From Thermococcus zilligii AN1 (lineage in GTDB: Archaea > Methanobacteriota_B > Thermococci > Thermococcales > Thermococcaceae): DNA of 64,000 nucleotides. Made by a program: the position numbers and the translations under genes. Below the pieces are notes generated by a model. That model saw only the letters and a list, made by a program, of their open reading frames with translations, searched no databases and was not told the origin of the DNA. The stretch is from contig NZ_AJLF01000001.1 of assembly GCF_000258515.1 (NCBI RefSeq), forward strand, positions 558,001 to 622,000, written 5' to 3'. Shown here piece after piece: positions 1 to 64,000 of the stretch. Each line of letters opens with the position of its first letter. Position 1 is the first letter of the stretch.

Positions 1-141
1 CTCATGGCCAGAAAACCGAAGTTCAAGGTAGTAACGGACGGCAAGGAAAGCCCCGAGGAGGCACTTGGAAAGGCGGCCCAGAAGATATTCGAGAGGGCCA
101 GGGAAGCCTTTGAGGCCTGGAGGAGCGCGGTTTCCTCCTGA
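1..141 (+). CDS. 3' end of, or complete, small protein of unknown function
   Basis: The reading frame is open from the first base and ends at TGA 139-141. An ATG at position 4 would give a 45-residue protein that begins MARKPKF and ends EAWRSAVSS. The second half is a charged helix rich in Lys, Arg, Glu and Ala. The upstream sequence is outside the window, so it is not possible to say whether this is a full small protein or the tail of a larger one. I recognise no family. The TATA box of the next gene follows within 20 bases, so this gene ends its own transcript here. Confidence 0.55.
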
Positions 142-155
142 GTTCCTGACGACAA

Positions 156-164
156 TTTTTTTAA
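156..164 (+). promoter_or_regulatory. TATA box of leaderless GT-C gene
   Basis: The run TTTTTTAAA is centred about 26 bases before the ATG at 187, so transcription should begin at or next to the start codon. No ribosome binding site precedes the ATG, which fits a leaderless mRNA. Confidence 0.5.
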
Positions 165-186
165 ACGTTAAATTATATCACTCCCC

Positions 187-1524
187 ATGAGAAGGCCGAA
201 ATCAAACCCGGGAAAAGAGCGTTCGTTTTACGTCCTGTTGGTTATACTACTCCTCTCGCTCTCCATCAGGCTTTACATAGCGCCCTACTCGACGGGAAGC
301 GATATCCCCCAGTTCTATGGCTTCGCCGGAACGATGCTCCGCCATCCCCTTGACTTCTATTCCTACGCCGATGGGGAACACTGGGAAGAAGAAGGGTGGC
401 CATATGGGTGGCCCTACGTCTACGGTCCGGTTTTGGTGTATTTGCTGGCCCTTCTGAGGGTTATCGTGGGGGATGGGGCCGTTAAGTTCTTCTGGGACTC
501 ATCGGGCTATCATGTCTTCGCCTCCACGTCGTGGATCATGGCCGTAAAATCCCTCTTCATCATCGCCGATGCGGGGATAGGGATCCTTCTGTACCTCCTC
601 CTGAGGAAAAAATCGGAAAAGCTTGCTCTGGGTGTTTCATCTCTGTACCTTTTCAACCCCATGGTTATCTACGTTTCCTCGGTATACGGCATGTTCGATG
701 GGCTTGCGCTTCTTCCATTCCTCCTCGGGCTTTATTTTGTTGAGAACGGAAGGAAAAACCTCGGCTACGGGCTGATTGGCTTCAGCCTGGCGGTCAAGCA
801 TACGATAATTTTTCCAGCCCTGGTAGTTCTCTGGGATGAACTGCTTGACAAATGGAAAACCCCGGAGGCACTCAAAAAATCCCTCGGGAGTTTCGTGGCC
901 GGGACAGCCATTCCGTTCCTCCCCTTCCTCCTCAAGCCAGCATCCCTCCTTGAGATACCAGATCTGCTTCAGGGCATGAAGCCGGACTACACATACCCGA
1001 TAGTTTACAACCTCAACGGGATAGTTTCCCTCCTGACCTTTGTTCACGAAATCTCAGGCCTAAACACGCTGTTCTACATGAGGCACTGGGTTATCTTCTC
1101 AGTTTTGGCCTTAATAGGCGTTCTTTTCACCCACTACCGGCTGAGAAACCTGAGGGTCTCTATTGCCCTGGCCTACGCGGCGTTCCTTCTCACCTACTGG
1201 AGGGTTAACACCCAGTACTCCCTTCCGCTTATAGCGTTCCTCCTCCTTGCCCTGCCCGAACTCGACTGGCCTTCGAGGGTTGTCATGTTCCTCCCCACAG
1301 TACCTCCCACCCTCTGGCCCATAATGTTCCCCACCAGCTTCTGGTTCCACGTTCACATTGAACACCCGAACTGGAACATGGTTAAGCTTATAGACCGCTT
1401 CACCCTTATGATCTTTGATACCGGGCCCTTTGTGGTGCTATCGGTTTTATTCACGCTTTCGCTCTTTGCCCTTCTGGTCTGGATGCTCGCACTTTCGTTT
1501 GAACTGAGGAGGTGCAACGGTTGA
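187..1524 (+). CDS. multipass membrane glycosyltransferase, GT-C fold (predicted)
   Basis: A 445-residue protein with about ten to eleven hydrophobic segments. A first transmembrane helix (about residues 14-30) is followed by an external loop with an acidic residue (TGSDIPQ, about residues 37-43) and an aromatic-rich loop (YGWPYVYGPVLVY). This is the layout of GT-C enzymes that use polyprenyl-phosphate sugars, as in PIG-M or PMT-like mannosyltransferases. The role would be transfer of a sugar from a lipid carrier on the outer face of the membrane. The donor and acceptor cannot be read from the sequence. It overlaps the RNase III-like gene by a few bases, so the two are probably co-transcribed. 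Confidence 0.6.
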   Translation: MRRPKSNPGKERSFYVLLVILLLSLSIRLYIAPYSTGSDIPQFYGFAGTMLRHPLDFYSYADGEHWEEEGWPYGWPYVYGPVLVYLLALLRVIVGDGAVKFFWDSSGYHVFASTSWIMAVKSLFIIADAGIGILLYLLLRKKSEKLALGVSSLYLFNPMVIYVSSVYGMFDGLALLPFLLGLYFVENGRKNLGYGLIGFSLAVKHTIIFPALVVLWDELLDKWKTPEALKKSLGSFVAGTAIPFLPFLLKPASLLEIPDLLQGMKPDYTYPIVYNLNGIVSLLTFVHEISGLNTLFYMRHWVIFSVLALIGVLFTHYRLRNLRVSIALAYAAFLLTYWRVNTQYSLPLIAFLLLALPELDWPSRVVMFLPTVPPTLWPIMFPTSFWFHVHIEHPNWNMVKLIDRFTLMIFDTGPFVVLSVLFTLSLFALLVWMLALSFELRRCNG

Positions 1525-1925
1525 AGGAAAGGCCCAGGATAAATTACTCAGGGGATTTCAGGGACAGGGGGCTCTCAACCCTCGGTGATTCGCTCGCAAA
1601 CTTCATATTTTCCCTGGCTCTCAGCGAGTTCACCGGAAAGCCAACCGGTGGAAGGGTTCCAAACGCTTCGCTGGCAATCGCCATCGAGAGGGCCGGGCTG
1701 AGGCACCTTATACCTCCCAGGACGGACAAGCACGGCAAAGGCGACGTGGCGGAGGCGGTTATAGCTTTTGCCTGGCTGGAAGGGGCCTTCACAATAGAGG
1801 AGGCCGTTGAAGTACTTGTCAGGAACTTCGGGGATGATGTACTGCACCCGTACAGGGGCAAGGAGGCTCTTGGAAAGGCCTTTGGGGAGCTTTTGAGGCT
1901 CATAAAGGAGAGGCTCGAGCTCTGA
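1521..1925 (+). CDS. RNase III family protein (archaeal, single catalytic domain)
   Basis: A 134-residue protein that looks like a stand-alone RNase III catalytic domain without a dsRNA-binding domain. The signature-like helix STLGDSLANFIFSLAL (residues about 20-35) matches the 'LGDAVL' motif, and KGDVAEAVIAFAWLEGAF near residue 77 matches the second acidic motif 'aDa.EAliGA'. It may process or cut structured RNA. I place the start at TTG 1521 because GAGGAGGTG (1506-1514) lies six bases before it; a GTG at 1512 is inside that binding site. The start overlaps the stop of the GT-C gene, so translation is probably coupled. Confidence 0.7.
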   Translation: MKERPRINYSGDFRDRGLSTLGDSLANFIFSLALSEFTGKPTGGRVPNASLAIAIERAGLRHLIPPRTDKHGKGDVAEAVIAFAWLEGAFTIEEAVEVLVRNFGDDVLHPYRGKEALGKAFGELLRLIKERLEL

Positions 1926-2495
1926 TCAGGCTTTCGGCCCCATGAGGCCTTTCTCCTTGAGCTGTTCATAGGCTCTTCTTAATGTGTCCCTTATCAGGTA
2001 GCGCTTGTTTAGACCACCAAGGCGATAGGCGGCCTTTCTAAGGCTCCCGGTTTTCAGAAAGAGCTCTATCAGCTTTCTATCTTCCTCCGGGAGATCCAGG
2101 TATTTCAGGGCTTTCTCGGCTATCTCGACCGGGAGATTCCCCTCGTATGCGTAGTCAGAACTCATAACGGGCGTATTGAACTTCTCTACTAACTTAAAGA
2201 CCACCACATGGGCCTTTGAGTTTTCGTTTACCCACCTGTAGTGTTCCCTGAGGGCATTTATGAGTTCTTCCCTGCTGGAGAAACCGTCCAAAAGGGCATC
2301 CTCGTTGGTCAGCTCCCCAACCGTCTTGCTCTCGACACGCTCTATAACGGCCTTTCCCAGGACGTAACCACCTGAGTGAACGAGAACCAAGTCCCCCTCT
2401 TTCAGGCCGGGCCTCCTACCGAGCCTAACGGTTGCCCGTTTCTTCCCCTTCAGGATGGCCTCGGCGTACTTTCCGTCGAACTCAAGGTGCTTCAT
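1926..2495 (-). CDS. ASCH domain protein with C-terminal helix-turn-helix
   Basis: A 189-residue protein. Residues about 1-100 form an ASCH domain: the [20 protein letters not shown] stretch is the family's charged loop and strand. ASCH domains share the PUA/EVE fold and bind RNA or modified bases. The C-terminal third ([23 protein letters not shown]) resembles a helix-turn-helix. Start ATG 2495 is preceded by GGTGGTGAAA; a GTG at 2504 is possible. It overlaps the 3' end of a second ASCH gene by 14 bases, so the pair is one operon. The exact substrate is unknown. Confidence 0.75.
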
Positions 2496-2829
2496 TTTCA
2501 CCACCGAGGAGCTTGAACTTTATGGCCATCACCCCGTACCTGTTCTCCTTCCACTTTGGGTACATCCCGTGGAAACGCTTCAGGGCCCTCTCAAAGCTGG
2601 GCTCGTCTGGGAAGATCTTTTCTATGGGTTCTTCTCTCAGCACCTGCCTGAAGGTTTCGTACCTCTTAACCTCTGTAACAATTGCCGGAATGGAGTCGTT
2701 GAATATTATCCTGTCCCCCGGTTTGATACCCCTCAGCTGGGGGTACGCCACCCTGACCTCAATTCTCTTCTCGCCGGAGCGTATGAACTCAAGGTACTCC
2801 TCGTGCACCTTTAAGTGATAAACCCTCAT
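2482..2829 (-). CDS. ASCH domain protein, short form
   Basis: A 115-residue single-domain ASCH protein. The line [20 protein letters not shown] followed by [14 protein letters not shown] is the classical ASCH start: a helix, a basic hairpin with ExR, then the 'GD.i.f' turn. Thus it belongs to the PUA-like RNA-binding superfamily. It is the first gene of a two-gene minus-strand operon with the longer ASCH/HTH protein. The ATG at 2829 is close to the promoter region it shares back to back with the pilin gene. Function in RNA metabolism is likely, but no substrate can be named. Confidence 0.75.
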
Positions 2830-2925
2830 GGCCCCTCACAGTTGGGGAGTGGGAACGATTTAAAAAGATTGGCAGGGAAACCCTTAAATCATGGGAACGC
2901 CAGAAATATATGCAGGTGGATGACG

Positions 2926-3090
2926 ATGAAGCGGGCTCAAACTGCCATAGAGTATCTCTTCATGCTCGCAGCTGCCCTGATCCTCGTGAGTATAGCTATG
3001 AAAACCATTCTTGACGCGAGCAGGCAGCTCGAGACTGCGGTTTCCGATTACACAAAGACCGTTAGAGAGAAAGTCCTGGAGAACCTTTAA
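2926..3090 (+). CDS. class III signal peptide pilin-like protein
   Basis: A 54-residue protein: MKR, then AQTAIEYLFMLAAALILVS, then a polar helix. A short basic leader followed by Q-x-x-I-E-Y and a long hydrophobic helix is the class III (archaeal pilin) signal, cut before the conserved Gln. The mature product would be a very small pilin-like subunit at the cell surface. I chose ATG 2926 because AGGTGG lies seven bases upstream; ATG 2920 is too close to it. It is 16 bases ahead of an A24 peptidase that fits this signal class, which supports the assignment. Confidence 0.8.
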   Translation: MKRAQTAIEYLFMLAAALILVSIAMKTILDASRQLETAVSDYTKTVREKVLENL

Positions 3091-3106
3091 TGCCGGAGGG
3101 GAAGGA

Positions 3107-4327
3107 ATGGAGTGGTACAGTGCACTCATCGTCCTAGTTGGATCTTTGATGGGGATTCTTACCTCATACACCGACGTCAAAACCGGGTTCATATTTGATA
3201 ACCATGTCTTTCCGACCCTTGCCCTCGTGGAAAAGGCAAAAGGGCTGGAAAGCGAAGAAGAAGTCCAGCTTCCAAAGTGGGTGGAAAAAATAATAATCCC
3301 CGCAACGGAGATCGGGTTCATGGTCTATCTTTACCTTGGGCTCGTCAAAGGGGACTATTTGCTGGCAATTTCCGGGATCCTGGGCTTTTTCATCGGGCTG
3401 GTTCTTGGGCTGGCCCTCTATTACATGGGGGCGTGGGCTTCCGGGGACGTCCTGGTTTTGGCCGCGTTCTCGGCTCTCCTGCCTTACCCGCTAAGCTTTG
3501 CCAGGGTCGTCGCCCCCTATGAAGCCTCCTACCCCCTCTATCCCATGGCAATCCTCTTCAACAGTGTACTGGCCGTTTTTCCGTTCCTTTTCGTCTACGC
3601 CCTGGGCGTGCTCCTGGTTAGAAAAAATATCAAGAGACTCAAGGACGTCTTTTCGGAAAAAGCCTACCTCTCGGTTGAGGTGGCCCTCTGGCTTTTGGCC
3701 GGGATTGCCCTGGTTGTCCTTCTAAACCGGCTCGGTCTTTCAGTGGGGGGAGCCTATCAGTACGTCCTTACGATTGTTCTTTTTGCGGTCTTTGGAAAGT
3801 ACAGAAAAGCTGGAGACGTTGCGGGCCTCGTTTCTCTTGCCCACCTGGTTTACCTCACGGGAACGGACGCCCTTTATGCATTTGCCAAACTGCTGGCCGT
3901 GGTGTACTCATTCAAGGTGTTCTTCTCCGTAGTCCGGGTTCTCAGGGAAGAAGCCCTTGTTGAGGAAGTTCCCGTTGAGGAGTTGAGGGAGTGGGACATA
4001 TTAGGAGAGACCATATACATTGAGGGGGATGTCGTTAAGAGGGACAGGAGGGGCTTCTTTGAGGTCCTCAGGGATGCCCTAAGAACCGGGAACATCAAGT
4101 CTCAGAACGCCTATAGGGGTGAAATAATAGCGTCCCCAACGGCCGAAGGGCTCAAGAAGGAACAGTTAGAAAAGCTGAAGGAACTCGTCAGAGAAGGAAA
4201 ACTGGACAACAGGTTCCTGAGGAAGAAGGCGATGCCCTTTGCACCGAGCATCTTTATAGGGTTCCTGATCGCGGCCCTCTGGGGGGACGTGTTCTGGTGG
4301 CTTGTCCTAAAGAGGGCGGGGCTGTAG
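3107..4327 (+). CDS. A24 family prepilin peptidase, EppA/Arc_PepC type
   Basis: A 406-residue integral membrane aspartic protease. The first catalytic Asp is in SYTDVKTGFI (about residue 22) and the second in the GxGD-like motif GAWASGDVLVLA (about residue 115). Several transmembrane helices follow, then a soluble part (WDILGETIYIEGDVV) and a last helix near the C-terminus, matching the archaeal C-terminal extension of this family. It should remove class III signal peptides from pilins at the cytoplasmic face. Start ATG 3107 is preceded by GGAGGGGAAGG. The pilin gene lies directly upstream in the same operon. Confidence 0.85.
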   Translation: MEWYSALIVLVGSLMGILTSYTDVKTGFIFDNHVFPTLALVEKAKGLESEEEVQLPKWVEKIIIPATEIGFMVYLYLGLVKGDYLLAISGILGFFIGLVLGLALYYMGAWASGDVLVLAAFSALLPYPLSFARVVAPYEASYPLYPMAILFNSVLAVFPFLFVYALGVLLVRKNIKRLKDVFSEKAYLSVEVALWLLAGIALVVLLNRLGLSVGGAYQYVLTIVLFAVFGKYRKAGDVAGLVSLAHLVYLTGTDALYAFAKLLAVVYSFKVFFSVVRVLREEALVEEVPVEELREWDILGETIYIEGDVVKRDRRGFFEVLRDALRTGNIKSQNAYRGEIIASPTAEGLKKEQLEKLKELVREGKLDNRFLRKKAMPFAPSIFIGFLIAALWGDVFWWLVLKRAGL

Positions 4328-4385
4328 GGGGTCAGTGAAGGGCGTGGTCATCAGCTTTCAGCAAAGCAAAAGCTCTTCATCCCCC
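4327..4385 (-). ncRNA. C/D box sRNA (2'-O-methylation guide)
   Basis: Read on the minus strand: terminal stem GGGGG (4385-4381); box C ATGAAGA (4380-4374, one base off RUGAUGA); a 12-nt guide; box D' CTGA (4361-4358); spacer AAG; box C' CTGATGA (4354-4348); a second 12-nt guide CCACGCCCTTCA; box D CTGA (4335-4332); closing stem CCCCC (4331-4327). The 12-nt guide lengths, the 3-nt D'-C' spacer and the 5-bp terminal stem are all standard for archaeal C/D RNAs that bind L7Ae, Nop5 and fibrillarin. The targets would read TGAAGGGCGTGG and CAAAGCAAAAGC; I do not recognise them. The last base overlaps the eppA-like stop codon on the other strand. Confidence 0.78.
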
Positions 4386-4442
4386 GTGGGTCCGGCAGGA
4401 AGCCCCGCTTCACGCTTCTGCTGGGCGGCGGGGGCCGAACCC
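4386..4442 (-). ncRNA. GC-rich hairpin joined to the C/D sRNA, H/ACA-like
   Basis: On the minus strand GGGTTCGG (4442-4435) pairs with CCGGACCC (4395-4388), enclosing a second helix CCCCGC/GCGGGG whose loop holds a GTGAA as in K-loops. The outer stem is followed by ACG and then directly by the terminal stem of the C/D RNA. A TATA-like TTTTTAAT at 4472-4465 would start transcription at the base of this hairpin. The inner stem ends 15 nt before the ACG, as in H/ACA RNAs, but the 5' guide pocket is almost absent and the box is ACG rather than ACA. I call it a structured RNA element with uncertain class. Confidence 0.4.
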
Positions 4443-4474
4443 TGAGAAGGTTTGGGGGAAACTCATTAAAAACC

Positions 4475-5101
4475 TCACCCCTCTATCAGCCCCCTGATTA
4501 TTTCAATCACTTCGTGTAGGTTCTCAACGACGTGATCCCCTTCGACCCCTTCGTGAGGGTTTATGGCTATACTGACGTCCGCCTCTGCAAACATTGAAAG
4601 ATCGTTGTGCCCATCTCCGACAGCCACGGTTAGTTCGGGAGAGAGCTCTTCCTTGAGGGCCCTGAGGATAGATCCTTTTCCAACAAAATCCACCCGGGGG
4701 ATGACTTTTCCTGTTATGACGCCGTTCTCGTCGAAAACCAGCTCGTTGGCGAACACGTAATCTGCCCCGAAATCGTCCGCGATTTTTCTGGCCAGGCACA
4801 TAAGACCGCTGCTCAGGATGGCCGTTTTAAAATTGTTCTCCCGCAGGAAATCAAAAAGTTCATGCGCACCTTCCATGTGCTCCACAGATCCAACCCACTC
4901 AAAGATCTCCTCCCTTGTGTGCCCCTTCCAGAGGGATGCATCTAATTCGGCCCAGGTGGCGTAGTCTATCCTCCCCCCAAAGAACATTTCGGCGTATTCC
5001 TTTCCCTTTTCCCACGTTCCAAACTTTTTGTGAAGTTCAATCCAACCGGAAACTGATTTTACCAGCGTCCCCTCGAGGTCGAAAGCGGCCAGTCTTACCA
5101 T
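4475..5101 (-). CDS. HAD superfamily phosphatase, phosphoserine phosphatase-like
   Basis: A 208-residue HAD hydrolase. Motif I is AAFDLEGTLV (residues about 4-13) with the nucleophile Asp followed by Leu-Glu, motif II is ILSSG, the Lys of motif III lies in DFVGKGS, and motif IV is AVGDGHNDLSMF. The pattern and small helical cap match the subclass IB phosphatases such as SerB and ThrH. The third motif I residue is Glu instead of the usual Asp acid/base. The start at 5101 places the catalytic motif at the very N-terminus. The substrate may be phosphoserine but this is not certain. The gene is transcribed divergently from the KaiC-like gene. Confidence 0.75.
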   Translation of the reverse strand: MVRLAAFDLEGTLVKSVSGWIELHKKFGTWEKGKEYAEMFFGGRIDYATWAELDASLWKGHTREEIFEWVGSVEHMEGAHELFDFLRENNFKTAILSSGLMCLARKIADDFGADYVFANELVFDENGVITGKVIPRVDFVGKGSILRALKEELSPELTVAVGDGHNDLSMFAEADVSIAINPHEGVEGDHVVENLHEVIEIIRGLIEG

Positions 5102-5141
5102 AACGCCCACCACCGACCAGATTAAATGCCTCAATAAAAAT

Positions 5142-5167
5142 GTTGCTGGGGGAGCAACTTTAAATAC
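5142..5167 (+). promoter_or_regulatory. dyad GTTGCT-N5-AGCAAC abutting TATA box of KaiC-like gene
   Basis: A perfect 6-bp inverted repeat (5142-5147 and 5153-5158) with a GGGGG centre ends exactly where the TATA element CTTTAAATAC (5158-5167) begins. A protein bound here would touch TFB/TBP binding directly. The expected start point is near 5188-5190, just before the coding region. The regulator is unknown. Confidence 0.45.
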
Positions 5168-5198
5168 AAAATTTTCAGAATTAAATAGGGTGAACTTG

Positions 5199-5912
5199 AT
5201 GTACGTTGGGGAACTCCTCAGGAGCCTCGACAGGGTTCCCTCCGGTGTTCCGGGACTCGACGACATGATAGGTGGGGGCTTCCTGCCTGGAAGGGTCTAC
5301 CTCGTAACTGGCCCCCCGGGAAGTGGAAAGACAACCATCGGACTGCAGTTTCTCGTTGAGGGGGCGAAAAACGGAGAAAAAGGGACATTTATCTCCCTGG
5401 TTGAAAACCCGAAAATAATAATCCAGAACATGCTCAGGTACAACTTTGGCCTTCTGGGATATATAAACTCCGGGATGATAACGTTTCACGACCTCGGAAG
5501 TTACCTGCTAAGGACAGAATACAGGATGAGCTGGACCGAGCTCTTCAACGCCATTCTAAAGGTTATAAATGAGGGAGAAGTAAAGAGAGTCGTGATAGAC
5601 TCATTCACTTCCCTGGAGCATCTCGTCAAGGATCCCGAAAACAAACGATGGGCCCTCGGAAGGTTCATCCGGGCACTTCAGGAGCTTGAGATAACTACCA
5701 TAATAACCGCCGAAATGCTCCAGGGCGACTCCTACACGGACGAGCACTACCTGGCCGATGGGGTCATAGTGATTCACCACTTCATGAGGAACTACCAGAT
5801 GATCCGGGCCCTCCAGGTGCTAAAAATGCGTGGTGTCCCCCATGACAACAACCTGAAGAGAATACGCTTCACCGAGGACGGCATACGCGTCTACCAGGAG
5901 GCTCCCTTCTGA
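5199..5912 (+). CDS. KaiC-like RecA-superfamily ATPase
   Basis: A 237-residue single-domain KaiC-family ATPase. It starts with the family's lead-in SGVPGLDDMIGGGFLPG, then Walker A GPPGSGKTT (about residue 40), Walker B RVVIDSFTSLE (about residue 130) and the C-terminal strand region VLKMRGVPHD. Archaeal relatives act as signalling or scaffold ATPases; none of that can be proved here. ATG 5199 has GGGTGA five bases upstream; GTG 5190 is an alternative that would add three residues. It heads an operon with an unknown helical protein and an M28 peptidase, and an inverted repeat sits against its TATA box. Confidence 0.8.
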   Translation: MYVGELLRSLDRVPSGVPGLDDMIGGGFLPGRVYLVTGPPGSGKTTIGLQFLVEGAKNGEKGTFISLVENPKIIIQNMLRYNFGLLGYINSGMITFHDLGSYLLRTEYRMSWTELFNAILKVINEGEVKRVVIDSFTSLEHLVKDPENKRWALGRFIRALQELEITTIITAEMLQGDSYTDEHYLADGVIVIHHFMRNYQMIRALQVLKMRGVPHDNNLKRIRFTEDGIRVYQEAPF

Positions 5913-5922
5913 GGCGGTGGTT

Positions 5923-6363
5923 ATGGGAGAGAAAAAATCCGGTGAAGACGTGAAGAAGGAGATAAAAGCCCTTCTGGAGGAGGCTTACTCCTTCGGTTAT
6001 TTTGTTGGTTACAGGGGACACAGCGAGTGGATTGGGTGGGTCAGAGAAAGAAAGGAAGAACTATACAGGAAGGCGGAAGAACTGGGCGTGTATGACCTGG
6101 TGAGGAACGCATACGGGAGAGGAAGAGAAGACGGAGCCAAGAAAAGGGGGGAGGAAATAAACCTCGGACTCATCGAAAAGGGAAAAATAGAGGTAGAAAA
6201 AGAAAAGCCCAGAATTGAGATGCCATCACAGCAAGAAAGTGAAAGATTTGAAGCCGAGTTCGCACGCTTTCTTCAGACCACTACACTCATCCTTCCCCCT
6301 GAGTTCTTGGACACTCTAAGGCATCTGGAAATTCCAAAAATGCTCAGGATGGGTGAAATATAA
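5923..6363 (+). CDS. conserved-looking helical protein of unknown function
   Basis: A 146-residue, highly charged, probably all-helical soluble protein. The first half has aromatic-rich helices (AYSFGYFVGYRGHSEWIGW) and the middle is Lys/Glu-rich and likely flexible. The last part (FARFLQTTTLILPPEFLDTL) is more hydrophobic. I do not recognise a family. The start ATG 5923 follows GGCGGTGG. It lies 10 bases after the KaiC-like gene and its stop overlaps the start of the M28 peptidase by one base, so it is the middle gene of a tight operon and may be an adaptor between its neighbours. Confidence 0.6.
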   Translation: MGEKKSGEDVKKEIKALLEEAYSFGYFVGYRGHSEWIGWVRERKEELYRKAEELGVYDLVRNAYGRGREDGAKKRGEEINLGLIEKGKIEVEKEKPRIEMPSQQESERFEAEFARFLQTTTLILPPEFLDTLRHLEIPKMLRMGEI

Positions 6364-8045
6364 TGCACGGGCCCGCAGAAAAACTTAGGCCGGAGAGGAT
6401 TCTTCGCAGGGTAGCGGAGCTGACCCGGTTCCACAGGATTCAGGGGTCTAAAGGACTCGTTGATGCAGTTGAGTACCTCCGGGATGAGCTTTCAAACATT
6501 GGACTGTCCCCCAAAACACACTACGAAAAATACGACGGAAAGAGCTGGTATCTAACCCTCCGGAGCCCAATAGCCTGGGATCTCCTTGAAGGAGAAGTTA
6601 GATTCAACGAAAAAACTCTTAGCTCGGAGGAAACCCCTCTTGTCGTTATGGCGCACTCCCCTCCCGGGGAGGGAGAAGCCGAGATAGTGCCGATTCTGAA
6701 TGACTCCGACTGGGAACGGGCCCACGGAAAGGTCGTTCTTGTGGGGAAGAACTTTAGAAAAGCCTACGGGAAAGCCAACGAGATTGGTGCCGTCGCTTTT
6801 GTCTCGTACAGGGAGGGGACTGATGATGCGGTTCCATACATAGGTCTCTTTCTCACTGAAGAGGATCTAAAATGGGCGAAAATTCCCGCATTCGCTGTTC
6901 CTGAGAGCTGGGCCAAGAAAATGATCTCAGACTACCTCTCAGGAAAGAAACCCCGGCTTAGTTTTAGGGCAGTAACGGAGATAAAAAGCTCGGAAAAGCT
7001 CCCAATTTTGTACACTGAAATCGGGGAACCGCCTTTTATACTGCTCACCGCCCATATCTGCCACCCAAGACCGGGGGCAAACGACAACGCAAGCGGTAGC
7101 GCAATGCTGGTTGAGCTTGCTGAAGTACTTTCAAAGGTCTATGAGAGCGATTTCCGCTTTGGATTCGCCTTTCTGTGGATCCCGGAGTATTATGGAAGCC
7201 AGGCGTTCATCGGGAGGAAAGGAGAGCCCAATGACTACTACTCGGCGATAAACCTCGATATGGTCGGTGGGAGCGAAGACCGCTCGGGCTCCACTATAAT
7301 GTTAGTGAGGACACCCCTCTCGAGGTTCTCTATAGTTTCCGGTGTACTGGAATATTTCCTGAAGAGGCACAACCTCTCAAGCAAAAAGAGTCTCTCCGGT
7401 TCCGAAATTCCGGCGGTGAAATTTAGGGCTTACCCCTACGAAATGGGAAGCGATCACGACGTTTTCAACTTTTTCGGAATCCCCTCAGTGATGCCGATAA
7501 CCTGGCCGGACAGGTTTTATCACTCAAATATGGACACGCCCGAGAAACTGAGCATGGAGTCTCTGGCCATAATAGGGAGATCAGTTCTCTCCTCCGTTAT
7601 CTTCCTGGCGGGGGAGGATGAGGGGAAACTCAGGCGGTTTGCAAGGGGATACTCCCTCAAATACCTCGGCGAACTTGCCATGGAACGGGAGACGGAGATG
7701 GCTGAAAAGCTCGTTATGCTCGGCCTTTCCAGGGATTCGAAGTTCACGGGAATGGACATTGGATACGAATTTGAAAAAACTCCATGGCTCAGGTGGAAGT
7801 TGAGGGGAAGGATTGGTGAGGATATAATAAAGAACAAGGCTCCGGAGAGGCTTGAAGAGTTCGAAAAGTTAACGGAAGAGGGAAAAGCCCTTATCGACCT
7901 CCACGAGCTCGTTATGCTGGGCGAACTCCTTCCAAAGAACGAAGCCTACAAAGCCCTTTCAGAAGAATACGGAGAAATCGAAAAGAGTACGCTGGAGGTA
8001 CTTATTGGCCTCCTGGAGGAGGCAGAGATCGTTGAGACTGTCTAG
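6363..8045 (+). CDS. M28-type zinc aminopeptidase (DUF4910-like)
   Basis: A 560-residue protein with a peptidase M28 core near residues 190-430. The metal ligands can be followed in order: His in AHICHPRPG, Asp in ANDNASGSA, Glu in WIPEYYGS, Asp in NLDMVGGSED and His in FYHSNMDTPE. These are the ligands of a co-catalytic two-zinc aminopeptidase. An inserted PA-like region (about residues 90-170) splits the N-terminal part, as in M28 relatives. The C-terminal 130 residues are helical. No signal peptide is visible, so it should act in the cytoplasm. It is the third gene of the KaiC-like operon; its stop region meets a convergent HTH gene. Confidence 0.75.
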   Translation: MHGPAEKLRPERILRRVAELTRFHRIQGSKGLVDAVEYLRDELSNIGLSPKTHYEKYDGKSWYLTLRSPIAWDLLEGEVRFNEKTLSSEETPLVVMAHSPPGEGEAEIVPILNDSDWERAHGKVVLVGKNFRKAYGKANEIGAVAFVSYREGTDDAVPYIGLFLTEEDLKWAKIPAFAVPESWAKKMISDYLSGKKPRLSFRAVTEIKSSEKLPILYTEIGEPPFILLTAHICHPRPGANDNASGSAMLVELAEVLSKVYESDFRFGFAFLWIPEYYGSQAFIGRKGEPNDYYSAINLDMVGGSEDRSGSTIMLVRTPLSRFSIVSGVLEYFLKRHNLSSKKSLSGSEIPAVKFRAYPYEMGSDHDVFNFFGIPSVMPITWPDRFYHSNMDTPEKLSMESLAIIGRSVLSSVIFLAGEDEGKLRRFARGYSLKYLGELAMERETEMAEKLVMLGLSRDSKFTGMDIGYEFEKTPWLRWKLRGRIGEDIIKNKAPERLEEFEKLTEEGKALIDLHELVMLGELLPKNEAYKALSEEYGEIEKSTLEVLIGLLEEAEIVETV

Positions 8046-8380
8046 CCGGATTTCGTTATCTCCTTTTCGAGCTCGTCTATCTTTTGCAGTATGTTCTCTT
8101 TTATACGCTCCAGCAGCTCCACGGGGGAAACGGCGGTGTAGGCGTACCCAAGCCATCCCTTCTCAATGAGTTTTCTCCTGAGGATACCCTTACGGTAGAG
8201 GTTAAGAACGTACTCTCTAACCGACCTCTCGCTCATCCCGAGCTCCTTCTGGATTTCCGTAATCCTCATGGGCCGTTCCTTTTCTAAGAGGAGACGGTAT
8301 ACCTTAAGCTCAGTTTTTTTGAGCCCAAGGTTCCGAAGGAGACCCTCCAGCTTTTCGTAGAGCTCCTCCCCTGAAACCAT
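8042..8380 (-). CDS. winged-helix transcription regulator, TrmB-like
   Basis: A 112-residue protein: a short N-terminal helix, then a winged helix (LGLKKTELKVYRLLLEKERPMRITEIQKELGMSERSVREYVLNLYRKGIL) and a C-terminal coiled helix (ELLERIKENILQKIDELEKEI) that would dimerise. The DNA-binding part resembles TrmB-family archaeal regulators, but the sugar-binding domain is missing. I choose ATG 8380 because GGGGAG precedes it and because the TATA-like ACTTTTAAGC near 8425 puts the start point downstream of the alternative ATG 8410. It faces the M28 operon and overlaps its end by four bases. Confidence 0.65.
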   Translation of the reverse strand: MVSGEELYEKLEGLLRNLGLKKTELKVYRLLLEKERPMRITEIQKELGMSERSVREYVLNLYRKGILRRKLIEKGWLGYAYTAVSPVELLERIKENILQKIDELEKEITKSG

Positions 8381-8459
8381 CAATTCTCCCCTCTGAACTG
8401 TGATTTTCATAGGGGCTTAAAAGTCTTGTGATTGATCGGTATGTCCCAGAGAGAACGCA

Positions 8460-8623
8460 AAGTGTGGGCCGGTACAGAGGCCCGCGTTCATCGCTCGCGC
8501 GGGTGATGTCCCCGGCCCTGTGGGCTCGGCGTGAGCACGCTCCGCTCATTGAACCCGAGAACCTTGCGGAGGCGGGTTAACCGAGCCCGTGCGAGGAGAC
8601 TGTGTTGTCCCCTCGCTGTCGGC
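8460..8623 (-). ncRNA. H/ACA box guide RNA with two guide hairpins
   Basis: On the minus strand three stem-loops follow a promoter. The first (8616-8591) is a 9-bp hairpin. The second has a lower stem GGGCTCGG (8588-8581) / CCGAGCCC (8529-8522) followed at once by ACA (8521-8519), and an upper stem CTCCGC/GCGGAG whose loop contains ATGA. The third has GGGCCGG (8518-8512) / CCGGCCC (8472-8466) followed by ACA (8465-8463), and an upper stem CCCGCG/CGCGGG with a GATGA K-loop, 15 nt from the ACA. These are the defining features of archaeal pseudouridylation guides bound by Cbf5, Nop10, Gar1 and L7Ae. In the second hairpin the pocket fits CGUGAGC-U-G-GGUU of the 23S rRNA peptidyl-transferase region. 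Confidence 0.88.
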
Positions 8624-8643
8624 ATGAAATAGTGGGAAAGAAG

Positions 8644-8654
8644 GTTTAAAAAAA
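8644..8654 (-). promoter_or_regulatory. TATA box of the H/ACA RNA
   Basis: On the minus strand TTTTTTTAAAC is centred near 8649, about 27 bases before the expected RNA 5' end at 8622, and lies in the 37-base space after the stop of the Lrp gene. This gives the RNA its own promoter. Confidence 0.5.
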
Positions 8655-8660
8655 TGAAGG

Positions 8661-9125
8661 TCACTCGATTGGAATATCGGCCCCCTCTTTGTGAACCTTA
8701 AGGACCACCATGGTATGGGTGGATTCAACGCCCTCCACGTCGCCAATTCTGTCCAGAAACTCGTTGAGCTCTTCACTGTCCCTGGCGCGGATTTTAATCA
8801 CCATGTCGTAGTCCCCGGTGGTCTCGTAGACCTCAACGATTTTAGGATTCTTTTTAAGCTCCTCGGCAACTTTGGAATACATCCCCGCCCTGGCCTTTAT
8901 CAGGACGAAGGCTAACATGTTGAGACCGAGGGCATTGGGATTAAGGACGACGCTGAACCTCTTTATTATCCCCTTCTCCCGCAGTTTCTTTATCCTCTCA
9001 TAGATCGTGGACTCCGCGAGGTCAACTTCCTTAGATATTTCCCGCAATGGAGTTCTGCTGTCTCTCTGAAGAATCATCAAAATCTTCTTATCCACCGGAT
9101 CCAGCGACCAGCCCTTCAAAGCCAC
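8661..9125 (-). CDS. Lrp/AsnC family transcription regulator
   Basis: A 154-residue Lrp-type protein. An N-terminal helix-turn-helix (DKKILMILQRDSRTPLREISKEVDLAESTIYERIKKLREKGII) is followed by a RAM ligand-binding domain (MLAFVLIKARAGMYSKVAEELKK ... VYETTGDYDMVIKIRARD ... GVESTHTMVVLK). Such proteins form dimers and octamers and sense amino acids. The TATA box (GTTTATATATT, 9158-9148) puts the start point near 9127, so the start is GTG 9125 or TTG 9119; a longer reading to 9269 has no support. The gene is divergent from the DRG GTPase. Confidence 0.85.
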   Translation of the reverse strand: MALKGWSLDPVDKKILMILQRDSRTPLREISKEVDLAESTIYERIKKLREKGIIKRFSVVLNPNALGLNMLAFVLIKARAGMYSKVAEELKKNPKIVEVYETTGDYDMVIKIRARDSEELNEFLDRIGDVEGVESTHTMVVLKVHKEGADIPIE

Positions 9126-9147
9126 CACCGCTAAAAATTTTCGAGCC

Positions 9148-9158
9148 AATATATAAAC
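9148..9158 (-). promoter_or_regulatory. TATA box of Lrp gene
   Basis: GTTTATATATT on the minus strand is a near-perfect archaeal TATA box. The predicted start point, about 26 bases on, is within two to eight bases of the start codon, which decides against a longer N-terminus. Confidence 0.6.
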
Positions 9159-9227
9159 CTGCCGATGACTCGTGAAGTGACAAGAACAAAGAAGCAGGCT
9201 CCCCACCATACTTTTATAAAACTCATC

Positions 9228-9252
9228 CCTCTGCATATTCTGGAGGCAGAGG
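9228..9252 (+). repeat. inverted repeat CCTCTGC-N11-GCAGAGG before DRG gene
   Basis: CCTCTGC (9228-9234) and GCAGAGG (9246-9252) form a perfect 7-bp inverted repeat. It lies across the predicted start point set by the TATA box TTTTATAA (9212-9219), so it could be an operator or a 5' hairpin in the DRG leader. The same heptamer flanks the TATA box of the DUF1931 gene. Confidence 0.4.
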
Positions 9253-9262
9253 GGGGTGCAGG

Positions 9263-10429
9263 ATGCCAACGAACGTAACCGCCGAGTACCTGGCGGCAGA
9301 GGAAGAGTATAGGAACGCCAAAACTATCCCGGAAAAGATAAGGGCACTTGAAAAAATGTACGCCACGGTTCCAAAGCACAAGGGGACGGAAAAGCTCAGA
9401 CTACAGATAAAGAGGAAGCTGGCAGAGCTCAGAAAAGAGCTGGAAAAACAGGGACAGACAAGAAAAGGCAGCGGCGGGCCCTCGATGGCCGTTAAGAAGG
9501 AAGGCGCTGCTCAGATAGTCTTGGCTGGTCTCCCTAACGTCGGTAAAAGCTCCCTCCTGAAGGCACTCACGAACGTTGAGGTGGATGTTGCTGACTACGC
9601 TTTTACAACAGTCGAGCCCATCCCGGGCATGATGCACCACAGGGACGTTCAGATTCAGCTCGTTGAGGTTCCTGGGTTAGTTGAAGGCGCCGCCTTCGGA
9701 AAGGGAATGGGGCCCCAGCTTCTGAGCGTCATAAGGAACGCCGATGCGATAGCGATAGTGGTTGACCTCTCTCAGGATCCGGTAAAGCAGATTGAGACCC
9801 TTCTTACAGAGTTCGAGAGGGCCGGAATCAAGGTCAACAAGAGGAAGCCGAAGGTCGAGATAAAGAAAACCGCGATGGGAGGCATAGTCATCAACGGCCA
9901 GGAGAACATCAAGGGCGATATTCAGGAGGTCATAAACATGCTCCGCGAGGAGAGGATTCACTCGGCGGAGATAACCGTTAAGGAGCCCGTTACCCTGGAA
10001 GAGTTTGCCGACGCAATAGATGACAGCCTGGTGTGGAGAAGGGCGATAATCATAGCCAACAAAGGCGATGCCCCTGGCAGTAAGGAAAACTATGAGAAGC
10101 TGGTTAAAGCCTACGGCGACCGCTTTAAGATAGTTCCCGTCTCGGCGGAGAGAAAGGTAAACCTCGAGAAGCTCAAGGACGAGCTCTACGAGCTGGCTGA
10201 AATAATAAGAGTTTTCACGAAGAGCCCCGGCGAAGAGCCGGCTTATCCACCCGTTGCCCTCAAAAGGGGTTCAACCGTTATTGATCTGGCGGAGAGAATC
10301 CACGCGGACTTCGCCAAGAACTTCAGATACGCCCGGGTATGGGGCAAGAGCGTCAAGTTCCCGGGCCAGAGGGTTGGAGCCGACCACGTGCTTGAGGACG
10401 GCGATATAGTTGAGATTCACACCCGTTAG
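9263..10429 (+). CDS. DRG-type (OBG family) GTPase with TGS domain
   Basis: A 388-residue developmentally regulated GTP-binding protein homologue. Order: N-terminal basic helices (residues 1-70), G1 LAGLPNVGKSS (about 90), G2 Thr in FTTVEP, G3 EVPGLVEG, a DRG-specific insertion, G4-like IIANKGD (about 268), G5 VSAE, and a C-terminal TGS domain ending GADHVLEDGDIVEIHTR. G4 reads NKGD rather than NKxD in its usual Asn-Lys-x-Asp sense, which is still canonical. DRG proteins bind RNA and ribosomes and act in translation. Start ATG 9263 follows GGGGTGCAGG. Confidence 0.92.
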   Translation: MPTNVTAEYLAAEEEYRNAKTIPEKIRALEKMYATVPKHKGTEKLRLQIKRKLAELRKELEKQGQTRKGSGGPSMAVKKEGAAQIVLAGLPNVGKSSLLKALTNVEVDVADYAFTTVEPIPGMMHHRDVQIQLVEVPGLVEGAAFGKGMGPQLLSVIRNADAIAIVVDLSQDPVKQIETLLTEFERAGIKVNKRKPKVEIKKTAMGGIVINGQENIKGDIQEVINMLREERIHSAEITVKEPVTLEEFADAIDDSLVWRRAIIIANKGDAPGSKENYEKLVKAYGDRFKIVPVSAERKVNLEKLKDELYELAEIIRVFTKSPGEEPAYPPVALKRGSTVIDLAERIHADFAKNFRYARVWGKSVKFPGQRVGADHVLEDGDIVEIHTR

Positions 10430-10707
10430 CGGCAGAACGTTCCCTTACGGCTTCTTCCCGTTCTTTCTGTATTGCGCTCAGGGAATATCGGGCTGTCCAT
10501 CAGAGCCAGTTGAAAACGCCGCTGAGTTCGTTACGGCAAAGGGACTCGCCTGATTCTTGCCCTCCTTGTTTTTGGTTTCTCCGGCAGAGTCTCCAGGTGT
10601 TTTGGCGTTGGGTACTAAAGGTTTTAAACCATCTTTGATCAACCCAACGTTTATAAGCACCGGTGTATAGGGGAGAGCACCAGCCCTAAAATTTTCGAGG
10701 TGGGAGC
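10430..10707 (+). other. intergenic leader region of the dehydrogenase operon
   Basis: This 278-base space has no gene that I can support. A TATA box GTTTATAAG (about 10649-10657) should start transcription near 10680, leaving a short leader with GAGGTGGGAGC before the ATG at 10708. A second TATA-like GGTTTTAAACC (about 10617) lies upstream. I found no C/D or H/ACA signature in the remainder. Confidence 0.4.
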
Positions 10708-12186
10708 ATGAGACCTCTCGACCTGACAGAGAAGGACCCTTCTAAGAGGATCACGATCTATTTTGAGGGGAAGCCCTACGAGGCCTACGAGGGCGAAAAA
10801 CTTCCCGTCGCCATGCTCGCCAGCGGCGTTTACTGGCTCACGACGAGCACAGAGGGGAGGCACAGGGGAGCCTTTACCTTCGGCCCGGTTCCAGTTACAG
10901 TCAACGGCGTCAAGAACGTTGACGGAAGGAAACTGAAGCTCAAGAATGGCATGAGAATCGAGAGACAGCGCTACGACGAGTTCCAGGAGCATGTTGAGAT
11001 AAACGGGAGCAAGCCCGTTCTTAGATACGTCGTTGACGTTGCAGTCCTCGGCGCCGGCCCGGCCGGACTTGGCGTTGTTGAAGAAATAGGTGGAAAGCTC
11101 ACCGTCGCGCTCATTGAGGAAAAAGGCTGGCTCGGAGGCGACATGTGGCTCAAGGGAGTTGACCAGGAGGGCTTTGGAAACCCGAGGAAGGCGATAGAAA
11201 GGCTCTCAAGCTTTCCAGACGGAGTCAGGGTTTTTCTCGGGACGACGGCTTTAGGGGTCTTTGACAAGGGCGAGTACTTCCTCGTCCCTGCAGTTAAGGA
11301 AGACCAGCTGATAGAGTTCATGGCCAAGCGCGTGGTTCTCGCTACTGGGGCGGTTGATTCGATAATGCTCTTCGAGAACAACGATTACCCGGGAGTCTTC
11401 AGGAGGAGCGATGCCCTTGAAGTTATAAACGTCTGGGGCGTTGCGCCCGGAAGGAAAGTTGCCGTAGTTGGGGCTTTCCCGGAAGAGATAACCCGAGAGC
11501 TCGACCGCTGGGGCATAGAGTACGTCGTGGTTCCCAACCCGAAGAGGGTTGAGGGGAACGACAGGGTCGAGCGCCTAATTGATGGGAACGGCAACGTCTA
11601 CGAGGTTGACGCGGTGATCGTGGCCGACGGCAGGATTCCCGACATAAACCCGGTCACCCAGGCCGGTGGGAGGCTGCACTTCAGGCACGGCTACTACATC
11701 CCGGTACTCGACGCCGAGCGCAGGATAAGGAAAGGGGTCTATGCCGCGGGGAGCGCCGTGAGCATAAAGCCGCACTACGCGAACTACCTCGAGGGCAAGC
11801 TCGTCGGTGCCTACATCCTCAGGGAGTTTGGCCTTGAGGCCGAGCCCTGCCTCTACGAGGAAAAACTGAAGGAGTATGAGCCTGTGGCGAGGTCGATTTC
11901 AAAGCTTCCGCTCGATGGATTCAACGGTGAAGACGTCCAGATATGCGGTTGCGGCGTCACCCTCGGAACGGTGGACGGGGTGGTAAAAAGCGGCATAACC
12001 GACCTGCAGATAATCAAGCGCCTCACTCACCTCGCGATGGGCTTCTGCCAGGGACGCTTCTGCCTCTTCAACGGGGCCCTGCTCGTTTCCCAGAGGAGCG
12101 GAACGCCCATGGATGAGCTCGACATACCGGCTGCGAGGCCGCCCCTAAAGAACGTGAAGATGAAGGTCGTCGCGGGGAGGGAGTGA
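10708..12186 (+). CDS. amino-acid/proline dehydrogenase alpha-like FAD/NAD oxidoreductase
   Basis: A 492-residue flavoprotein resembling the alpha subunit of archaeal dye-linked L-proline dehydrogenase and the HcnB/sarcosine oxidase alpha group. Residues 1-95 resemble a 2Fe-2S ferredoxin-like domain but I see no Cys cluster there. A dinucleotide fold follows (DVAVLGAGPAGLGVVEEIG, about 112) and a second (VAVVGAFPEE, about 250). Near the C-terminus ICGCGVT and GFCQGRFC form a BFD-like four-Cys site, probably a 2Fe-2S cluster. It should pass electrons from the beta subunit to an acceptor. The next gene encodes that beta-type subunit two bases on. Confidence 0.75.
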   Translation: MRPLDLTEKDPSKRITIYFEGKPYEAYEGEKLPVAMLASGVYWLTTSTEGRHRGAFTFGPVPVTVNGVKNVDGRKLKLKNGMRIERQRYDEFQEHVEINGSKPVLRYVVDVAVLGAGPAGLGVVEEIGGKLTVALIEEKGWLGGDMWLKGVDQEGFGNPRKAIERLSSFPDGVRVFLGTTALGVFDKGEYFLVPAVKEDQLIEFMAKRVVLATGAVDSIMLFENNDYPGVFRRSDALEVINVWGVAPGRKVAVVGAFPEEITRELDRWGIEYVVVPNPKRVEGNDRVERLIDGNGNVYEVDAVIVADGRIPDINPVTQAGGRLHFRHGYYIPVLDAERRIRKGVYAAGSAVSIKPHYANYLEGKLVGAYILREFGLEAEPCLYEEKLKEYEPVARSISKLPLDGFNGEDVQICGCGVTLGTVDGVVKSGITDLQIIKRLTHLAMGFCQGRFCLFNGALLVSQRSGTPMDELDIPAARPPLKNVKMKVVAGRE

Positions 12187-12188
12187 AG

Positions 12189-13349
12189 ATGCCGACGAAA
12201 ATTCTCCCGGAAAAGAGCGAGATAACGGTCATAGGCGGCGGAATAGTTGGAGTAACGATAGCCCACGAGCTGGCCAGGCGCGGGGAGGAGGTTACGGTTA
12301 TAGAGAAGAGCTTTATCGGCTCTGGCTCGACCTTCCGCTGCGGGACCGGGATAAGGCAGCAGTTCGGCGATGAGGCCAACGTCCGGGTGATGAAGCGCTC
12401 CGTTGAACTCTGGAAGCGCTACAGTGAAGATTACGGCTTCCCCTTCGAGCAGACGGGCTACCTCTTCCTCCTCTACGACGATGAGGAAGTCGAGGCCTTC
12501 AGGAGGAACATAGCGATACAGAACCGCTTCGGCGTCCCAACGCGGCTCATAACGCCGGAGGAAGCTAAGGAGATAGTCCCCCTTTTGGACATCAGCGAGG
12601 TCGTTGCCGCCTCCTGGAACCCGACGGATGGGAAGGCGAGCCCCTTCCACTCAACGGCTGCCTTTGCCCTCCACGCTGAGGAGTTTGGTGCGAAGCTTGT
12701 TGAATACACGGAAGTGAAGGACTTCATCGTAGAAAACGGCGAAATCAAGGGCCTGAAGACGAGCAGGGGGACGATAAAGACTGGGATAGTCATAAACGCC
12801 ACCAACGCCTGGGCCAAGCTCGTCAACGCGATGGCAGGGATAAGGACGAAAATCCCGATAGAGCCGTACAAACATCAGGCGGTAATAACCCAGCCCGTAA
12901 AGAAGGGCTCGGTTAAGCCGATGGTCATCTCCTTCCGCTACGGCCATGCATACCTCACCCAGACGAGCCACGGCGGGATAATCGGCGGTGTTGGCCATGA
13001 GGAGGGGCCGACCTACGATTTAAGCCCCACCTACGAGTTCATGCGCGAGGTGAGCTACTACTTCACCAGGATAATCCCCGCCCTGAGGGAGCTCCTTATA
13101 CTGAGGACGTGGGCGGGCTACTACGCCAAAACACCGGACAGCAACCCGGCAATAGGCAAAATAGAAGAGCTGAGCGACTACTACATAGCGGCTGGCTTCA
13201 GCGGCCACGGCTTCATGATGGCGCCCGCAGTTGCCGAGATGGTCGCCGACCTCATCACGAAGGGCAAGACCGACCTCCCGGTGGATTTCTACGACCCCTA
13301 CCGCTTTGAGAGGGGAGAACTCCGCGGAAAGGCCCTCCAGATGGGCTGA
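12189..13349 (+). CDS. FAD-dependent amino-acid/proline dehydrogenase beta-like subunit
   Basis: A 386-residue DAO-family flavoprotein. The N-terminal FAD motif is TVIGGGIVGVTIAHELARRG (about residues 13-32), followed by GSGSTFRCGTGIRQQFG, and the C-terminal FAD-binding motif YIAAGFSGHGFMMAPAVAE is near residue 340. This is the catalytic subunit type of dye-linked L-proline dehydrogenases and sarcosine oxidase beta, oxidising a secondary amine or amino acid. ATG 12189 follows GGGAGTGA and lies two bases past the stop of the alpha-like gene. No gamma or delta subunits are present between them, so a two-subunit (PDH2-like) enzyme is likely. Confidence 0.78.
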   Translation: MPTKILPEKSEITVIGGGIVGVTIAHELARRGEEVTVIEKSFIGSGSTFRCGTGIRQQFGDEANVRVMKRSVELWKRYSEDYGFPFEQTGYLFLLYDDEEVEAFRRNIAIQNRFGVPTRLITPEEAKEIVPLLDISEVVAASWNPTDGKASPFHSTAAFALHAEEFGAKLVEYTEVKDFIVENGEIKGLKTSRGTIKTGIVINATNAWAKLVNAMAGIRTKIPIEPYKHQAVITQPVKKGSVKPMVISFRYGHAYLTQTSHGGIIGGVGHEEGPTYDLSPTYEFMREVSYYFTRIIPALRELLILRTWAGYYAKTPDSNPAIGKIEELSDYYIAAGFSGHGFMMAPAVAEMVADLITKGKTDLPVDFYDPYRFERGELRGKALQMG

Positions 13350-13381
13350 CTTCAACCTTTTTCTTATCCTTTCGACGGAAA

Positions 13382-13390
13382 TTTTATAAA
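13382..13390 (+). promoter_or_regulatory. TATA box of MFS gene (leaderless)
   Basis: TTTTATAAA is centred about 27 bases before ATG 13413. No ribosome binding site is present, so the transporter mRNA is probably leaderless. Confidence 0.5.
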
Positions 13391-13412
13391 GCTTCCGCAG
13401 TTTCTCCGGCTG

Positions 13413-14654
13413 ATGCCGAAGCGTGAAGAGGCCGTCATCCAGGGAAAGCGCGAGAGAGCTTTAAAGCTCCAAAGGCTCCAGGTTAGGCGGGAAAACCTTT
13501 TGATCCTGGCCGTGTCCACTTTCATCGCCAACGTCTCCTTTGGAATGGCCTTTCCCTATCTGGGCGTTTACATGAGGCTCCTCGGCGCGAGCATGTTCCT
13601 GGTCGGCCTTCTCAGCGTCGCCTTCAACCTGACCTCCACCGTCTTCCAGTACCCCTTCGGCTGGCTTTCCGACTCAACGGGCAACAGGAAAGGCTTCATA
13701 GCCTTTGGGGCGGCCTCGATTGGAGTTTTCTACGCGGCAATGGCCTTTGTAGGCTCCGCAACCGGTGTCCTGATCCTGAGAACCCTCCAGGGCGTTTTCG
13801 GCTCTGCAATGGCGCCCGCTCATTTGGCCCTCATCTCGGAGCTTTCAACGAGGGCCGGCTCTATATTCGGTCTCTTCAACTCGATAGAGAACGCCGGCTA
13901 CATGGCGGGCAACTTCTTAGGCTCCTTCGTCGTCAGGTACCTTGGAATAAAAAGCGTTTTTGCCATCGCGGGCTTTTTGCTCTTCCTCTCCGCGGGTTTG
14001 GCCCTTTTGATAAAAGAAAGACCGAACGGAGGGCGCTCTCTTCCTGACGTCATCCGGGGGGACAGGAAAAGCTGGCGCGCGACCGCTAAGGGCTCGGCCT
14101 TCAAAAAACTCATGCACGGCTCTCTCGGCCTTTTTTACGTTACAGTTTTCCTCGTCATGATCGCCAGCGGGCAGTTCTACAGCGTCTCCCCCGTCTACTT
14201 CGAGGAGACCTTCGGTGAGTGGAGCGTTGGGGTTATATTCGGCATCGAAAGCCTTGCAGCAGCTTTAACAGGCTACTTCCTCGGAAGGCTGATAGATATT
14301 TACGGGGCTAAAAGGTTCTACTTGTTGGCAATAGCAGGTTACAGCGCGGCCTTTCTCCTCTATGCCTTCGCTGAAAACGTCTGGCTCATCTTTGGGGTGG
14401 CTTTCTTCTCCGGCGTGAAGTGGGTTCTAATGATAAACTCGACATCAGCCTACGTCGCCCAGAACGTTAAGGCGAGCGAGAGGGGGCAGGGGATGAGCCT
14501 GCTCAACGCGATGATGAGCCTCGGCTGGGTAGTTGGGCCCCTCATCGGCGGCTATCTCGCGGGGATAAGCTTCCGGCTCAATTTCGCGAGCACGCTGATT
14601 CCTCTGGGGTCGGCTTTTCTGCTTGCGCTCAGACTGCCCGAGAAACTCCGTTAA
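13413..14654 (+). CDS. MFS transporter
   Basis: A 413-residue major facilitator with about 12 transmembrane helices. Motif A of the MFS (GWLSDSTGNRKGF, about residues 88-100) lies between helices 2 and 3, and a related loop (GRLIDIYGAKRFY) lies between helices 8 and 9, as expected from the duplicated 6+6 architecture. A basic cytoplasmic N-terminus precedes helix 1. The substrate is not predictable. It follows the dehydrogenase pair after 63 bases but has its own promoter. Confidence 0.85.
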   Translation: MPKREEAVIQGKRERALKLQRLQVRRENLLILAVSTFIANVSFGMAFPYLGVYMRLLGASMFLVGLLSVAFNLTSTVFQYPFGWLSDSTGNRKGFIAFGAASIGVFYAAMAFVGSATGVLILRTLQGVFGSAMAPAHLALISELSTRAGSIFGLFNSIENAGYMAGNFLGSFVVRYLGIKSVFAIAGFLLFLSAGLALLIKERPNGGRSLPDVIRGDRKSWRATAKGSAFKKLMHGSLGLFYVTVFLVMIASGQFYSVSPVYFEETFGEWSVGVIFGIESLAAALTGYFLGRLIDIYGAKRFYLLAIAGYSAAFLLYAFAENVWLIFGVAFFSGVKWVLMINSTSAYVAQNVKASERGQGMSLLNAMMSLGWVVGPLIGGYLAGISFRLNFASTLIPLGSAFLLALRLPEKLR

Positions 14655-14693
14655 CCTCTTAAAAACCGCTGCCCCAATAACACCGGTGATAGA

Positions 14694-15476
14694 ATGTCCC
14701 TGGAGGAGCTCTACTCGTACCTTAGGGGGTATATGGATCCCGGTAGCGAAACCGCCAGGAAAAGGTACATGGCGCTGAAAGCCTTCTTCAACTGGACCGT
14801 CAAGAAAACCCTCCTCCCCGATGGGAGAAGGCTGAGGATACTGGACCTGTGCGCCGGCACTGGAATAGCCGGGGCGGCTCTTCTGGAAGTTCTAAAGGAG
14901 TGGGGCGTAGAGGCCTCCCTTACCCTGGTGGACAAACGAAAAGAGGACATTCTAAAGGTTGAGAGCTGGCTCAGCGGTGAGGGGGAAGTTTATGGGGCCG
15001 TTATGGATTGCCTCGACGACCTGAGCAAGCTCGGGGAATTCGATGTAGCCCTCATGTGGGGTTACACAATGGCCCACTTCGATCCGTATCAGGCGGCAGA
15101 CCTCTTCACGAACGTTTCAAGGGTTCTCACCCCCTCTGGGGTCTTCATGATCGAAGAAATGGACCGCTTCGGCACGTTCTTCTACAGGGGGGCATATCGG
15201 GAGATAGTTCCCGAAGTCAGAGGCGAAAACTACACGGTGGTTTCCCTCGATGAGGGCTACGACCCGCTGAGGGGAGTCATCCTCAGGGGCTACTACCGGC
15301 TCCCTGGCTGGGAAAAGATAGGGGAGATAGAAACCCGCTACTGGGACCTGGCCGGACTGGCCGGCATGGGGAAACTCGTTTTTGAGAAGGTGAAGATAAT
15401 ACCGAGGAAAGAGCACGGCAATGTTGACGTTGGCGATATTCTCTATTTCAGGGAACCAAAAACTCAACGGGCGTAG
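14694..15476 (+). CDS. class I SAM-dependent methyltransferase
   Basis: A 260-residue protein with a Rossmann-type methyltransferase fold. Motif I is RILDLCAGTGIAGAALLEV (about residues 47-65), followed by the acidic strand end LTLVDKRKED and motif IV-like DVALMWGYTMAHFD (about 118). The C-terminal part (GMGKLVFEKVKIIPRKEHG) completes the beta-sheet. The substrate is unknown. ATG 14694 is preceded by GGTGATAGA. The gene converges with the nitrilase gene and overlaps it by 13 bases. Confidence 0.75.
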   Translation: MSLEELYSYLRGYMDPGSETARKRYMALKAFFNWTVKKTLLPDGRRLRILDLCAGTGIAGAALLEVLKEWGVEASLTLVDKRKEDILKVESWLSGEGEVYGAVMDCLDDLSKLGEFDVALMWGYTMAHFDPYQAADLFTNVSRVLTPSGVFMIEEMDRFGTFFYRGAYREIVPEVRGENYTVVSLDEGYDPLRGVILRGYYRLPGWEKIGEIETRYWDLAGLAGMGKLVFEKVKIIPRKEHGNVDVGDILYFREPKTQRA

Positions 15477-16255
15477 TGCTCGGGTCTCCTGTCTCTGAAG
15501 ATATCGTTGTAGTCGTTGAGCCCTTTCCTCCTTGCGAGGCTCAGGTCTATCTCCGCTATTCCAATCTCCTCCCCGTCCTCGCTCCCCTCAACCAGGGTCT
15601 CCGCAAGGGGAGAGTTTATCTGGCTCCTGCCGATGAACCTCAGGCCCCTTTCCTCACCGACGCGGTCAGCGGTTATCGTGTAGACTCTGTTTTCTAGGGC
15701 CCTTATTGGCATGGCCCTCGGGGCGTAGGGCATGACCAGGTTGGCCGGATGGGCTATTATCTCGGCCCCTTTAAGGGCCAGTGTTCTCGCGCTTTCGGGG
15801 AAGAACCAGTCGAAGCATATCATGACCCCCACCCTGGCAAAGCCCAGGTGAAAGACCTCAAAGCCGAGGTTACCTGGTTCAAAGAACTCCTTCTCCCGGG
15901 CAAAGAGATGTATCTTACGGTATTTGCCCAGGTAACCCTGCGGCCCGACGACGACTGCTGAGTTGTAAAGCCTTCCCAGGCTGTCCTTTTCTGCTGTTCC
16001 GGCAACTATGAAGATGTGGTATTTTTTTGCCGCCCTGACAAGAAATCCGGTGGTCTTCCCGTTGGGAACGGGCTGGGCAACCGATTCAACTTCCTCCCTG
16101 TTCTCAAAGTTGTATCCGGTATCGAAGAGCTCAGGAAGGACTATAAGCCTGGCGCCATTTTCCGCGGCCTTCTCGATCAGGCTTTCTCCCTTTAGATAGT
16201 TCTCTTCAGGCTCAAGCAGTTTGGGGTACATCTGGCCGAAGGCAACCCTGATCAC
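15464..16255 (-). CDS. carbon-nitrogen hydrolase (nitrilase superfamily)
   Basis: A 263-residue nitrilase-superfamily enzyme. The catalytic triad is visible: Glu in VLPELFDTG (about residue 42), Lys in GKYRKIHLF (about 113) and Cys in VMICFDWFFPE (about 146). The length and motifs match the nitrilase described from Pyrococcus abyssi, which acts on small aliphatic dinitriles, but amidase activity is also possible. GTG 16255 has AGGTGG five bases upstream; a GTG at 16264 overlaps that site. It reads away from the L41e gene. Confidence 0.82.
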   Translation of the reverse strand: MIRVAFGQMYPKLLEPEENYLKGESLIEKAAENGARLIVLPELFDTGYNFENREEVESVAQPVPNGKTTGFLVRAAKKYHIFIVAGTAEKDSLGRLYNSAVVVGPQGYLGKYRKIHLFAREKEFFEPGNLGFEVFHLGFARVGVMICFDWFFPESARTLALKGAEIIAHPANLVMPYAPRAMPIRALENRVYTITADRVGEERGLRFIGRSQINSPLAETLVEGSEDGEEIGIAEIDLSLARRKGLNDYNDIFRDRRPEHYAR

Positions 16256-16264
16256 GTGTTCCAC

Positions 16265-16609
16265 CTGAGTTGGGGATATGTAACAAGGGGTACATAAGTA
16301 TTATTGTTCAACACCGGCGATTTTTTGAGGGATTGACCAGCGTTATTTCATGATTGCACGGCTTAAAAGCCGCCTTTTTGTCAATGCTTTTTTATAAATA
16401 ACGCATCAGGCCAGATTGTCATTTAAATCGCACATGACTGTAGAAAAAACCCAGAGCTGCGGTAATTTTTTGCACGGTAAAACTTTTCAAGTTGGTATGT
16501 TTTATTTGAAACCACCTTTAAAATCCGCTTGCTGGCACCGGCAGGCAACTCCTTGGGAAAAACTTAAAAACATACCCTTGAACTTCTCCAGGAATAGGAG
16601 GTGACGATC
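16265..16609 (+). other. 345-base A+T-rich intergenic region between nitrilase and rpl41e
   Basis: I see promoters on both sides and one marked structure but no gene. ATGTA and TACAT arms (about 16275-16293) lie in the nitrilase promoter. The L41e promoter is probably ACTTAAAAAC (about 16562-16571), ahead of GGAGGTGA at 16598-16605. A long nested inverted repeat at 16340-16404 is listed separately. An open frame at 16416-16604 is not credible because it runs through the L41e promoter and binding site. Confidence 0.4.
16340..16404. repeat. 65-base nested inverted repeat
   Basis: The outer arms GCGTTATTT (16340-16348) and AAATAACGC (16396-16404) are a perfect 9-bp inverted repeat. Inside them ATTG/CAAT and then CGGCTT-AA-AAGCCG (about 16358-16371) pair as well, followed by a CCTTTTTG run. 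The whole could fold as one long hairpin or cruciform. A TATA-like TTTTATAA sits in the right arm. It could be a small non-autonomous element, a structured RNA or a terminator region; the sequence alone does not decide. Confidence 0.5.
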
Positions 16610-16723
16610 ATGAAAAGGAGACCAAGGAAGTGGAAGAAAAAAGGAAGAATGAGGTGGAAGTGGATTAAAAAGAGAATAAGGCGCCTCAAGAGACAGCGCA
16701 GAAAAGAGCGCGGTCTGATCTGA
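16610..16723 (+). CDS. rpl41e: 50S ribosomal protein L41e
   Basis: A 37-residue, extremely basic peptide ([18 protein letters not shown], then [17 protein letters not shown] and LI). This is the archaeal L41e, a single helix that binds rRNA at the interface of the ribosomal subunits. It is easily missed because of its size. The start is fixed by GGAGGTGA five bases upstream of ATG 16610. A T-rich stretch (TTCTCTTTTTTGG) follows the stop and may end the transcript before the phosphoesterase gene. Confidence 0.93.
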
Positions 16724-16751
16724 TTTCATTCTCTTTTTTGGTGATTCCAAG

Positions 16752-17393
16752 ATGGACTTGATGGAACTCAGAAACTTTTCGCTCTCTTTGAACACTTCCC
16801 TTGGCAGGACCCTTATAATGGCCGATCCCCACCTCGGGTTTGAGCTCTCCCGCGGCCTCAGGATAAGAACCCGCTTTGAGGAAACCCTCTCTGAGTTCAT
16901 CCTTCTGGAGGATCCCGAGTTGGTGATAATCTTAGGTGACCTAAAAGAGCCCCTTGGATTGAGCTTTGAAATGAAATCAGTTCTCAACCGTTTTTTCGAG
17001 AAAATCAGAGATTTTAACGTGGTGATAACAAAGGGGAATCACGACGGAAGACTGGAGGAAGTCACCCAAAAATTCCCCGGTGTGAAGATTGTCGACCACT
17101 TTCTGCTGGATGGTCTCCTTTTTTTACATGGACACAAGCAGTTGCCGGGCGTGGAGTTTTCCGAGGGCTATCTGGGCCACGTTCATCCTGCTTACACCTT
17201 TAAAGGGGTGACCGCGAAGAAAATCAAGGTATTCGTCCGTATCGGGAAGTTCCTGATATTCCCCACGATAAACCCGTTCCTGGAGGGACTGGACATAAGA
17301 AGTGGAATAAAATTAGTTCCCTTTCTAAGAGAAGCCAAGGACGCAGATCTGTTCCTCCCGGAGGGGGTATACATTGGAAAGGTTGAGCTGTAG
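16752..17393 (+). CDS. metallophosphoesterase (ICC-like, COG1407 type)
   Basis: A 213-residue calcineurin-like phosphoesterase. Metal ligands are seen in order: MADPHLGFE (residues about 23-31; Asp and His), ILGDLKEP (Asp), TKGNHDGR (Asn and His), LFLHGHK and GYLGHVHP. The family hydrolyses phosphate esters, often phosphodiesters, but the substrate of this archaeal subgroup is not known to me. ATG 16752 has GGTGATTCC upstream. It follows rpl41e by 28 bases. A perfect 7-bp hairpin lies 12 bases after its stop. Confidence 0.78.
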   Translation: MDLMELRNFSLSLNTSLGRTLIMADPHLGFELSRGLRIRTRFEETLSEFILLEDPELVIILGDLKEPLGLSFEMKSVLNRFFEKIRDFNVVITKGNHDGRLEEVTQKFPGVKIVDHFLLDGLLFLHGHKQLPGVEFSEGYLGHVHPAYTFKGVTAKKIKVFVRIGKFLIFPTINPFLEGLDIRSGIKLVPFLREAKDADLFLPEGVYIGKVEL

Positions 17394-17714
17394 AGAAATT
17401 AAGAAGGTGGGCCTCAAGCCCACCCGACCCGCTTTGATTTCAGCCCTGAAGAGGCCTATTTAACCCATCACGACGTGATTTATATCCATGGCCGCAATTT
17501 AAGCTTGTTTTGGGTTTAAGCTAACTGCATCAGGCATTAAGACGTCTAAGAACTGGTATTTAAGCTTTTCCATTTGAATTCTTCAAGGATCACCTTTGAA
17601 CATTGGCGGTAATCCACTGGACATCCGGGATGTCCCCCTGAAAAACACCGGAGCATTGTAGATTATACAAACGAGAACTAAGCGCCTCGGAAAATCAATA
17701 AACGGGCAAAGTAA
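17394..17714. other. 321-base region between convergent genes with three inverted repeats
   Basis: The region between the phosphoesterase and PRC-barrel 3' ends is too long for a plain convergent junction. It holds a hairpin GGTGGGC-CTCAA-GCCCACC (17406-17424), a dyad ATCACG-A-CGTGAT (17467-17479) next to TTATATCC, and a dyad GGACATCC-G-GGATGTCC (17619-17635). The word TTTAAGCT occurs three times (about 17498-17560). I find no credible reading frame and no C/D or H/ACA pattern, although the TATA-like element suggests something is transcribed. Confidence 0.45.
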
Positions 17715-17924
17715 TCACTCATCCTTGGCCTTGACCAGTATTATGTCCCCTATAGCAACAACTTGTTCATAGGGGATTCCCACTTTCTCTCCGGGGAGCG
17801 CGAGAGCGACCACTCTGCCCCTCCCGTCCTCTACCTCGATTAGGATCTCATCTACGTATCCAACGTAGTTTCCCTTCGTGTTGTATATCTGCTTCCCGTA
17901 AATCTTCGAGAGCCTCGTGACCAT
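17715..17924 (-). CDS. PRC-barrel domain protein
   Basis: A 69-residue single PRC-barrel: RLSKIYGKQIYNTKGNYVGYVDEILIEVEDGRGRVVAL, then the glycine-bearing LPGEKVGIPYEQVVAIGDIILVK. PRC-barrels are small beta-barrels found in RimM and photosynthetic reaction centres; archaeal stand-alone forms are thought to bind protein or RNA partners. GGGTGG lies five bases before ATG 17924. It is the last gene of a minus-strand run that begins with the translin-like gene, 35 bases after the membrane protein. Confidence 0.8.
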   Translation of the reverse strand: MVTRLSKIYGKQIYNTKGNYVGYVDEILIEVEDGRGRVVALALPGEKVGIPYEQVVAIGDIILVKAKDE

Positions 17925-17959
17925 TTAAACCACCCATAGGATTCTGCTTTCAGGGATAT

Positions 17960-18487
17960 TTAAGGTTTAGGTTTTTCCGGCTTCGTCGGGATCATGAGGG
18001 ACAACGCCGCCGTGAGGAACGCCGCCATGGTTCCGATTATTCCAACGAATACAGTTCCTACCATGGTTTCAACGCTCTTGAGCAAGTCCAAAGCCCCTTC
18101 AACTGCTAAGGCCGTGGCAACGCCCCCAAAGTACACCGGGCCGGCAAGCAGTGCGTCGGTGACCCCCGTGGGGCGGTAGATTCCGAGGGCCAACACGGAG
18201 GTTAGTATCACGGCAAACAGCTTTGCCGCCGTGACCTCGGAGACTTCCGATATTAGGGTTACCGCAACGATGGCCATCATCCCGCCCAGGTATGCCACGG
18301 GGGAGGCCCTGAATTCCCATCCCCGCACCCCAAAGGCCGCGGCTCCAATCGCTAACCCCAGGAGGTAGAGGGCAAGCACTTCCTCAACAGGGGTCGTTTC
18401 AGGTATTAAGCGCAGGCTGGCCAGGAAAGTGATGAACACTCCAATTCCGGCGCCAGTAAGCAGTTTTCCGGCGGTTTTCCATCTCAC
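17960..18487 (-). CDS. membrane protein of unknown function
   Basis: About 175 residues with five or six hydrophobic helices (GKLLTGAGIGVFITFLASL; VLALYLLGLAIGAAAFGV; VAYLGGMMAIVAVTLIS; AKLFAVILTSVLALGIY; TMVGTVFVGIIGTMAAFLTAAL). I do not recognise a family. GTG 18487 has GGGTGA just upstream; GTG 18496 or TTG 18505 are alternatives that would overlap the riboflavin kinase gene. Its position one base after the riboflavin kinase stop suggests shared expression; a flavin-related membrane role is only a guess from context. Confidence 0.6.
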   Translation of the reverse strand: MRWKTAGKLLTGAGIGVFITFLASLRLIPETTPVEEVLALYLLGLAIGAAAFGVRGWEFRASPVAYLGGMMAIVAVTLISEVSEVTAAKLFAVILTSVLALGIYRPTGVTDALLAGPVYFGGVATALAVEGALDLLKSVETMVGTVFVGIIGTMAAFLTAALSLMIPTKPEKPKP

Positions 18488-18488
18488 T

Positions 18489-19139
18489 TTACTCACCCTC
18501 GGCAACGACCTTTATCTTCACCCTGTCCCCGTCCTTGAGTCCCAGGGAGTCTCTGAGGTTCACCGGGGCTATTACCTCTGCAATCCGCGGCGGGTGGACA
18601 GTTCTCGACGGTATCACTATCGCGCCCCCAATGCCGTTGATCCTGACTGGGTAAGCTTTAACGTCGCCGAACGTCCTTCCGTCCTTCACGAATCCGGGTA
18701 TGAGGATGGGCCTCACACTGGCCAGTGCGTCGAAGATGGTTTTCGGGAATATGACGCGGACGTTGAGGGTCCCCGGATAGGGTTCAAAACCGAGGTACTC
18801 CTTTATTCTCTCGCTGTAGAGCTTTACGTAGTAAGACCCCTCGCCGAGTCCCGAGACGACCTCCCCCAGGATTACTCCTCCGTAGAGAACCTTCTCAAGC
18901 CTCTCACAGAGTTTTTCAAGGAAAGAAAGGCCCTTCTCGCTCACTTCGAGGTAGGTTTTTCTCCCTTCTACGTGCCGGGCTATCATTCCCTCCCTCTCCA
19001 GTTCATCAAGAACCCTCAGGACAGTTTGGGGTGAAACCGAGAACCTTTCGGCGAGCTCCCTCAGGGTGATCTCCCTTTTCTCGCCTACCGCTCCCATATC
19101 GGCTATCTCAATGAGAAGCAGGGTCTTTTCGAGCCTCAT
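18489..19139 (-). CDS. ribK: CTP-dependent riboflavin kinase with N-terminal HTH
   Basis: A 216-residue bifunctional protein. Residues 1-90 are a winged helix-turn-helix ([30 protein letters not shown]). The rest is the archaeal RibK (DUF120) domain: [19 protein letters not shown], then [21 protein letters not shown] and [19 protein letters not shown]. RibK phosphorylates riboflavin to FMN with CTP. The fused HTH suggests autoregulation by flavin, as in RbkR proteins. ATG 19139 follows AGGGTGCC; the start overlaps the endonuclease V gene by 32 bases. Confidence 0.9.
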
Positions 19140-19692
19140 CTTCGGCACCCTTTGAAAACCTATCGGCCAGCTTAAGTGGTAACGGATAGCCGTCCAGGCT
19201 TAAAGCTTTAACTATCTCCACCGCCGAGGCCAGATCCACGAGGTGTCCAACGCTTACGTAGGCCTTTCCGACCCTGGCCCAGGAACCGGGTGGAGAACCC
19301 CTCAGGGGTTTTTTCGCGACGCCGATGGTTGGGATACCCAGCACGAGGCCGATGTGGGAGGCCAGGCCGTATCCCCTGGGATGCGCCTTCCCCTGCCCCT
19401 CAACGAGGAGCACGCCGGGTTTTTCTTTGCCTATCGCCATTATGGCCGGTTTGGTCTCGCGAAGAAAGAAGAAAGTCGGCACATAAGGGAAGGCAACTTC
19501 CGTCTCGACCGTTCTAAACCTCAAAAGCCTGCAATCTGGGAAAGAGCAGAGGACAAAGGCCGCCCTTGCCTTTTCTCCTTTGTAGGAAACGTCAACTCCA
19601 CCGACGGTTTTCACGGTGCCGATGTCAAGAGGCCTCTCAACAACCCTCTTAGCGAGCTTCCCCTGGATCCGGGCTATTTTTTCAAAGTCCAT
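19108..19692 (-). CDS. nfi: endonuclease V
   Basis: A 194-residue endonuclease V, which nicks DNA near deoxyinosine (deaminated adenine), or inosine-containing RNA. The fold motifs are present: [10 protein letters not shown] (first metal Asp, about residue 34), [12 protein letters not shown] (Tyr wedge and catalytic Glu), [19 protein letters not shown] and [13 protein letters not shown]. At the position of the well-known third acidic residue (Asp110 in other EndoV proteins) this protein has Glu (LLVEGQG). It overlaps both neighbours in the operon with the translin-like and RibK genes. Confidence 0.9.
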
Positions 19693-20305
19693 CCTTCATT
19701 GCCGCCTCCAGCTTTTCTTCAAGGCTTTTGTTCAGTTTTGCCCGGGTCAGGTCCTCGAGGGTTCTCTCAAGGACGTGCCTCGCCTGATCCTGCTTCGTCC
19801 TTATGTTCACCAGCCCCGCGGGGTATTCGAGGGTCATCAGCTCCTCGTACAGCTCTTCCATGAAACGGTACACCCCCTCGGCCTCACCGATCTCTCCCCT
19901 GAGGAGGAGCAGGAGGAAATGCCTCCTGAGTTCGCCTATGAAATCCCCGAGGCCGAGGAGATAGTCCGCCTCCGGGACGCCGAGCTCCCAGGGCGATGGG
20001 AATTCCCTCCCCTCCCTGTAGGCCAGCAGGAGGGTAGCCTCGACGAACTCCTGATGGGCGCTCTGGACGTAGCCCGAGTAGTAGAGCATCGGGTACGGCT
20101 TCAGGCTTTCCCTCAGCATCTCAACAAGTTTCCGGGCGTGTTCAAGCCTCCTCCTTGCCTTCTCAAGGTCGCCCCTGTGAATGGCCTTAACGGCGTCACC
20201 GCTGAGCCTCACTATCTCCCGCGTGATCCTCAGCGCCTCTTCTCTTGCCGCATCGGCCTTGTCCAGGGCCTTTTTTATGCCCCCCACGATTTCCCCCAGC
20301 TCCAT
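19682..20305 (-). CDS. translin family protein
   Basis: A 207-residue all-helical protein. Long amphipathic helices at the N-terminus (LDKADAAREEALRITREIVR; KAIHRGDLEKARRRLEHARKL) are followed by the translin-type central segment YSGYVQSAHQEFVEATLL and the sequence VPEADYLLGLGDFIGELRR, typical of translin/TRAX. Translin forms ring-shaped assemblies that bind ssDNA and RNA. I choose ATG 20305 because GGAGGTGG lies six bases before it. It is the first gene of the five-gene operon and overlaps nfi by 11 bases. Confidence 0.85.
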   Translation of the reverse strand: MELGEIVGGIKKALDKADAAREEALRITREIVRLSGDAVKAIHRGDLEKARRRLEHARKLVEMLRESLKPYPMLYYSGYVQSAHQEFVEATLLLAYREGREFPSPWELGVPEADYLLGLGDFIGELRRHFLLLLLRGEIGEAEGVYRFMEELYEELMTLEYPAGLVNIRTKQDQARHVLERTLEDLTRAKLNKSLEEKLEAAMKDGL

Positions 20306-20428
20306 TCGACCACCTCCGGGGATTATGCCTTCAATCCTAAAAGTTTTGTGAGGTTCGGGGTTGAGTGGGGTTTCGCTACCTCCTCCGATGCGGGGGGCCA
20401 AAACACCTTAAAAGCCAATTCACAAGCG

Positions 20429-20436
20429 TTTTATAG
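20429..20436 (+). promoter_or_regulatory. TATA box of gatD (leaderless)
   Basis: TTTTATAG is centred about 27 bases before ATG 20460, which supports a leaderless start there rather than at the internal ATG 20466. Confidence 0.45.
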
Positions 20437-20459
20437 CCTGCAACAAACTGGGGCAGGGG

Positions 20460-21785
20460 ATGGGAATGAGCAGGAAGATCGAGGAGTTCATGAAGAGGCA
20501 CAATCTTGAGGTTGGGGACCTGATCAGGGTCGTTAAGAGGGACGGAGACGAGCATTTGACCTTCGAGGGCCTTGTAATGCCGCCCTACGAGCTCTCGCCG
20601 GGCGAAACGCTGACCATAAAGCTCGACAACGGCTACAACATCGGGATCCTTATAGATACGATCGAGGGGGTCGAGGTTCTCGGGAAGGCCGCTGAAAAGC
20701 CGGAGATGGCCTTCCAGGAAGTTCTCCCGAGGAAGGAGGGCCTCCCGAACGTTACCATCCTCGGAACCGGTGGGACGATAGCGAGCAGGATAGACTACAA
20801 GACCGGCGCAGTTCACCCGGCCTTCACTGCTGAAGAGCTCGCCAGGGCCGTCCCGGAGATATTTGATATGGCCAACATAACGCCGAAGCTCATCATGAAC
20901 ATCCTCAGCGAGGACATGAAGCCTGAATACTGGAAAAGGATAGCTCAGGAAGTAGCGGAGGCACTCAACTCCGGTTATGACGGCGTTGTCATCGCCCACG
21001 GAACGGACACGATGAGCTATACAGCCTCAGCCCTGAGCTTCATGCTCAGGAACCTCACCAAGCCGGTCGTTCTCGTCGGTGCCCAGAGGAGCTCGGACAG
21101 GCCGAGCAGCGATTCGGCCATGAACCTCACCTGCGGGGTCAAAATGGCCACCAGTGACGTTGCGGAGGTTATGGTGGTCATGCACGGGGAAACGAGCGAC
21201 ACCTACTGTTTAGCGCACCGCGGGACTAAGGTAAGGAAGATGCACACGAGCAGGAGGGACGCCTTCAGGAGCATAAACGACATCCCCATAGCAAGGGTCT
21301 GGAAGGACAGAATAGAGTTCCTCAGGGGCGACTACAGGAGGAGGAGTCAGGGCGAGGTAGAGGTTGACGACAGGATGGACGAGAGGGTCGCAATGCTCAA
21401 GGTTTACCCGGGAGTAAGGGGTGAGATTCTCGACTTCCTGGTGGATAAGGGCTACAGGGGCGTTGTCATAGAGGGAACAGGCCTCGGCCATGTCCCGGGG
21501 GATTTCATACCGCACGTGGAGAGGGCCGTTGAAGAAGGGGTCGCCGTGTGCGTCACCAGCCAGTGCCTCTATGGAAGGGTCAACCTCAACGTCTACTCCA
21601 ACGGCAGGAAGCTCCTCAGGGCCGGGGCGATACCCTGCGAGGACATGCTTCCGGAAACTGCATACGTCAAGCTGATGTGGGTTCTCGGCCACACGGAGGA
21701 CCTCAAGGAAGTGAGGGAGATGATGCTAACCAACTACGCCGGCGAGATAACGCCCTACACGAGGTTTGACACGTTCCTGAGGTGA
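20460..21785 (+). CDS. gatD: glutamyl-tRNA(Gln) amidotransferase subunit D
   Basis: A 441-residue GatD, the glutaminase subunit of the archaea-specific GatDE amidotransferase that converts Glu-tRNA(Gln) to Gln-tRNA(Gln). An N-terminal SH3-like domain (residues 1-85) precedes an L-asparaginase-like domain. The latter has the first catalytic Thr in [11 protein letters not shown] (about 98), the second in [12 protein letters not shown] (about 180) and [14 protein letters not shown] 20460 fits a leaderless mRNA. Six bases separate its stop from the gatE start, and the two form the expected heterotetramer. Confidence 0.96.
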
Positions 21786-21790
21786 TGAAG

Positions 21791-23677
21791 ATGGCTGAGA
21801 AGTTCGATTACGAAAAGCTCGGCCTTAAGGTTGGCCTTGAGATTCACAGACAGCTTGACACGAAAAAGCTCTTCTCACCCGTTCCGAGCGAGCTGACCGA
21901 GAAGGTTGACTTTTCATTCGAAAGAAGGCTCCGCCCGACGATGAGCGAGATGGGGGAAATTGACCCCGCCGCCCTGGAGGAGTTCAAGAAGGGGAGTAAG
22001 TACATCTACGAGGGCAACTACGAGCTGACTGATCTGGTCTACATGGACGAGGAGCCGCCGAGGGGGCCTGACAGGGAAGCCCTGGAGGTTTCCCTCCAGA
22101 TAGCCTACCTCCTGAACGCGAAGCCCGTCGATGAAGTCCACTTCATGCGCAAAATCGTCATTGACGGCTCCAACGTTTCAGGCTTCCAGAGGACTGCAAT
22201 AGTGGCCGTGGACGGAAGAGTGGAAACCCCCTGGGGAAGCGTTGGCATCCCCACGGTGTGCCTTGAGGAAGACGCTTGCCGTATCGTCGAAAGGGAGGGA
22301 AAGGAGGCAATATACCGCGTCGACCGCCTTGGAATTCCCCTCGTTGAGATAAGCACCACTCCGGATATACATCACCCGGAGCAGGCTAAAGTGGTCGCCA
22401 AGTACATAGGCGACGCCCTGAGGGCGACGAGGAAGGTCAAGCGCGGCCTCGGAACCATAAGGCAGGACTTGAACGTCTCAATCAGGGGCGGTGCGAGGGT
22501 TGAGATAAAGGGCGTTCAGGAGCTCGACATGATCCCGCTCATCATCGAGAGGGAAGTGGAGAGGCAGGTGAACCTACTCAGAATCCGCGATGAGCTGAGG
22601 GAAAGGGGCGTTAAGCCTGAGGACATTAAGGAGGAGTTCTACGACGTTACGGAAGTCTTCCAGAGCACCGGGTCAAAGGTAATAGCGGGGGCAATAAAGA
22701 ACGGTGGCAGAGTCCTTGCCGTCAGGCTCCCGGGCTTCAGGGGCCTCATAGGCAGGGAAATCCAGCCGGGCAGGCGCCTGGGGACGGAGATGGCCGACAG
22801 GGCCAGGAAGTATGTAAAGGGAATCTTCCACATCGATGAATTACCGAACTATGGAATTACAGAAAAAGAGGTTGAAGCTGTTATAGAGAGGCTGAGCCTC
22901 GGTGAAAAAGACGCCTTCGTCCTTGTCGCGGCAGAGGAGGAAACGGCAAGGAAAGCCCTGGCTGAGGTGGTTAAGCGCGCTAAGGAAGCCTTAGAGGGCG
23001 TTCCGGAGGAGACGAGGAGGGCCCTGCAGGACGGTAATACTCAGTACATGCGCCCGCTCCCGGGTAAGGCGAGGATGTATCCCGAGACCGATATCCCGCC
23101 CATATTACTGCCTCGGGAGTACAAGGAGAAGATAAGGGCAAACCTCCCCGAGCTCCCGCAGGAGAGGGTGGAGCGCTTTATCAGGGAATACCAGATAGAC
23201 AGGAGCCTCGCCGAAACCCTGGTGAACGAGGAGCGCGACGAGCTCTTCGAGGAGCTGGTAAAGAAGGGGGCTAAGCCTTCCCTGGTGGCTTCTATCCTCG
23301 TGGTTGTCCTCAAGGGCCTCAAGAGCGAGGTCCCCATAGAAAACATCACAGAGGAGCACATCAGGGAAGCTTTTGAGCTCTACCTCAAGGGCAAAATCGC
23401 CAAGGAGGCCTTCGAGGAGATATTCAAAGAGCTGGCAAAGAACCCGGAGAAAACCGCCCAGGGGGTCGCCGAGGAGAAGGGGTTAACCCTTCTGAGCGAA
23501 GAGGAGGTCGAGAAAATCATCGACGAGGTGATCCAGCAGAACCTTGAAGTCATCAAGGCTAAGGGGATGGAGGCGATGGGCATGATAATGGGAAGGGCAA
23601 TGGCAAAGCTCCGCGGAAGGGCGGATGGAAAGCTCGTCAACTCGCTCGTCAGGAAGAAGATCCAGGAGCTGGGCTAA
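21791..23677 (+). CDS. gatE: glutamyl-tRNA(Gln) amidotransferase subunit E
   Basis: A 628-residue GatE, the tRNA-binding and amidotransferase subunit. The GatB/E signature is clear: [21 protein letters not shown] near the N-terminus, [20 protein letters not shown] and [15 protein letters not shown] (about 220). An AspRS-like insertion typical of GatE follows ([24 protein letters not shown]), then the helical and YqeY-like C-terminal part ending [19 protein letters not shown] 21791 is preceded by GAGGTGATG, which itself spans the gatD stop. Together with GatD it supplies Gln-tRNA, as archaea lack a direct route in most lineages. Confidence 0.96.
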
Positions 23678-23708
23678 GCTTTTTATTCCTTTCCCCCAAT
23701 TTCCCCTC

Positions 23709-24212
23709 ATGGGGTACAGGTATCGGGTGCTCTACTACACCTATCCCGACGACCCGGAGACCGTTTCGGAGCTCAAGGGGAAGCTGAGGAACTATACTTT
23801 CCTCTTCAACCCCGACAGGACTTCTCTCCACGATGCCCTCCTGATGACGGTTATGACGGGCGGGGAAGCGGTCATCGCGAGGTCTGGGGATAAGTTTCTC
23901 ATAGCCCCCCTCCAGGATGTCCCGCCCGGCTGGACCTCCGGCGAGGAGTTTCTGATCGGCAGGGGGAGGGGCCTTGAAAAGGTTGTCGGGGAGATCGTGG
24001 GGAAAGAAAAGGCGAACACCACCGCGAAAGGCGCCCTGGTGGTTGGCCTAATACTCCTGGTATCCTACGCCGGCTACCGTTTTCACGCCCTTGAAATTAT
24101 TAACCACCTTCTCCTCTTTGCGGGTGTTTTCCTGAGCCTTCTCGGCGGAATGTTAAAGGGCTATCGGAAGGAAAAGGTCAGAGCATCGGCTCCTCCTCAC
24201 CGCTCGGAGTGA
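23709..24212 (+). CDS. membrane protein of unknown function
   Basis: A 167-residue protein with a soluble N-terminal domain of about 105 residues (GYRYRVLYYTYPDDPETVSEL, then SLHDALLMTVMTGGEAVIARSG) and two closely spaced transmembrane helices (GALVVGLILLVSYAGYRF and HLLLFAGVFLSLLGGML). The tail is short and basic. I recognise no family. The start ATG 23709 is 31 bases after gatE, without a strong binding site. Its last 30 bases overlap a C/D sRNA candidate on the opposite strand. Confidence 0.55.
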   Translation: MGYRYRVLYYTYPDDPETVSELKGKLRNYTFLFNPDRTSLHDALLMTVMTGGEAVIARSGDKFLIAPLQDVPPGWTSGEEFLIGRGRGLEKVVGEIVGKEKANTTAKGALVVGLILLVSYAGYRFHALEIINHLLLFAGVFLSLLGGMLKGYRKEKVRASAPPHRSE

Positions 24213-24232
24213 GGGAAAAACTCATCATCCCA
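24178..24232 (-). ncRNA. candidate C/D box sRNA
   Basis: On the minus strand: box C ATGATGA (24228-24222, perfect), a 12-nt guide, a weak box D' CTCC (24209-24206), a 5-nt spacer, box C' GTGAGGA (24200-24194, one base off), a 12-nt guide GGAGCCGATGCT and box D CTGA (24181-24178). A TATA-like ATTAAAAGG (24259-24251) is 26 bases before box C. Flanks pair only weakly (GGG with CCT). Spacing is exact, but D' is poor, I do not recognise the targets, and half the RNA is antisense to the end of a coding region. Confidence 0.42.
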
Positions 24233-24413
24233 TCCCGGGATGGCAAAACGCCTTTTAATGCTTTCCCCGGAAAATTCTTTCAAGTCCCGCGGGGTTGCAC
24301 CTCCCATGGGAGCCGGCGGGAAAGCACAGGGGGATAGCCCCCCTTTCCCCGAACACTGAAATCGACGTGGCAGGGGTCAGGATTTTTAAAGGGTTCAGGC
24401 CAAGGAGACCGCG
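24213..24413. other. intergenic region rich in GC palindromes
   Basis: Besides the start of the C/D candidate it contains CCATCCCGGGATGG (about 24230-24243), CTCCCATGGGAG inside a TCCCGC/GCGGGA helix (about 24284-24333) and GGGGG-ATAG-CCCCC. A structured RNA is possible, but no ACA or C/D pattern fits on either strand. The last 30 bases hold the TATA box of the next gene. Confidence 0.35.
24383..24390 (+). promoter_or_regulatory. TATA box of GT2 gene (leaderless)
   Basis: TTTTTAAA is centred 27 bases before ATG 24414, and no ribosome binding site lies between them. Confidence 0.45.
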
Positions 24414-25457
24414 ATGGTGATTGAGTTCCTCCTGCTCATAATACTGGCATGGGACGGCTATTTTTTTCTGAAGTACCTGGTGAGCCTTACGGAGGTCTCA
24501 AAAACATCGGCCGTATGGCCAAAAGTGAGCCTGCTCATGCCAGCATACAACGAGGAAAAAAACATAGGAGAAGCCATAAGGGCGGCTTTAAACCTCGATT
24601 ATCCCGACTTTGAGGTCATCGTAATCGATGACGGTTCCCGGGATAGGACATACGAGGTGGCCTTAACTTTCAAGAACCCCCGCCTGAAGGTCGTGAGGAT
24701 ACCCCACTCGGGGAAGGCCGGGGCCCTGAACGAGGGTCTTAAGCTTTCCTCCGGCGAGATAATAGTGACCACGGACGCGGACGGCATGCTGGAGGAGAAA
24801 GCCCTGAAAGGTCTTGTCGGGCGCTTTTATGCGGACGATGTGGTGGGGGTCGGCGGCCAGGTTCGCGTCCAGCCGAGGAGCTTCCTTGAGGTTATTCAGG
24901 ACATAGAACACCTTAGAATAGCCATGTTCAGAAGGGCCCACGAGCTCGAAAACCTCAGCGTGGCACCCGGACCGATAGCGGCCTTCAGGAGAAAGGCCCT
25001 TGAGGCCATCGGTGGCTTCGTGAATGACCCGGTTGAGGATTACGCAACGACGATAGCCCTGAAGGGTCTTGGAAAAGTCGTCTACTCGCCCAAAGCCAGG
25101 TGCTGGGTCAGAATGCCAACTACACTGGTAAAGCTCTGGAGACAGAGGAAGAGGTGGTTCCTTGGTGATCTCCCAAAGCTCGGCGGCGGCCCGTTAAAGG
25201 AGAAGGTTTTCCTTGGCATAAGCGATGCCGTTGCCCTCTTCGATGTCCTCTTCCCAATATTGGCCATTCTCGCGGGAAAATTTGCACTGCTTGCTGTTTT
25301 CTTGCTCTTTGAGGTCCTTACCATGGCGGCCGTTGTGGCCGTGGAGGGTGGATCCCCGGTGGAAGTTCTGGCCTTCCCCTTCGTCCTGTGGTTTCTGGCA
25401 CTCTTTTACCTGACGCTCCACGTTTATGGCTACCTCCACCTGCTCTTAAAGCAATAA
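24414..25457 (+). CDS. membrane-bound family 2 glycosyltransferase
   Basis: A 347-residue processive-type GT2. One N-terminal transmembrane helix is followed by the catalytic GT-A domain: VSLLMPAYNEEKNIGEAI, IVIDDGSRDRTYE (about residue 64), the DxD-like TTDADGM (about 122), the catalytic-base region DPVEDYATTIALK (about 205) and RQRKRWFLGD, equivalent to QxxRW. Two or three transmembrane helices close the protein. This is the order of hyaluronan, chitin and cellulose synthase relatives, so it probably extends or transfers sugar at the membrane using a nucleotide sugar. The product is unknown. Confidence 0.82.
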   Translation: MVIEFLLLIILAWDGYFFLKYLVSLTEVSKTSAVWPKVSLLMPAYNEEKNIGEAIRAALNLDYPDFEVIVIDDGSRDRTYEVALTFKNPRLKVVRIPHSGKAGALNEGLKLSSGEIIVTTDADGMLEEKALKGLVGRFYADDVVGVGGQVRVQPRSFLEVIQDIEHLRIAMFRRAHELENLSVAPGPIAAFRRKALEAIGGFVNDPVEDYATTIALKGLGKVVYSPKARCWVRMPTTLVKLWRQRKRWFLGDLPKLGGGPLKEKVFLGISDAVALFDVLFPILAILAGKFALLAVFLLFEVLTMAAVVAVEGGSPVEVLAFPFVLWFLALFYLTLHVYGYLHLLLKQ

Positions 25458-25498
25458 GCGCCGGCTACAAAAAGAGGTCAGGGAGAGGCCCGGTCTTT

Positions 25499-26399
25499 TC
25501 ACCCCGCCCCCAGGTAGCCCTCAAAGACCTCCACGTATTTAAACCCGTCATCGGGGAAGATGAGGACGTAGGTGCCCCCGCCGAACTCCTCAGAGACCCT
25601 CTCGTAGGCCTTCACTACAGCGCCGGAGCTAAGCCCTATCAGCAGGCCGTCCCTCCGAGCGACGGCTATGGATCCCTCTATGGCCTCTCTCTGCGTTACC
25701 TCAACGACGCGGTCTACCTTCACCTGGGGGTACCACTTCTGGCCGGTTTCGAGGCGCTTTATCCCCGGGATTTTCTCCCCCTTGGCAGGCACGACACCGA
25801 CGACATGGACATCGTAGCGCTCCTTCAGGTACTTGGCTATGCCCGCTATGTGGCCCGAAGTTCCAATCCCGGCTATTAGCACGTCTGGCTCCTTCCCGAT
25901 GCTCCGCAGCTGCTCCTCGATCTCCCTGGCGGTAATGCGGTAGTGGACGTCAAAGTTGTCGTCGTTCTCGAACTGGTTCAGGTTGGCCGCTCCTGCTTTC
26001 CTGGCCTCTTCCTTAACGAACCCGACCATCTCGGTGTCAATGGTCTCGAAGTCCGTGACAACGACCTCTGCCCCGAGAACCCTCAGGAGAACCTGCGTGG
26101 CCTTTGGGGTCGGCTTCGGGAGGTAAGCGCGGAACTTTATACCAAAGACATTGCTCAAAGCGGCGAGGGAGATACCGGTGTTGCCGGAGCTTGCCTCAAA
26201 AAGGGCCCTTCCGTTGATGTCCCCGCGCTCCATCGCGCGCAGAAGCATGTTGAAAACGGTTCTGTCCTTTATGCTCCTGCTGAAGGGGTTAAAGAACTCC
26301 AGCTTGGCAAAAGACATCCCCCCGCTCAAAGGAAAGCCGCACAAGGGGGGTGGGCTTGTACTTCTCGTACAGCTCAAGGGTGCTCTTGAACACGTTCAT
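25499..26399 (-). pseudogene. cysteine synthase-like PLP enzyme with a one-base frameshift
   Basis: The C-terminal 280 residues are a cysteine synthase / O-phosphoserine sulfhydrylase: the PLP Lys lies in NPFSRSIKDRT, the substrate loop in EASSGNTGISLAAL, the phosphate loop in GIGTSGHIAGIAKYL and the end in GLSSGAV. The true N-terminus lies in another frame: ATG 26399 reads MNVFKSTLELYEKYKPTPLV then RLSFERGDVF. One extra base in the A-run at 26309-26312 (a T-run on the coding strand) joins the two frames as GDVF-AKLEFFNP. The total, 901 bases, is one more than a whole number of codons. If the base is real the gene is broken; a sequencing error is equally possible. Confidence 0.85.
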
Positions 26400-26484
26400 T
26401 TGCCATCACCGGAAAGAAATCCTGGGGCCCCTTTAAAAGCGTTCCTAAAACGAGCAGTTATACACAGAAATGGGTAAACGCTGA

Positions 26485-26572
26485 TGGTGCGGGGGCGGGG
26501 ATTTGAACCCCGGAACCCCTGCGGGACGGGACCCTAAATCCCGCGCCTTTGGCCAGGCTCGGCTACCCCCGC
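26485..26572 (-). tRNA. tRNA-Leu (anticodon UAG)
   Basis: An 88-base class II tRNA on the minus strand. Acceptor GCGGGGG (26572-26566) pairs with CCCCCGC (26495-26489) and is followed by an encoded CCA with discriminator A. The anticodon stem CGGGA/TCCCG holds the loop TTTAGGG, giving anticodon TAG. A long variable arm and the T arm CGGGG-TTCAAAT-CCCCG follow. The long variable arm and anticodon identify Leu. A TATA-like TTTTTAAC (26604-26597) is 27 bases upstream of the 5' end. No intron is seen. Confidence 0.96.
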
Positions 26573-26614
26573 GCCGGTTTAACTCATGGGGGTGATGTTA
26601 AAAAGTTTTTGGGT

Positions 26615-27265
26615 TCAGAGGAAGCCCGTCTTTTTGAGTCCCCTCGCGTTGAGTTCCTCGTCTATTATCCTCCTGACGGTGCCCTCCAAGGTCTCACCCA
26701 CCAGGCCCTCCACCAGTTTTCTGATGCCGTCTATGTCCTCTCTCATACCCTCAAGAACCCTTATGTACTCCCTGGCCATCTCGAGCTCACCCTCCTGTTT
26801 GAGAATCTGCTCTTTGAGGTGCTCAAAGTCCTCCTTCATAACCTCACAGCGCCTCAGCTCCCGCTGGGCCTCATCGAGCTGTCTCCTGAGTGAGGTAACT
26901 TCCTCCCTGAGTGAGCTAACCACCGCCTCCTTTTCTCTCAGCTGGGTCAGAACTTCTTCGTACTTGCCCCTGAGCTGGGTAAGGTTTTCTATCTCTCTCA
27001 GCGGTGGAACTTTCCCGTCCCCTATTATTATAACGTCCGGGCCAACGTTGACGATATCGCCTGGCTCTATCGTAAGCTTGGTCTCGCTGGTAAGCATGCC
27101 CTGGCCCTTTCCCAGGTTTTCCACTACCTTCATCTTCAGTATGAAGAAGAACCTGTCCCCCTCGACCTCTACGTTTATATCGGTCACGTAACCGAGTATC
27201 TTTCCGGTGGTAAGGGAAACAACGAATTTGCTAATTAGCTGGTTCGCCTTCTCACTCGCAACCAT
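26615..27265 (-). CDS. PRC-barrel protein with long C-terminal coiled coil
   Basis: A 216-residue protein. Residues 1-95 look like a PRC-barrel: KFVVSLTTGKILGYVTDINVEVEG, with a second half ETKLTIEPGDIVNVGPDVIIIG. Residues about 100-190 are a heptad-rich coiled coil (LREKEAVVSSLREEVTSLRRQL and following) and the tail is a short helical domain. The domain order suggests a scaffold or partner-binding protein. ATG 27265 has GAGGGTGGG four bases upstream; a longer reading is unlikely. The gene runs into the tRNA promoter region. Confidence 0.65.
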   Translation of the reverse strand: MVASEKANQLISKFVVSLTTGKILGYVTDINVEVEGDRFFFILKMKVVENLGKGQGMLTSETKLTIEPGDIVNVGPDVIIIGDGKVPPLREIENLTQLRGKYEEVLTQLREKEAVVSSLREEVTSLRRQLDEAQRELRRCEVMKEDFEHLKEQILKQEGELEMAREYIRVLEGMREDIDGIRKLVEGLVGETLEGTVRRIIDEELNARGLKKTGFL

Positions 27266-27360
27266 GAACCCACCCTCATTATTTTGTTCCAAGGGGATAC
27301 TTAACTTTTCCGGGCGTTTAGCTTATAACCCCTTCTCCCAGATCTGCGGTGGGATGGGAG

Positions 27361-27933
27361 ATGATAATATTTGTGGGGCGCTCCAACGTGGGAAAGAGCA
27401 CGCTGATATACCAATTAACCGGAAAAAAAGTTCGCAGGGGCAAACGCCCTGGCGTAACGAGAAGGCCGGTCGAAGTGGAATGGGGGGGCAGAAAGGTTGT
27501 GGACATGCCCGGCTTTGGGTTCATGGGCGGCCTGCCAGAAGAGGTTCAGGAGCGGGTTAAGGACGAGATCGTCAGGTTCATAGAGGAGAACGCCGAGAAA
27601 ATCGAGCTGGCCGTTCTGGTTGTGGACGGAAAATCCGCCCCCGAGATAATAGAGAGGTGGGAGAAGAGGGGGGAGATACCCATAGACGTTGAGTTTTATT
27701 CATTTCTTCGGGAACTTGGAATTCCGACGATAGTGGCGGTCAACAAGGTGGACAGGGTCAAAAATCCGGAGCAAACGCTCGGATTCCTGGCCGAGAAGAT
27801 GGGTATTAGGCCAGAAGAGAGGGAAGAGGTAATGATTCCGGTATCGGCTAAATTCGGCACGAACGTTGACCTCCTCAGGAGGGAGATCATAAAAAGAGTT
27901 GAAGGAACTCAGAGAACCTCAAGAACAACGTGA
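27361..27933 (+). CDS. engB: GTP-binding protein EngB (YihA family)
   Basis: A 190-residue TrmE-Era-EngA-EngB-Septin class GTPase. It starts right at the first strand: IIFVGRSNVGKSTLIYQL (G1), GVTRRPVEVEW (G2 Thr), VDMPGFGFM (G3 with the EngB-type DMPGFG), AVNKVDRVK (G4) and IPVSAKFG (G5). EngB proteins help assemble the large ribosomal subunit in bacteria; archaeal forms are presumed similar. ATG 27361 is six bases after GGTGG. Its last 25 bases overlap the convergent regulator gene. Confidence 0.85.
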   Translation: MIIFVGRSNVGKSTLIYQLTGKKVRRGKRPGVTRRPVEVEWGGRKVVDMPGFGFMGGLPEEVQERVKDEIVRFIEENAEKIELAVLVVDGKSAPEIIERWEKRGEIPIDVEFYSFLRELGIPTIVAVNKVDRVKNPEQTLGFLAEKMGIRPEEREEVMIPVSAKFGTNVDLLRREIIKRVEGTQRTSRTT

Positions 27934-28370
27934 GTCACCGTTTCTTTAACCCCCTCAATGGAGGCTATCTCCTCCAGTATCTTGTCGAGATGTCCCTTGT
28001 CGGCCTCGATGATGAGGTCTATGTCCCCGGTGACGCGGTAGATCCTCTTTACGTTCATCTTTTTGATTTCTGCGTAAACTTGTTTCCTCTTCGTCGGCTC
28101 TATTCTGACGAAGATAAAGACGCCACCTCTTTTCTCCCCAAGGAGTTCGAGGGCTTTCTCCGTCAGGTCTATGAAGCCCCTGCCGGTTCTGATGTAGCCA
28201 AGCTCCTTGAGGATCTTGAGGTGATTGCTGAGGGCCTGCCTCGTTACCCCCAGCTCCTTAGCCAGGTCATCCTGGGTCTTTTCAACGGTGTGAACTTCAA
28301 TCGGTTTCCCTTCATCGTAAAGTTTCTTCAGGAGCTTCATCTGTTTGGGTGTGAGGGAGCCTTTCTCCAC
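27909..28370 (-). CDS. HTH regulator with Lrp-like ligand domain
   Basis: A 153-residue protein. The N-terminal winged helix (LTPKQMKLLKKLYDEG ... KTQDDLAKELGVTRQALSNHLKILKELGYI) resembles ArsR/MarR-like DNA-binding domains. The C-terminal part (KRIYRVTGDIDLIIEADKGHLDKIL ... ETVTHVVLEV) resembles the RAM domain of Lrp proteins. It is thus a regulator that probably senses a small ligand. I place the start at GTG 28370, six bases after GGAGGTG. A perfect dyad, GTAAA-C-TTTAC, lies 54 bases upstream next to its TATA element and may be its own operator. Confidence 0.75.
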   Translation of the reverse strand: MEKGSLTPKQMKLLKKLYDEGKPIEVHTVEKTQDDLAKELGVTRQALSNHLKILKELGYIRTGRGFIDLTEKALELLGEKRGGVFIFVRIEPTKRKQVYAEIKKMNVKRIYRVTGDIDLIIEADKGHLDKILEEIASIEGVKETVTHVVLEVL

Positions 28371-28423
28371 AGATAGCACCTCCGACCACGACTTTTCAGC
28401 GTTAAAGTCCCGATTTTTTATTT

Positions 28424-28434
28424 GTAAACTTTAC
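28424..28434. promoter_or_regulatory. palindrome GTAAA-C-TTTAC in regulator promoter
   Basis: A perfect 5-bp inverted repeat with one central base lies immediately upstream of the A+T-rich TATA candidate (CAAATAAAAAATC on the minus strand) of the HTH/RAM regulator. Its place fits an autoregulatory operator. Confidence 0.35.
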
Positions 28435-28496
28435 GTTTGGGCACTGCAGGGAAGAGTTTTATAAACCTTTCCCGAAAGCTAACCGGGGGGAGTGAC

Positions 28497-29570
28497 ATGG
28501 AGCAAATAAACAAAGCGGGCTACACAACGGAAGTTCCGGAGGATAGACTTTCCCTGGTCGGTCTTCTCGACGAGATCGGTTCCGGGAGGATAATTTTTAT
28601 AGGTGATGTTGACAGCGGAAAGACCACGACCGTTTCCTATGTGGCAAATTCCCTTTTATCAATGGGTTATAGAGTGGCCGTGGTGGACAGCGATGTTGGA
28701 CAGAAGAGCATACTCCCTCCGGCTACGGTGAGCCTCGGCATTCTTGACGGGCCCGTGGCCCACATAGGCGAGGCGGTTCCGGTGGCCCATTATTTCATCG
28801 GGACGACAACTCCTTCACAGTACATCGGAGAGACGGTGGTGGGGGTTAAAAGGCTCGCTGATATAGGTTCAAAGATGGCGGACTTCGTTCTGATCGATAC
28901 AACGGGGTTCGTTAGCGGGCCCGGACTTGAGCTAAAGCGCATGAAAGTTGAACTCCTGAGGCCAGAGTTAGTAGTTTTTATAGGGGAGGGTGAAGATCTT
29001 CGCAGGCTCGAAAGTTCGATTGGCTCTCTTGCCAGGGTCTTTCACGCTGAGAAAAGCAGGCTTGTAAGGCCCTATTCTCATGAGGAGAGAAAGATAATAA
29101 GGGCCGCAAAGTGGCGGGCATACTTCTCGGGGTCCCGGATGGTGGAAGTCGACCTGAACGAGTTCCCCGTTTCCGGGACAGCCATGTTCGCCGGCAGACC
29201 CCTGCTTCAGGAGGAAATAGAGCTGATCGGAAAGCTCCACGAATGGGTAGTCTTCACCGGCTGGAAGAACAGAGAAGGCTACGTCGTCGTGAAGGCCGAG
29301 TCAGGAAGACCCAAGTCCTACAACTGGTCGGTCATCAAAGCAATAGACATCGAGAAGCTGAGCAACTTACTCGTTGGCTTTATAGATGGGGAAGGCCTCT
29401 GCCTTGGCCTCGGGATCATAAAATGGCCGAAGCTCAGCAGCGGAAAACTGGAGATCCTGACCCCCCTGACTGACGAAGAACTGGCAAGGGCACGTGAAAT
29501 CCGGCTCGGAAGGATAAGGGTAACTGAAGAGGGGGAGGAGCTGGAACTCCTCAGAAGGGAGGAGCTTTAG
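28497..29570 (+). CDS. Clp1/Grc3-type polynucleotide 5'-hydroxyl kinase
   Basis: A 357-residue P-loop protein. After a short lead, FIGDVDSGKTTTVSYVANSL is the Walker A/P-loop (about residue 35), VVDSDVGQKSILPP is the second acidic motif, ADFVLIDTTGFVSG is the Walker B region and RLVRPYSHEER follows the lid. The length and motifs match the archaeal Clp1 homologue of Pyrococcus, which phosphorylates RNA and DNA 5'-OH ends in RNA processing. ATG 28497 is preceded by GGGGGAGTGAC. The TATA-like TTTTATAAA at about 28457 gives a short leader. Confidence 0.88.
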   Translation: MEQINKAGYTTEVPEDRLSLVGLLDEIGSGRIIFIGDVDSGKTTTVSYVANSLLSMGYRVAVVDSDVGQKSILPPATVSLGILDGPVAHIGEAVPVAHYFIGTTTPSQYIGETVVGVKRLADIGSKMADFVLIDTTGFVSGPGLELKRMKVELLRPELVVFIGEGEDLRRLESSIGSLARVFHAEKSRLVRPYSHEERKIIRAAKWRAYFSGSRMVEVDLNEFPVSGTAMFAGRPLLQEEIELIGKLHEWVVFTGWKNREGYVVVKAESGRPKSYNWSVIKAIDIEKLSNLLVGFIDGEGLCLGLGIIKWPKLSSGKLEILTPLTDEELARAREIRLGRIRVTEEGEELELLRREEL

Positions 29571-29614
29571 CAAAGCTTTTTAACCCCGCCCATGAACTCA
29601 GTTAGGTGTCCCTA

Positions 29615-30445
29615 ATGGAGTTGAAGGCTTTCATCGAGATCACGAGGCCGCATAACTGCCTGCTGGCCGGTCTTGTTGGCGTCCTCGGTTCAATAGTAGC
29701 GGCAGGGCACCTCCCGAGCGCCGGTAAAACAGCGCTGGTCTTCCTTGTTGTTGTTCTGGGCTGTGCCGGCGGAAACACAATAAACGACTACTTCGACTAC
29801 GAGATAGACAAAATAAACCGCCCCGATAGACCGCTCCCCAGGGGTGCAATGAAAAGATCAACGGCTCTGTGGTATTCGTTCCTCCTATTCGCTGCTGGGT
29901 TAGCTTTCTCGGTTTTCATAAGCCCCTATGCTTTCCTGTTTGCGCTGGTGGCGTACGCTGCAATGGTAATCTACGCCTGGAAGCTCAAACCCACGCCGCT
30001 GATAGGCAACCTTGTCGTTGCGGCCTTAACGGGTGCAACCCCGCTCTACGGTGCATTGGGTGTTGGAGAAATTGGCCTCGCGGGGACTCTTGCCCTCTGT
30101 GCCTTTCTGGTAAACGTGGCCAGAGAAATCGTGAAGGACATTGAAGACGTTGAGGGAGACCTGGAAAAAGGCGCCAGAACCCTTCCGATACTCATCGGAA
30201 AAAGAAAAGCGGCCTACCTCGCTTCCTTCTTTGGAGTCCTGACAGTCATTGCGTCCTTTCTCCCCGTTAAAGCGGGTGTTGGCGTTGGATACTACGCCAT
30301 GCTTCCCGTGGATGCGATAATCCTCTATGCCAGCTACATAATCCTGGGGGATCAGAGCAAAGAAACCGCCCACAGGTCCCAGTTACTGCTCAAAGTGAGC
30401 ATATTCCTGGCCGTTGCGGCCTTTCTCATGGCAGCAGTTGTGTGA
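29615..30445 (+). CDS. digeranylgeranylglyceryl phosphate synthase (UbiA family)
   Basis: A 276-residue UbiA prenyltransferase with about eight to nine transmembrane helices. The first Asp-rich motif is NDYFDYEIDKINRPDRPLP (about residues 60-78) and the second is DIEDVEGDLEKGARTLP (about 175-191), which bind the Mg-diphosphate. In archaea the enzyme adds the second geranylgeranyl chain to make the core of ether lipids. It sits in the membrane. ATG 29615 follows GGTG at seven bases. A small gene of unknown function follows after ten bases. Confidence 0.88.
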   Translation: MELKAFIEITRPHNCLLAGLVGVLGSIVAAGHLPSAGKTALVFLVVVLGCAGGNTINDYFDYEIDKINRPDRPLPRGAMKRSTALWYSFLLFAAGLAFSVFISPYAFLFALVAYAAMVIYAWKLKPTPLIGNLVVAALTGATPLYGALGVGEIGLAGTLALCAFLVNVAREIVKDIEDVEGDLEKGARTLPILIGKRKAAYLASFFGVLTVIASFLPVKAGVGVGYYAMLPVDAIILYASYIILGDQSKETAHRSQLLLKVSIFLAVAAFLMAAVV

Positions 30446-30455
30446 GGTGAGAGGT

Positions 30456-30836
30456 ATGGAGTTTAAGGAGGAAATCCTGAGGGCCCTCGAAGGGGACGAA
30501 CTCTGGACTGTCCTCACTTTTAAAACCCCCCACGGACCGGGGGTGACCCTTCAGAAGCTTGCGGACATCGTTGAGGAGGCCGGCTGGAAAGTCCTCTTTA
30601 AGGCCAACTGGTGGACCGCGGACATACCCTACGGCCTCGCCAGACTCGACCTCAAAAAAGGAGAGAGGGAGAAGATACTCCTCGGGAAGTGGATACTCGG
30701 GGATAAATTCCTCCTGATAAAGCTCGAAAACCTGCCCTTAGAACAGGGGCGCGAGGAGTTCTTCAGGATGGTGGACAGCATAGCCTCGACGCTGATCCAC
30801 GACCCGGTTATAAGGACCATGAGGGAGCAGTACTGA
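30456..30836 (+). CDS. small soluble protein of unknown function
   Basis: A 126-residue protein with mixed helix and strand. It has an N-terminal helix (EEILRALEGDELWTVLTF), a segment GPGVTLQKLADIVEEAGW that resembles a helix-turn-helix, the strand-like KVLFKANWWTADIPYGLARL, and a C-terminal helix (EEFFRMVDSIASTLIHD). I recognise no family. The start ATG 30456 has GTGAGGTGAGAGG upstream. Its place ten bases after the DGGGP synthase suggests co-expression. It converges with rpa32. Confidence 0.55.
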   Translation: MEFKEEILRALEGDELWTVLTFKTPHGPGVTLQKLADIVEEAGWKVLFKANWWTADIPYGLARLDLKKGEREKILLGKWILGDKFLLIKLENLPLEQGREEFFRMVDSIASTLIHDPVIRTMREQY

Positions 30837-30864
30837 TTCTTCTCCTTTTATAAAATGAAAAAGT

Positions 30865-31671
30865 TCATAGGGGCTCGTAGTAGCCCGTTTCGGGCTCGTA
30901 GATTTCTCCCTCCGCAAGAAGGCGTGTTATGGCCTCTTCTATGAGCTCTTCACTGAACTCCTGGGAGAGCTTCTTAACGATGAACCTGTGGGACAGAGGC
31001 TTGGCCTTTTCCTTCAGCAGATCCATGACCGCCTTTTTGGCTTTTTCAAGTTCCGGGTTTTCTTCTGGTTTCTCCTCTTCGACTTCCTCCTCGAAGAGCT
31101 CTTCCTCAACCTCGGCACTCCTATGCTCGAGCATCAGGGTGTAGAGCTCGTCTATGGTGAGGAGAAGGTCTTCGCTGACTCCTTTGTTCTTGGCTATAAC
31201 CTTGGCCTTCGCCGTTATTCCGTAGAGGTCGTATATCTCAAAGGCCGCCCTGGCCTTTACTGCGTGTTCTGCCTTTTCCTTCAGCGTCTCAAAGCGGTGG
31301 AGGATCATCATGTTGGGATCCACCCTGGCAACGCCCTCCACAAGTATCTGCTTGTCGTCGCGCCACTCCGCTACTTTTCCTATGACCTGAACGAGGTCAC
31401 CTTTCCTGACGAGCTTGACGAAGCGGGTATCGTCCCGGAAGGCAAGGGCCCATATTGTACCAGTTCCATCATCGAGCTGGAACTTTCCGTAGGTCTCGTC
31501 CTCGCTGATGAAAGGTTCCCTGACGACTGTGGCAACGATCTTTACGCGGTAAACCTTCCTTGCATCCTTTGTTATCAGGTAGTTGGGTTCAAGGTCCCCG
31601 TCGCTTTTGATGTAGTAGCCATCGAGAATATCGCTGATGTAGAGCCTGTTCGCAGGGAGGCGCTTTTTCAT
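30865..31671 (-). CDS. rpa32: replication protein A subunit RPA32
   Basis: A 268-residue OB-fold protein, third gene of the rpa operon. The OB fold spans residues about 40-125 (VYRVKIVATVVREPFISED, then GKFQLDDGTGTIWALAFRD and GDLVQVIGKVAEWRD). An acidic linker of Glu and Val follows (about 185-205), then a winged helix (VMDLLKEKAKPLSHRFIVKK). This matches archaeal RPA32, which with RPA14 and RPA41 forms the heterotrimeric ssDNA-binding protein for replication and repair. It overlaps rpa14 by four bases. Confidence 0.93.
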   Translation of the reverse strand: MKKRLPANRLYISDILDGYYIKSDGDLEPNYLITKDARKVYRVKIVATVVREPFISEDETYGKFQLDDGTGTIWALAFRDDTRFVKLVRKGDLVQVIGKVAEWRDDKQILVEGVARVDPNMMILHRFETLKEKAEHAVKARAAFEIYDLYGITAKAKVIAKNKGVSEDLLLTIDELYTLMLEHRSAEVEEELFEEEVEEEKPEENPELEKAKKAVMDLLKEKAKPLSHRFIVKKLSQEFSEELIEEAITRLLAEGEIYEPETGYYEPL

Positions 31672-32048
31672 AGCTCCTCACCCCCCTCCCAGAAAGCCGT
31701 CATCCTTTCAATCTTCGGGAGGTACTCTCTTTCGAGCTCCCTTACCTCCTCAAGCGCATCCAGATCGGCACCGCTGAAGTCCTGAATGACTTCACCGTAG
31801 ATGTGGATTCCATTTTCCTCCCTTATCACCCTTCCGATAACCCTGACGAGCTGTCCCGGCTCTGGAAGAACGTTGTCCTCGCTCTCGACGAGGATAACCC
31901 CCGTACCGTCGTCGATCCAGAAGGTGTAGTCCATCTTGTCAATCTTGAAAGCCTTTCCTATGAGGGCGACACGGGTGTCTTCTTCACCTATCTCCGCTAT
32001 CTTTCTCTCAACGGCCGGTTTTCTCCTTTTAAGGGTTTGTTCTTCCAT
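31668..32048 (-). CDS. rpa14: replication protein A subunit RPA14
   Basis: A 126-residue single OB-fold protein. The fold is visible in ERKIAEIGEEDTRVALIGKAF, then FWIDDGTGVILVESED and PGQLVRVIGRVIREENGIH. It is the middle, structural subunit of the Thermococcales RPA heterotrimer, bridging RPA41 and RPA32 through a three-helix bundle formed by the C-terminal helices. It lies five bases after rpa41 and its stop overlaps the rpa32 start (ATGA), so the three subunits are translated in step. Confidence 0.92.
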   Translation of the reverse strand: MEEQTLKRRKPAVERKIAEIGEEDTRVALIGKAFKIDKMDYTFWIDDGTGVILVESEDNVLPEPGQLVRVIGRVIREENGIHIYGEVIQDFSGADLDALEEVRELEREYLPKIERMTAFWEGGEEL

Positions 32049-32053
32049 CTACA

Positions 32054-33136
32054 TCACCCCTGAAGCCCGGAATCTATCTTTTTGAGGGCCTCCTTAAGCT
32101 CGCCTTTAACGAGGCCAAGTTCTCTCCTGTAGTCCACCGGATCCCAGCCAAAGGCCTTCAGTATCAGGCCGAAGAACTTGTCCTCGACCACGTTACCCCT
32201 AACGACGATTTCCTGTCCGAGAACTGTGTAAAACTCTTCCTCAGCGAGCTTCCTGGCGGCTTCCTTGAGAGTTGCCCCCGCCTCGATAAGTTCATTCTGC
32301 TTCCGGTATATCTCCTCCGGATCAACGCCCAGGAGGTCGGCGGCGTCTTCCCCGAAGAGGGTGACCCTGATGTATCCGGAGCCGTCGTCCAGGCCGAAGT
32401 CAACAACGGTTATCTTCACGGGCTCGACTTCGCCGTGCTCAATGCAGATCCACTTCCCCGTTGCCGGGTCGCGGTCAACTTTTCTCCTGCACTGCGGGCA
32501 GGCGTTGTACACGGTAACGCGGTAAAGCCTTGATATTGTTCCCCTCAATTCAACGAACTTCTCACCGTCCATGAGGCTGGCTATCTTGACGCGTCTGTAG
32601 TTGTAACTCCGGACTTCCTCGAGTGGGGGTAACTCTCCAACGCGCGGGTCATCCGTGGGGTTGACGATTATCCTGCTCCTGAAGTTGACGTGCAGTTCAA
32701 CGCCGTTTCTGCCTTCCCTGACCGAGGGGTCGATGACCTTGATAACGTCGCCGGGGTTTATCTCGTTGTAGTACTTCGAAACCTGGGAATCCCAGAGAAC
32801 GAGCCTGGCTTTACCCGTTGAGTCATAGATGACCATGCTTGCCACGATGCCTCTACCCCCGTCTTTCTTCACGTACTCCCTCGCGGGATACTTCCTGAGA
32901 ACCCTCGCAACGATGTTCACCCTCTCCATGCCTGGGACAAGATCGGCTATGCGGAGGGGCTCTTCCTCACCTTCTATGCTTACACCCAGCTCTTCTGCCA
33001 GAAGTAAAGCGGCGGCGTGTTCACCTATGCTCTCCCTTCTCATTATTTCCCTGATCCTCTTCTCAATCTCGTCGGGGCCCATCCCGGTTCTGGACCGGAT
33101 GAGGTTCACTATGTCGTCCTTCGTAAGCACCACCAT
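32054..33136 (-). CDS. rpa41: replication protein A subunit RPA41
   Basis: A 360-residue large RPA subunit, first gene of the operon. An N-terminal helical region (residues 1-55) precedes an OB fold (VNIVARVLRKYPAREYVKKD, SMVIYDSTGKARLVLWD, then PGDVIKVIDPSVREGRNG). A second OB fold holds a zinc ribbon: NACPQCRRKVDRDPATGKWI and CIEHGEVEP (three Cys and one His), then DFGLDDGSGYIRVTLFGEDA. This matches the ssDNA-binding core of archaeal RPA. ATG 33136 follows AGGTGAG. Confidence 0.94.
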   Translation of the reverse strand: MVVLTKDDIVNLIRSRTGMGPDEIEKRIREIMRRESIGEHAAALLLAEELGVSIEGEEEPLRIADLVPGMERVNIVARVLRKYPAREYVKKDGGRGIVASMVIYDSTGKARLVLWDSQVSKYYNEINPGDVIKVIDPSVREGRNGVELHVNFRSRIIVNPTDDPRVGELPPLEEVRSYNYRRVKIASLMDGEKFVELRGTISRLYRVTVYNACPQCRRKVDRDPATGKWICIEHGEVEPVKITVVDFGLDDGSGYIRVTLFGEDAADLLGVDPEEIYRKQNELIEAGATLKEAARKLAEEEFYTVLGQEIVVRGNVVEDKFFGLILKAFGWDPVDYRRELGLVKGELKEALKKIDSGLQG

Positions 33137-33260
33137 AGAACTCACCTAAATGGTAATTATTGCCCGGGGTATTTAAGCTTTTCCAAGCCTTTGCCGGCCC
33201 CTCAAGGGATTAGATTTCTCACTTTCGCGGAAAATGGATAACTGGAGTCTCCAAAAAACT

Positions 33261-33875
33261 TCAAGGGGACTCTTCAACCCCGTCATTTTTGTCAGCTTCG
33301 GCCCCTGCTTCAGTCCCGTCAGAACCCTCGCCCTCGAGCTTCTCAATGATGTCCGCGTACTCGGCGTGAACCACCTTCCTGAAGGCCTCCTTGATTACCA
33401 TCGGGTCGTTCTCCGGGAAGCCGTACAGTTCGGCGAACTTCTGGGTCGTGCCGAGGAGTTTGGTTTTCTCGTGGGGTTCAGCGTAGATAAGCCCCATCTC
33501 CATGAGCTTTTTGATATGCTCGTAGGCCTGGCTCCCGCGGAGCTTTATGATCTTGCTCTGCTCTATGGGCTGGAGGTAGGCTATTAGGGCAAGGGTCTTC
33601 AGCTCGCCCGTCCTCAGGTCGGGCTTTGGCATGAGGTGGATGACCTTCTGGCTGTACTCCTGCTTGACCTGCATGACGAACTTGTCCCCTAAAACCCTGA
33701 CAACTTCTATGGCGCTCTTCCTCTCCGCGTATTCAGCCGCTATCAGCTCGATTAGCTTTTCAAGGTAGTCGAGGGATTTTATCCCAAGGGCCTTAGAGAG
33801 CTCATTCAAACTCAGGGGCCTTCCAGAAACGAAGAGGGCCGCCTCAACCAGGGCCTTGTCTTCGAGCAGTCCCAT
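33261..33875 (-). CDS. scpB: segregation and condensation protein ScpB
   Basis: A 204-residue ScpB. Two tandem winged helices are seen: DKALVEAALFVSGRPLSLNEL plus SAIEVVRVLGDKFVMQVKQ, and RTGELKTLALIAYLQPIEQS plus IIKLRGSQAYEHIKKLMEMG with the conserved GT-type end LLGTTQKFAELYGF. The C-terminal tail is acidic and disordered. ScpB works as a dimer with ScpA and SMC in chromosome organisation. ATG 33875 has AGGGTGAAAATC upstream. Neither ScpA nor SMC is next to it here. Confidence 0.88.
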   Translation of the reverse strand: MGLLEDKALVEAALFVSGRPLSLNELSKALGIKSLDYLEKLIELIAAEYAERKSAIEVVRVLGDKFVMQVKQEYSQKVIHLMPKPDLRTGELKTLALIAYLQPIEQSKIIKLRGSQAYEHIKKLMEMGLIYAEPHEKTKLLGTTQKFAELYGFPENDPMVIKEAFRKVVHAEYADIIEKLEGEGSDGTEAGAEADKNDGVEESP

Positions 33876-33950
33876 GATTTTCACCCTGAAAAAATGGGAG
33901 GCCCGGCCAAATAAAGTTTGCTGGGGCGGAAGGGGAGAAGTGGAGAGGTT

Positions 33951-34532
33951 TTACCTTCTCCTCCTCAGGAGGATGGGAATCGCCGAAAGGCCTATTACTG
34001 TCGCTGGCCCGCAGATTCCTCCACCGCCCTTGCTGGTAGTGGTTGTAGTGGCAGTGGGCCTGACAAACAGCTCGTACAGCGCGTTCGTCAGGTTCATACC
34101 CCCTGTGGTGTTGTGGGGGATTAAGTAGGCTCCCCCCCCGACGAGGAGTATTGTGCCGTTGCGGTCAATGGCGGCCTTTACGATCTCAGGTGTCGCTGAA
34201 ACGTTGAATTCTCCCTCGATAACGGCCACGAGCTGGCCATCGTAGACTATCCCTATTGCCGGGACACCGGTTATGCCCGTTAGGCTGGAGATGTTGTTGA
34301 AAGCCCTAATGTTGTATTGGTTTCCATTGAGCTCGTAGTAGGTGAGCTTGTCTGAGCCATAAACTTCCGGGATCAGCTGCTTCATGTTCCTGCAGTGCGG
34401 GCAGGTTGAGAGGCCGTACATGTAGAAGTGCACCTTTGACTTGTCAAATTTCCAGTCTGATGCCGATGCCACAGGCAGGGCAAGGAATGCCAGGGATAGC
34501 GTAAGAGCCAGCAGAGCCCTTGGGACTTTCAT
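33951..34532 (-). CDS. secreted thioredoxin-like protein with CGP-CTERM sorting signal
   Basis: A 193-residue exported protein. It has an N-terminal signal peptide (VPRALLALTLSLAFLALPV), a thioredoxin fold with CPHC active site (YGLSTCPHCRNMKQLIP, about residue 45), and the cis-Pro region TGVPAIGIVYDG. A Thr-rich linker (PTATTTTTSKGGGG) precedes the C-terminal ICGPATVIGLSAIPILLRRRR. The last part is the CGP-CTERM signature of Thermococcales: Cys-Gly-Pro, a hydrophobic helix and a basic end, thought to direct lipid attachment or anchoring at the surface. It is probably an extracellular thiol oxidoreductase. Confidence 0.85.
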   Translation of the reverse strand: MKVPRALLALTLSLAFLALPVASASDWKFDKSKVHFYMYGLSTCPHCRNMKQLIPEVYGSDKLTYYELNGNQYNIRAFNNISSLTGITGVPAIGIVYDGQLVAVIEGEFNVSATPEIVKAAIDRNGTILLVGGGAYLIPHNTTGGMNLTNALYELFVRPTATTTTTSKGGGGICGPATVIGLSAIPILLRRRR

Positions 34533-34625
34533 TTTACCACCCATCCCTCTTTGGTAAGTTGGCTTAAAACGCTTCCTCCACCAGGTTTTTATACTCTCTG
34601 GCGTGCATTAATCAAGGTGAAGGGC

Positions 34626-35432
34626 ATGGAGATAGGGATAACGGTTTATCCGCACTTCATCACGAAGGACAAAACGCTGGCCTCTATCCTTGCAGACGTT
34701 AAGATAAAGGACTATGATTTCGTGTCAATCTTTCCCCATGCTCTCGGCCTCATAGTCAACGGGCAGGTCGTTGAGAAGAAGCTCCAGAACGTCGAGAACA
34801 CCCTCAGGGGGGTCGGCATAGACTACATAATTAGAATGCCCACCTCCATGAACCTCCGGGATCACATCTACCACACGAGGCACTTCCGCGTTGCCAAGGC
34901 ACTGGCAGATGTGGCGATGAAGCTCGAGGCTAAGGTGATAGTCATGCAGAGCGGAAAAACTGGAAGGCTCGATCTCGAGATAGAGGCCATCCAGCAGCTC
35001 GCCGATATGGTGGAGCCCTTTGGCATAAGGATAGCCCTGGAGAACACCTACAGCGTCAAGGACACCCTCTACGTTGTGGACAACGTGAACAGGGACAACG
35101 TCGGCTTTGCCCTTGACGTTGCGCACGCCTTCCTAAGCGCCCAGGGCGACGAGAACAAGCTTCTGGAGGACGTAAAGCTCGGCACAGACAAGACGATAAT
35201 CCTGATGGTCCATGACAACTTCGGAAAGCTCTTCCCGCAGGTTGAGCCCGAGGATGCTCTGGCTTATGGCGTCGGCGACCTGCACCTCCTGCCCGGGGAG
35301 GGCAAGATACCCTTTGGCAAGGTGCTCGAGCTCTTCGGGGATGTTCCAATCCTGCTCAAAGTGAAGGATCCTGAGAAGTTTGCCAGGGTGCCAACGAAGA
35401 AGAGCCTCATCGAGACTCTCACGCGCATTTGA
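34626..35432 (+). CDS. sugar phosphate isomerase/epimerase-like TIM barrel
   Basis: A 268-residue TIM-barrel of the AP endonuclease 2 / xylose isomerase-like family. Metal-site positions are seen in RIALENTYSVKDTLY (Glu, about residue 140), VGFALDVAHAF (Asp and His, about 165), ILMVHDNFGK (His and Asp, about 195) and DLHLLPGEGKIPF (His and Glu, about 220). The family includes endonuclease IV and sugar isomerases; no finer assignment is safe. ATG 34626 follows GGTGAAGGGC; the TATA-like TTTTTATAC lies about 40 bases upstream. Confidence 0.75.
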   Translation: MEIGITVYPHFITKDKTLASILADVKIKDYDFVSIFPHALGLIVNGQVVEKKLQNVENTLRGVGIDYIIRMPTSMNLRDHIYHTRHFRVAKALADVAMKLEAKVIVMQSGKTGRLDLEIEAIQQLADMVEPFGIRIALENTYSVKDTLYVVDNVNRDNVGFALDVAHAFLSAQGDENKLLEDVKLGTDKTIILMVHDNFGKLFPQVEPEDALAYGVGDLHLLPGEGKIPFGKVLELFGDVPILLKVKDPEKFARVPTKKSLIETLTRI

Positions 35433-35459
35433 GCCCTCTTTTTTATAAAATGGAAAGGG
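35433..35459 (+). terminator. T-rich terminator-like tract between convergent genes
   Basis: After the TIM-barrel stop the sequence runs GCCCTCTTTTTTATAAAATGG before the convergent ftsY gene ends. Oligo-T tracts like this act as terminators in archaea; no hairpin is needed. Confidence 0.4.
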
Positions 35460-36449
35460 TCATTCCTCGCCGAAGATGAGATCTACAAACCACTTTTCGT
35501 CGAAGGGTTTCAGGTCATCGTAGCCCTGACCGACGCCAACGAAGAGTATCGGGGCCCCAATTGCGTGGCTTATGCTCAACGCCGCGCCGCCGCGGGAGTC
35601 AGCGTCGAGCTTTGTGAGGATAACCCCGTCTATTCTAACGGCCTCGTTGAACTGCCTCGCCTGCTCTATTATCGAGTTTCCTGCCAGAGAATCGCCGACG
35701 AAGATCACCAGGTCGGGCTTTGTGACGCGCACTATCTTCTTCATCTCGTCCATGAGGTTCCTGTTGAGCTCGTTCCTTCCAGCCGTGTCGATGAGAACCA
35801 CATCTATCCCCCTGGCCTTCGCGTGCTGGATAGCGTCATATGCTACAGCGGCCGGATCAGCCCCGTAGGAGTGCTTTATCACCTTGACACCAACTCTTTT
35901 AGCGTGTTCCTCGAGTTGCTCTATAGCCCCCGCCCTGAACGTGTCGCTGGCCGCTACAACGACGCTGAAACCCTGCTTTTTAAGCCAGTGGGCGAGCTTC
36001 GCTATGGTGGTGGTCTTTCCACCCCCGTTGAAGCCCACGAAGGCTATCACGAAGGGCTTCTCCTCCTTTGATCGGATCATTTCAGGGAGGTCGATCTTCC
36101 TCGGGGGCGTGAGGACTTCAAGAACGGCCTCTTTCACGGCCTCTTCAATGATCTTCCCTTTGTCCGATCCGATTCTAACCTTTTTGCCAACGAGCTTCCC
36201 CTTTATCTTTTCCCTGAGCTCATCAACAACCTCAAGGGCAACGTCCGCTTCAAGGAGCTCGAGCTCCAGCTCATCTATTGCCTCATCCACGTCTTTTTCC
36301 TTTATCTCCACCTGGAGGAGCCTGTCCAAAAGGCCGGCCTTTTCTTCTTTCTTTTCCTCCCCGGAGATGACGGTCTTCTCCTCTTCCTCGACTTTCTCCT
36401 CCACCTGTTTTGTGAACCTCTTGAGCTTCTCCCTGAGCTTTCCTAACAT
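35460..36449 (-). CDS. ftsY: signal recognition particle receptor FtsY
   Basis: A 329-residue SRP-receptor GTPase. A short charged A region (Lys/Glu-rich, residues 1-45) precedes the NG domain: G1 [20 protein letters not shown] (about 137), G2 [16 protein letters not shown]3 [13 protein letters not shown]4 [10 protein letters not shown] and the closing [14 protein letters not shown]. FtsY docks SRP-ribosome complexes at the membrane for co-translational insertion. ATG 36449 is preceded by GGTGGTGGGC. The C/D sRNA lies 46 bases upstream on the same strand. Confidence 0.95.
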
Positions 36450-36495
36450 GCCCACCACCACCAGAGCAAACCTCGCCGGCTATATATCGTTATCG

Positions 36496-36550
36496 GCCTC
36501 AGCGATAGCTGGTGTCCTCACCCCTCGGACCCGAAGCCACTCATCATCGG
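36496..36550 (-). ncRNA. C/D box sRNA with guides fitting 23S rRNA domain II
   Basis: On the minus strand: GCC flank; box C ATGATGA (36547-36541, perfect); guide GTGGCTTCGGGT; box D' CCGA (36528-36525); spacer GGG; box C' GTGAGGA (36521-36515); guide CACCAGCTATCG; box D CTGA (36502-36499); GGC flank pairing with GCC. Both guides are exactly 12 nt. Their complements, ACCCGAAGCCAC and CGATAGCTGGTG, resemble conserved 23S segments (ACCCGAAGCC and GAUAGCUGGU) as I remember them; methylation by the D+5 rule would fall on the G of ACCC-G-AAG and the A of CGAU-A-GCU. Box C overlaps the stop codon of the upstream gene. Confidence 0.88.
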
Positions 36551-37002
36551 CTTCCACGACGTATGAACTCCTTCGATTCAACTATTCTGCCATTTTTAAG
36601 GCAGTAGAGCTTTATCACTTCGGTATCGACCGTTTCTCTCCTGTAGGCGAGGAGGTAGTCTATGAAGTTCCGTATCCCATACCGGACTATTGAGTCCCCG
36701 ACGTACCTGGTTTCGTACAGCAGAACCAGCCTGTCCCTGTTCTCGGCAAGCCACCCGTAAAGGACTTCCCGCTCGGACTTGGATTTTGAGAGGGGGTTGA
36801 GCACGAGGTATGCATCGAACCCGGGGTTTTCCAGGGGGTTTCCGATGAAAACCTCTCCCTCCACCACGAAGGGAAGTCCCTCCGCCAGAACCTTAAGGCC
36901 CCTCCTTGTCCATTCGTTGATGAATATCCCGGCTATCCTCTTCGGGCCGCCGCTCATTAGAATTCTGCCGGACTTTACATTTATGAAGTCGCCCAGCTTC
37001 AT
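36544..37002 (-). CDS. protein of unknown function, RecA-like fold suggested
   Basis: A 152-residue protein. The strand-helix order (GRILMSGGPKRIAGIFINEW, then RGLKVLAEGLPFVVEGEVFI, FDAYLVLNPLSKSKSER and RDRLVLLYETRYVGDSIV) looks like an alpha/beta nucleotide-binding fold without a P-loop, possibly a degenerate KaiC/RecA-like protein. I do not recognise the family. Its stop TGA lies inside box C of the C/D sRNA downstream, so the sRNA could be released from the same transcript or made from an internal promoter (a TATA-like CTTAAAAATG is near 36591-36600). Confidence 0.5.
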   Translation of the reverse strand: MKLGDFINVKSGRILMSGGPKRIAGIFINEWTRRGLKVLAEGLPFVVEGEVFIGNPLENPGFDAYLVLNPLSKSKSEREVLYGWLAENRDRLVLLYETRYVGDSIVRYGIRNFIDYLLAYRRETVDTEVIKLYCLKNGRIVESKEFIRRGSR

Positions 37003-37073
37003 TTCAGCCGGTATACTTCACCGGCAGGTTAAAAAGGATTCGGTAGGCTGAGGGGTGTTAAAAAAGAAAGAGT

Positions 37074-38423
37074 TCATGCCAACACATCTTTCTCCCCCTC
37101 GTTCTCCACCCCGTGGATCCTTCCGCCCTTCATGACCTCCCTGATGGCCAGGATCAGCAGGGCCAGGAGCAGGAAGACCACCGCCGAGGTTCCGAAGAGC
37201 ACCTCGTAGGCTTTTGTAGTAGGGATCTTGATCTGAACACCTGGCGGAGCCCCCGGCGGGTGGAAGAGGATGTAGTATGTGCTCATGATTGTGCTGGCGA
37301 TGGCCGGCCCCCACGTTGAACCGAAGTTCCTGAAGAGGCTGTTCGCCCCGGTTGCTACTCCCATGGCCCTCGGCGGGACGCTGAAGACAAGCACGTTGAT
37401 CAGGGAGATGTTCATGAGGTTTATCCCCGTTCCAACGAGCGTTATGAGTCCAACGAAGGCCCAGAGGTGGTCGGGCGGCAGCTGTGGAGCGTATTTGGCC
37501 AGGATTCCCAGGCCAACGCTTGCCGTGAGGGCCCCTGTCAGGGCGACTGGCTTTGCGCCCACCTTCGGCAGGAGCTTTCCGGCTATTGGGGCAACGATGA
37601 GCATGACGAGGGCCATGGGGGTCATCAGGAGGCCGCTCTGGAGTATGGTCTTCCCGAAACCGTAGGGTGGCATCATCTGGAAGATGTAGGTGTTCGCCTG
37701 GCTCATCATGGAGATGCCGAAGGCGGCAAACATTATCCCGACGTTGACTATCGCCGGATTCCTTGTGGAGATTATCCCAATTGGTACCAGCGGGTTCTCT
37801 GCCCCCTTCTCCCAGAGGACGAAGAGGAGGGCGCTGACTACCGTTACACTGAAGAGGACGAGCGTTTCCCTGGCCGTCCACCCCACTTCAGGTGCCCTCG
37901 TGACTCCGACGAGCATCGGGACGACGGCAAAGGCCAGCAGAACTGTCCCGACCCAGTCAACTTTTCCAGGGTTGATATAGCGGCTTTCCCTGAGCACTTT
38001 CCAGGCGAGGAAGAACATGAGCACCGCGAAGGGCGCCGCCGAGTGGTAAGTCCAGCGCCAGCCCCAGTTCTGGGTTACCCACGCACCGAGTGGTAGAGCT
38101 ATTACCATACCAACGCCGAACATCGCGCTTATCATTCCCTGAACCTGCGGGACCATCTTCGGGGGGAACTCTTCCCTGACCAAAGAGAAGGCCAACGGGA
38201 AGATGGCCATGCCAAATCCCTGAACTGCCCTCGTCACGAGGAGCCACTGGAAGCTCGGTGCGAAGCCGTTGAGGATGACTCCTGTCGTGTAGAAGCCAAG
38301 GGCTATTAAAAACATCTTCTTCTTACCGTACATGTCGCCGAGCTTTCCGAAGAGGAGGACCACAACGAGCATGGCCCTTTTTGCGTAGGCCAGGTCGTAC
38401 TCCATGTTCTTCGTGGCTTCCAT
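37074..38423 (-). CDS. MFS drug-efflux-type transporter lacking the first helices
   Basis: About 449 residues, DHA2-like. From motif A onward the protein is normal: GKLGDMYGKKKMFLIALGF, TRAVQGFGMAIFPLAFSLVR (motif C-like region later), GWRWTYHSAAPFAVLMFFLAW and about twelve transmembrane helices. The N-terminus is not: MEYDLAYAKRAMLVVVLL runs straight into FGKLGD, with helix 1 and most of helix 2 missing. Homologues carry about 40 residues more there, including the DxxIVNVALP region. It looks like an in-frame internal deletion, so transport activity is doubtful. ATG 38423 follows GGTGATAAAG; ATG 38438 is also possible. Confidence 0.7.
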   Translation of the reverse strand: MEATKNMEYDLAYAKRAMLVVVLLFGKLGDMYGKKKMFLIALGFYTTGVILNGFAPSFQWLLVTRAVQGFGMAIFPLAFSLVREEFPPKMVPQVQGMISAMFGVGMVIALPLGAWVTQNWGWRWTYHSAAPFAVLMFFLAWKVLRESRYINPGKVDWVGTVLLAFAVVPMLVGVTRAPEVGWTARETLVLFSVTVVSALLFVLWEKGAENPLVPIGIISTRNPAIVNVGIMFAAFGISMMSQANTYIFQMMPPYGFGKTILQSGLLMTPMALVMLIVAPIAGKLLPKVGAKPVALTGALTASVGLGILAKYAPQLPPDHLWAFVGLITLVGTGINLMNISLINVLVFSVPPRAMGVATGANSLFRNFGSTWGPAIASTIMSTYYILFHPPGAPPGVQIKIPTTKAYEVLFGTSAVVFLLLALLILAIREVMKGGRIHGVENEGEKDVLA

Positions 38424-38505
38424 CTTTATCACCGACATATCGGGCGATAGGTTAGTTTATAAGCTTAGCGGTTAAGGTTATAAGAGAACCCTGAGAGTTC
38501 CAACC

Positions 38506-41289
38506 ATGCACCCCCTCCTAAGAAAGGCCATTGAAGAGCGCTTCGGAAGGCTCAACAGGCTCCAGCAGGATGCCTTTAAGGAGATTAGCTCGGGAAAGAG
38601 CGTCCTGATAATAGCTCCCACCGGCTCCGGCAAAACGGAGGCCGCTGTCCTTCCCGTGTTCAATGAAATCCTTAAGAACGGCCTTAGGCCGATTTCCGCC
38701 CTCTACATTGCCCCGCTCAAGGCTTTGAACAGGGACCTGCTCGACAGGCTCGAGTGGTGGGGGAGAAAGCTCGGAATAAGCGTTGAAGTGAGGCACGGCG
38801 ACACCTCAGCCCACAGAAAGGCAAAACAGACCAAAAAACCTCCCCAGATGCTCATCATAACCCCCGAAACCCTCGGCGTTATCCTGACGGTCAAACCCCT
38901 GCGGAAGTACCTGTCTAATGTTAAGTTCGTTATAGTTGATGAGATATCCGAGCTGGTGGACAACAAGCGCGGTGCCCAGCTCCTTCTAAACCTCGAGCGT
39001 TTGGCTGAGATAGCTGAGTTCAAGAGGATCGGAATGACGGCAACGGTCGGCAACGAGGAGGAGGTCAAGGAGTGGCTGAAGGCTGAGGTTATAGTGAAGC
39101 CACCCTGGAAGAAGGGCTACCGCTTCCACGTCCTCTACCCGACGCCGGACAAAGGGGATGAGGAGCTTGCGAGAAAGCTGAACCTCTCGCCTGAGATAGC
39201 GGCCCGTTTAAGGCTCCTCTGGGAGATCGTGGAAAAGCATGGAAAGGCCCTGGTTTTCACGAACACCCGCCAGTTCGCCGAGATTTTGGCCCACCGCCTG
39301 AAGACCTGGGGGAAGCCGGTGGAGGTTCACCACGGCTCCCTTTCCAAGGAGGCGAGAATAGCGGCCGAGAGGGCCCTGAAGGAGGGGAAAATCAAGGCTC
39401 TGATATGCACTTCCTCAATGGAGCTCGGCATAGACATAGGTGACGTCGACGTTGTGATTCAGTATATGAGCCCGCGCCAGGTCAACAGGCTCGTCCAGCG
39501 CGCCGGCAGGGCCAAACACAGGATAGGCGAGGTAAGCGAGGCCTACGTGATAACCTCCAACGTCGAGGACTACCTTCAGAGTTTAGTCATAGCGAAGCAC
39601 GCCCTTGAAGGCCGCTTTGAGGCCGTTGAGCCCATTGGAGGCCTTGACGTTCTCGCCCATTTCATCGTCGGCCTGCTCATCGAGCATAAGCGACTTCCCC
39701 GCGAGAGGCCCTACGAGATAGCGAGGAGGGCCCACGTTTACAGGGGGCTGGGCTGGGAGGACTACCTCGATGTCCTGAAGGTTCTGGAAGATTCCAAGCT
39801 TGTGGGCCACGATGAAGAGACGGGACTGCTCTACCTCCGCAGGGGGGCGTTCCAGTACTACTACGAGAACCTCTCAACGATACCGGACGAGGTCTCCTGG
39901 AGGGTCTTTGAAGTGGGGAGCGGGCACATCATAGGAAGGCTCGACGAGAGCTTCGTGATGGATCTTGAGGAGGGCCTGGACTTCGTGATGAACGGGCGGA
40001 GCTGGATAGTGCTCAGGATAGACGACGAGAGCCGTTTAATCAAGGTCCGCGAGAGCAAAAGCCTGGAGAGCGCGATACCGAGCTGGGAAGGCGAGTTGAT
40101 TCCCGTCCCCTTTGAGGTCGCGTTCTCCGTGGGCAGGCTGAAGAGGGAGTTAGCTTTTGACTTTGAGAAGGCAAAGGGCCTTCTGGAGGGCGTTGATTTC
40201 AGGGAGGAAGAACTGAGGAGAGCGGTTGAGGAGATAAGGGGAGGGCCCTTCTCAACGGACAGGGACATCGTGGTTGAGAGCACGCCAGAAGCGCTGGTAA
40301 TCCACGCGGACTTCGGCAACAGAGCCAACGAGGCCCTGGGGAGGCTCGTGCATTCTTTTTTAATCCTGCGCTACGGGAGGGTCTTCTCGGTTCGCGCGCA
40401 GGCCCACGCGGTGGTGTTCAAAACGCCATTCCAGCTGAACCCCGAGGAGGTGAAGCGTTACCTTTACGGGGGGCCGGAGAGCCTGGAATCTATAGTGGCG
40501 AGGGCGCTGAGGGACTCTCACGCCTACAGATGGAGAATGCTGAACGTGGCGAAGCGCTTCGGAGCATTGAGGAGAGATGCCAGGATAAGGCGCGTTGAGA
40601 GGCTCTTCGAGGGGACTGTTATCGAGAGGGAGACCCTGAACGAGCTCTACCATGATAAGGTGGACGTGAGCAAAGGAAAGCTGATCCTCGAGATGCTGAA
40701 GGCCGGCCTGCTCCGCGTGAAAACTGCCCTGAGGAGGGAGCCATCAACGCTGGCGAGGCTCAACATGACAGTCGGAGGGGAGTTTCTGCTCGGGGGAGTC
40801 CTGGAGAGGGACGAAATCCTTGAGCTGTTCAGGAACAGGCTGCTTGACCACGAGGTGGTCTTGGTCTGCACCAACTGCGGCTGGCACTCGAAGACAAAGG
40901 TTTCGAGGCTGGAGAGCATAAAGGACAGGGAGTGCCCGCGCTGTGGCTCAAGGATGCTGGCCGTTGCCCACCCGATTGATGTTGAGGAATTCCTCCCAGT
41001 TCTCGACAAAGTCCGGCGTGGAGAACCGCTCCGGGGGGACGAAGAGAGGGTCTACAGAAAACTGCTGAAGGCTGCTGACCTGGTTGATTCCTACGGCTTC
41101 GAGGCAGTTTTGGCTTTGGCCAGCTATGGGACGGGGCCGGACACCGCGGCGAGGCTTTTAGGCCAGTATAAGGGGGATGCCCTCCTGGTGGCTCTAATGG
41201 AGCGCGAAAGGGAGTTCATACGGACGAGGAGGTTCTGGGCGGAGGACAGGGACAGGACAGGGGAGCAGCCAGGGGAAAACAACGCGTAA
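38506..41289 (+). CDS. lhr: Lhr-type superfamily 2 helicase
   Basis: A 927-residue DNA/RNA helicase. Motifs: Q-like NRLQQDAF, I IIAPTGSGKTEAA (about residue 38), Ia YIAPLKALNRD, II VIVDEISELVD (DEIS rather than DEVH), III MTATVGN, IV ALVFTNTRQFAE, V SSMELGIDIGDVDVVIQ and VI RLVQRAGRAKHR. A winged helix and Lhr-core domains follow, and a zinc-binding Cys set (CTNCGWHSK ... ECPRCGSRM, about 785-820) is near the end. Archaeal Lhr proteins unwind branched DNA and RNA:DNA hybrids in repair. ATG 38506 has no strong binding site. Confidence 0.9.
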   Translation: MHPLLRKAIEERFGRLNRLQQDAFKEISSGKSVLIIAPTGSGKTEAAVLPVFNEILKNGLRPISALYIAPLKALNRDLLDRLEWWGRKLGISVEVRHGDTSAHRKAKQTKKPPQMLIITPETLGVILTVKPLRKYLSNVKFVIVDEISELVDNKRGAQLLLNLERLAEIAEFKRIGMTATVGNEEEVKEWLKAEVIVKPPWKKGYRFHVLYPTPDKGDEELARKLNLSPEIAARLRLLWEIVEKHGKALVFTNTRQFAEILAHRLKTWGKPVEVHHGSLSKEARIAAERALKEGKIKALICTSSMELGIDIGDVDVVIQYMSPRQVNRLVQRAGRAKHRIGEVSEAYVITSNVEDYLQSLVIAKHALEGRFEAVEPIGGLDVLAHFIVGLLIEHKRLPRERPYEIARRAHVYRGLGWEDYLDVLKVLEDSKLVGHDEETGLLYLRRGAFQYYYENLSTIPDEVSWRVFEVGSGHIIGRLDESFVMDLEEGLDFVMNGRSWIVLRIDDESRLIKVRESKSLESAIPSWEGELIPVPFEVAFSVGRLKRELAFDFEKAKGLLEGVDFREEELRRAVEEIRGGPFSTDRDIVVESTPEALVIHADFGNRANEALGRLVHSFLILRYGRVFSVRAQAHAVVFKTPFQLNPEEVKRYLYGGPESLESIVARALRDSHAYRWRMLNVAKRFGALRRDARIRRVERLFEGTVIERETLNELYHDKVDVSKGKLILEMLKAGLLRVKTALRREPSTLARLNMTVGGEFLLGGVLERDEILELFRNRLLDHEVVLVCTNCGWHSKTKVSRLESIKDRECPRCGSRMLAVAHPIDVEEFLPVLDKVRRGEPLRGDEERVYRKLLKAADLVDSYGFEAVLALASYGTGPDTAARLLGQYKGDALLVALMEREREFIRTRRFWAEDRDRTGEQPGENNA

Positions 41290-41336
41290 TAGCCCTCGTA
41301 ACAAAATGAAAAAAGCAGGCGATAAGGGCGTGAAAG

Positions 41337-41516
41337 TCAAAGGTGTCTGGCGTAGAGGGTCTTCTTGCCCTCTGCCTGAGCCCTCTTGACGGCCTTCTCG
41401 AGGAGGGCCTTGAGCTCGGCCTCAAGGGCGTCGTAGAACTCCGGACTGATCCTCATCTCGGCGTCGATGGCCTTAACGGCCTCCTTAACCTTTGACTTAA
41501 CTATCATCTCGGCCAT
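41337..41516 (-). CDS. DUF1931 family histone-fold protein
   Basis: A 59-residue protein: MAEMIVKSKVKEAVKAID, then AEMRISPEFYDALEAELKAL, then LEKAVKRAQAEGKKTLYARHL. The short helix, long central helix and the ending KKTLYARHL resemble the histone fold of the small archaeal DUF1931 proteins. It may bind DNA or a histone-like partner. The gene is short enough to be overlooked. The start ATG 41516 has GGAGGTG nine bases before it. A 9-bp hairpin sits at the predicted mRNA 5' end, just upstream of that binding site. Confidence 0.85.
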   Translation of the reverse strand: MAEMIVKSKVKEAVKAIDAEMRISPEFYDALEAELKALLEKAVKRAQAEGKKTLYARHL

Positions 41517-41535
41517 TTTCTAACACCTCCTTCGT

Positions 41536-41556
41536 GAGCTGTCCCCGGGACAGCTC
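41536..41556 (-). promoter_or_regulatory. 5' leader hairpin of DUF1931 gene
   Basis: GAGCTGTCC (minus strand 41556-41548) pairs perfectly with GGACAGCTC (41544-41536) around CGG. The TATA box (41587-41579) puts the start point near 41557, so the hairpin would be the very first structure of the mRNA, five bases before the GGAGGTG binding site. It could stabilise the mRNA or gate translation. Confidence 0.5.
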
Positions 41557-41571
41557 CGCCCCTATCTGGGA

Positions 41572-41609
41572 GGCAGAGTTTATAATTTTTCCTCTGCCGG
41601 CCTGCAGAG
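41572..41609. promoter_or_regulatory. inverted repeat GGCAGAG/CTCTGCC around TATA box
   Basis: GGCAGAG (41572-41578) and CTCTGCC (41592-41598) flank the TATA box of the DUF1931 gene, and a third copy of the core, GCAGAG, is at 41604-41609. A regulator that binds the two arms would cover the TATA box. The same word pair occurs at the DRG promoter. Confidence 0.4.
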
Positions 41610-41653
41610 CAAAAGGTTAAATCCCTGAAACCCTACTACGATAAGGTGATGGG

Positions 41654-42964
41654 ATGAGGGTAGCCCTTGTGGACGGTGAACACTATCCCGACGTGGTGAA
41701 ATGGGCCATTGAAATGCTCGGGAACGTTTGTTGCGCCGTCTTCCTCGGTGGAAGTGAGAAGATCGGGGGTCTGGAGCAGGTAAAGAAGAAATTGGGGATT
41801 AAAGTCTACCACGACCCCTCCGATTACCTCTCCGCACTCTCCAGGGCCCTGCGGGAGAACCCGGGGGTAGAAGAGGTGGTCGACCTGAGCGACGAACCGG
41901 TTCTCAATTACGAGGATAGATTCAGAATCGCCTCCCTCTGCATGCTTCACGGCGTTGCCTACAGGGGTGCCGACTTCGAGTTCAGGCCGAAGCCCATGAA
42001 AAGAACGGAGAAGCCGAGTATAGCCGTAATTGGGACCGGAAAGCGCGTTGGAAAGACGGCCGTGAGCGGCTTCGTGGCAAGAACCCTGAAGGAGATCGCA
42101 AACCCCGTGGTTGTAACGATGGGGCGCGGCGGGCCGGAGGAGCCCGAGCTGATAAGAGGGGAGGAATTTGAGCTGACCCCGGAGTTCCTCCTCAGGCTTT
42201 CCGAAAGTGGCAGGCACGCCGCTTCGGATCACTTTGAGGATGCCCTGACATCCCGCGTAACAACTATAGGCTGCCGCCGCTGTGGAGGGGGTATGGCGGG
42301 CTTTCCACTGTTTGATGTCGTTGACAAAGGTGTCGAGCTGGCTGAGAAGTTACCGAATGACCTGATAATCTTAGAGGGGAGCGGTGCGACCTTCCCGGCT
42401 TACAGGGCTGACGCCTATATAACCGTTGTCAGCGCCCTGCAAAAGCTGGACTTCATAAGGGGCTACTTCGGCCCCTTCAGGCTTTCCCTCGCTGACATCG
42501 TGGTGGTCACCATGGCGGATCTCGTTGGGGAAGAAAAGCTGGAAGCCCTCAAAGGGGCCATCCTGGATATAAACCCCTCCGCTGAGCTTCACGTCACGAC
42601 CTTCAGGGCGAGACCCCTCGGGCCAGTGGAGGGGAAGAGGGTCGGCCTCGTCATGACATCGGAGCCCGCCCTCGAAACCATGAGAGGGCACCTCGAAAAC
42701 CTCGGCGCGGAGGTTATGGCGATGTCGGGCAACCTTTCACGTAGACCTGCCCTGAGGGAAGACCTGGAGAAGTTCAAAGGTATAGATGCGGTGGTGGTGG
42801 AGCTCAAGGCGGCGGCAGTGGACGTTGTCACGGGATGGGCGCTTGAGAGGGGAATCGAGGTCATCTACCTCGACAACGAGCCGGTGAACCTGGACGGGAA
42901 GGATTTAAGGCAGTCAGTGCTGAAACTCGGGAGGAAGGTTCTCTCAAGGGGGTCTGCGGGTTGA
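41654..42964 (+). CDS. cpgS: cyclic 2,3-diphosphoglycerate synthetase
   Basis: A 436-residue homologue of the Methanothermus enzyme that closes 2,3-diphosphoglycerate to the cyclic form using ATP. It begins [20 protein letters not shown], has a P-loop [20 protein letters not shown] (about residue 122) and the cluster [18 protein letters not shown], followed by [14 protein letters not shown] and the ATP-site strand [16 protein letters not shown]. Two Cys in CRRC and the earlier MLGNVCC are notable. ATG 41654 follows AAGGTGATGGG. It overlaps 2-phosphoglycerate kinase by four bases, making a complete cDPG pathway. Confidence 0.9.
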
Positions 42965-43836
42965 TAATCGTTACAGACGCCGAAAGGAAGATCAGGCTCC
43001 CCTTCTCAAGGGGCATACTCACCAGGTCGATAACCCTGGCCGGTGTCGACGTTGGCGTTGCCTACGTTATAGCAACAGAGGTTCAGAAGGAGCTTGAAAG
43101 GGGGAAGAAGCACGTCGTCACAACCGACGAGATAAGGGAGCTCACTTACTCGAAGCTCCTGGAGAGGGGCCTCAAGGACGCGGCCGAGAGGTACCTGTTC
43201 TGGAGAACCCTGGGGCGGAAGCGCGTGAGGTTGGCCGTCCTCCTGGGGGGCACCACGGGCGTCGGGAAGTCAACGATAGCCACCGAGCTGGCGTTCAGGC
43301 TCGGAATAAGGAGCATCATAGGAACAGACACCATAAGGGAGGTGCTCAGAAAGGTCATAGCCAGGGAACTCCTCCCGGACATCCACGTCTCGTCCTTCCT
43401 CGCCTCGGAGGTCGTGAACGTGCCCCGGGGAATGGACCCGCTCGTGTACGGCTTCGAAACCCAGGTCAAGCACGTCTCAGTCGGGATAAGGGCCGTCCTG
43501 GAAAGGTCGCGCAGGGAAGGGCTTAACGCGCTCATCGAGGGGATCCACGTCGTTCCCGGTTTCATAGAGACCAGCGGAAACGAGTTCATGTACGTGATAA
43601 CCGTCCCGAGCGAGGAGTATTTGGTCTCCCATTTCTACGAGAGGGCACAATATTCGGCGAGGGGCGCGGAGAGGTACATTGAGAACGTCGACAGGATAAT
43701 GGCCATCCAGGAGTACCTGGTTGAGAGGGCCAGAGAGTTCGGTGTCCCCGTGATAGAGAACGTCGAGCTTGAAAGCACGGTCTCGGCAATAATGGAGGAC
43801 ATGATGAACAAGCTCAAGGGGAAAGATGGGGGCTAA
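42961..43836 (+). CDS. 2-phosphoglycerate kinase
   Basis: A 291-residue kinase that makes 2,3-diphosphoglycerate from 2-phosphoglycerate. An N-terminal ATP-cone-like region ([20 protein letters not shown], then [14 protein letters not shown]) precedes the P-loop [20 protein letters not shown] (about residue 97), then [25 protein letters not shown] and [10 protein letters not shown]. This order is typical for the archaeal 2PGK. The start is TTG 42961, overlapping the cpgS stop (TTGA), with GGGGGTCTGC upstream. Together the genes should make the thermoprotectant and phosphate store cDPG from a glycolytic intermediate. Confidence 0.9.
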
Positions 43837-45329
43837 GCCTTTCTCTTCCATATTCCGAGGAGCTTCTTGCTCCCCCAGGTTGACTGGACTTCCCAGACCA
43901 CTACCATGTCGGTGTAGATGTCTATTAAGTTAAAGCTGTTTCCGAAGGGGTTCCTGTGGAGCTCCCAGCTGATGGAACCGGAGTTTACTATCGGCGTGTT
44001 CTCTATCTTGACCCCGTAGGCGTTGCCGCCGTGGCCGGTAAGGACCAGCTCTGTCCCCTCGTCGGTTAGTACTTTCAGCACATCGCCGGCATCTTCAAGG
44101 AAGCCGACTTCCCTGCTCCTCGGTATGGGTATGACGTTGTGGTGGAGGGCCACGATCCTGAACTTTCCCTCATGCTCCTGCAGAATCCCTCTGAGCTTTT
44201 TCTGTCCCATCCAGCCGACCACACCTATCGGCGTCTCGTACTGGGCTGTCAGGAGGGGGATTACGACGACGTCGTTGAGCTCCATTATCTCCGGCTCCCC
44301 AAAGTACTCCTGGAACAGCTCGTAGCCAAGGTAAGTTATGTCGTTGTGGCCTGGAATCACTATCTTGGGAACCCCGACTTCCCTGTAGTATTCGTAGGCC
44401 ATCTCATAGTAGCGCTCTATTCCTGCATCGACGATGTCCCCGTTGTGGATAACCAGGTCGGGCTTTAGTCTCTCGTTTATCATCCTGATGGCGTTCTCCA
44501 GCGTCTTTTTTCTGAAGTAGACCCTGTCGGAAACGTTGCTTTCGCTTACCTGCGCTATCCGGAGGATCCTTTTTCCGCCGGGAATGAATATCTTCGGCCT
44601 CACGGGTTTGTGCTCCTTGCTGACCTCATCCCCGATTACGCGCCTTATCGTTACTTTTACCCCACCGTCGTGGAGCTCTATTATGCTGTAGCTGTTGACG
44701 TCTCCCCTCCTGGTCTTTTTGCAGGAGGTGCAGCCCGCGTTGTCTATAACGAGATCCTCAACGCGGTAGACGTTGGGGACATGCTTGTGGCCGCAGGTGT
44801 ATAAGGTGACCTCGTTCCTCAAAAGAAGGTCGAGAACGTCGCCTGCGTTGAAGAGGACGTTCCGCTCCCTCCCGGTGTCGGGAAGGGGAACGAGGTGGTG
44901 GTGAGCGGCGACTATTTTGAACTTTCTCTCAGAGTACTCCTCGAGCTTTTCCTTGAGCCAGCGGAACTTTTGGCCGCCTATCCTGCCGTCGCTTAAATCG
45001 GGAATCGTTGAGTCCACCCAGATAACTACCCCGTCCCTGAACTCGTAGACACCGTTCAGCGGGCCTATGAAGTCCTCAAAGAGCTTGTAGCCGACGTTCC
45101 TGACGTCGTGGTTTCCGGGAAGAACGACAAGGGGCTTTTTTATTTTCTTGAGCTGGTAAGCCGCCTGCTCGTACTCCTCGCGGAGGCCCTGGTCGGTTAT
45201 GTCCCCGGTATGGATGACGAAATCGAAGTTGCCCCTGTTGATCTCCTCCACTATGAGGTCGAAGGCGTAGCTCTTAAAGGCCCCCTCACCGGTTATGTGG
45301 GTGTCGCTTATGTGGGCTATCCTCACCAT
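43833..45329 (-). CDS. tandem metallophosphoesterase protein
   Basis: A 498-residue duplicated calcineurin-like protein. The first domain has full motifs: [39 protein letters not shown] and TCGHKHVPN. The second begins near residue 255 and repeats the pattern with changed metal ligands: [41 protein letters not shown] and [10 protein letters not shown]. The DxH of motif I is lost and GNHD became GHND, so the second domain is probably inactive and may bind a substrate or partner. ATG 45329 follows GGAGTGATGGGC. It overlaps the CBS gene upstream; the long reading starts at 45338. Confidence 0.82.
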
Positions 45330-45334
45330 GCCCA

Positions 45335-45745
45335 TCACTCCGTCGCTATGGCAGTTTCGAGCTTCCTCCTGCTGGCCTCAAGGAGGTCGCTTATGGAGAA
45401 GATTCCGACTATCCTTCCACCCTCTTCTATGAGAACGTGCTTGATGCCCTTCTTCGAAAGAACGTCCAGAACCTCCCTCAGAGTGGCCGTTGAAGGAACC
45501 GTGACGAGGTCTTTGGTCATTACCTCCTTTACCGGTGTCGTGTTGGGCAGCCCCGGAATGACGAGCCTCTTTATTATGTCCCCCTTGGTGAGGAAGCCAA
45601 CGACGTTCCCGCTATCATCAACAACGACCAGGGAGCCTATGTCGAACTCGGCCATTACCTCGCTGGCCCTCTTTACGGTGTCGTCGGGCTTAACCCCTAT
45701 CAGCTTTCTCTTCATGTAGACCTTGATGGGAGCCTTCAGCTCCAT
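45335..45745 (-). CDS. CBS domain pair protein
   Basis: A 136-residue protein of two tandem CBS domains. First: YMKRKLIGVKPDDTVKRASE, then DIGSLVVVDDSGNVVGFLTKGDI. Second: VMTKDLVTVPSTATLREVLD, then GIKHVLIEEGGRIVGIFSISDL. Such a Bateman module binds adenine nucleotides such as AMP or ATP and regulates partners. The next gene, a tandem phosphoesterase, starts beside or within its stop, so the two may form one functional unit: nucleotide sensing coupled to phosphoester hydrolysis is a reasonable but unproved reading. Confidence 0.85.
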   Translation of the reverse strand: MELKAPIKVYMKRKLIGVKPDDTVKRASEVMAEFDIGSLVVVDDSGNVVGFLTKGDIIKRLVIPGLPNTTPVKEVMTKDLVTVPSTATLREVLDVLSKKGIKHVLIEEGGRIVGIFSISDLLEASRRKLETAIATE

Positions 45746-45784
45746 GGAACCACCACCTAAGCTTATGCTCCGAAAGTATAAAAC

Positions 45785-46582
45785 CTACCCTAAAACCAGC
45801 TCCTGGACGCTGAACTTTTCCCCTTCGGGGTTTAACTCAACGTAAAAGGCAGTGCCGTTGACGGCGTTTCTCCAGCTGGCCCGGTGATAAAGCTCGAGCG
45901 TTGAGGATGCAACGGCAAAGAGGTTCTTCTCGCTTAAAACGATCTGCCTTGCGTAGTCCCAGTTCTCCCTCCTGAGAATGTACTCCGGCTCTGAGTAGGC
46001 CGTGACGAATCCTTTTATTGAGTCCGGAGTCAGGAACAGCGCCCCCGTGTTGAAGCTTGTTTTTGTCGTCCCCCTGATCTCCGAATAACGCTTCAGGAGG
46101 TCTTCTTTTGATAGGGACTCCAGCTTTCTTGAAAGGTAGGCACCGAAAACGTAGCTGTCAGAGGCGTTTTTAAGGTCTTCCCGGCTGAGTTCAGCCAGTC
46201 TAATTATTTCGTCCTTGTCTAAATCTCCGTTGTGGTAGAGCCAGAAGAAAAAGCCCCTTCCAGTGGAAAACGCGAAGGGCTGAACGTTGAAAAGCCCTTT
46301 AGTCCCCTGGCTGGCCGCCCTTGAGTGGGCCAGAAGAACGACGAAGCCATCGAGTGAAGTCTCAAGCTTTTCAACTCCTTCTTCGTCTTCAAAAACCGGT
46401 CTCCCGGAGCGGTAATGGTTCACAGCCCCCTTCCCTAAGAGGACGTAGCCCCAGCCGTCCCTGTGCTCCCTGCCTTTTCCCCTGGCTTCTTTGTATGGGT
46501 CGTTCTCCGAGGCGTCGATGAATGCCTCTAGCAGTGGCCGGATCCTCTTTCCTTCCCCGACTCCAAAAAGAACCCTGCACAT
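45785..46582 (-). CDS. class II glutamine amidotransferase-like Ntn hydrolase
   Basis: A 265-residue protein that starts MCRVLFGVGEG: after removal of Met the Cys is the N-terminal nucleophile of the Ntn-hydrolase family. Further marks are EHRDGWGYVLLGKGAVNHYR, LLAHSRAASQGTKGLFNVQPF and FFFWLYHNGDLDKD, equivalent to the HNG oxyanion region of GlxB/YafJ-like glutamine amidotransferases. There is no synthase domain, so it could act as a glutaminase subunit or amidohydrolase. The start is fixed by the Cys at position 2. Confidence 0.82.
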   Translation of the reverse strand: MCRVLFGVGEGKRIRPLLEAFIDASENDPYKEARGKGREHRDGWGYVLLGKGAVNHYRSGRPVFEDEEGVEKLETSLDGFVVLLAHSRAASQGTKGLFNVQPFAFSTGRGFFFWLYHNGDLDKDEIIRLAELSREDLKNASDSYVFGAYLSRKLESLSKEDLLKRYSEIRGTTKTSFNTGALFLTPDSIKGFVTAYSEPEYILRRENWDYARQIVLSEKNLFAVASSTLELYHRASWRNAVNGTAFYVELNPEGEKFSVQELVLG

Positions 46583-46672
46583 GGTGTTCACCGGGGATAA
46601 TAGTAAAAGCCTGCCAAAAACCTTTGCCAAAATCCTTTTAGGGGGTTGCAACGAATGAGTGCAGGTGAGTCA

Positions 46673-47611
46673 ATGGAGGACGTAAAGGCTCCCGTTTCTA
46701 AGGAAACCGGTGTTTCAATCCCGCCGGAGGTTAAGAACCTCAGCAGCATAGCGGCCAGCATAATGCGGGTTCTCAAGAAGATAAACGCCCACAGGAGCCT
46801 CTACGAAAGCAACGAGGAAGCGGTAAAGCAGCACTTAATCGGGGAGATAATGAGCTCCCTCGGCTGGGAATGGGACAACCCCGAGGAAGTCAGGCCGGAG
46901 TGGAGAACCGACGAGGGCAGGGCCGATTACGCCATAATCTTAGGTGGAGAGACAGTGGCTTATTTAGAGGCCAAGAACCTCGGGGTGGACATCCTGAAGA
47001 GGGAAGAGCCCCTGAGGCAGCTGGCAAAGTACTGCTTTTCCACGGGCGTGAGGTACGGGATACTTACCAACGGTGCCGCCTGGATAGTCGTTAAGGCCTT
47101 TGAAGCTGGTTCCAGTTTGGGGGAGAGAATACTGGTCTCGGTAGACCTCCTGAACGAGCCGCCCATGAAGGCCGCCCTTAAGATATCCCTCCTGGAAAAG
47201 GGGAGGATAACTGAAATGGAGAGGATTTCCTCCCTCCTGAAGGCCCTGGAGCTCAGCTTTATGGGGCTTGTAAAGGAAGGCTACCCCTCGGAGGCCCTTT
47301 TTGAGTACCTCAAAGTCGATAAGAATAAGAAAATCGTGCCGGTTTATCTCTTAGAAGGCCACGAAAACCCGAAGGCGGCTTACGTCTACGACAACGGCTG
47401 GAAAATGCTTCCCCTGTCAGAAAGAACTCTGAAGGGCGTCCTCCTGGCAGTCTTGCTCTATATAGGGCAGAAGGCCTTTGGTGACGAGAAGAGGGAGATA
47501 ATGGCCGCCTATGAGCAGCTAAAAAGGATACCCCTGGAACAGGGAAAGGCCCGCGAGATACTTATCGGGCTTGACGAGGAGAAAAAACTCAACATCTCGG
47601 TGGAGCTATGA
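46673..47611 (+). CDS. HsdR N-terminal-like PD-(D/E)XK nuclease, orphan
   Basis: A 312-residue protein. After a helical lead (NLSSIAASIMRVLKKINAHR), residues about 45-150 form the type I restriction enzyme R-subunit N-terminal nuclease: HLIGEIMSSLGWEWDNPEEV, then GRADYAIILGGETVAYLEAKNL with Asp and ExK catalytic residues, then LAKYCFSTGVRYGILTNGAAW. The remaining part is helical and has no helicase. No methylase or specificity gene is near. ATG 46673 is preceded by GGTGAG; ATG 46655 is possible. Its stop overlaps the start of a JAMM protease (ATGA). Confidence 0.75.
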   Translation: MEDVKAPVSKETGVSIPPEVKNLSSIAASIMRVLKKINAHRSLYESNEEAVKQHLIGEIMSSLGWEWDNPEEVRPEWRTDEGRADYAIILGGETVAYLEAKNLGVDILKREEPLRQLAKYCFSTGVRYGILTNGAAWIVVKAFEAGSSLGERILVSVDLLNEPPMKAALKISLLEKGRITEMERISSLLKALELSFMGLVKEGYPSEALFEYLKVDKNKKIVPVYLLEGHENPKAAYVYDNGWKMLPLSERTLKGVLLAVLLYIGQKAFGDEKREIMAAYEQLKRIPLEQGKAREILIGLDEEKKLNISVEL

Positions 47612-48006
47612 GGCTCATAATAAAGCGGAAAGACCTCGGAAAGATCCTCAAACTGGCGGAGGACAGCGACATCGAAGTCTGCGGCTTTTTGCTGGGGAAA
47701 AACAGCGGCGATGCAGATGTTGAGACCGTCCGTGAAACTGCCAACAGGCTTAACTCCCCAGTGGAGTTTGAAATAGACCCCCTTGAAATCTCCAAGATCC
47801 TGGACGAGGCCGAAAAGCTGGGCCTTGAAATCGTCGGGGTTTTTCATTCCCACCTGTGCTGTCCACCGGTTCCTTCCGGAAAAGATTTGAGAGGGATGAA
47901 ACTGTGGCGGAACGTCTGGCTCATAGTTACTCCCTCAGGGGATTTTCGGGCCTGGGTTGTGGGTGGGGATGATCTGGAAGAGGTAAAGATTGAGGTCACT
48001 CCCTGA
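47608..48006 (+). CDS. JAMM/MPN+ metalloprotease, desampylase-like
   Basis: A 132-residue single-domain JAMM protease. The zinc and catalytic residues are visible: Glu in IEVCGFLLGK (residue about 23), then VFHSHLCCPPVPSGKD with the two His, Ser and Asp of the HxH-x7-SxxD motif (about residues 79-92). Small archaeal JAMM enzymes of this type remove ubiquitin-like SAMP proteins from targets; the Pyrococcus enzyme PfJAMM1 is the studied example. It is coupled by ATGA to the upstream nuclease and converges with the AIR synthase-like gene, overlapping it by 11 bases. Confidence 0.85.
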   Translation: MRLIIKRKDLGKILKLAEDSDIEVCGFLLGKNSGDADVETVRETANRLNSPVEFEIDPLEISKILDEAEKLGLEIVGVFHSHLCCPPVPSGKDLRGMKLWRNVWLIVTPSGDFRAWVVGGDDLEEVKIEVTP

Positions 48007-48985
48007 ACACCTTCCACAGCTCATCTGAGCAGGGCCTGGGGAAGGGCCTCTCCTCGCCGTTTATCACCGCCACCCTCTTCTTCTCCGCCAAAAACTCCCC
48101 TATCACCGCTGCGTTTATCCCCTTAGCTAAGAGCCTTTCAACCGCGAACCTGGCGTGGTCTCTCGGAACGGCCGCGAGAAGGGAGCCCGAGCCTATTAAC
48201 GCCAGGGGGTCAAGACCGTAGAACTCGCAGATCCTGGCGGTTTCCTCCCTGACGGGGATCCTGTCGAGGAATACCCTGAAACCCAGGCCCGATGCATCCG
48301 CCATCTCGTGGAGGCCGTTCGCTATTCCCCCTTCCGTTGGATCGTGCATCGCGTCCGCGAACTCCCGCAGGACCATGGCCTCGGGCAGGACGCTTATGTA
48401 CTCTATCAGGGCCTTCGCCCTCTCCACAAAGCTTTCTCCAAAAACGTTCTTCAGCTCTTCCTCCCTCTCCCGCGCGATTATGGACGTCCCCTCGAGGCCG
48501 GCCCACTTGGTCATCACTATTGCATCCCCAGGCCTGGCCCCGTTGGGGGTAACCAGCTTTCCCCTCTCGACCTCCCCGAGCATCGTTCCGACCACTATCG
48601 GCCTTTTGAGGCCGGAGGTGACCTCCGTATGCCCGCCCACGATGGAAATGCCGAGCTTTTTGGCCTCCCTGTCGATGTCCCCCATAATCCTTACAGGAAG
48701 CTCTCCGTCGGAGTCCTCTGGGAGAAGTATCGTCACCAAAAACCACCTGGGCCTCGCTCCGGAAACGGCTATGTCGTTGGCGTTGACGTGGACGGCGTAA
48801 AAGCCTATGTCCTCGACCGCCCCGGTTATTGGATCGGTTGATGCCACTATTGCCTTATCCCCAAAGGAGATCGCCGCAAAATCTATCCCCGTCCCGGGCC
48901 CCAGAAGAACCCTCTCGTCCTCTGAACCAAGTGTCCTGAAGAGCTTTTCCAGGATTTCGGGCGGAACTTTCCCGGCTGGAAGCAT
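47996..48985 (-). CDS. AIR synthase/HypE-related ATP-binding protein
   Basis: A 329-residue protein of the PurM/HypE/ThiL/SelD fold. The N-terminal half holds GPGTGIDFAAISFGDKAIVA, DIGFYAVHVNANDIAVSGARP and GGHTEVTSGLKRPIVVGTM, the ATP-binding pieces; the second half has DAMHDPTEGGIANGLHEMAD and GSGSLLAAVPRD. The C-terminus lacks the Cys needed for HypE, so it is not a hydrogenase maturation factor of that type. The reaction is unknown; it should phosphorylate an amide or carbonyl substrate. It lies ten bases after a ferritin-like gene in the same operon. Confidence 0.8.
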   Translation of the reverse strand: MLPAGKVPPEILEKLFRTLGSEDERVLLGPGTGIDFAAISFGDKAIVASTDPITGAVEDIGFYAVHVNANDIAVSGARPRWFLVTILLPEDSDGELPVRIMGDIDREAKKLGISIVGGHTEVTSGLKRPIVVGTMLGEVERGKLVTPNGARPGDAIVMTKWAGLEGTSIIAREREEELKNVFGESFVERAKALIEYISVLPEAMVLREFADAMHDPTEGGIANGLHEMADASGLGFRVFLDRIPVREETARICEFYGLDPLALIGSGSLLAAVPRDHARFAVERLLAKGINAAVIGEFLAEKKRVAVINGEERPFPRPCSDELWKVFRE

Positions 48986-48995
48986 GACTCCTCCC

Positions 48996-49412
48996 TCATG
49001 GATCTTTTTTCTGCCGAAGGGAGGAGAGAACTTCCTCTAAATTCCTTGCCCTTTCAAGCCCCGCTTCCGAAAGACCGCGAAGAAGCCCCTTTACTTTTTC
49101 GTCTTCGGTTTTCTCCATCAGGTACTGATAGATTTCGGCGGGATTTTCCCCGGGGAACTCCCGTCTAAAGGTTTCGAAGAGCCTTTCCGCATTCCCAACG
49201 CTTTCCTCGTACATAACCTTGAAAAGCCCGGTTACCCTCTGGTCCCAGACGGCTTCCCCGCTCAGGAGGCGAAGTGTGTTGTACATCTCCGCTTTCTTCA
49301 TCTCCTGGTTGAGGAGGTATGAAAGCAGGGCTCTGTAGTCCAGGCCCCCGATCTCTTCTATCAGCTCCCTGAGCGTTTCCCTTTCCCCCTGCCCGTATCC
49401 GGGTGTGGCCAT
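48996..49412 (-). CDS. ferritin-like helical bundle protein
   Basis: A 138-residue four-helix protein. Helix 1 LDYRALLSYLLNQEMKKAEM, helix 2 DQRVTGLFKVMYEESVGNAER, helix 3 NPAEIYQYLMEKTEDEKVKG and helix 4 SEAGLERARNLEEVL follow the rubrerythrin/ferritin order. Glu residues at positions expected for a diiron site are present, but the ExxH pairs are not, so metal binding is uncertain. It is the first gene of a two-gene operon with the AIR synthase-like protein. ATG 49412 follows GGGTGGTACC. Confidence 0.6.
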   Translation of the reverse strand: MATPGYGQGERETLRELIEEIGGLDYRALLSYLLNQEMKKAEMYNTLRLLSGEAVWDQRVTGLFKVMYEESVGNAERLFETFRREFPGENPAEIYQYLMEKTEDEKVKGLLRGLSEAGLERARNLEEVLSSLRQKKDP

Positions 49413-49487
49413 GGTACCACCCTTAGACTTTTCGGGGTTTAGCCTTATTTCGTTTTCCTCTCCGTTTGAAACAAAAGGGCAAGGCCG

Positions 49488-51260
49488 TCAGACGTAGTAG
49501 TACTCCCCGACCTCCTTCTGCTCCCTGTCCTTGACGCTCCCCTCTTTGTTGGCCCTGGGCCTTCCGGTGTCCGGGTCCCTGCGGAAGGTTATGCCAACGT
49601 TAGACAAGAACCTGTTCATGCCCTCGCGCATTCCCATCGGCGGTAAGGCTCTTCCATGCCTTCCCGGCTCGCCCTCGAAGACTATTAGCCTGTCGCTCAG
49701 GTAATCAACCATCATAACGTCGTGCTCTACTATCAGAGCCGTCTTCTCGTTCTTGGCCATCAGCGAGCGTATGGCCTTTGAAACGGCAAGCCTCTGCTCG
49801 ACGTCGAGGTGAGCTGAGGGCTCGTCGAGGAGGTATATGTCAGCATCCCTGAGCAGGCAGGCCGTTATGGCGACCCTCTGAAGCTCTCCGCCGCTCAGCT
49901 CGTTAACCTGCCTGTCGTAGAGGTCTGGAATGCCGAGCGGGTTGAGGAGCTCGCTCTTGTAGAAGTTGCTCATGAGCTTGCCGGCGTCTATCTTGCTCAG
50001 GAGGTCATAAACGGTCCCCTCGTAGTCCGTCTTGATGTACTGGGGCTTGTAGGAGACGGTCAATGACCAGTTAACTTCGCCCTCAGTGGGCTTCTCAACC
50101 CCGGCGAGCATCTTGACGAAGGTTGTCTTACCTATTCCGTTCGGGCCAACTATGCCAACGACCTCGCCGACGTAAAGCTCTCCCCCTTCGGCCTCAAGCC
50201 TGAATGCCCCGTAGTCCTTCACAAGCCTGGGATACTGGACGAGTACCTCCCCCTCCTGGCTTTTCCTTTCGCTCCTCTTCGTGAACCTTATCTCGAATGG
50301 CCTGAAGCGGATGTTTTCATCGTGGAGATAGCCCTCGAGGAATTCATTTATCCCGTTCCTCGTGCCCTTTGGATGGGAGAATACACCATAAACCCCCGGC
50401 TTTCCGTAGACGACGTGGATTATGTCGCTCATGTAATCAAGAATAGCCAGGTCGTGCTCAACCGTGAGGACGTTCTTTCCGCTTTCGGCGAGCTTCCTTA
50501 TGGTCTTCGCCATCCTGAGCCTCTGCCTTATGTCGAGGTAGCTGGACGGCTCGTCGAAGAAGTAGAAGTGGGCGTCCCTTAGCAAAGCGGCCGCTATGGC
50601 AACCCTCTGAAGCTCACCGCCCGAGAGCTGTTCTATGTCCCTGTCAAGGACGTTTTCAAGCTCGAGCTCCTTGACGACCTCCTCGAACTTTCCGGTCTCG
50701 TCAGCTTTCTTGAGCAGATCCCTCACCTTTCCCTTCACGGCCTTCGGGATGAGGTCGACGTACTGCGGCTTGACCACGGGCTTGATTTCCCTGTTCTTGA
50801 GCTTTTCAAAGTAGTTCTGAAGCTCGTTGCCGCGGAAGGCTTTGATGACTGCATCCCAGGAGTCATTGTCCCCGCAAAGGTTCGGGAGGAGCTGGCCGGA
50901 GAGTATCTTAACGGCCGTTGTCTTACCGGTTCCGTTGGGCCCGAGAACGCCAACGACCATGCCCTCCTTCACAACCGGGAGGCGGTAGAGGACGAAGGAG
51001 TTTATGCCGTAGCGGTGGACGCAGTCCTCCTCGAGTTGCTCCGGCAGGTTAACGATGGTTATTGCATTGAAGGGGCATTTGTGAACGCAGATTCCACAGC
51101 CGGTGCAGCTCGCCTCCTGGATGATTGGCTTATGTTTCTCCTCGTCTATGATTATCGCCTCACCGCCCATTCGGTTGACGGGACAGACCCTCTCACACAG
51201 GAAGTGCCCGCATTTGTCGGGATTGCACTTGTCGTAATCGATGACCGCTATTCTTGCCAT
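49488..51260 (-). CDS. abce1: ribosome recycling ATPase ABCE1 (RLI)
   Basis: A 590-residue ABCE1. Two 4Fe-4S clusters at the N-terminus are marked by YDKCNPDKCGHFLCERVCPV and CTGCGICVHKCPF. The first ATPase has GPNGTGKTTAVKIL, signature QLSGGELQRVAIA and Walker B FFDEPSSYLD; the second has GPNGIGKTTFVKML, ELSGGELQRVAIT and LLDEPSAHLD. A hinge region joins them. ABCE1 splits the 70S ribosome after termination and is essential in archaea. ATG 51260 follows GGTGGTGAGA. It is divergent from tiaS. Confidence 0.97.
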   Translation of the reverse strand: MARIAVIDYDKCNPDKCGHFLCERVCPVNRMGGEAIIIDEEKHKPIIQEASCTGCGICVHKCPFNAITIVNLPEQLEEDCVHRYGINSFVLYRLPVVKEGMVVGVLGPNGTGKTTAVKILSGQLLPNLCGDNDSWDAVIKAFRGNELQNYFEKLKNREIKPVVKPQYVDLIPKAVKGKVRDLLKKADETGKFEEVVKELELENVLDRDIEQLSGGELQRVAIAAALLRDAHFYFFDEPSSYLDIRQRLRMAKTIRKLAESGKNVLTVEHDLAILDYMSDIIHVVYGKPGVYGVFSHPKGTRNGINEFLEGYLHDENIRFRPFEIRFTKRSERKSQEGEVLVQYPRLVKDYGAFRLEAEGGELYVGEVVGIVGPNGIGKTTFVKMLAGVEKPTEGEVNWSLTVSYKPQYIKTDYEGTVYDLLSKIDAGKLMSNFYKSELLNPLGIPDLYDRQVNELSGGELQRVAITACLLRDADIYLLDEPSAHLDVEQRLAVSKAIRSLMAKNEKTALIVEHDVMMVDYLSDRLIVFEGEPGRHGRALPPMGMREGMNRFLSNVGITFRRDPDTGRPRANKEGSVKDREQKEVGEYYYV

Positions 51261-51315
51261 TCTCACCACCGGGCTTAGCTGGGGCGGGCTCTTTTAAAGG
51301 CTTGCGGGCGGTTGA

Positions 51316-51323
51316 TTTTTAAA
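51316..51323 (+). promoter_or_regulatory. TATA box of tiaS (leaderless)
   Basis: TTTTTAAA is centred about 26 bases before ATG 51345, which supports a leaderless start there instead of the longer reading from 51312. Confidence 0.45.
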
Positions 51324-51344
51324 CCCAACCTCGACCCTCTTTCG

Positions 51345-52649
51345 ATGATAATCCACATCGGAATAGACGACACAGACTCACCCAACGGCATGTGCACAAC
51401 CTACCTCGGGGCCCTCCTCTACAGGGAACTGTCCAGGTTAGCCGAACCTCTGGACCTCCCGAGGCTTATAAGGCTCAACCCCAACATTCCCTACAAGACG
51501 AGGGGAAACGGGGCAGTTGCCATGAGCTTTGAAGCCGGGGAAGAGCTAATCCCCGACATCAAGGACACAGTCCTTTTCTACGTGAGCCAGCTGGCCGATT
51601 TTGAGCACGAGAACACCCACCCGGGTGTTGTCTTTTTTGAGGGCGAGATCCCGGAGGAGTTGAGGGCGTTTTCCCTTAAAGCTTTGAGAGAGCACGTTAC
51701 CATCGAAGAGGCCGAGAGAGTTGCCGGAGATGTTGGGGCCGAGTACTTCAAGTTCAAGCTCGGCAGGGGGATTATAGGCTCCCTCGCGGCGATAGGCTAT
51801 CCCCTCGAGAGGTTCACCTATGAACTCCTGGCCTACCGCGAGCCCGAAAACTGGGGGAAGCCGAGGGGAGTGAACCTGGAGAGCGTTTTTTTGGCGGACA
51901 GATGGGCTTACCCCTTCAGCTACGACAACGTTGACCCCCAGAAGGGAACAGTCCTCATAACGCCGCACGGCAAGGACCCCGTTCTTGTAGGTATCAGGGG
52001 AATCGAGGGGGCCAGAGTCCTTCAGGTCTTTGAGATGGTTGAGTTCGAAGAGCCCGTCGCTTTCTACCAGCTTTACAAGACCAACCAGAACACGGACGAC
52101 CACTTAGTTCCGAAGAAAATAGGCGAGCTCAAACTCTACGACAATGCCGTCGTTCGCGGTAAGGTCGCTTCGCCCTACTGGGAGCGCGGGAGGCACGTTT
52201 TCTTCGAGCTCGAGGATGACACCGGAAAAATCAGGGTGGCGGCCTTCGAGCCCACCAAGAGGTTCCGCAACTACGTGAGAAAGCTCCTCCCAGGTGATGA
52301 GATCATAGCCGCCGGGGGCGTTAAGGAGCACGGGGGCGTTCTAACGCTCAACCTCGAGAAGTTTTACCCTGTTAAACTCGTCCCCAAAATCGGGTATGAA
52401 AAGCCCAAATGTCCCAGGTGTGGCGGGACGATGAAGAGCAAGGGCGATTACTTCAAATGCAAACGCTGTGACTTCAGAATGCCCAAAGAGCTCACGCCCA
52501 TTGAGGTTCCGCGCGATCTGGAAAGGAAAATCTACGAGGTTCCGCCCGATGCAAGAAAGCACCTCTCCAGGCCACTTGTTCTTCCCGGTGGGGAGGAGGT
52601 ACTGTTGGAGGCCCTCTGTAAAGGCCACAATGGAAATGAACAGCTGTGA
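51345..52649 (+). CDS. tiaS: tRNA(Ile2) 2-agmatinylcytidine synthetase
   Basis: A 434-residue TiaS. It starts [20 protein letters not shown], the conserved N-terminal motif, continues with the kinase-like region ([37 protein letters not shown]), an OB fold ([20 protein letters not shown] and [16 protein letters not shown]) and a zinc ribbon [20 protein letters not shown]. TiaS attaches agmatine to C34 of tRNA-Ile(CAU), so it reads AUA; this is archaea-specific and essential. Start ATG 51345 fits a leaderless mRNA. The sequence in the same frame after the stop also encodes protein-like sequence, described separately. Confidence 0.95.
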
Positions 52650-52830
52650 GAGGGGTTTGAGTTCTTGAAGAACCCGGTCTCTCTCGGGACTCTACGACAT
52701 GAACTTCACTCAGAAGGCCCGATCGGGACTGATATTGCGGCTCTCCTGCTGGTATGTTCCTAATGCTGGCCATGGTCGTCGGAGCCCTGATGTTCCAGGA
52801 AAAGCTTGGGCCATTCAATACCGTTTTAAA
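52650..52830 (+). pseudogene. decayed membrane-protein fragment
   Basis: Directly after the tiaS stop, in the same frame, the bases encode EGFEFLKNPVSLGTLRHELH and then SEGPIGTDIAALLLV, before a stop. Shifting one frame at about 52753 continues it as MFLMLAMVVGALMFQEKLGP and FNTVL. Read together they look like one hydrophobic protein end with a transmembrane helix. No start, binding site or intact frame is present, and the last part overlaps the TATA box of the next gene. I take it as a remnant of a transporter or other membrane protein, family unknown. Confidence 0.45.
52823..52830 (+). promoter_or_regulatory. TATA box of NSUN-type methyltransferase gene (leaderless)
   Basis: GTTTTAAA is centred about 26 bases before ATG 52852; no ribosome binding site is seen. 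This rules out a longer N-terminus from 52699. Confidence 0.5.
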
Positions 52831-52851
52831 CCCTGCCCCAAACTCACGACC

Positions 52852-53781
52852 ATGCTCGAAAAGCTCTTCAGCCTCGGCTACTCTAAGACTTTCGCTGAAA
52901 GATATTACGAGCTCTGGGGGGAGAGGGCCTTAGCGATTGCCGAGGCAATGGAAAAGCCCCTGCCGAGGTGCTTCCGCGTTAATACCCTCCGCATCGAGGT
53001 GCCGAAGCTCACCAAGCTCCTCAACAAGAAGGGCTTCCAGTTTAAGCGGGTCCCCTGGGCCCGGGAAGGTTTCTGCCTCACCCGCGAGCCCTTCGCGGTA
53101 ACATCGACGCCCGAATACCTGAGCGGCCTCCTCTACATCCAGGAGGCGAGCTCGATGTATCCGCCCGTGGCTCTGGAACCAAAACCCGGCGAGACCGTTG
53201 CAGATATGGCGGCGGCGCCCGGAGGAAAGACGAGCTACCTCGCCCAGCTGATGGAGAATAAAGGGATAATCTACGCCTTTGACGTGGGGGAGGACAGGTT
53301 GAAGGAGACCAGGCTTAACCTTTCCCGCCTCGGCGTTACGAACACGGTTCTCTTCCACAGCTCTTCCCTTCACATAGAAGAGCTCGGCGTTGAGTTCGAC
53401 AAAATCCTTCTCGATGCGCCGTGCACCGGCTCCGGAACGATACACAAGAACCCCGAGAGGAAGGCCAACAGGACGATGGAGGACGTTAAGTTCTGCCAGG
53501 GTCTGCAGATGAAGCTCCTTGAGAAGGGTTTGAGCGTGCTTAAGAGGGGCGGAATCCTCGTTTACTCAACCTGCTCCCTTGAGCCTGAAGAGAACGAGTT
53601 CGTTATCCAGTGGGTTCTCGATAACTTCGAGGTAGAACTGCTCCCGCTCCGCCACGGCGAGCCGGCCTTAACCAGGCCCTTTGGAATCGGGCTGAGTGAA
53701 GAGATAGCGAAGGCGAGGCGCTTCTACCCCGACAGGCACGGGACGAGCGGCTTCTTCGTTGCGAAGATCAAAAAGCTCTGA
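52852..53781 (+). CDS. RsmB/NOP (NSUN) family RNA m5C methyltransferase
   Basis: A 309-residue SAM-dependent cytosine-5 RNA methyltransferase. Motifs in order: FRVNTLRIEVPKLTKLL (RNA-binding lead), YIQEASSMYPPVAL, SAM motif I ADMAAAPGGKTSYLAQL (about residue 119), IYAFDVGEDRLKETRLNLSR, the catalytic DAPCTGSGTIHKNPE (Pro-Cys, motif IV, about 190) and YSTCSLEPEENE (second Cys, motif VI, about 245). It should methylate C5 of cytidine in rRNA or tRNA; which site is not clear. The start ATG 52852 is set by its TATA box. It ends one base from the convergent gene. Confidence 0.9.
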   Translation: MLEKLFSLGYSKTFAERYYELWGERALAIAEAMEKPLPRCFRVNTLRIEVPKLTKLLNKKGFQFKRVPWAREGFCLTREPFAVTSTPEYLSGLLYIQEASSMYPPVALEPKPGETVADMAAAPGGKTSYLAQLMENKGIIYAFDVGEDRLKETRLNLSRLGVTNTVLFHSSSLHIEELGVEFDKILLDAPCTGSGTIHKNPERKANRTMEDVKFCQGLQMKLLEKGLSVLKRGGILVYSTCSLEPEENEFVIQWVLDNFEVELLPLRHGEPALTRPFGIGLSEEIAKARRFYPDRHGTSGFFVAKIKKL

Positions 53782-53782
53782 G

Positions 53783-54760
53783 TCAGTCCTTAGATTCCCT
53801 GGCGAGCTTTTCCTCGATTTCCCTGAGCTTTTTAAGGACGTCCCCGCTCAGGTGCTTCTCCAGCTCTTCCCTGGCGGCCTTCGCCAGCTCAAACTTTGAG
53901 TCATATTTCCCGAGGGACGTCCAGGGTATCTTCTTGCCTTCAACGAAGACGTCTATGTCGCAGAGCCTCTTGTAGCTATGGTATTCAATCCCCTTGAGGA
54001 GGAACTTGACGCGCTCGGGCTTCTCCCAGGTCAGGAGCTTGAGCTTGTAGACCGGAACGCGCATGAAGGGCCTGGGATAGTCCCAGTCCCATCCCTCTCC
54101 CACGACGAAGCCGAGGTCAAGGTCTTCGATCACCATCATGAGCCTCGCTATGTTCTCCTCGTAGCGCTTCTCCGTGTCGTATACCTTGATTGTAAGCTCG
54201 TTCCACTCCGGGAGGAGCTTGAAGAGAAGCAGAGGCGCGTCGGTGCTGAGCTCGCGGTAAACCCGGAGGAAGCCCCTCCGTATCAGCACGGCCCCCTCGA
54301 TTTCCTCCGGCCCAATTGGGCCGCTGAGTCTTTTCCTCGTGATTCCAATGACCGTATCGCCGGCTTCGCCCTCATCGAGGGCATCTCTGAAGGACATCAC
54401 TTCTCCGCCGTACTTTTCGGCTATGAGTCTCAGGGCTTCCTCAACCTTCTCCGGGACGCGGAGGAATATGAGCGTGCTCTCCACGTGAACCCTCTCCACG
54501 GGGAGGTTCCGGTTTATCACGGTGCTTATGACGTGTGCTGCCCCGTGCTTTATCAGGAACCCCGTCCTGGGCGGGAGGGTCTTCTTTATCCACTCATCGG
54601 TGACGAACAGAAGCGTCTCGAACTCGTTGCTCCCCCTTATCGCCTCCTCCGTCGGTATTTCCCCGACGGAGAATATCTCTCCTATCGCCTTCTTCACCTC
54701 TTCCGGGTGGGCCGTCCTGAGGAAAATTATGGAAGGCCCGAAGCGCATAAACCTCATCAC
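53783..54760 (-). CDS. protein of unknown function
   Basis: A 325-residue soluble alpha/beta protein. Segments such as SIIFLRTAHPEEVKKAIGEI, HVISTVINRNLPVERVHVES and TLIFLRVPEKVEEALRLIAE suggest repeated ferredoxin-like folds in the first 160 residues. A middle part reads RKRLSGPIGPEEIEGAVLIRRG, and the C-terminal third is acidic and helical. I recognise no family. It starts with an ATGA overlap with the phosphoesterase gene upstream (start 54760; ATG 54748 is an alternative preceded by GAGG), so the two form an operon. Confidence 0.55.
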   Translation of the reverse strand: MMRFMRFGPSIIFLRTAHPEEVKKAIGEIFSVGEIPTEEAIRGSNEFETLLFVTDEWIKKTLPPRTGFLIKHGAAHVISTVINRNLPVERVHVESTLIFLRVPEKVEEALRLIAEKYGGEVMSFRDALDEGEAGDTVIGITRKRLSGPIGPEEIEGAVLIRRGFLRVYRELSTDAPLLLFKLLPEWNELTIKVYDTEKRYEENIARLMMVIEDLDLGFVVGEGWDWDYPRPFMRVPVYKLKLLTWEKPERVKFLLKGIEYHSYKRLCDIDVFVEGKKIPWTSLGKYDSKFELAKAAREELEKHLSGDVLKKLREIEEKLARESKD

Positions 54761-55329
54761 AGGCCCCTCCGGAGCTTGTAACCTCTATCAATATCGGTTC
54801 CAGCGGGGTAGTCAATCCTTACAATCCTTCCGCTGGGGAGGAAGAGGAAGTTAACGCCGGGGACCGCGTTCAGCCCCTTTGGAATGGCCCTGAAGTTATG
54901 ACCGTAGAGCCTGAAGTCCGCCTCAACACCGGCGACGTCTTCCCAGGTGTGCCCGAGGGCCAGCTTCACTCCCTCCATTTCCACAACGGTGCCGGGCTCA
55001 ACGACGGTATCACCAAAGAACTCTCTAACTGTCTCATGGTCATCTTCGTTGCCCGGGACGATGTAAAGAATGGAACCGGAGTGTTTCAGGATTCTCGCCA
55101 GTTTCCTGAGCCCTGCCCTGTAAATGGGGAGCATTTCGGGCTTCCTCTCCAGCTTGACGTTGTCCACCAGGTCGCCCGTGTGGACGATTGCCTCCGGCTT
55201 AAACTCGTCAATCAGCTTCCTGATAAAGGGGTAAACGCTCTCCGGCGTGTCACCTATGTGCATGAGGAGCGTTTCCCCCGAGGAAGAGCGGAGTTTTTTG
55301 AGCCTTCTCCTTCCCAGGAACCCCAGCAT
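54757..55329 (-). CDS. YfcE/MJ0936-like metallophosphatase
   Basis: A 190-residue small calcineurin-like phosphatase. Motifs: LLMHIGDTPES (Asp; the usual DxH reads GDT, so motif I is unusual), VHTGDLVDN, VPGNEDDHETV (GNED in place of GNHD), ALGHTWEDV and LYGHNFRAIP. The pattern resembles the YfcE/MJ0936 group, where GNCD/GNED forms occur. Substrate unknown. The first 20 residues are basic. It precedes a gene of unknown function, overlapping it by four bases. Confidence 0.7.
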   Translation of the reverse strand: MLGFLGRRRLKKLRSSSGETLLMHIGDTPESVYPFIRKLIDEFKPEAIVHTGDLVDNVKLERKPEMLPIYRAGLRKLARILKHSGSILYIVPGNEDDHETVREFFGDTVVEPGTVVEMEGVKLALGHTWEDVAGVEADFRLYGHNFRAIPKGLNAVPGVNFLFLPSGRIVRIDYPAGTDIDRGYKLRRGL

Positions 55330-55419
55330 TGCGGAAGCACCTTAGTGTGCTATGTTAGACGTAAGAGGCTTTAAAGGTTCCCCCGGAAGAAAGTCCGCGG
55401 GATTAAAAAGGAAAGCGCT

Positions 55420-57470
<2,051 letters not shown>

Positions 57471-57564
57471 ACTCCCGCCGTATCAAGGTTATCGCGGTGG
57501 TTAAAAAGTTTTGGACGGGAAACGTTAAAAGTTTCCCCCCTAAATCGGGGCGGGAGTTAGGGTG

Positions 57565-59475
57565 ATGGAGTACTTCCCCTACGAGACCCTCAGGCCCCAT
57601 CAGAGGGAGTTCATAGAGCTCGTTAACGAAGCGGTTAGAAGAGGTAGTAACCTGATAATTGAAGCCCCCACGGGCTTTGGAAAGACAATCAGCGTTCTGG
57701 CGGGCGTTTTACCCTATGCAAAGGAGGCGGGCTACAAGGTTCTTTATCTTGCCAGAACCCACAGGCAGATGGATCGGGTCATAGAAGAGCTTAAGGAGAT
57801 AAACAAAAAGACTCCAGTTTCTGGAGTCGAGCTCAGGAGCAGAAAAGAGCTCTGCCTCCACAACTACCTTGTAGAGTACACCAGCGACGCATACACTGCC
57901 ATGGTCGTCTGTAAGAACCTGAAGAAAAGCGGGAAGTGCCAGTTCTACGAGAACGAGAAAAAGAAAAGAGAGGAGTTCGAAGAGGTCGCGAAGTTCTTTC
58001 TGAGTGGGCCGGCCCACCCGGTGGAGATACTGGATTACGCGGAAACCCTTGAGTTATGCCCCTACGACCTTACCCGGAAGGTAGCGGAGAAAGCCGACGT
58101 TATCGTGGCCAGCTACCTCTACATGATCTCACCGGGGATAAGGGAGGCGTTTTTGGAGGGCCTGGGACTCACGTACTCGGACCTGATAGTGATCTTCGAC
58201 GAGGCCCACAACCTGCCGGATCAGGCTATCTCGGCGCTAAGCGACAGCATAAGTATCCACACGGTAAACCGCGCCATAAAGGAGGCTGAGGAATACAGGG
58301 AGCACGAGATAGCCAACTTCCTCAGCATCTTCGGGAAAGGGCTGGAGTTGCTTTACTCGGAGAAATTCTCGGACAGGGAAGTCACGGAGGTGCCCCTATC
58401 CCCGGAGAGCATCTTTGCCCATCCTATGAACGTCCTCGGGATTGATGCACGCCGTCTGATAAAGACCCTTAACGGGATGGTAACCGTGGGGGACTCCATA
58501 AGGGAAGACAGGATCGAGAAAAACCAGCCGCCCAGAAGTTACATCGGTAGGGTCGGTGAATTTCTACTTCTCTGGTTTTCCCTGATCGGCAGGGACGACT
58601 ACCTGTTTTTGATGGGCAGAGAAAAGGGCCTGAGCCTTGAACTGGTTGCCCTTGACCCGTCGAAGGCCCTGACATTTGTGAGAGATGTTAAGAGCGCAAT
58701 CTTCATGTCCGGAACGTTAACTCCCCTGGAGGCCTTCAGGGACGTTATGGGAATTGAGAACTCAATGCTGAAGAAGTTCCCGAGGATGGTGAAGCGGGAG
58801 AACGCACTGGTTCTCGTTGCAAGGGACGTCTCCACGAGGGGGGAGGAGCGGTCTCTCCAGGTTTACAGAAGGATGGTGGACTACATCGTCGAGGCTGTGA
58901 AGATAATACCGAAGAACGTCGGCGTCTTCACGGCTTCCTACGAAGTCCTCCAGGGACTTCTCTCAGCCAATCTCCAGGTGAAGCTGGAGGAAACTGGAAA
59001 GGCCGTCTTTATCGAGAAGCAGGGCGCTTCCTCAAAGGAGAACGACCTCCTTGTTGCCCAGTTCAAAGCACATTCCAAAACCAATGGGGCCGTTCTGCTT
59101 GGGGTTATGGGCGGCAGAAACAGCGAGGGGCAGGACTACAGCGGGGACGAGATGAACGGCGTCGTCCTGGTCGGTCTTCCGTATGCGAGGCCAACGCCCA
59201 GAACCGAGGCCCAGGTGAGGTACTTCGAAGCAAAGTTCCCGGGCAAGGGGAGATACTACGGCTATTATTTACCAGCCCACAGAAAGCTCGTTCAGGCTGC
59301 CGGGAGGGTCCATCGTTCAGCAGAGGAGAGGGGCTCTATAATAATCCTCGACTACCGCGCTCTCTGGGAGAACGTGAGAAAAGACCTCCCGGACTGGCTC
59401 GCGGAGGACATGAAGCCAGTTGATCTGGCTAAGATGAGGCTCTACCTCAAAAAGTTCTGGGCTAACGCAGGGTGA
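57565..59475 (+). CDS. xpd: XPD/Rad3 family iron-sulfur helicase
   Basis: A 636-residue SF2 helicase. Motif I is IIEAPTGFGKTISVLAGVLP (about residue 33), Ia LYLARTHRQMDRVIEEL, II IVIFDEAHNLPDQ (DEAH), III FMSGTLTPLEAF, V GRNSEGQDYSGDEMNGVVLVG and VI QAAGRVHRSAEERG. Four Cys between motifs I and II (KELCLHN, VVCKNLK, KCQFYEN, ELCPYDL) bind the 4Fe-4S cluster. Archaeal XPD unwinds 5'-3' in repair. ATG 57565 follows GGGAGTTAGGGTG. Its end overlaps the convergent gene by 14 bases. Confidence 0.94.
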   Translation: MEYFPYETLRPHQREFIELVNEAVRRGSNLIIEAPTGFGKTISVLAGVLPYAKEAGYKVLYLARTHRQMDRVIEELKEINKKTPVSGVELRSRKELCLHNYLVEYTSDAYTAMVVCKNLKKSGKCQFYENEKKKREEFEEVAKFFLSGPAHPVEILDYAETLELCPYDLTRKVAEKADVIVASYLYMISPGIREAFLEGLGLTYSDLIVIFDEAHNLPDQAISALSDSISIHTVNRAIKEAEEYREHEIANFLSIFGKGLELLYSEKFSDREVTEVPLSPESIFAHPMNVLGIDARRLIKTLNGMVTVGDSIREDRIEKNQPPRSYIGRVGEFLLLWFSLIGRDDYLFLMGREKGLSLELVALDPSKALTFVRDVKSAIFMSGTLTPLEAFRDVMGIENSMLKKFPRMVKRENALVLVARDVSTRGEERSLQVYRRMVDYIVEAVKIIPKNVGVFTASYEVLQGLLSANLQVKLEETGKAVFIEKQGASSKENDLLVAQFKAHSKTNGAVLLGVMGGRNSEGQDYSGDEMNGVVLVGLPYARPTPRTEAQVRYFEAKFPGKGRYYGYYLPAHRKLVQAAGRVHRSAEERGSIIILDYRALWENVRKDLPDWLAEDMKPVDLAKMRLYLKKFWANAG

Positions 59476-59851
59476 ATTCCTTCTCAACCCTCACCCTTGC
59501 ACCTTTGACGTAAGCAAACTTGACTACCCTGTACTCCCCCGGAGTGAGCTCAACCGGGATCCTCTGCTCAAAGGTTTCACCCGGTATGAGGACGATTCTC
59601 TTTTCCAGAAAGACGAGGCCCAGGTTAAGCTTTTTCCAGAAGCCTGCGTACTCGTAAAGCTCAACTTCGTTCGTTATCTCGACTTTGGCCAGGTTGGGGT
59701 TGCTTATTCGGAGAACTATCTCACCTTTCCTGGGGATGACCTCTATTTCAAGCTCAACCTGAGGAGGGGATCCGTAGGGGATCACGCCGGCCCTGTCTTC
59801 ATCGGGCACCTTTACGATCTTCATATATGGCCCTTTCCTGTAAGTTGCCAT
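59462..59851 (-). CDS. beta-sandwich protein of unknown function
   Basis: A 129-residue protein made of alternating strands: PPQVELEIEVIPRKGEIVLR, ISNPNLAKVEITNEVELYEY, VFLEKRIVLIPGETFEQRIP and VELTPGEYRVVKFAYVKGAR. This resembles an immunoglobulin-like or BsuPI-type domain with a 'TPGEY' turn. No signal peptide is seen, so it is probably cytoplasmic. Start ATG 59851 or ATG 59824 (preceded by AGGAAAGGG). It converges with the xpd gene. Confidence 0.6.
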   Translation of the reverse strand: MATYRKGPYMKIVKVPDEDRAGVIPYGSPPQVELEIEVIPRKGEIVLRISNPNLAKVEITNEVELYEYAGFWKKLNLGLVFLEKRIVLIPGETFEQRIPVELTPGEYRVVKFAYVKGARVRVEKEFTLR

Positions 59852-59915
59852 AAATGTTTCGCTGTGCCTCGGGGAGCGAAAGCGGGTTCACAGCTCGCCG
59901 CAGGTGGAGTAGGGC

Positions 59916-60338
59916 TCACTCCCCCGGGAGTTCCTGGCAGGGGCAGAGCATTACCAGGACTTCTCTATGCCTCGGTCCGTCCAGTTCCACAAAAAGGATC
60001 CTCTGCCAGGTTCCCAGCAAAAGCTTACCCCCGTCCACTGGAATAACCAGCTCGGAGTTGAGGAAGAGACCTGCCCTGAGGTGGGAGTGGGCGTTGCTGT
60101 CTATCCTGTCGTGGAGGTAGCCCTTTCCCTCCGGTATCAGCTCTTTCATCTTTGACTTGAAATCCTGTAGAAGGCCTTCCTCAGGCTCGTTTATCATCAG
60201 CCCGGTGGTAGTGTGCTTCGTGAACACCAGCGCTATGCCGTGCTTCATTTTTCCTTCCCGGATTTTCCGCTGAACCTCATCAGTTATGTCGACTATCTGG
60301 AACCTCTCCCCCGTGGGAACCTCTATCGTGAAAATCAA
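59916..60338 (-). CDS. YjbQ/UPF0047 family protein
   Basis: A 140-residue YjbQ-family protein. The typical segments are all present: FTIEVPTGERFQIVDITDEV, IALVFTKHTTTGLMINEPEE, HDRIDSNAHSHLRAGLFLNS and GTWQRILFVELDGPRHREVL. The His and Asp in these motifs line the active-site pocket. Some members have low thiamin-phosphate synthase activity, but the physiological role is open. Start TTG 60338 follows GAGGTGGG. The gene follows a helical protein of unknown function within 16 bases. Confidence 0.88.
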   Translation of the reverse strand: MIFTIEVPTGERFQIVDITDEVQRKIREGKMKHGIALVFTKHTTTGLMINEPEEGLLQDFKSKMKELIPEGKGYLHDRIDSNAHSHLRAGLFLNSELVIPVDGGKLLLGTWQRILFVELDGPRHREVLVMLCPCQELPGE

Positions 60339-60353
60339 CCCTCCCACCTCGCC

Positions 60354-60650
60354 TCAGAGTGTTTTGAGCAGTTCTTCGAGGACTTCCCTTGAGGTCTTAA
60401 CATCATCCTGAACCAGATACCTCAGAATAACGGCCAGCTCATAGGCCCTGAGTAACCTCTCGTAGTCCCGCTTCGAGGTCTTTGAGAGAACCTCCTTCCT
60501 GAGAGTGGAGTATATCTCCCCAACGGCGTCTCTAAAGAGGACTTCCTCTTCGATGAGCTTTCCCTCAAGCAGTGCCTCTGTAAGGTCCCGCACGTAGTCC
60601 AGAGGGTCGCCCTCATGCCTTCTTCCCATTAAGCCCCTTAGCCGTTCCAT
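60354..60650 (-). CDS. small helical protein of unknown function
   Basis: A 98-residue all-helical, charged protein: PLDYVRDLTEALLEGKLIEE, LFRDAVGEIYSTLRKEVLSK, DYERLLRAYELAVILRYLVQ and SREVLEELLKTL. I recognise no family. ATG 60650 has AGGTGGTCACC upstream. It overlaps the larger helical-repeat gene by 38 bases and precedes the YjbQ-like gene by 15, so all three form one transcription unit. Confidence 0.55.
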   Translation of the reverse strand: MERLRGLMGRRHEGDPLDYVRDLTEALLEGKLIEEEVLFRDAVGEIYSTLRKEVLSKTSKRDYERLLRAYELAVILRYLVQDDVKTSREVLEELLKTL

Positions 60651-61911
60651 TGGTGACCACCTTTTTCTCTATCTCAACGTCCGTTGCGCTGAGAAGCAGC
60701 TCGGCCATGAGAATCGAGGAAAACCTCACGTCCCTGACCTCCAGGGCAACGTCTATTGCCCTTGAGATGTCCCCGAGCTTCAAAAGACTGTGGGCTATAT
60801 CCGCCAGGGCTATTGAACGGAGGCGTTCGCTCCTTATCCTCCCGGCAACCCTTATGGCCCCTTCGACATCACCGCGGATGAGGGAGTACCTTACTATCTT
60901 CACCATTACTTCCTCGTTTTCAGTACGCTCCCAGATGGCCCTTACTACCTCCCAGTCGCCCCTCTCTGGATTCTCCAGGAACCTGTTCATAACTGCCTTC
61001 CCAACCGCGGCAGCTTCCCTGTCGTTCAGGGCACGAATAAGGTCCGCCAGGTGCTTTGAGGAAACATCAAGAAGCCTGAGGGAAGCTTCGACCAAAAGCT
61101 CTTCCCCATCAAGCTTTCTCATGAGATCAGCGGCTTCGTGGGACTCCCCGGCAAGGGCGAAGGCTATGGTCAGCTCAATCTTGAAAGCCTCTCCAAACTT
61201 TTCAACGAGCTCCTTTGCCAGCTCCTTTAGCGGTATCACGTACCTCTCCAAAACTCCGTACTCTTTCAGGAAGAACAGGGCCTCCTTAAAGGCGTGCTTT
61301 GCCCACTCCCTGAGTTCGATCTCCTTTATGACGTTTATCCCGTTTTCGTAGCTCCCCATGATGAAGTAGGACTTCATTATCTCGATTAAGGCCTTTGAAC
61401 GGGAGGGCTCGGAGTGTATCATCTCAAGAGCCATTTTGCTCTTCCTGATTCTGTAGGCCACTTTTACTTTTTCCAGCCCTATTAGAGCTGTATTTCTGCG
61501 GATTACCTGGAGCAGGACCGTATCCCTCAACTCCCCGGACTTTATCTCGCCGGCGTAGTATATGGCCTCGCTTATCTCCTCGAGACCGAGCATATACCTG
61601 GCCGCCAGAGCCATTAGCTCATCCCTGACTGGAGCGGGCAAACTTTTGGAGTCCTCGACGACGCGCTGATAAACTTTCTTTGACGTCCTCAGGCCGGATC
61701 TTGCCATTGAATATCCGATTGAAAGAAGGGCCCTCATGAGCCTTACCGGGTCTTCTATCTTCTTTGACGCCTCAATGGCCCTGATAAAAACGGACTTAAA
61801 CCTCGTATCATTGATTTTAGCCAGCCTTTCGGCGATTTTTGCGTAGGTGGTTGCCCTCAGATAGGGGTCGGGGATAGCCTCAACGGTTTCAACGATTTCA
61901 TCTATTACCAT
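60613..61911 (-). CDS. TPR/HEAT-like helical-repeat protein
   Basis: A 432-residue protein of repeated paired helices, about 30-40 residues each. Repeats are easiest to see in PDPYLRATTYAKIAERLAKI, EDPVRLMRALLSIGYSMARS and near the end RSERLRSIALADIAHSLLKL plus DVRFSSILMAELLLSATD. The R-x-x-A-L/I-x-x-I pattern recurs at the helix ends. Such solenoids bind proteins, but the partner is unknown. It is the first gene of a three-gene operon. No signal peptide or membrane helix is seen. Confidence 0.6.
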   Translation of the reverse strand: MVIDEIVETVEAIPDPYLRATTYAKIAERLAKINDTRFKSVFIRAIEASKKIEDPVRLMRALLSIGYSMARSGLRTSKKVYQRVVEDSKSLPAPVRDELMALAARYMLGLEEISEAIYYAGEIKSGELRDTVLLQVIRRNTALIGLEKVKVAYRIRKSKMALEMIHSEPSRSKALIEIMKSYFIMGSYENGINVIKEIELREWAKHAFKEALFFLKEYGVLERYVIPLKELAKELVEKFGEAFKIELTIAFALAGESHEAADLMRKLDGEELLVEASLRLLDVSSKHLADLIRALNDREAAAVGKAVMNRFLENPERGDWEVVRAIWERTENEEVMVKIVRYSLIRGDVEGAIRVAGRIRSERLRSIALADIAHSLLKLGDISRAIDVALEVRDVRFSSILMAELLLSATDVEIEKKVVTNGTAKGLNGKKA

Positions 61912-61971
61912 CAGCGACGCCCCCTGAATCTTATTTCGAAGTTAGGGTTCTTAATATTATCGGCCCAAAAG

Positions 61972-61980
61972 CTTTTAAAA
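61972..61980 (+). promoter_or_regulatory. TATA box of Trm11-like gene (leaderless)
   Basis: CTTTTAAAA is centred about 26 bases before ATG 62001; no ribosome binding site is found, so the mRNA should be leaderless. Confidence 0.5.
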
Positions 61981-62000
61981 GCCTGAGTAAAGCTTTTTCT

Positions 62001-63101
62001 ATGCACGCAGTAATCCTTGGCAAAAATCCAGCCCTCAGTGAGGCTGAGTTTTATTCTTTTGGCAGGAGGTTCGACCTTAAAGTTAGGCCGCTTGAATCCA
62101 ACCGTAACTGGGTGTTGTTTGATGCTTCCCCACAGGTTGAGAGGTACTTCAACTGGCTCGGCGGCTCCCTCAAGCTCGTGAGAATAATCGGTGAGGGCGA
62201 AGATGCTATTAAAGACCTCGAATACTCAAAACTCTTCACGGTAAGCCTCTACGGGAAGAGCGACTGGAAGCTCTGGAGGAAGCTGGGGAGCGAGATAAAG
62301 AGGCACTTCAGGGAGGAAGGGCCGGCCAAGTTCTTCAAGCCTGCTGAAGTTTATTCAATGCCTGCAGAACTCATCCTGAAGGGCTTTCCTGAGGTTAAAG
62401 ACTTCGTCTTCCTCTTTAGGGGGGACGGGAGCTTCCTCGTCGGCGAGACGGTTAAAGTAATCGACCCGTTCGAACTGAAGAAGCTCGACGTCGGGAGGCC
62501 GGTTCAGAAGCCAATCCTCTCAATCCCCCCGAGGCTCGCGAGGATAATGGTGAACCTCTCCGAGGTCAGAAAAGGCAGCTTCCTTGACCCCTTCTGCGGG
62601 ATTGGAACGGTGGTTCAGGAGTTCGTTCTTCAGGGCCTGGACGCCTACGGCAGCGACAGGGACGAGGGGCAGATAGGGGCGGCAAAGCAGAACCTCTCCT
62701 GGCTCAGGGAGGAGTTCAGGCTCAAGAATTCGGCCCATTTAGAGGTCTGCGACGCGAGGAAGCTCAAGAGGTGCTTCCGGCAGCGCTTTGACGCCATAGT
62801 GACGGAACCCTATCTCGGGAAGCCCCTGCGGAGAAATCCGGACAGGGAAGAGGCAATTAAACTTGCCAACGAGCTTGACCGGTTTTATTACCAGGTCTTC
62901 GAGAGCTTTGCGGATGTTTTGAAGAGGAACGGAAAAGTCGTCTTCGTTTTCCCGGCCTACAGGCTGAGCGGTGGGGGAGTGTACAGAAAAGAGAGGAAGT
63001 GGCTCGAAAAGCTCGGCTTCGAGGTTTTGGCGAAGTACACGGATTACGAGGAGAGACACCGCTTAATCAGGGACATCCACGTGCTGAAGTACGGGGGTTG
63101 A
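62001..63101 (+). CDS. Trm11-like tRNA guanosine N2-methyltransferase
   Basis: A 366-residue SAM methyltransferase with a THUMP-type N-terminal part (residues 1-160) and a Rossmann C-terminal domain. The latter has PILSIPPRLARIMVNLSEVR, motif I LDPFCGIGTVVQEFVLQG (about residue 198), AYGSDRDEGQIGAAKQNL and the catalytic motif IVTEPYLGKPLRR (TEPY where other enzymes have DPPY). This matches the COG1041/Trm-G10 group that methylates guanine 10 of tRNA. The TEPYLG form may mark a distinct subgroup. ATG 62001 is set by the TATA box. Confidence 0.82.
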   Translation: MHAVILGKNPALSEAEFYSFGRRFDLKVRPLESNRNWVLFDASPQVERYFNWLGGSLKLVRIIGEGEDAIKDLEYSKLFTVSLYGKSDWKLWRKLGSEIKRHFREEGPAKFFKPAEVYSMPAELILKGFPEVKDFVFLFRGDGSFLVGETVKVIDPFELKKLDVGRPVQKPILSIPPRLARIMVNLSEVRKGSFLDPFCGIGTVVQEFVLQGLDAYGSDRDEGQIGAAKQNLSWLREEFRLKNSAHLEVCDARKLKRCFRQRFDAIVTEPYLGKPLRRNPDREEAIKLANELDRFYYQVFESFADVLKRNGKVVFVFPAYRLSGGGVYRKERKWLEKLGFEVLAKYTDYEERHRLIRDIHVLKYGG

Positions 63102-63398
63102 CCGTTTCAGCGTCAAAGTTATTCGCGGGTGATATGGCGGTGAAAGTTCCACAACGGTGGACGAGAAGATTGCTGATCCATCGAACTCGGACGGAAGGCA
63201 AGGAAGGGAGCGAGTACTCTGAGGAAAATATCCTCTCGGGTGGCTAACACTGACCAATGAGTCGAGGGCATTCTCAGCCTGCTGGCGTCGCGCTCCGGCT
63301 TTGGGAAGGCAGGATTATCCCCCTTACTATCATACCGCCGGCCCGCTTTCCACCTAAAGGTTTAAAAGGAATAACTCCCCAGAATTTCCGGTGGTGCA
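63102..63398 (+). other. 297-base intergenic region
   Basis: I see no gene here. A small inverted repeat GAGGA-AAATA-TCCTC lies near 63220. GTGATAT near 63129 and CTGA near 63173 resemble C/D boxes, but spacing and box C are wrong. The TATA box TTTAAAAG (63361-63368) serves the next gene, with GGTGGTGC before its ATG. Confidence 0.35.
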
Positions 63399-63839
63399 AT
63401 GGCCCTCTACGAGGAGAAGGTCTCGAGCAGGGGCTTCAGGATTTTTCTGCTTATCTTAGCGCTCCCGGTGCTCTTTGGCCTCTATGCAGCTTATATGGCC
63501 GGTGAGGGCTTTGGGTTCATGCTCATCACAGCGCTTCTCGTTGTGCTCGTATTAGTGGATGCTATGGAGATAAGGATCGAGATAGACGAGAGAAGGGTAA
63601 GTATACGGGGGTTACTCGGGCTTCCTCTCACCCGAAAGACGGTCGAGATAGGGAACATCGCGAGCTTCTCCGTTACAGAGGGCTGGATGAGCTGCTCCGG
63701 AGCAATTCACTTCAATCTCCCGGCCAAGGGCTGTGTAATGCTGAGGCAGAAAAAGGGCTGGACGGTTTCTTTCACGACGAACCATCCTGAGGAAGTTGCC
63801 CGGGTTCTGGCGATGCTCGGCGTCCCACGAGAACCTTAG
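63399..63839 (+). CDS. membrane protein of unknown function, PH-like C-terminal domain
   Basis: A 146-residue protein with two transmembrane helices at the N-terminus (RIFLLILALPVLFGLYAAYM and FGFMLITALLVVLVLVDAM) and a beta-rich tail (IRIEIDERRVSIRGLLGLPL, then KTVEIGNIASFSVTEGWMSC and GWTVSFTTNHPEEVARVLAM). The order, two helices then an 'i...d..gv.ir.....' sandwich, resembles PH-like bacterial membrane domains, but I would not name a family. ATG 63399 follows GGTGGTGC. Confidence 0.6.
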   Translation: MALYEEKVSSRGFRIFLLILALPVLFGLYAAYMAGEGFGFMLITALLVVLVLVDAMEIRIEIDERRVSIRGLLGLPLTRKTVEIGNIASFSVTEGWMSCSGAIHFNLPAKGCVMLRQKKGWTVSFTTNHPEEVARVLAMLGVPREP

Positions 63840-63897
63840 TCCCCTTCGCCTCTACTACCACTACCCTCTCCCCTCTTTTTCCGCGTGATGGGGTTCC

Positions 63898-64000
63898 TCA
63901 TTCCCCACCACCGAGCCATCTCCAGTAGGGATTCAGCTCGATGATGCTCCACCACTTCTTGAGCTCCCTCCTGGCTTCCCTGTAACCGGGGTAGAATCGC
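63898..64000 (-). CDS. C-terminal end of a gene running in from the right
   Basis: On the minus strand the frame is open from the window edge to TGA 63900-63898 and encodes RFYPGYREARRELKKWWSII and then ELNPYWRWLGGGE. It is rich in Trp and Arg. The start is outside the window, so no function can be assigned. The stop lies 58 bases after the end of the convergent membrane-protein gene. Confidence 0.6.
   Translation of the reverse strand, partial: RFYPGYREARRELKKWWSIIELNPYWRWLGGGE

Follow-up and report, generated by a model that had tools for sequence, protein, structure and literature searches.

Rfam family RF00065 (snoR9) corresponds to the Pyrococcus abyssi RNA Pab21, and its P. abyssi location, 230,449-575, carries the annotation of a C/D guide, snoR9 (PMC4652768, Toffano-Nioche et al. 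2015). P. abyssi RNA-seq places the Pab21 hairpin and snoR9 in one transcript (PMC4652768). When reconstituted with aCBF5, aNOP10 and L7Ae, Pab21 is active in vitro and reaches a plateau of ~50% modification (PMC3726423). Given this published co-transcription and activity, a combined transcript is not new: the fusion of an H/ACA and a C/D guide is already known from P. abyssi and is ordinary for Thermococcales. The original prediction, which called a hairpin plus C/D guide transcript unusual in archaea, is right only insofar as this is one known case; within Thermococcales the arrangement is the rule and makes up one Rfam family. Rfam types RF00065 as C/D box only, although the first half is an H/ACA guide.

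The window analysed here is a stretch of 64,000 nucleotides from Thermococcus zilligii AN1. Its minus strand carries, within 4327-4442, a hairpin of H/ACA type (4442-4388) that runs straight into a C/D sRNA (4385-4327). RF00065 matches positions 4318-4442 over the full model (1-128) with 93.8 bits and an E value of 2e-20, above the gathering score of 90 bits. The locus is considered an ortholog of the Pyrococcus Pab21/snoR9 dual-guide transcript, with a probability of about 90%. This reading draws on the full-length family match, the distribution and synteny of the element, the published co-transcription and in vitro activity of Pab21/snoR9, covariation in the hairpin and the matches between guides and targets. 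The C/D part is also hit by sR17, sR39, sR12 and other Rfam families, each below its own cut-off; these hits reflect shared boxes. The features of the locus are as follows.

4466-4472, minus strand: TATA-like element TTTTTAA, read from the letters, with similar placement in relatives.
4434-4442, minus strand: H/ACA lower stem, 5' strand, GGGTTCGGC; partner 4388-4396; 5 of the 9 pairs covary.
4427-4433, minus strand: 5' guide of the pseudouridylation pocket, CCCCGCC, complementary to 16S GGCGGGG.
4402-4426, minus strand: upper (GA) stem and putative K-loop, GCCCAGCAGAAGCGTGAAGCGGGGC, with an A-G mismatch inside, from the alignment and pair counts.
4397-4401, minus strand: 3' guide of the pocket, TTCCT, complementary to 16S AGGAA.
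4388-4396, minus strand: H/ACA lower stem, 3' strand, GCCGGACCC; partner 4434-4442.
4385-4387, minus strand: ACG at the position of the ACA box, from the alignment; the C/D terminal stem begins with this G.
4327-4385, minus strand: snoR9 proper, the C/D guide RNA, closed by a terminal stem of 5 bp (GGGGG/CCCCC), from the RF00065 match and the boxes read.
4362-4373, minus strand: D' guide, GCTTTTGCTTTG, 11 Watson-Crick pairs with 23S.
4336-4347, minus strand: D guide, CCACGCCCTTCA, 11 Watson-Crick pairs with 23S.

The C/D part is well formed, as originally described. The GGGGG at 4385-4381 pairs with the CCCCC at 4331-4327, and all four boxes can be read directly: C (AUGAAGA), D' (CUGA), C' (UGAUGA) and D (CUGA, 4335-4332). 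Both guide spacers are 12 nt long. The unit has the four boxes, 12-nt guides and terminal stem of an archaeal box C/D RNA, with box C one base off RUGAUGA. The dinucleotide AC separates the GGGGG from the hairpin, which displays the lower stem, internal pocket and upper stem of archaeal box H/ACA RNAs, with one mismatch in the upper stem. That a hairpin directly precedes the C/D RNA is confirmed, but its lower stem (GGGTTCGGC/GCCGGACCC) comprises 9 bp, one of them U-G, rather than the 8 counted before. Within the hairpin, an AGA...UGAA arrangement resembles on inspection a K-loop with its sheared G-A pairs and is a putative L7Ae site.

Folding energy of the single sequence is weak evidence for the hairpin and was set aside: compared with shuffles, z is a modest -1.91 for the hairpin and -1.07 for the whole 131 nt. 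Support is therefore taken from homology and covariation. Covariation was assessed in an alignment of 34 sequences (the window and 33 relatives) against a null of 500 shuffles and of slid partner positions. There are 32 cells changed on both sides, compared with 9.8 +/- 2.3 in the shuffles, and 0 of 500 shuffles reach 32. Sliding the pairing partners destroys the signal, and no slid version comes near the real one. The two-sided changes fall in five of the nine lower-stem pairs and in one upper-stem pair across the 34 sequences, so the covariation proposed as a check on the hairpin is found in both stems. These results apply to helices 1 and 2, those of the hairpin; helix 3, the C/D terminal stem, is disregarded, as one of its pairs was bracketed one column off. 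The hairpin can be regarded as genuine and conserved in structure.

Both C/D guides can pair with rRNA such that the target lies 5 nt from the box; rRNA numbering follows the Rfam-delimited ends of this genome's rRNAs. The D guide CCACGCCCTTCA forms 11 Watson-Crick pairs with 23S 52-62 (GAAGGGCGTGG), which makes G55 its predicted methylation site. The D' guide GCTTTTGCTTTG likewise forms 11 with 23S 204-214 (AAAGCAAAAGC), and here the predicted site is G207. The pseudouridylation pocket matches 16S 862-875 (AGGAA-UU-GGCGGGG) by 5 + 7 pairs, the 3' guide TTCCT being complementary to AGGAA at 862-866 and the 5' guide CCCCGCC to GGCGGGG at 869-875. From this pairing, U867 of 16S is a predicted pseudouridine. 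The CGCC of the 5' guide is near invariant in relatives. A crude pattern search of this genome's HgcF, HgcG and HgcE for a second guide to the same 16S uridine gave none that was convincing, though one could still exist.

The anatomy, homology, covariation and complementarity of a dual guide are all present at the locus. One RNA of ~116 nt, its ends presumed, would be made from its own promoter and would carry an H/ACA unit on the 5' side and a C/D unit on the 3' side. The latter would recruit L7Ae, Nop5 and fibrillarin and direct 2'-O-methylation at two 23S sites near the 5' end of that rRNA. The H/ACA unit, with Cbf5, Nop10, Gar1 and L7Ae, would have a single uridine of the conserved AAAGGAAUUGGCGGG segment of 16S as its pseudouridylation target.

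A search of 81 genomes with RF00065 gave a match in 41, of which 36 are above the gathering score; all 36 belong to the same genus as T. zilligii, in which most genomes carry the element. The C/D part was also found by pattern search in two further genomes, G021 and G025. At every checked locus with both flanks visible, the RNA sits between convergent genes for a HAD hydrolase and an archaeal A24 prepilin peptidase. The RNA gene and its promoter (4327-4474) are flipped in place between loci. In the window and in L021, L022, L023, L026, L028, L040 and L164 they read in the direction of the HAD gene, at the remaining loci in that of the peptidase gene. This suggests a local inversion of the small RNA gene inside the convergent gap. 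In G021 and G025 the peptidase stop codon is followed immediately by the C/D RNA. Extra GC-rich stretches, some 10-15 nt in length, are inserted between D' and C' in L033, L034, L036, L037, L038, L168 and L171 and could form a small hairpin.

The two halves of the RNA do not always remain together. The hairpin is absent in G021 (L168), G025 (L171) and G029 (L164/L040) and eroded in G038 (L172/L039), and the C/D part is kept in all four. Some lineages can thus do without the H/ACA half.

The T. zilligii hairpin itself departs from its relatives at two positions. ACA follows the hairpin in 33 of 33 aligned relatives, and only the window reads AC plus the stem G. The letters ACG had been noticed originally; their reading as an H/ACA-like box, however, misses the ACA of the relatives, which has been lost in this species. 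Archaeal H/ACA boxes follow ANA (PMC3726423), and the window has ACG instead, although this lies 14 nt 3' of the upper stem, within the expected 14-16 nt. The sister locus L022 reads CCCACAGGGGGG at the junction of hairpin and C/D RNA, from which the simplest change is loss of an A and one G. The second departure is in the upper stem, where pair 28-44 is A-G in the window and in none of the 33 relatives.

Because the ACA is missing and an upper-stem pair is broken, the H/ACA unit of T. zilligii is probably weakened or disappearing, with a presumed loss of activity. The absence of both ACA and the 28-44 pair, unique among the 34 sequences, together with the loss or erosion of the hairpin in four genomes, favours somewhat the reading that this unit is decaying, either weakened or being lost, and that the C/D unit is intact. 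Predicted folds add little. In the lowest-energy fold predicted for the window hairpin, the 5' guide is hidden by pairing with the upper stem; this fold lies 8.2 kcal/mol below the functional one, compared with 0.0 in the sister. Six relatives have larger gaps, however, and in several the 5' guide is likewise buried in the predicted fold, which makes the fold argument for decay weak. A broader and tentative proposal, for which the odds are a little short of even, is that Thermococcales are repeatedly losing the H/ACA half, with the C/D half staying, and that T. zilligii has been caught midway, without its ACA box. If true, the loci would represent a natural series for the break-up of guide RNA fusions.

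Decay is not the sole way to read the altered box. In T. zilligii the lower stem, the putative K-loop and both pocket guides with their complementarity to 16S are still intact, which could leave the unit functional despite ACG. Its 3' guide even pairs better with 16S than in those relatives where it ends in TTCCG, as it places U rather than G opposite A. The same transcript might then carry a fully active H/ACA unit, if the PUA domain of Cbf5 tolerates ACG (or AC plus the stem G) with the C/D stem stacking on it. This alternative is possible but less favoured, given that the third A of ACA is invariant in 33 of 33 relatives, that the archaeal boxes are ANA (PMC3726423) and that one upper-stem pair is broken as well.

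Under either reading of the box, hairpin and C/D RNA would share a transcript. The hairpin base lies 23 nt downstream of the end of the TTTTTAA (4472-4466), which itself closely follows the stop codon of the HAD ORF upstream. As originally noted, this TATA-like element lies before the hairpin and not before box C, and TTTTTAA or TTTAAA is similarly placed in nearly all hairpin-bearing relatives. The proposed single-transcript anatomy is supported by this promoter-like position and by the P. abyssi RNA-seq (PMC4652768). That the two are instead separate adjacent genes with their own transcripts is very improbable: at least three genomes have a C/D unit but no hairpin, so that it can be made alone, but the linker is short, the TATA-like element precedes the hairpin in hairpin-bearing genomes and the P. 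abyssi transcript is single (PMC4652768). Least probable, with hardly a chance, is that the hairpin is a mere 5' processing or stability element and no pseudouridine guide, as its direct stacking on the C/D terminal stem might suggest, since Pab21 acts as an H/ACA guide in vitro (PMC3726423) and the pocket is conserved and matches 16S.

The Pab21/snoR9 type of RNA places both kinds of rRNA modification guide on one transcript, as published already for P. abyssi. The comparative addition made here is modest: the fusion is general in the genus, and its two halves can part. The T. zilligii H/ACA unit without ACA could be used to probe the tolerance of Cbf5 to box loss.

Other combined guide RNAs differ in their partners. 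Other archaea have tRNA-C/D sRNA transcripts and dicistronic C/D transcripts, in which a C/D guide is also cotranscribed with another stable RNA, but the partner is a tRNA or a second C/D RNA and there is no H/ACA unit (PMC7994747). The Thermococcales multi-hairpin H/ACA sRNAs HgcF/Pab35, HgcG/Pab40 and HgcE/Pab105 similarly carry several guide units per transcript, but every unit is H/ACA and none is C/D. The window contains a three-unit HgcF (Pab35) RNA at 8452-8623 (146 bits), as well as the C/D RNA sR28 at 36497-36551 (71 bits). The Pab21 and snoR9 of P. abyssi (RF00065) share with the T. zilligii locus the order of H/ACA at the 5' side and C/D at the 3' side and the family over its full model, with one transcript published there (PMC4652768). 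T. zilligii differs in that its ACA box is reduced to AC plus G and one upper-stem pair is broken.
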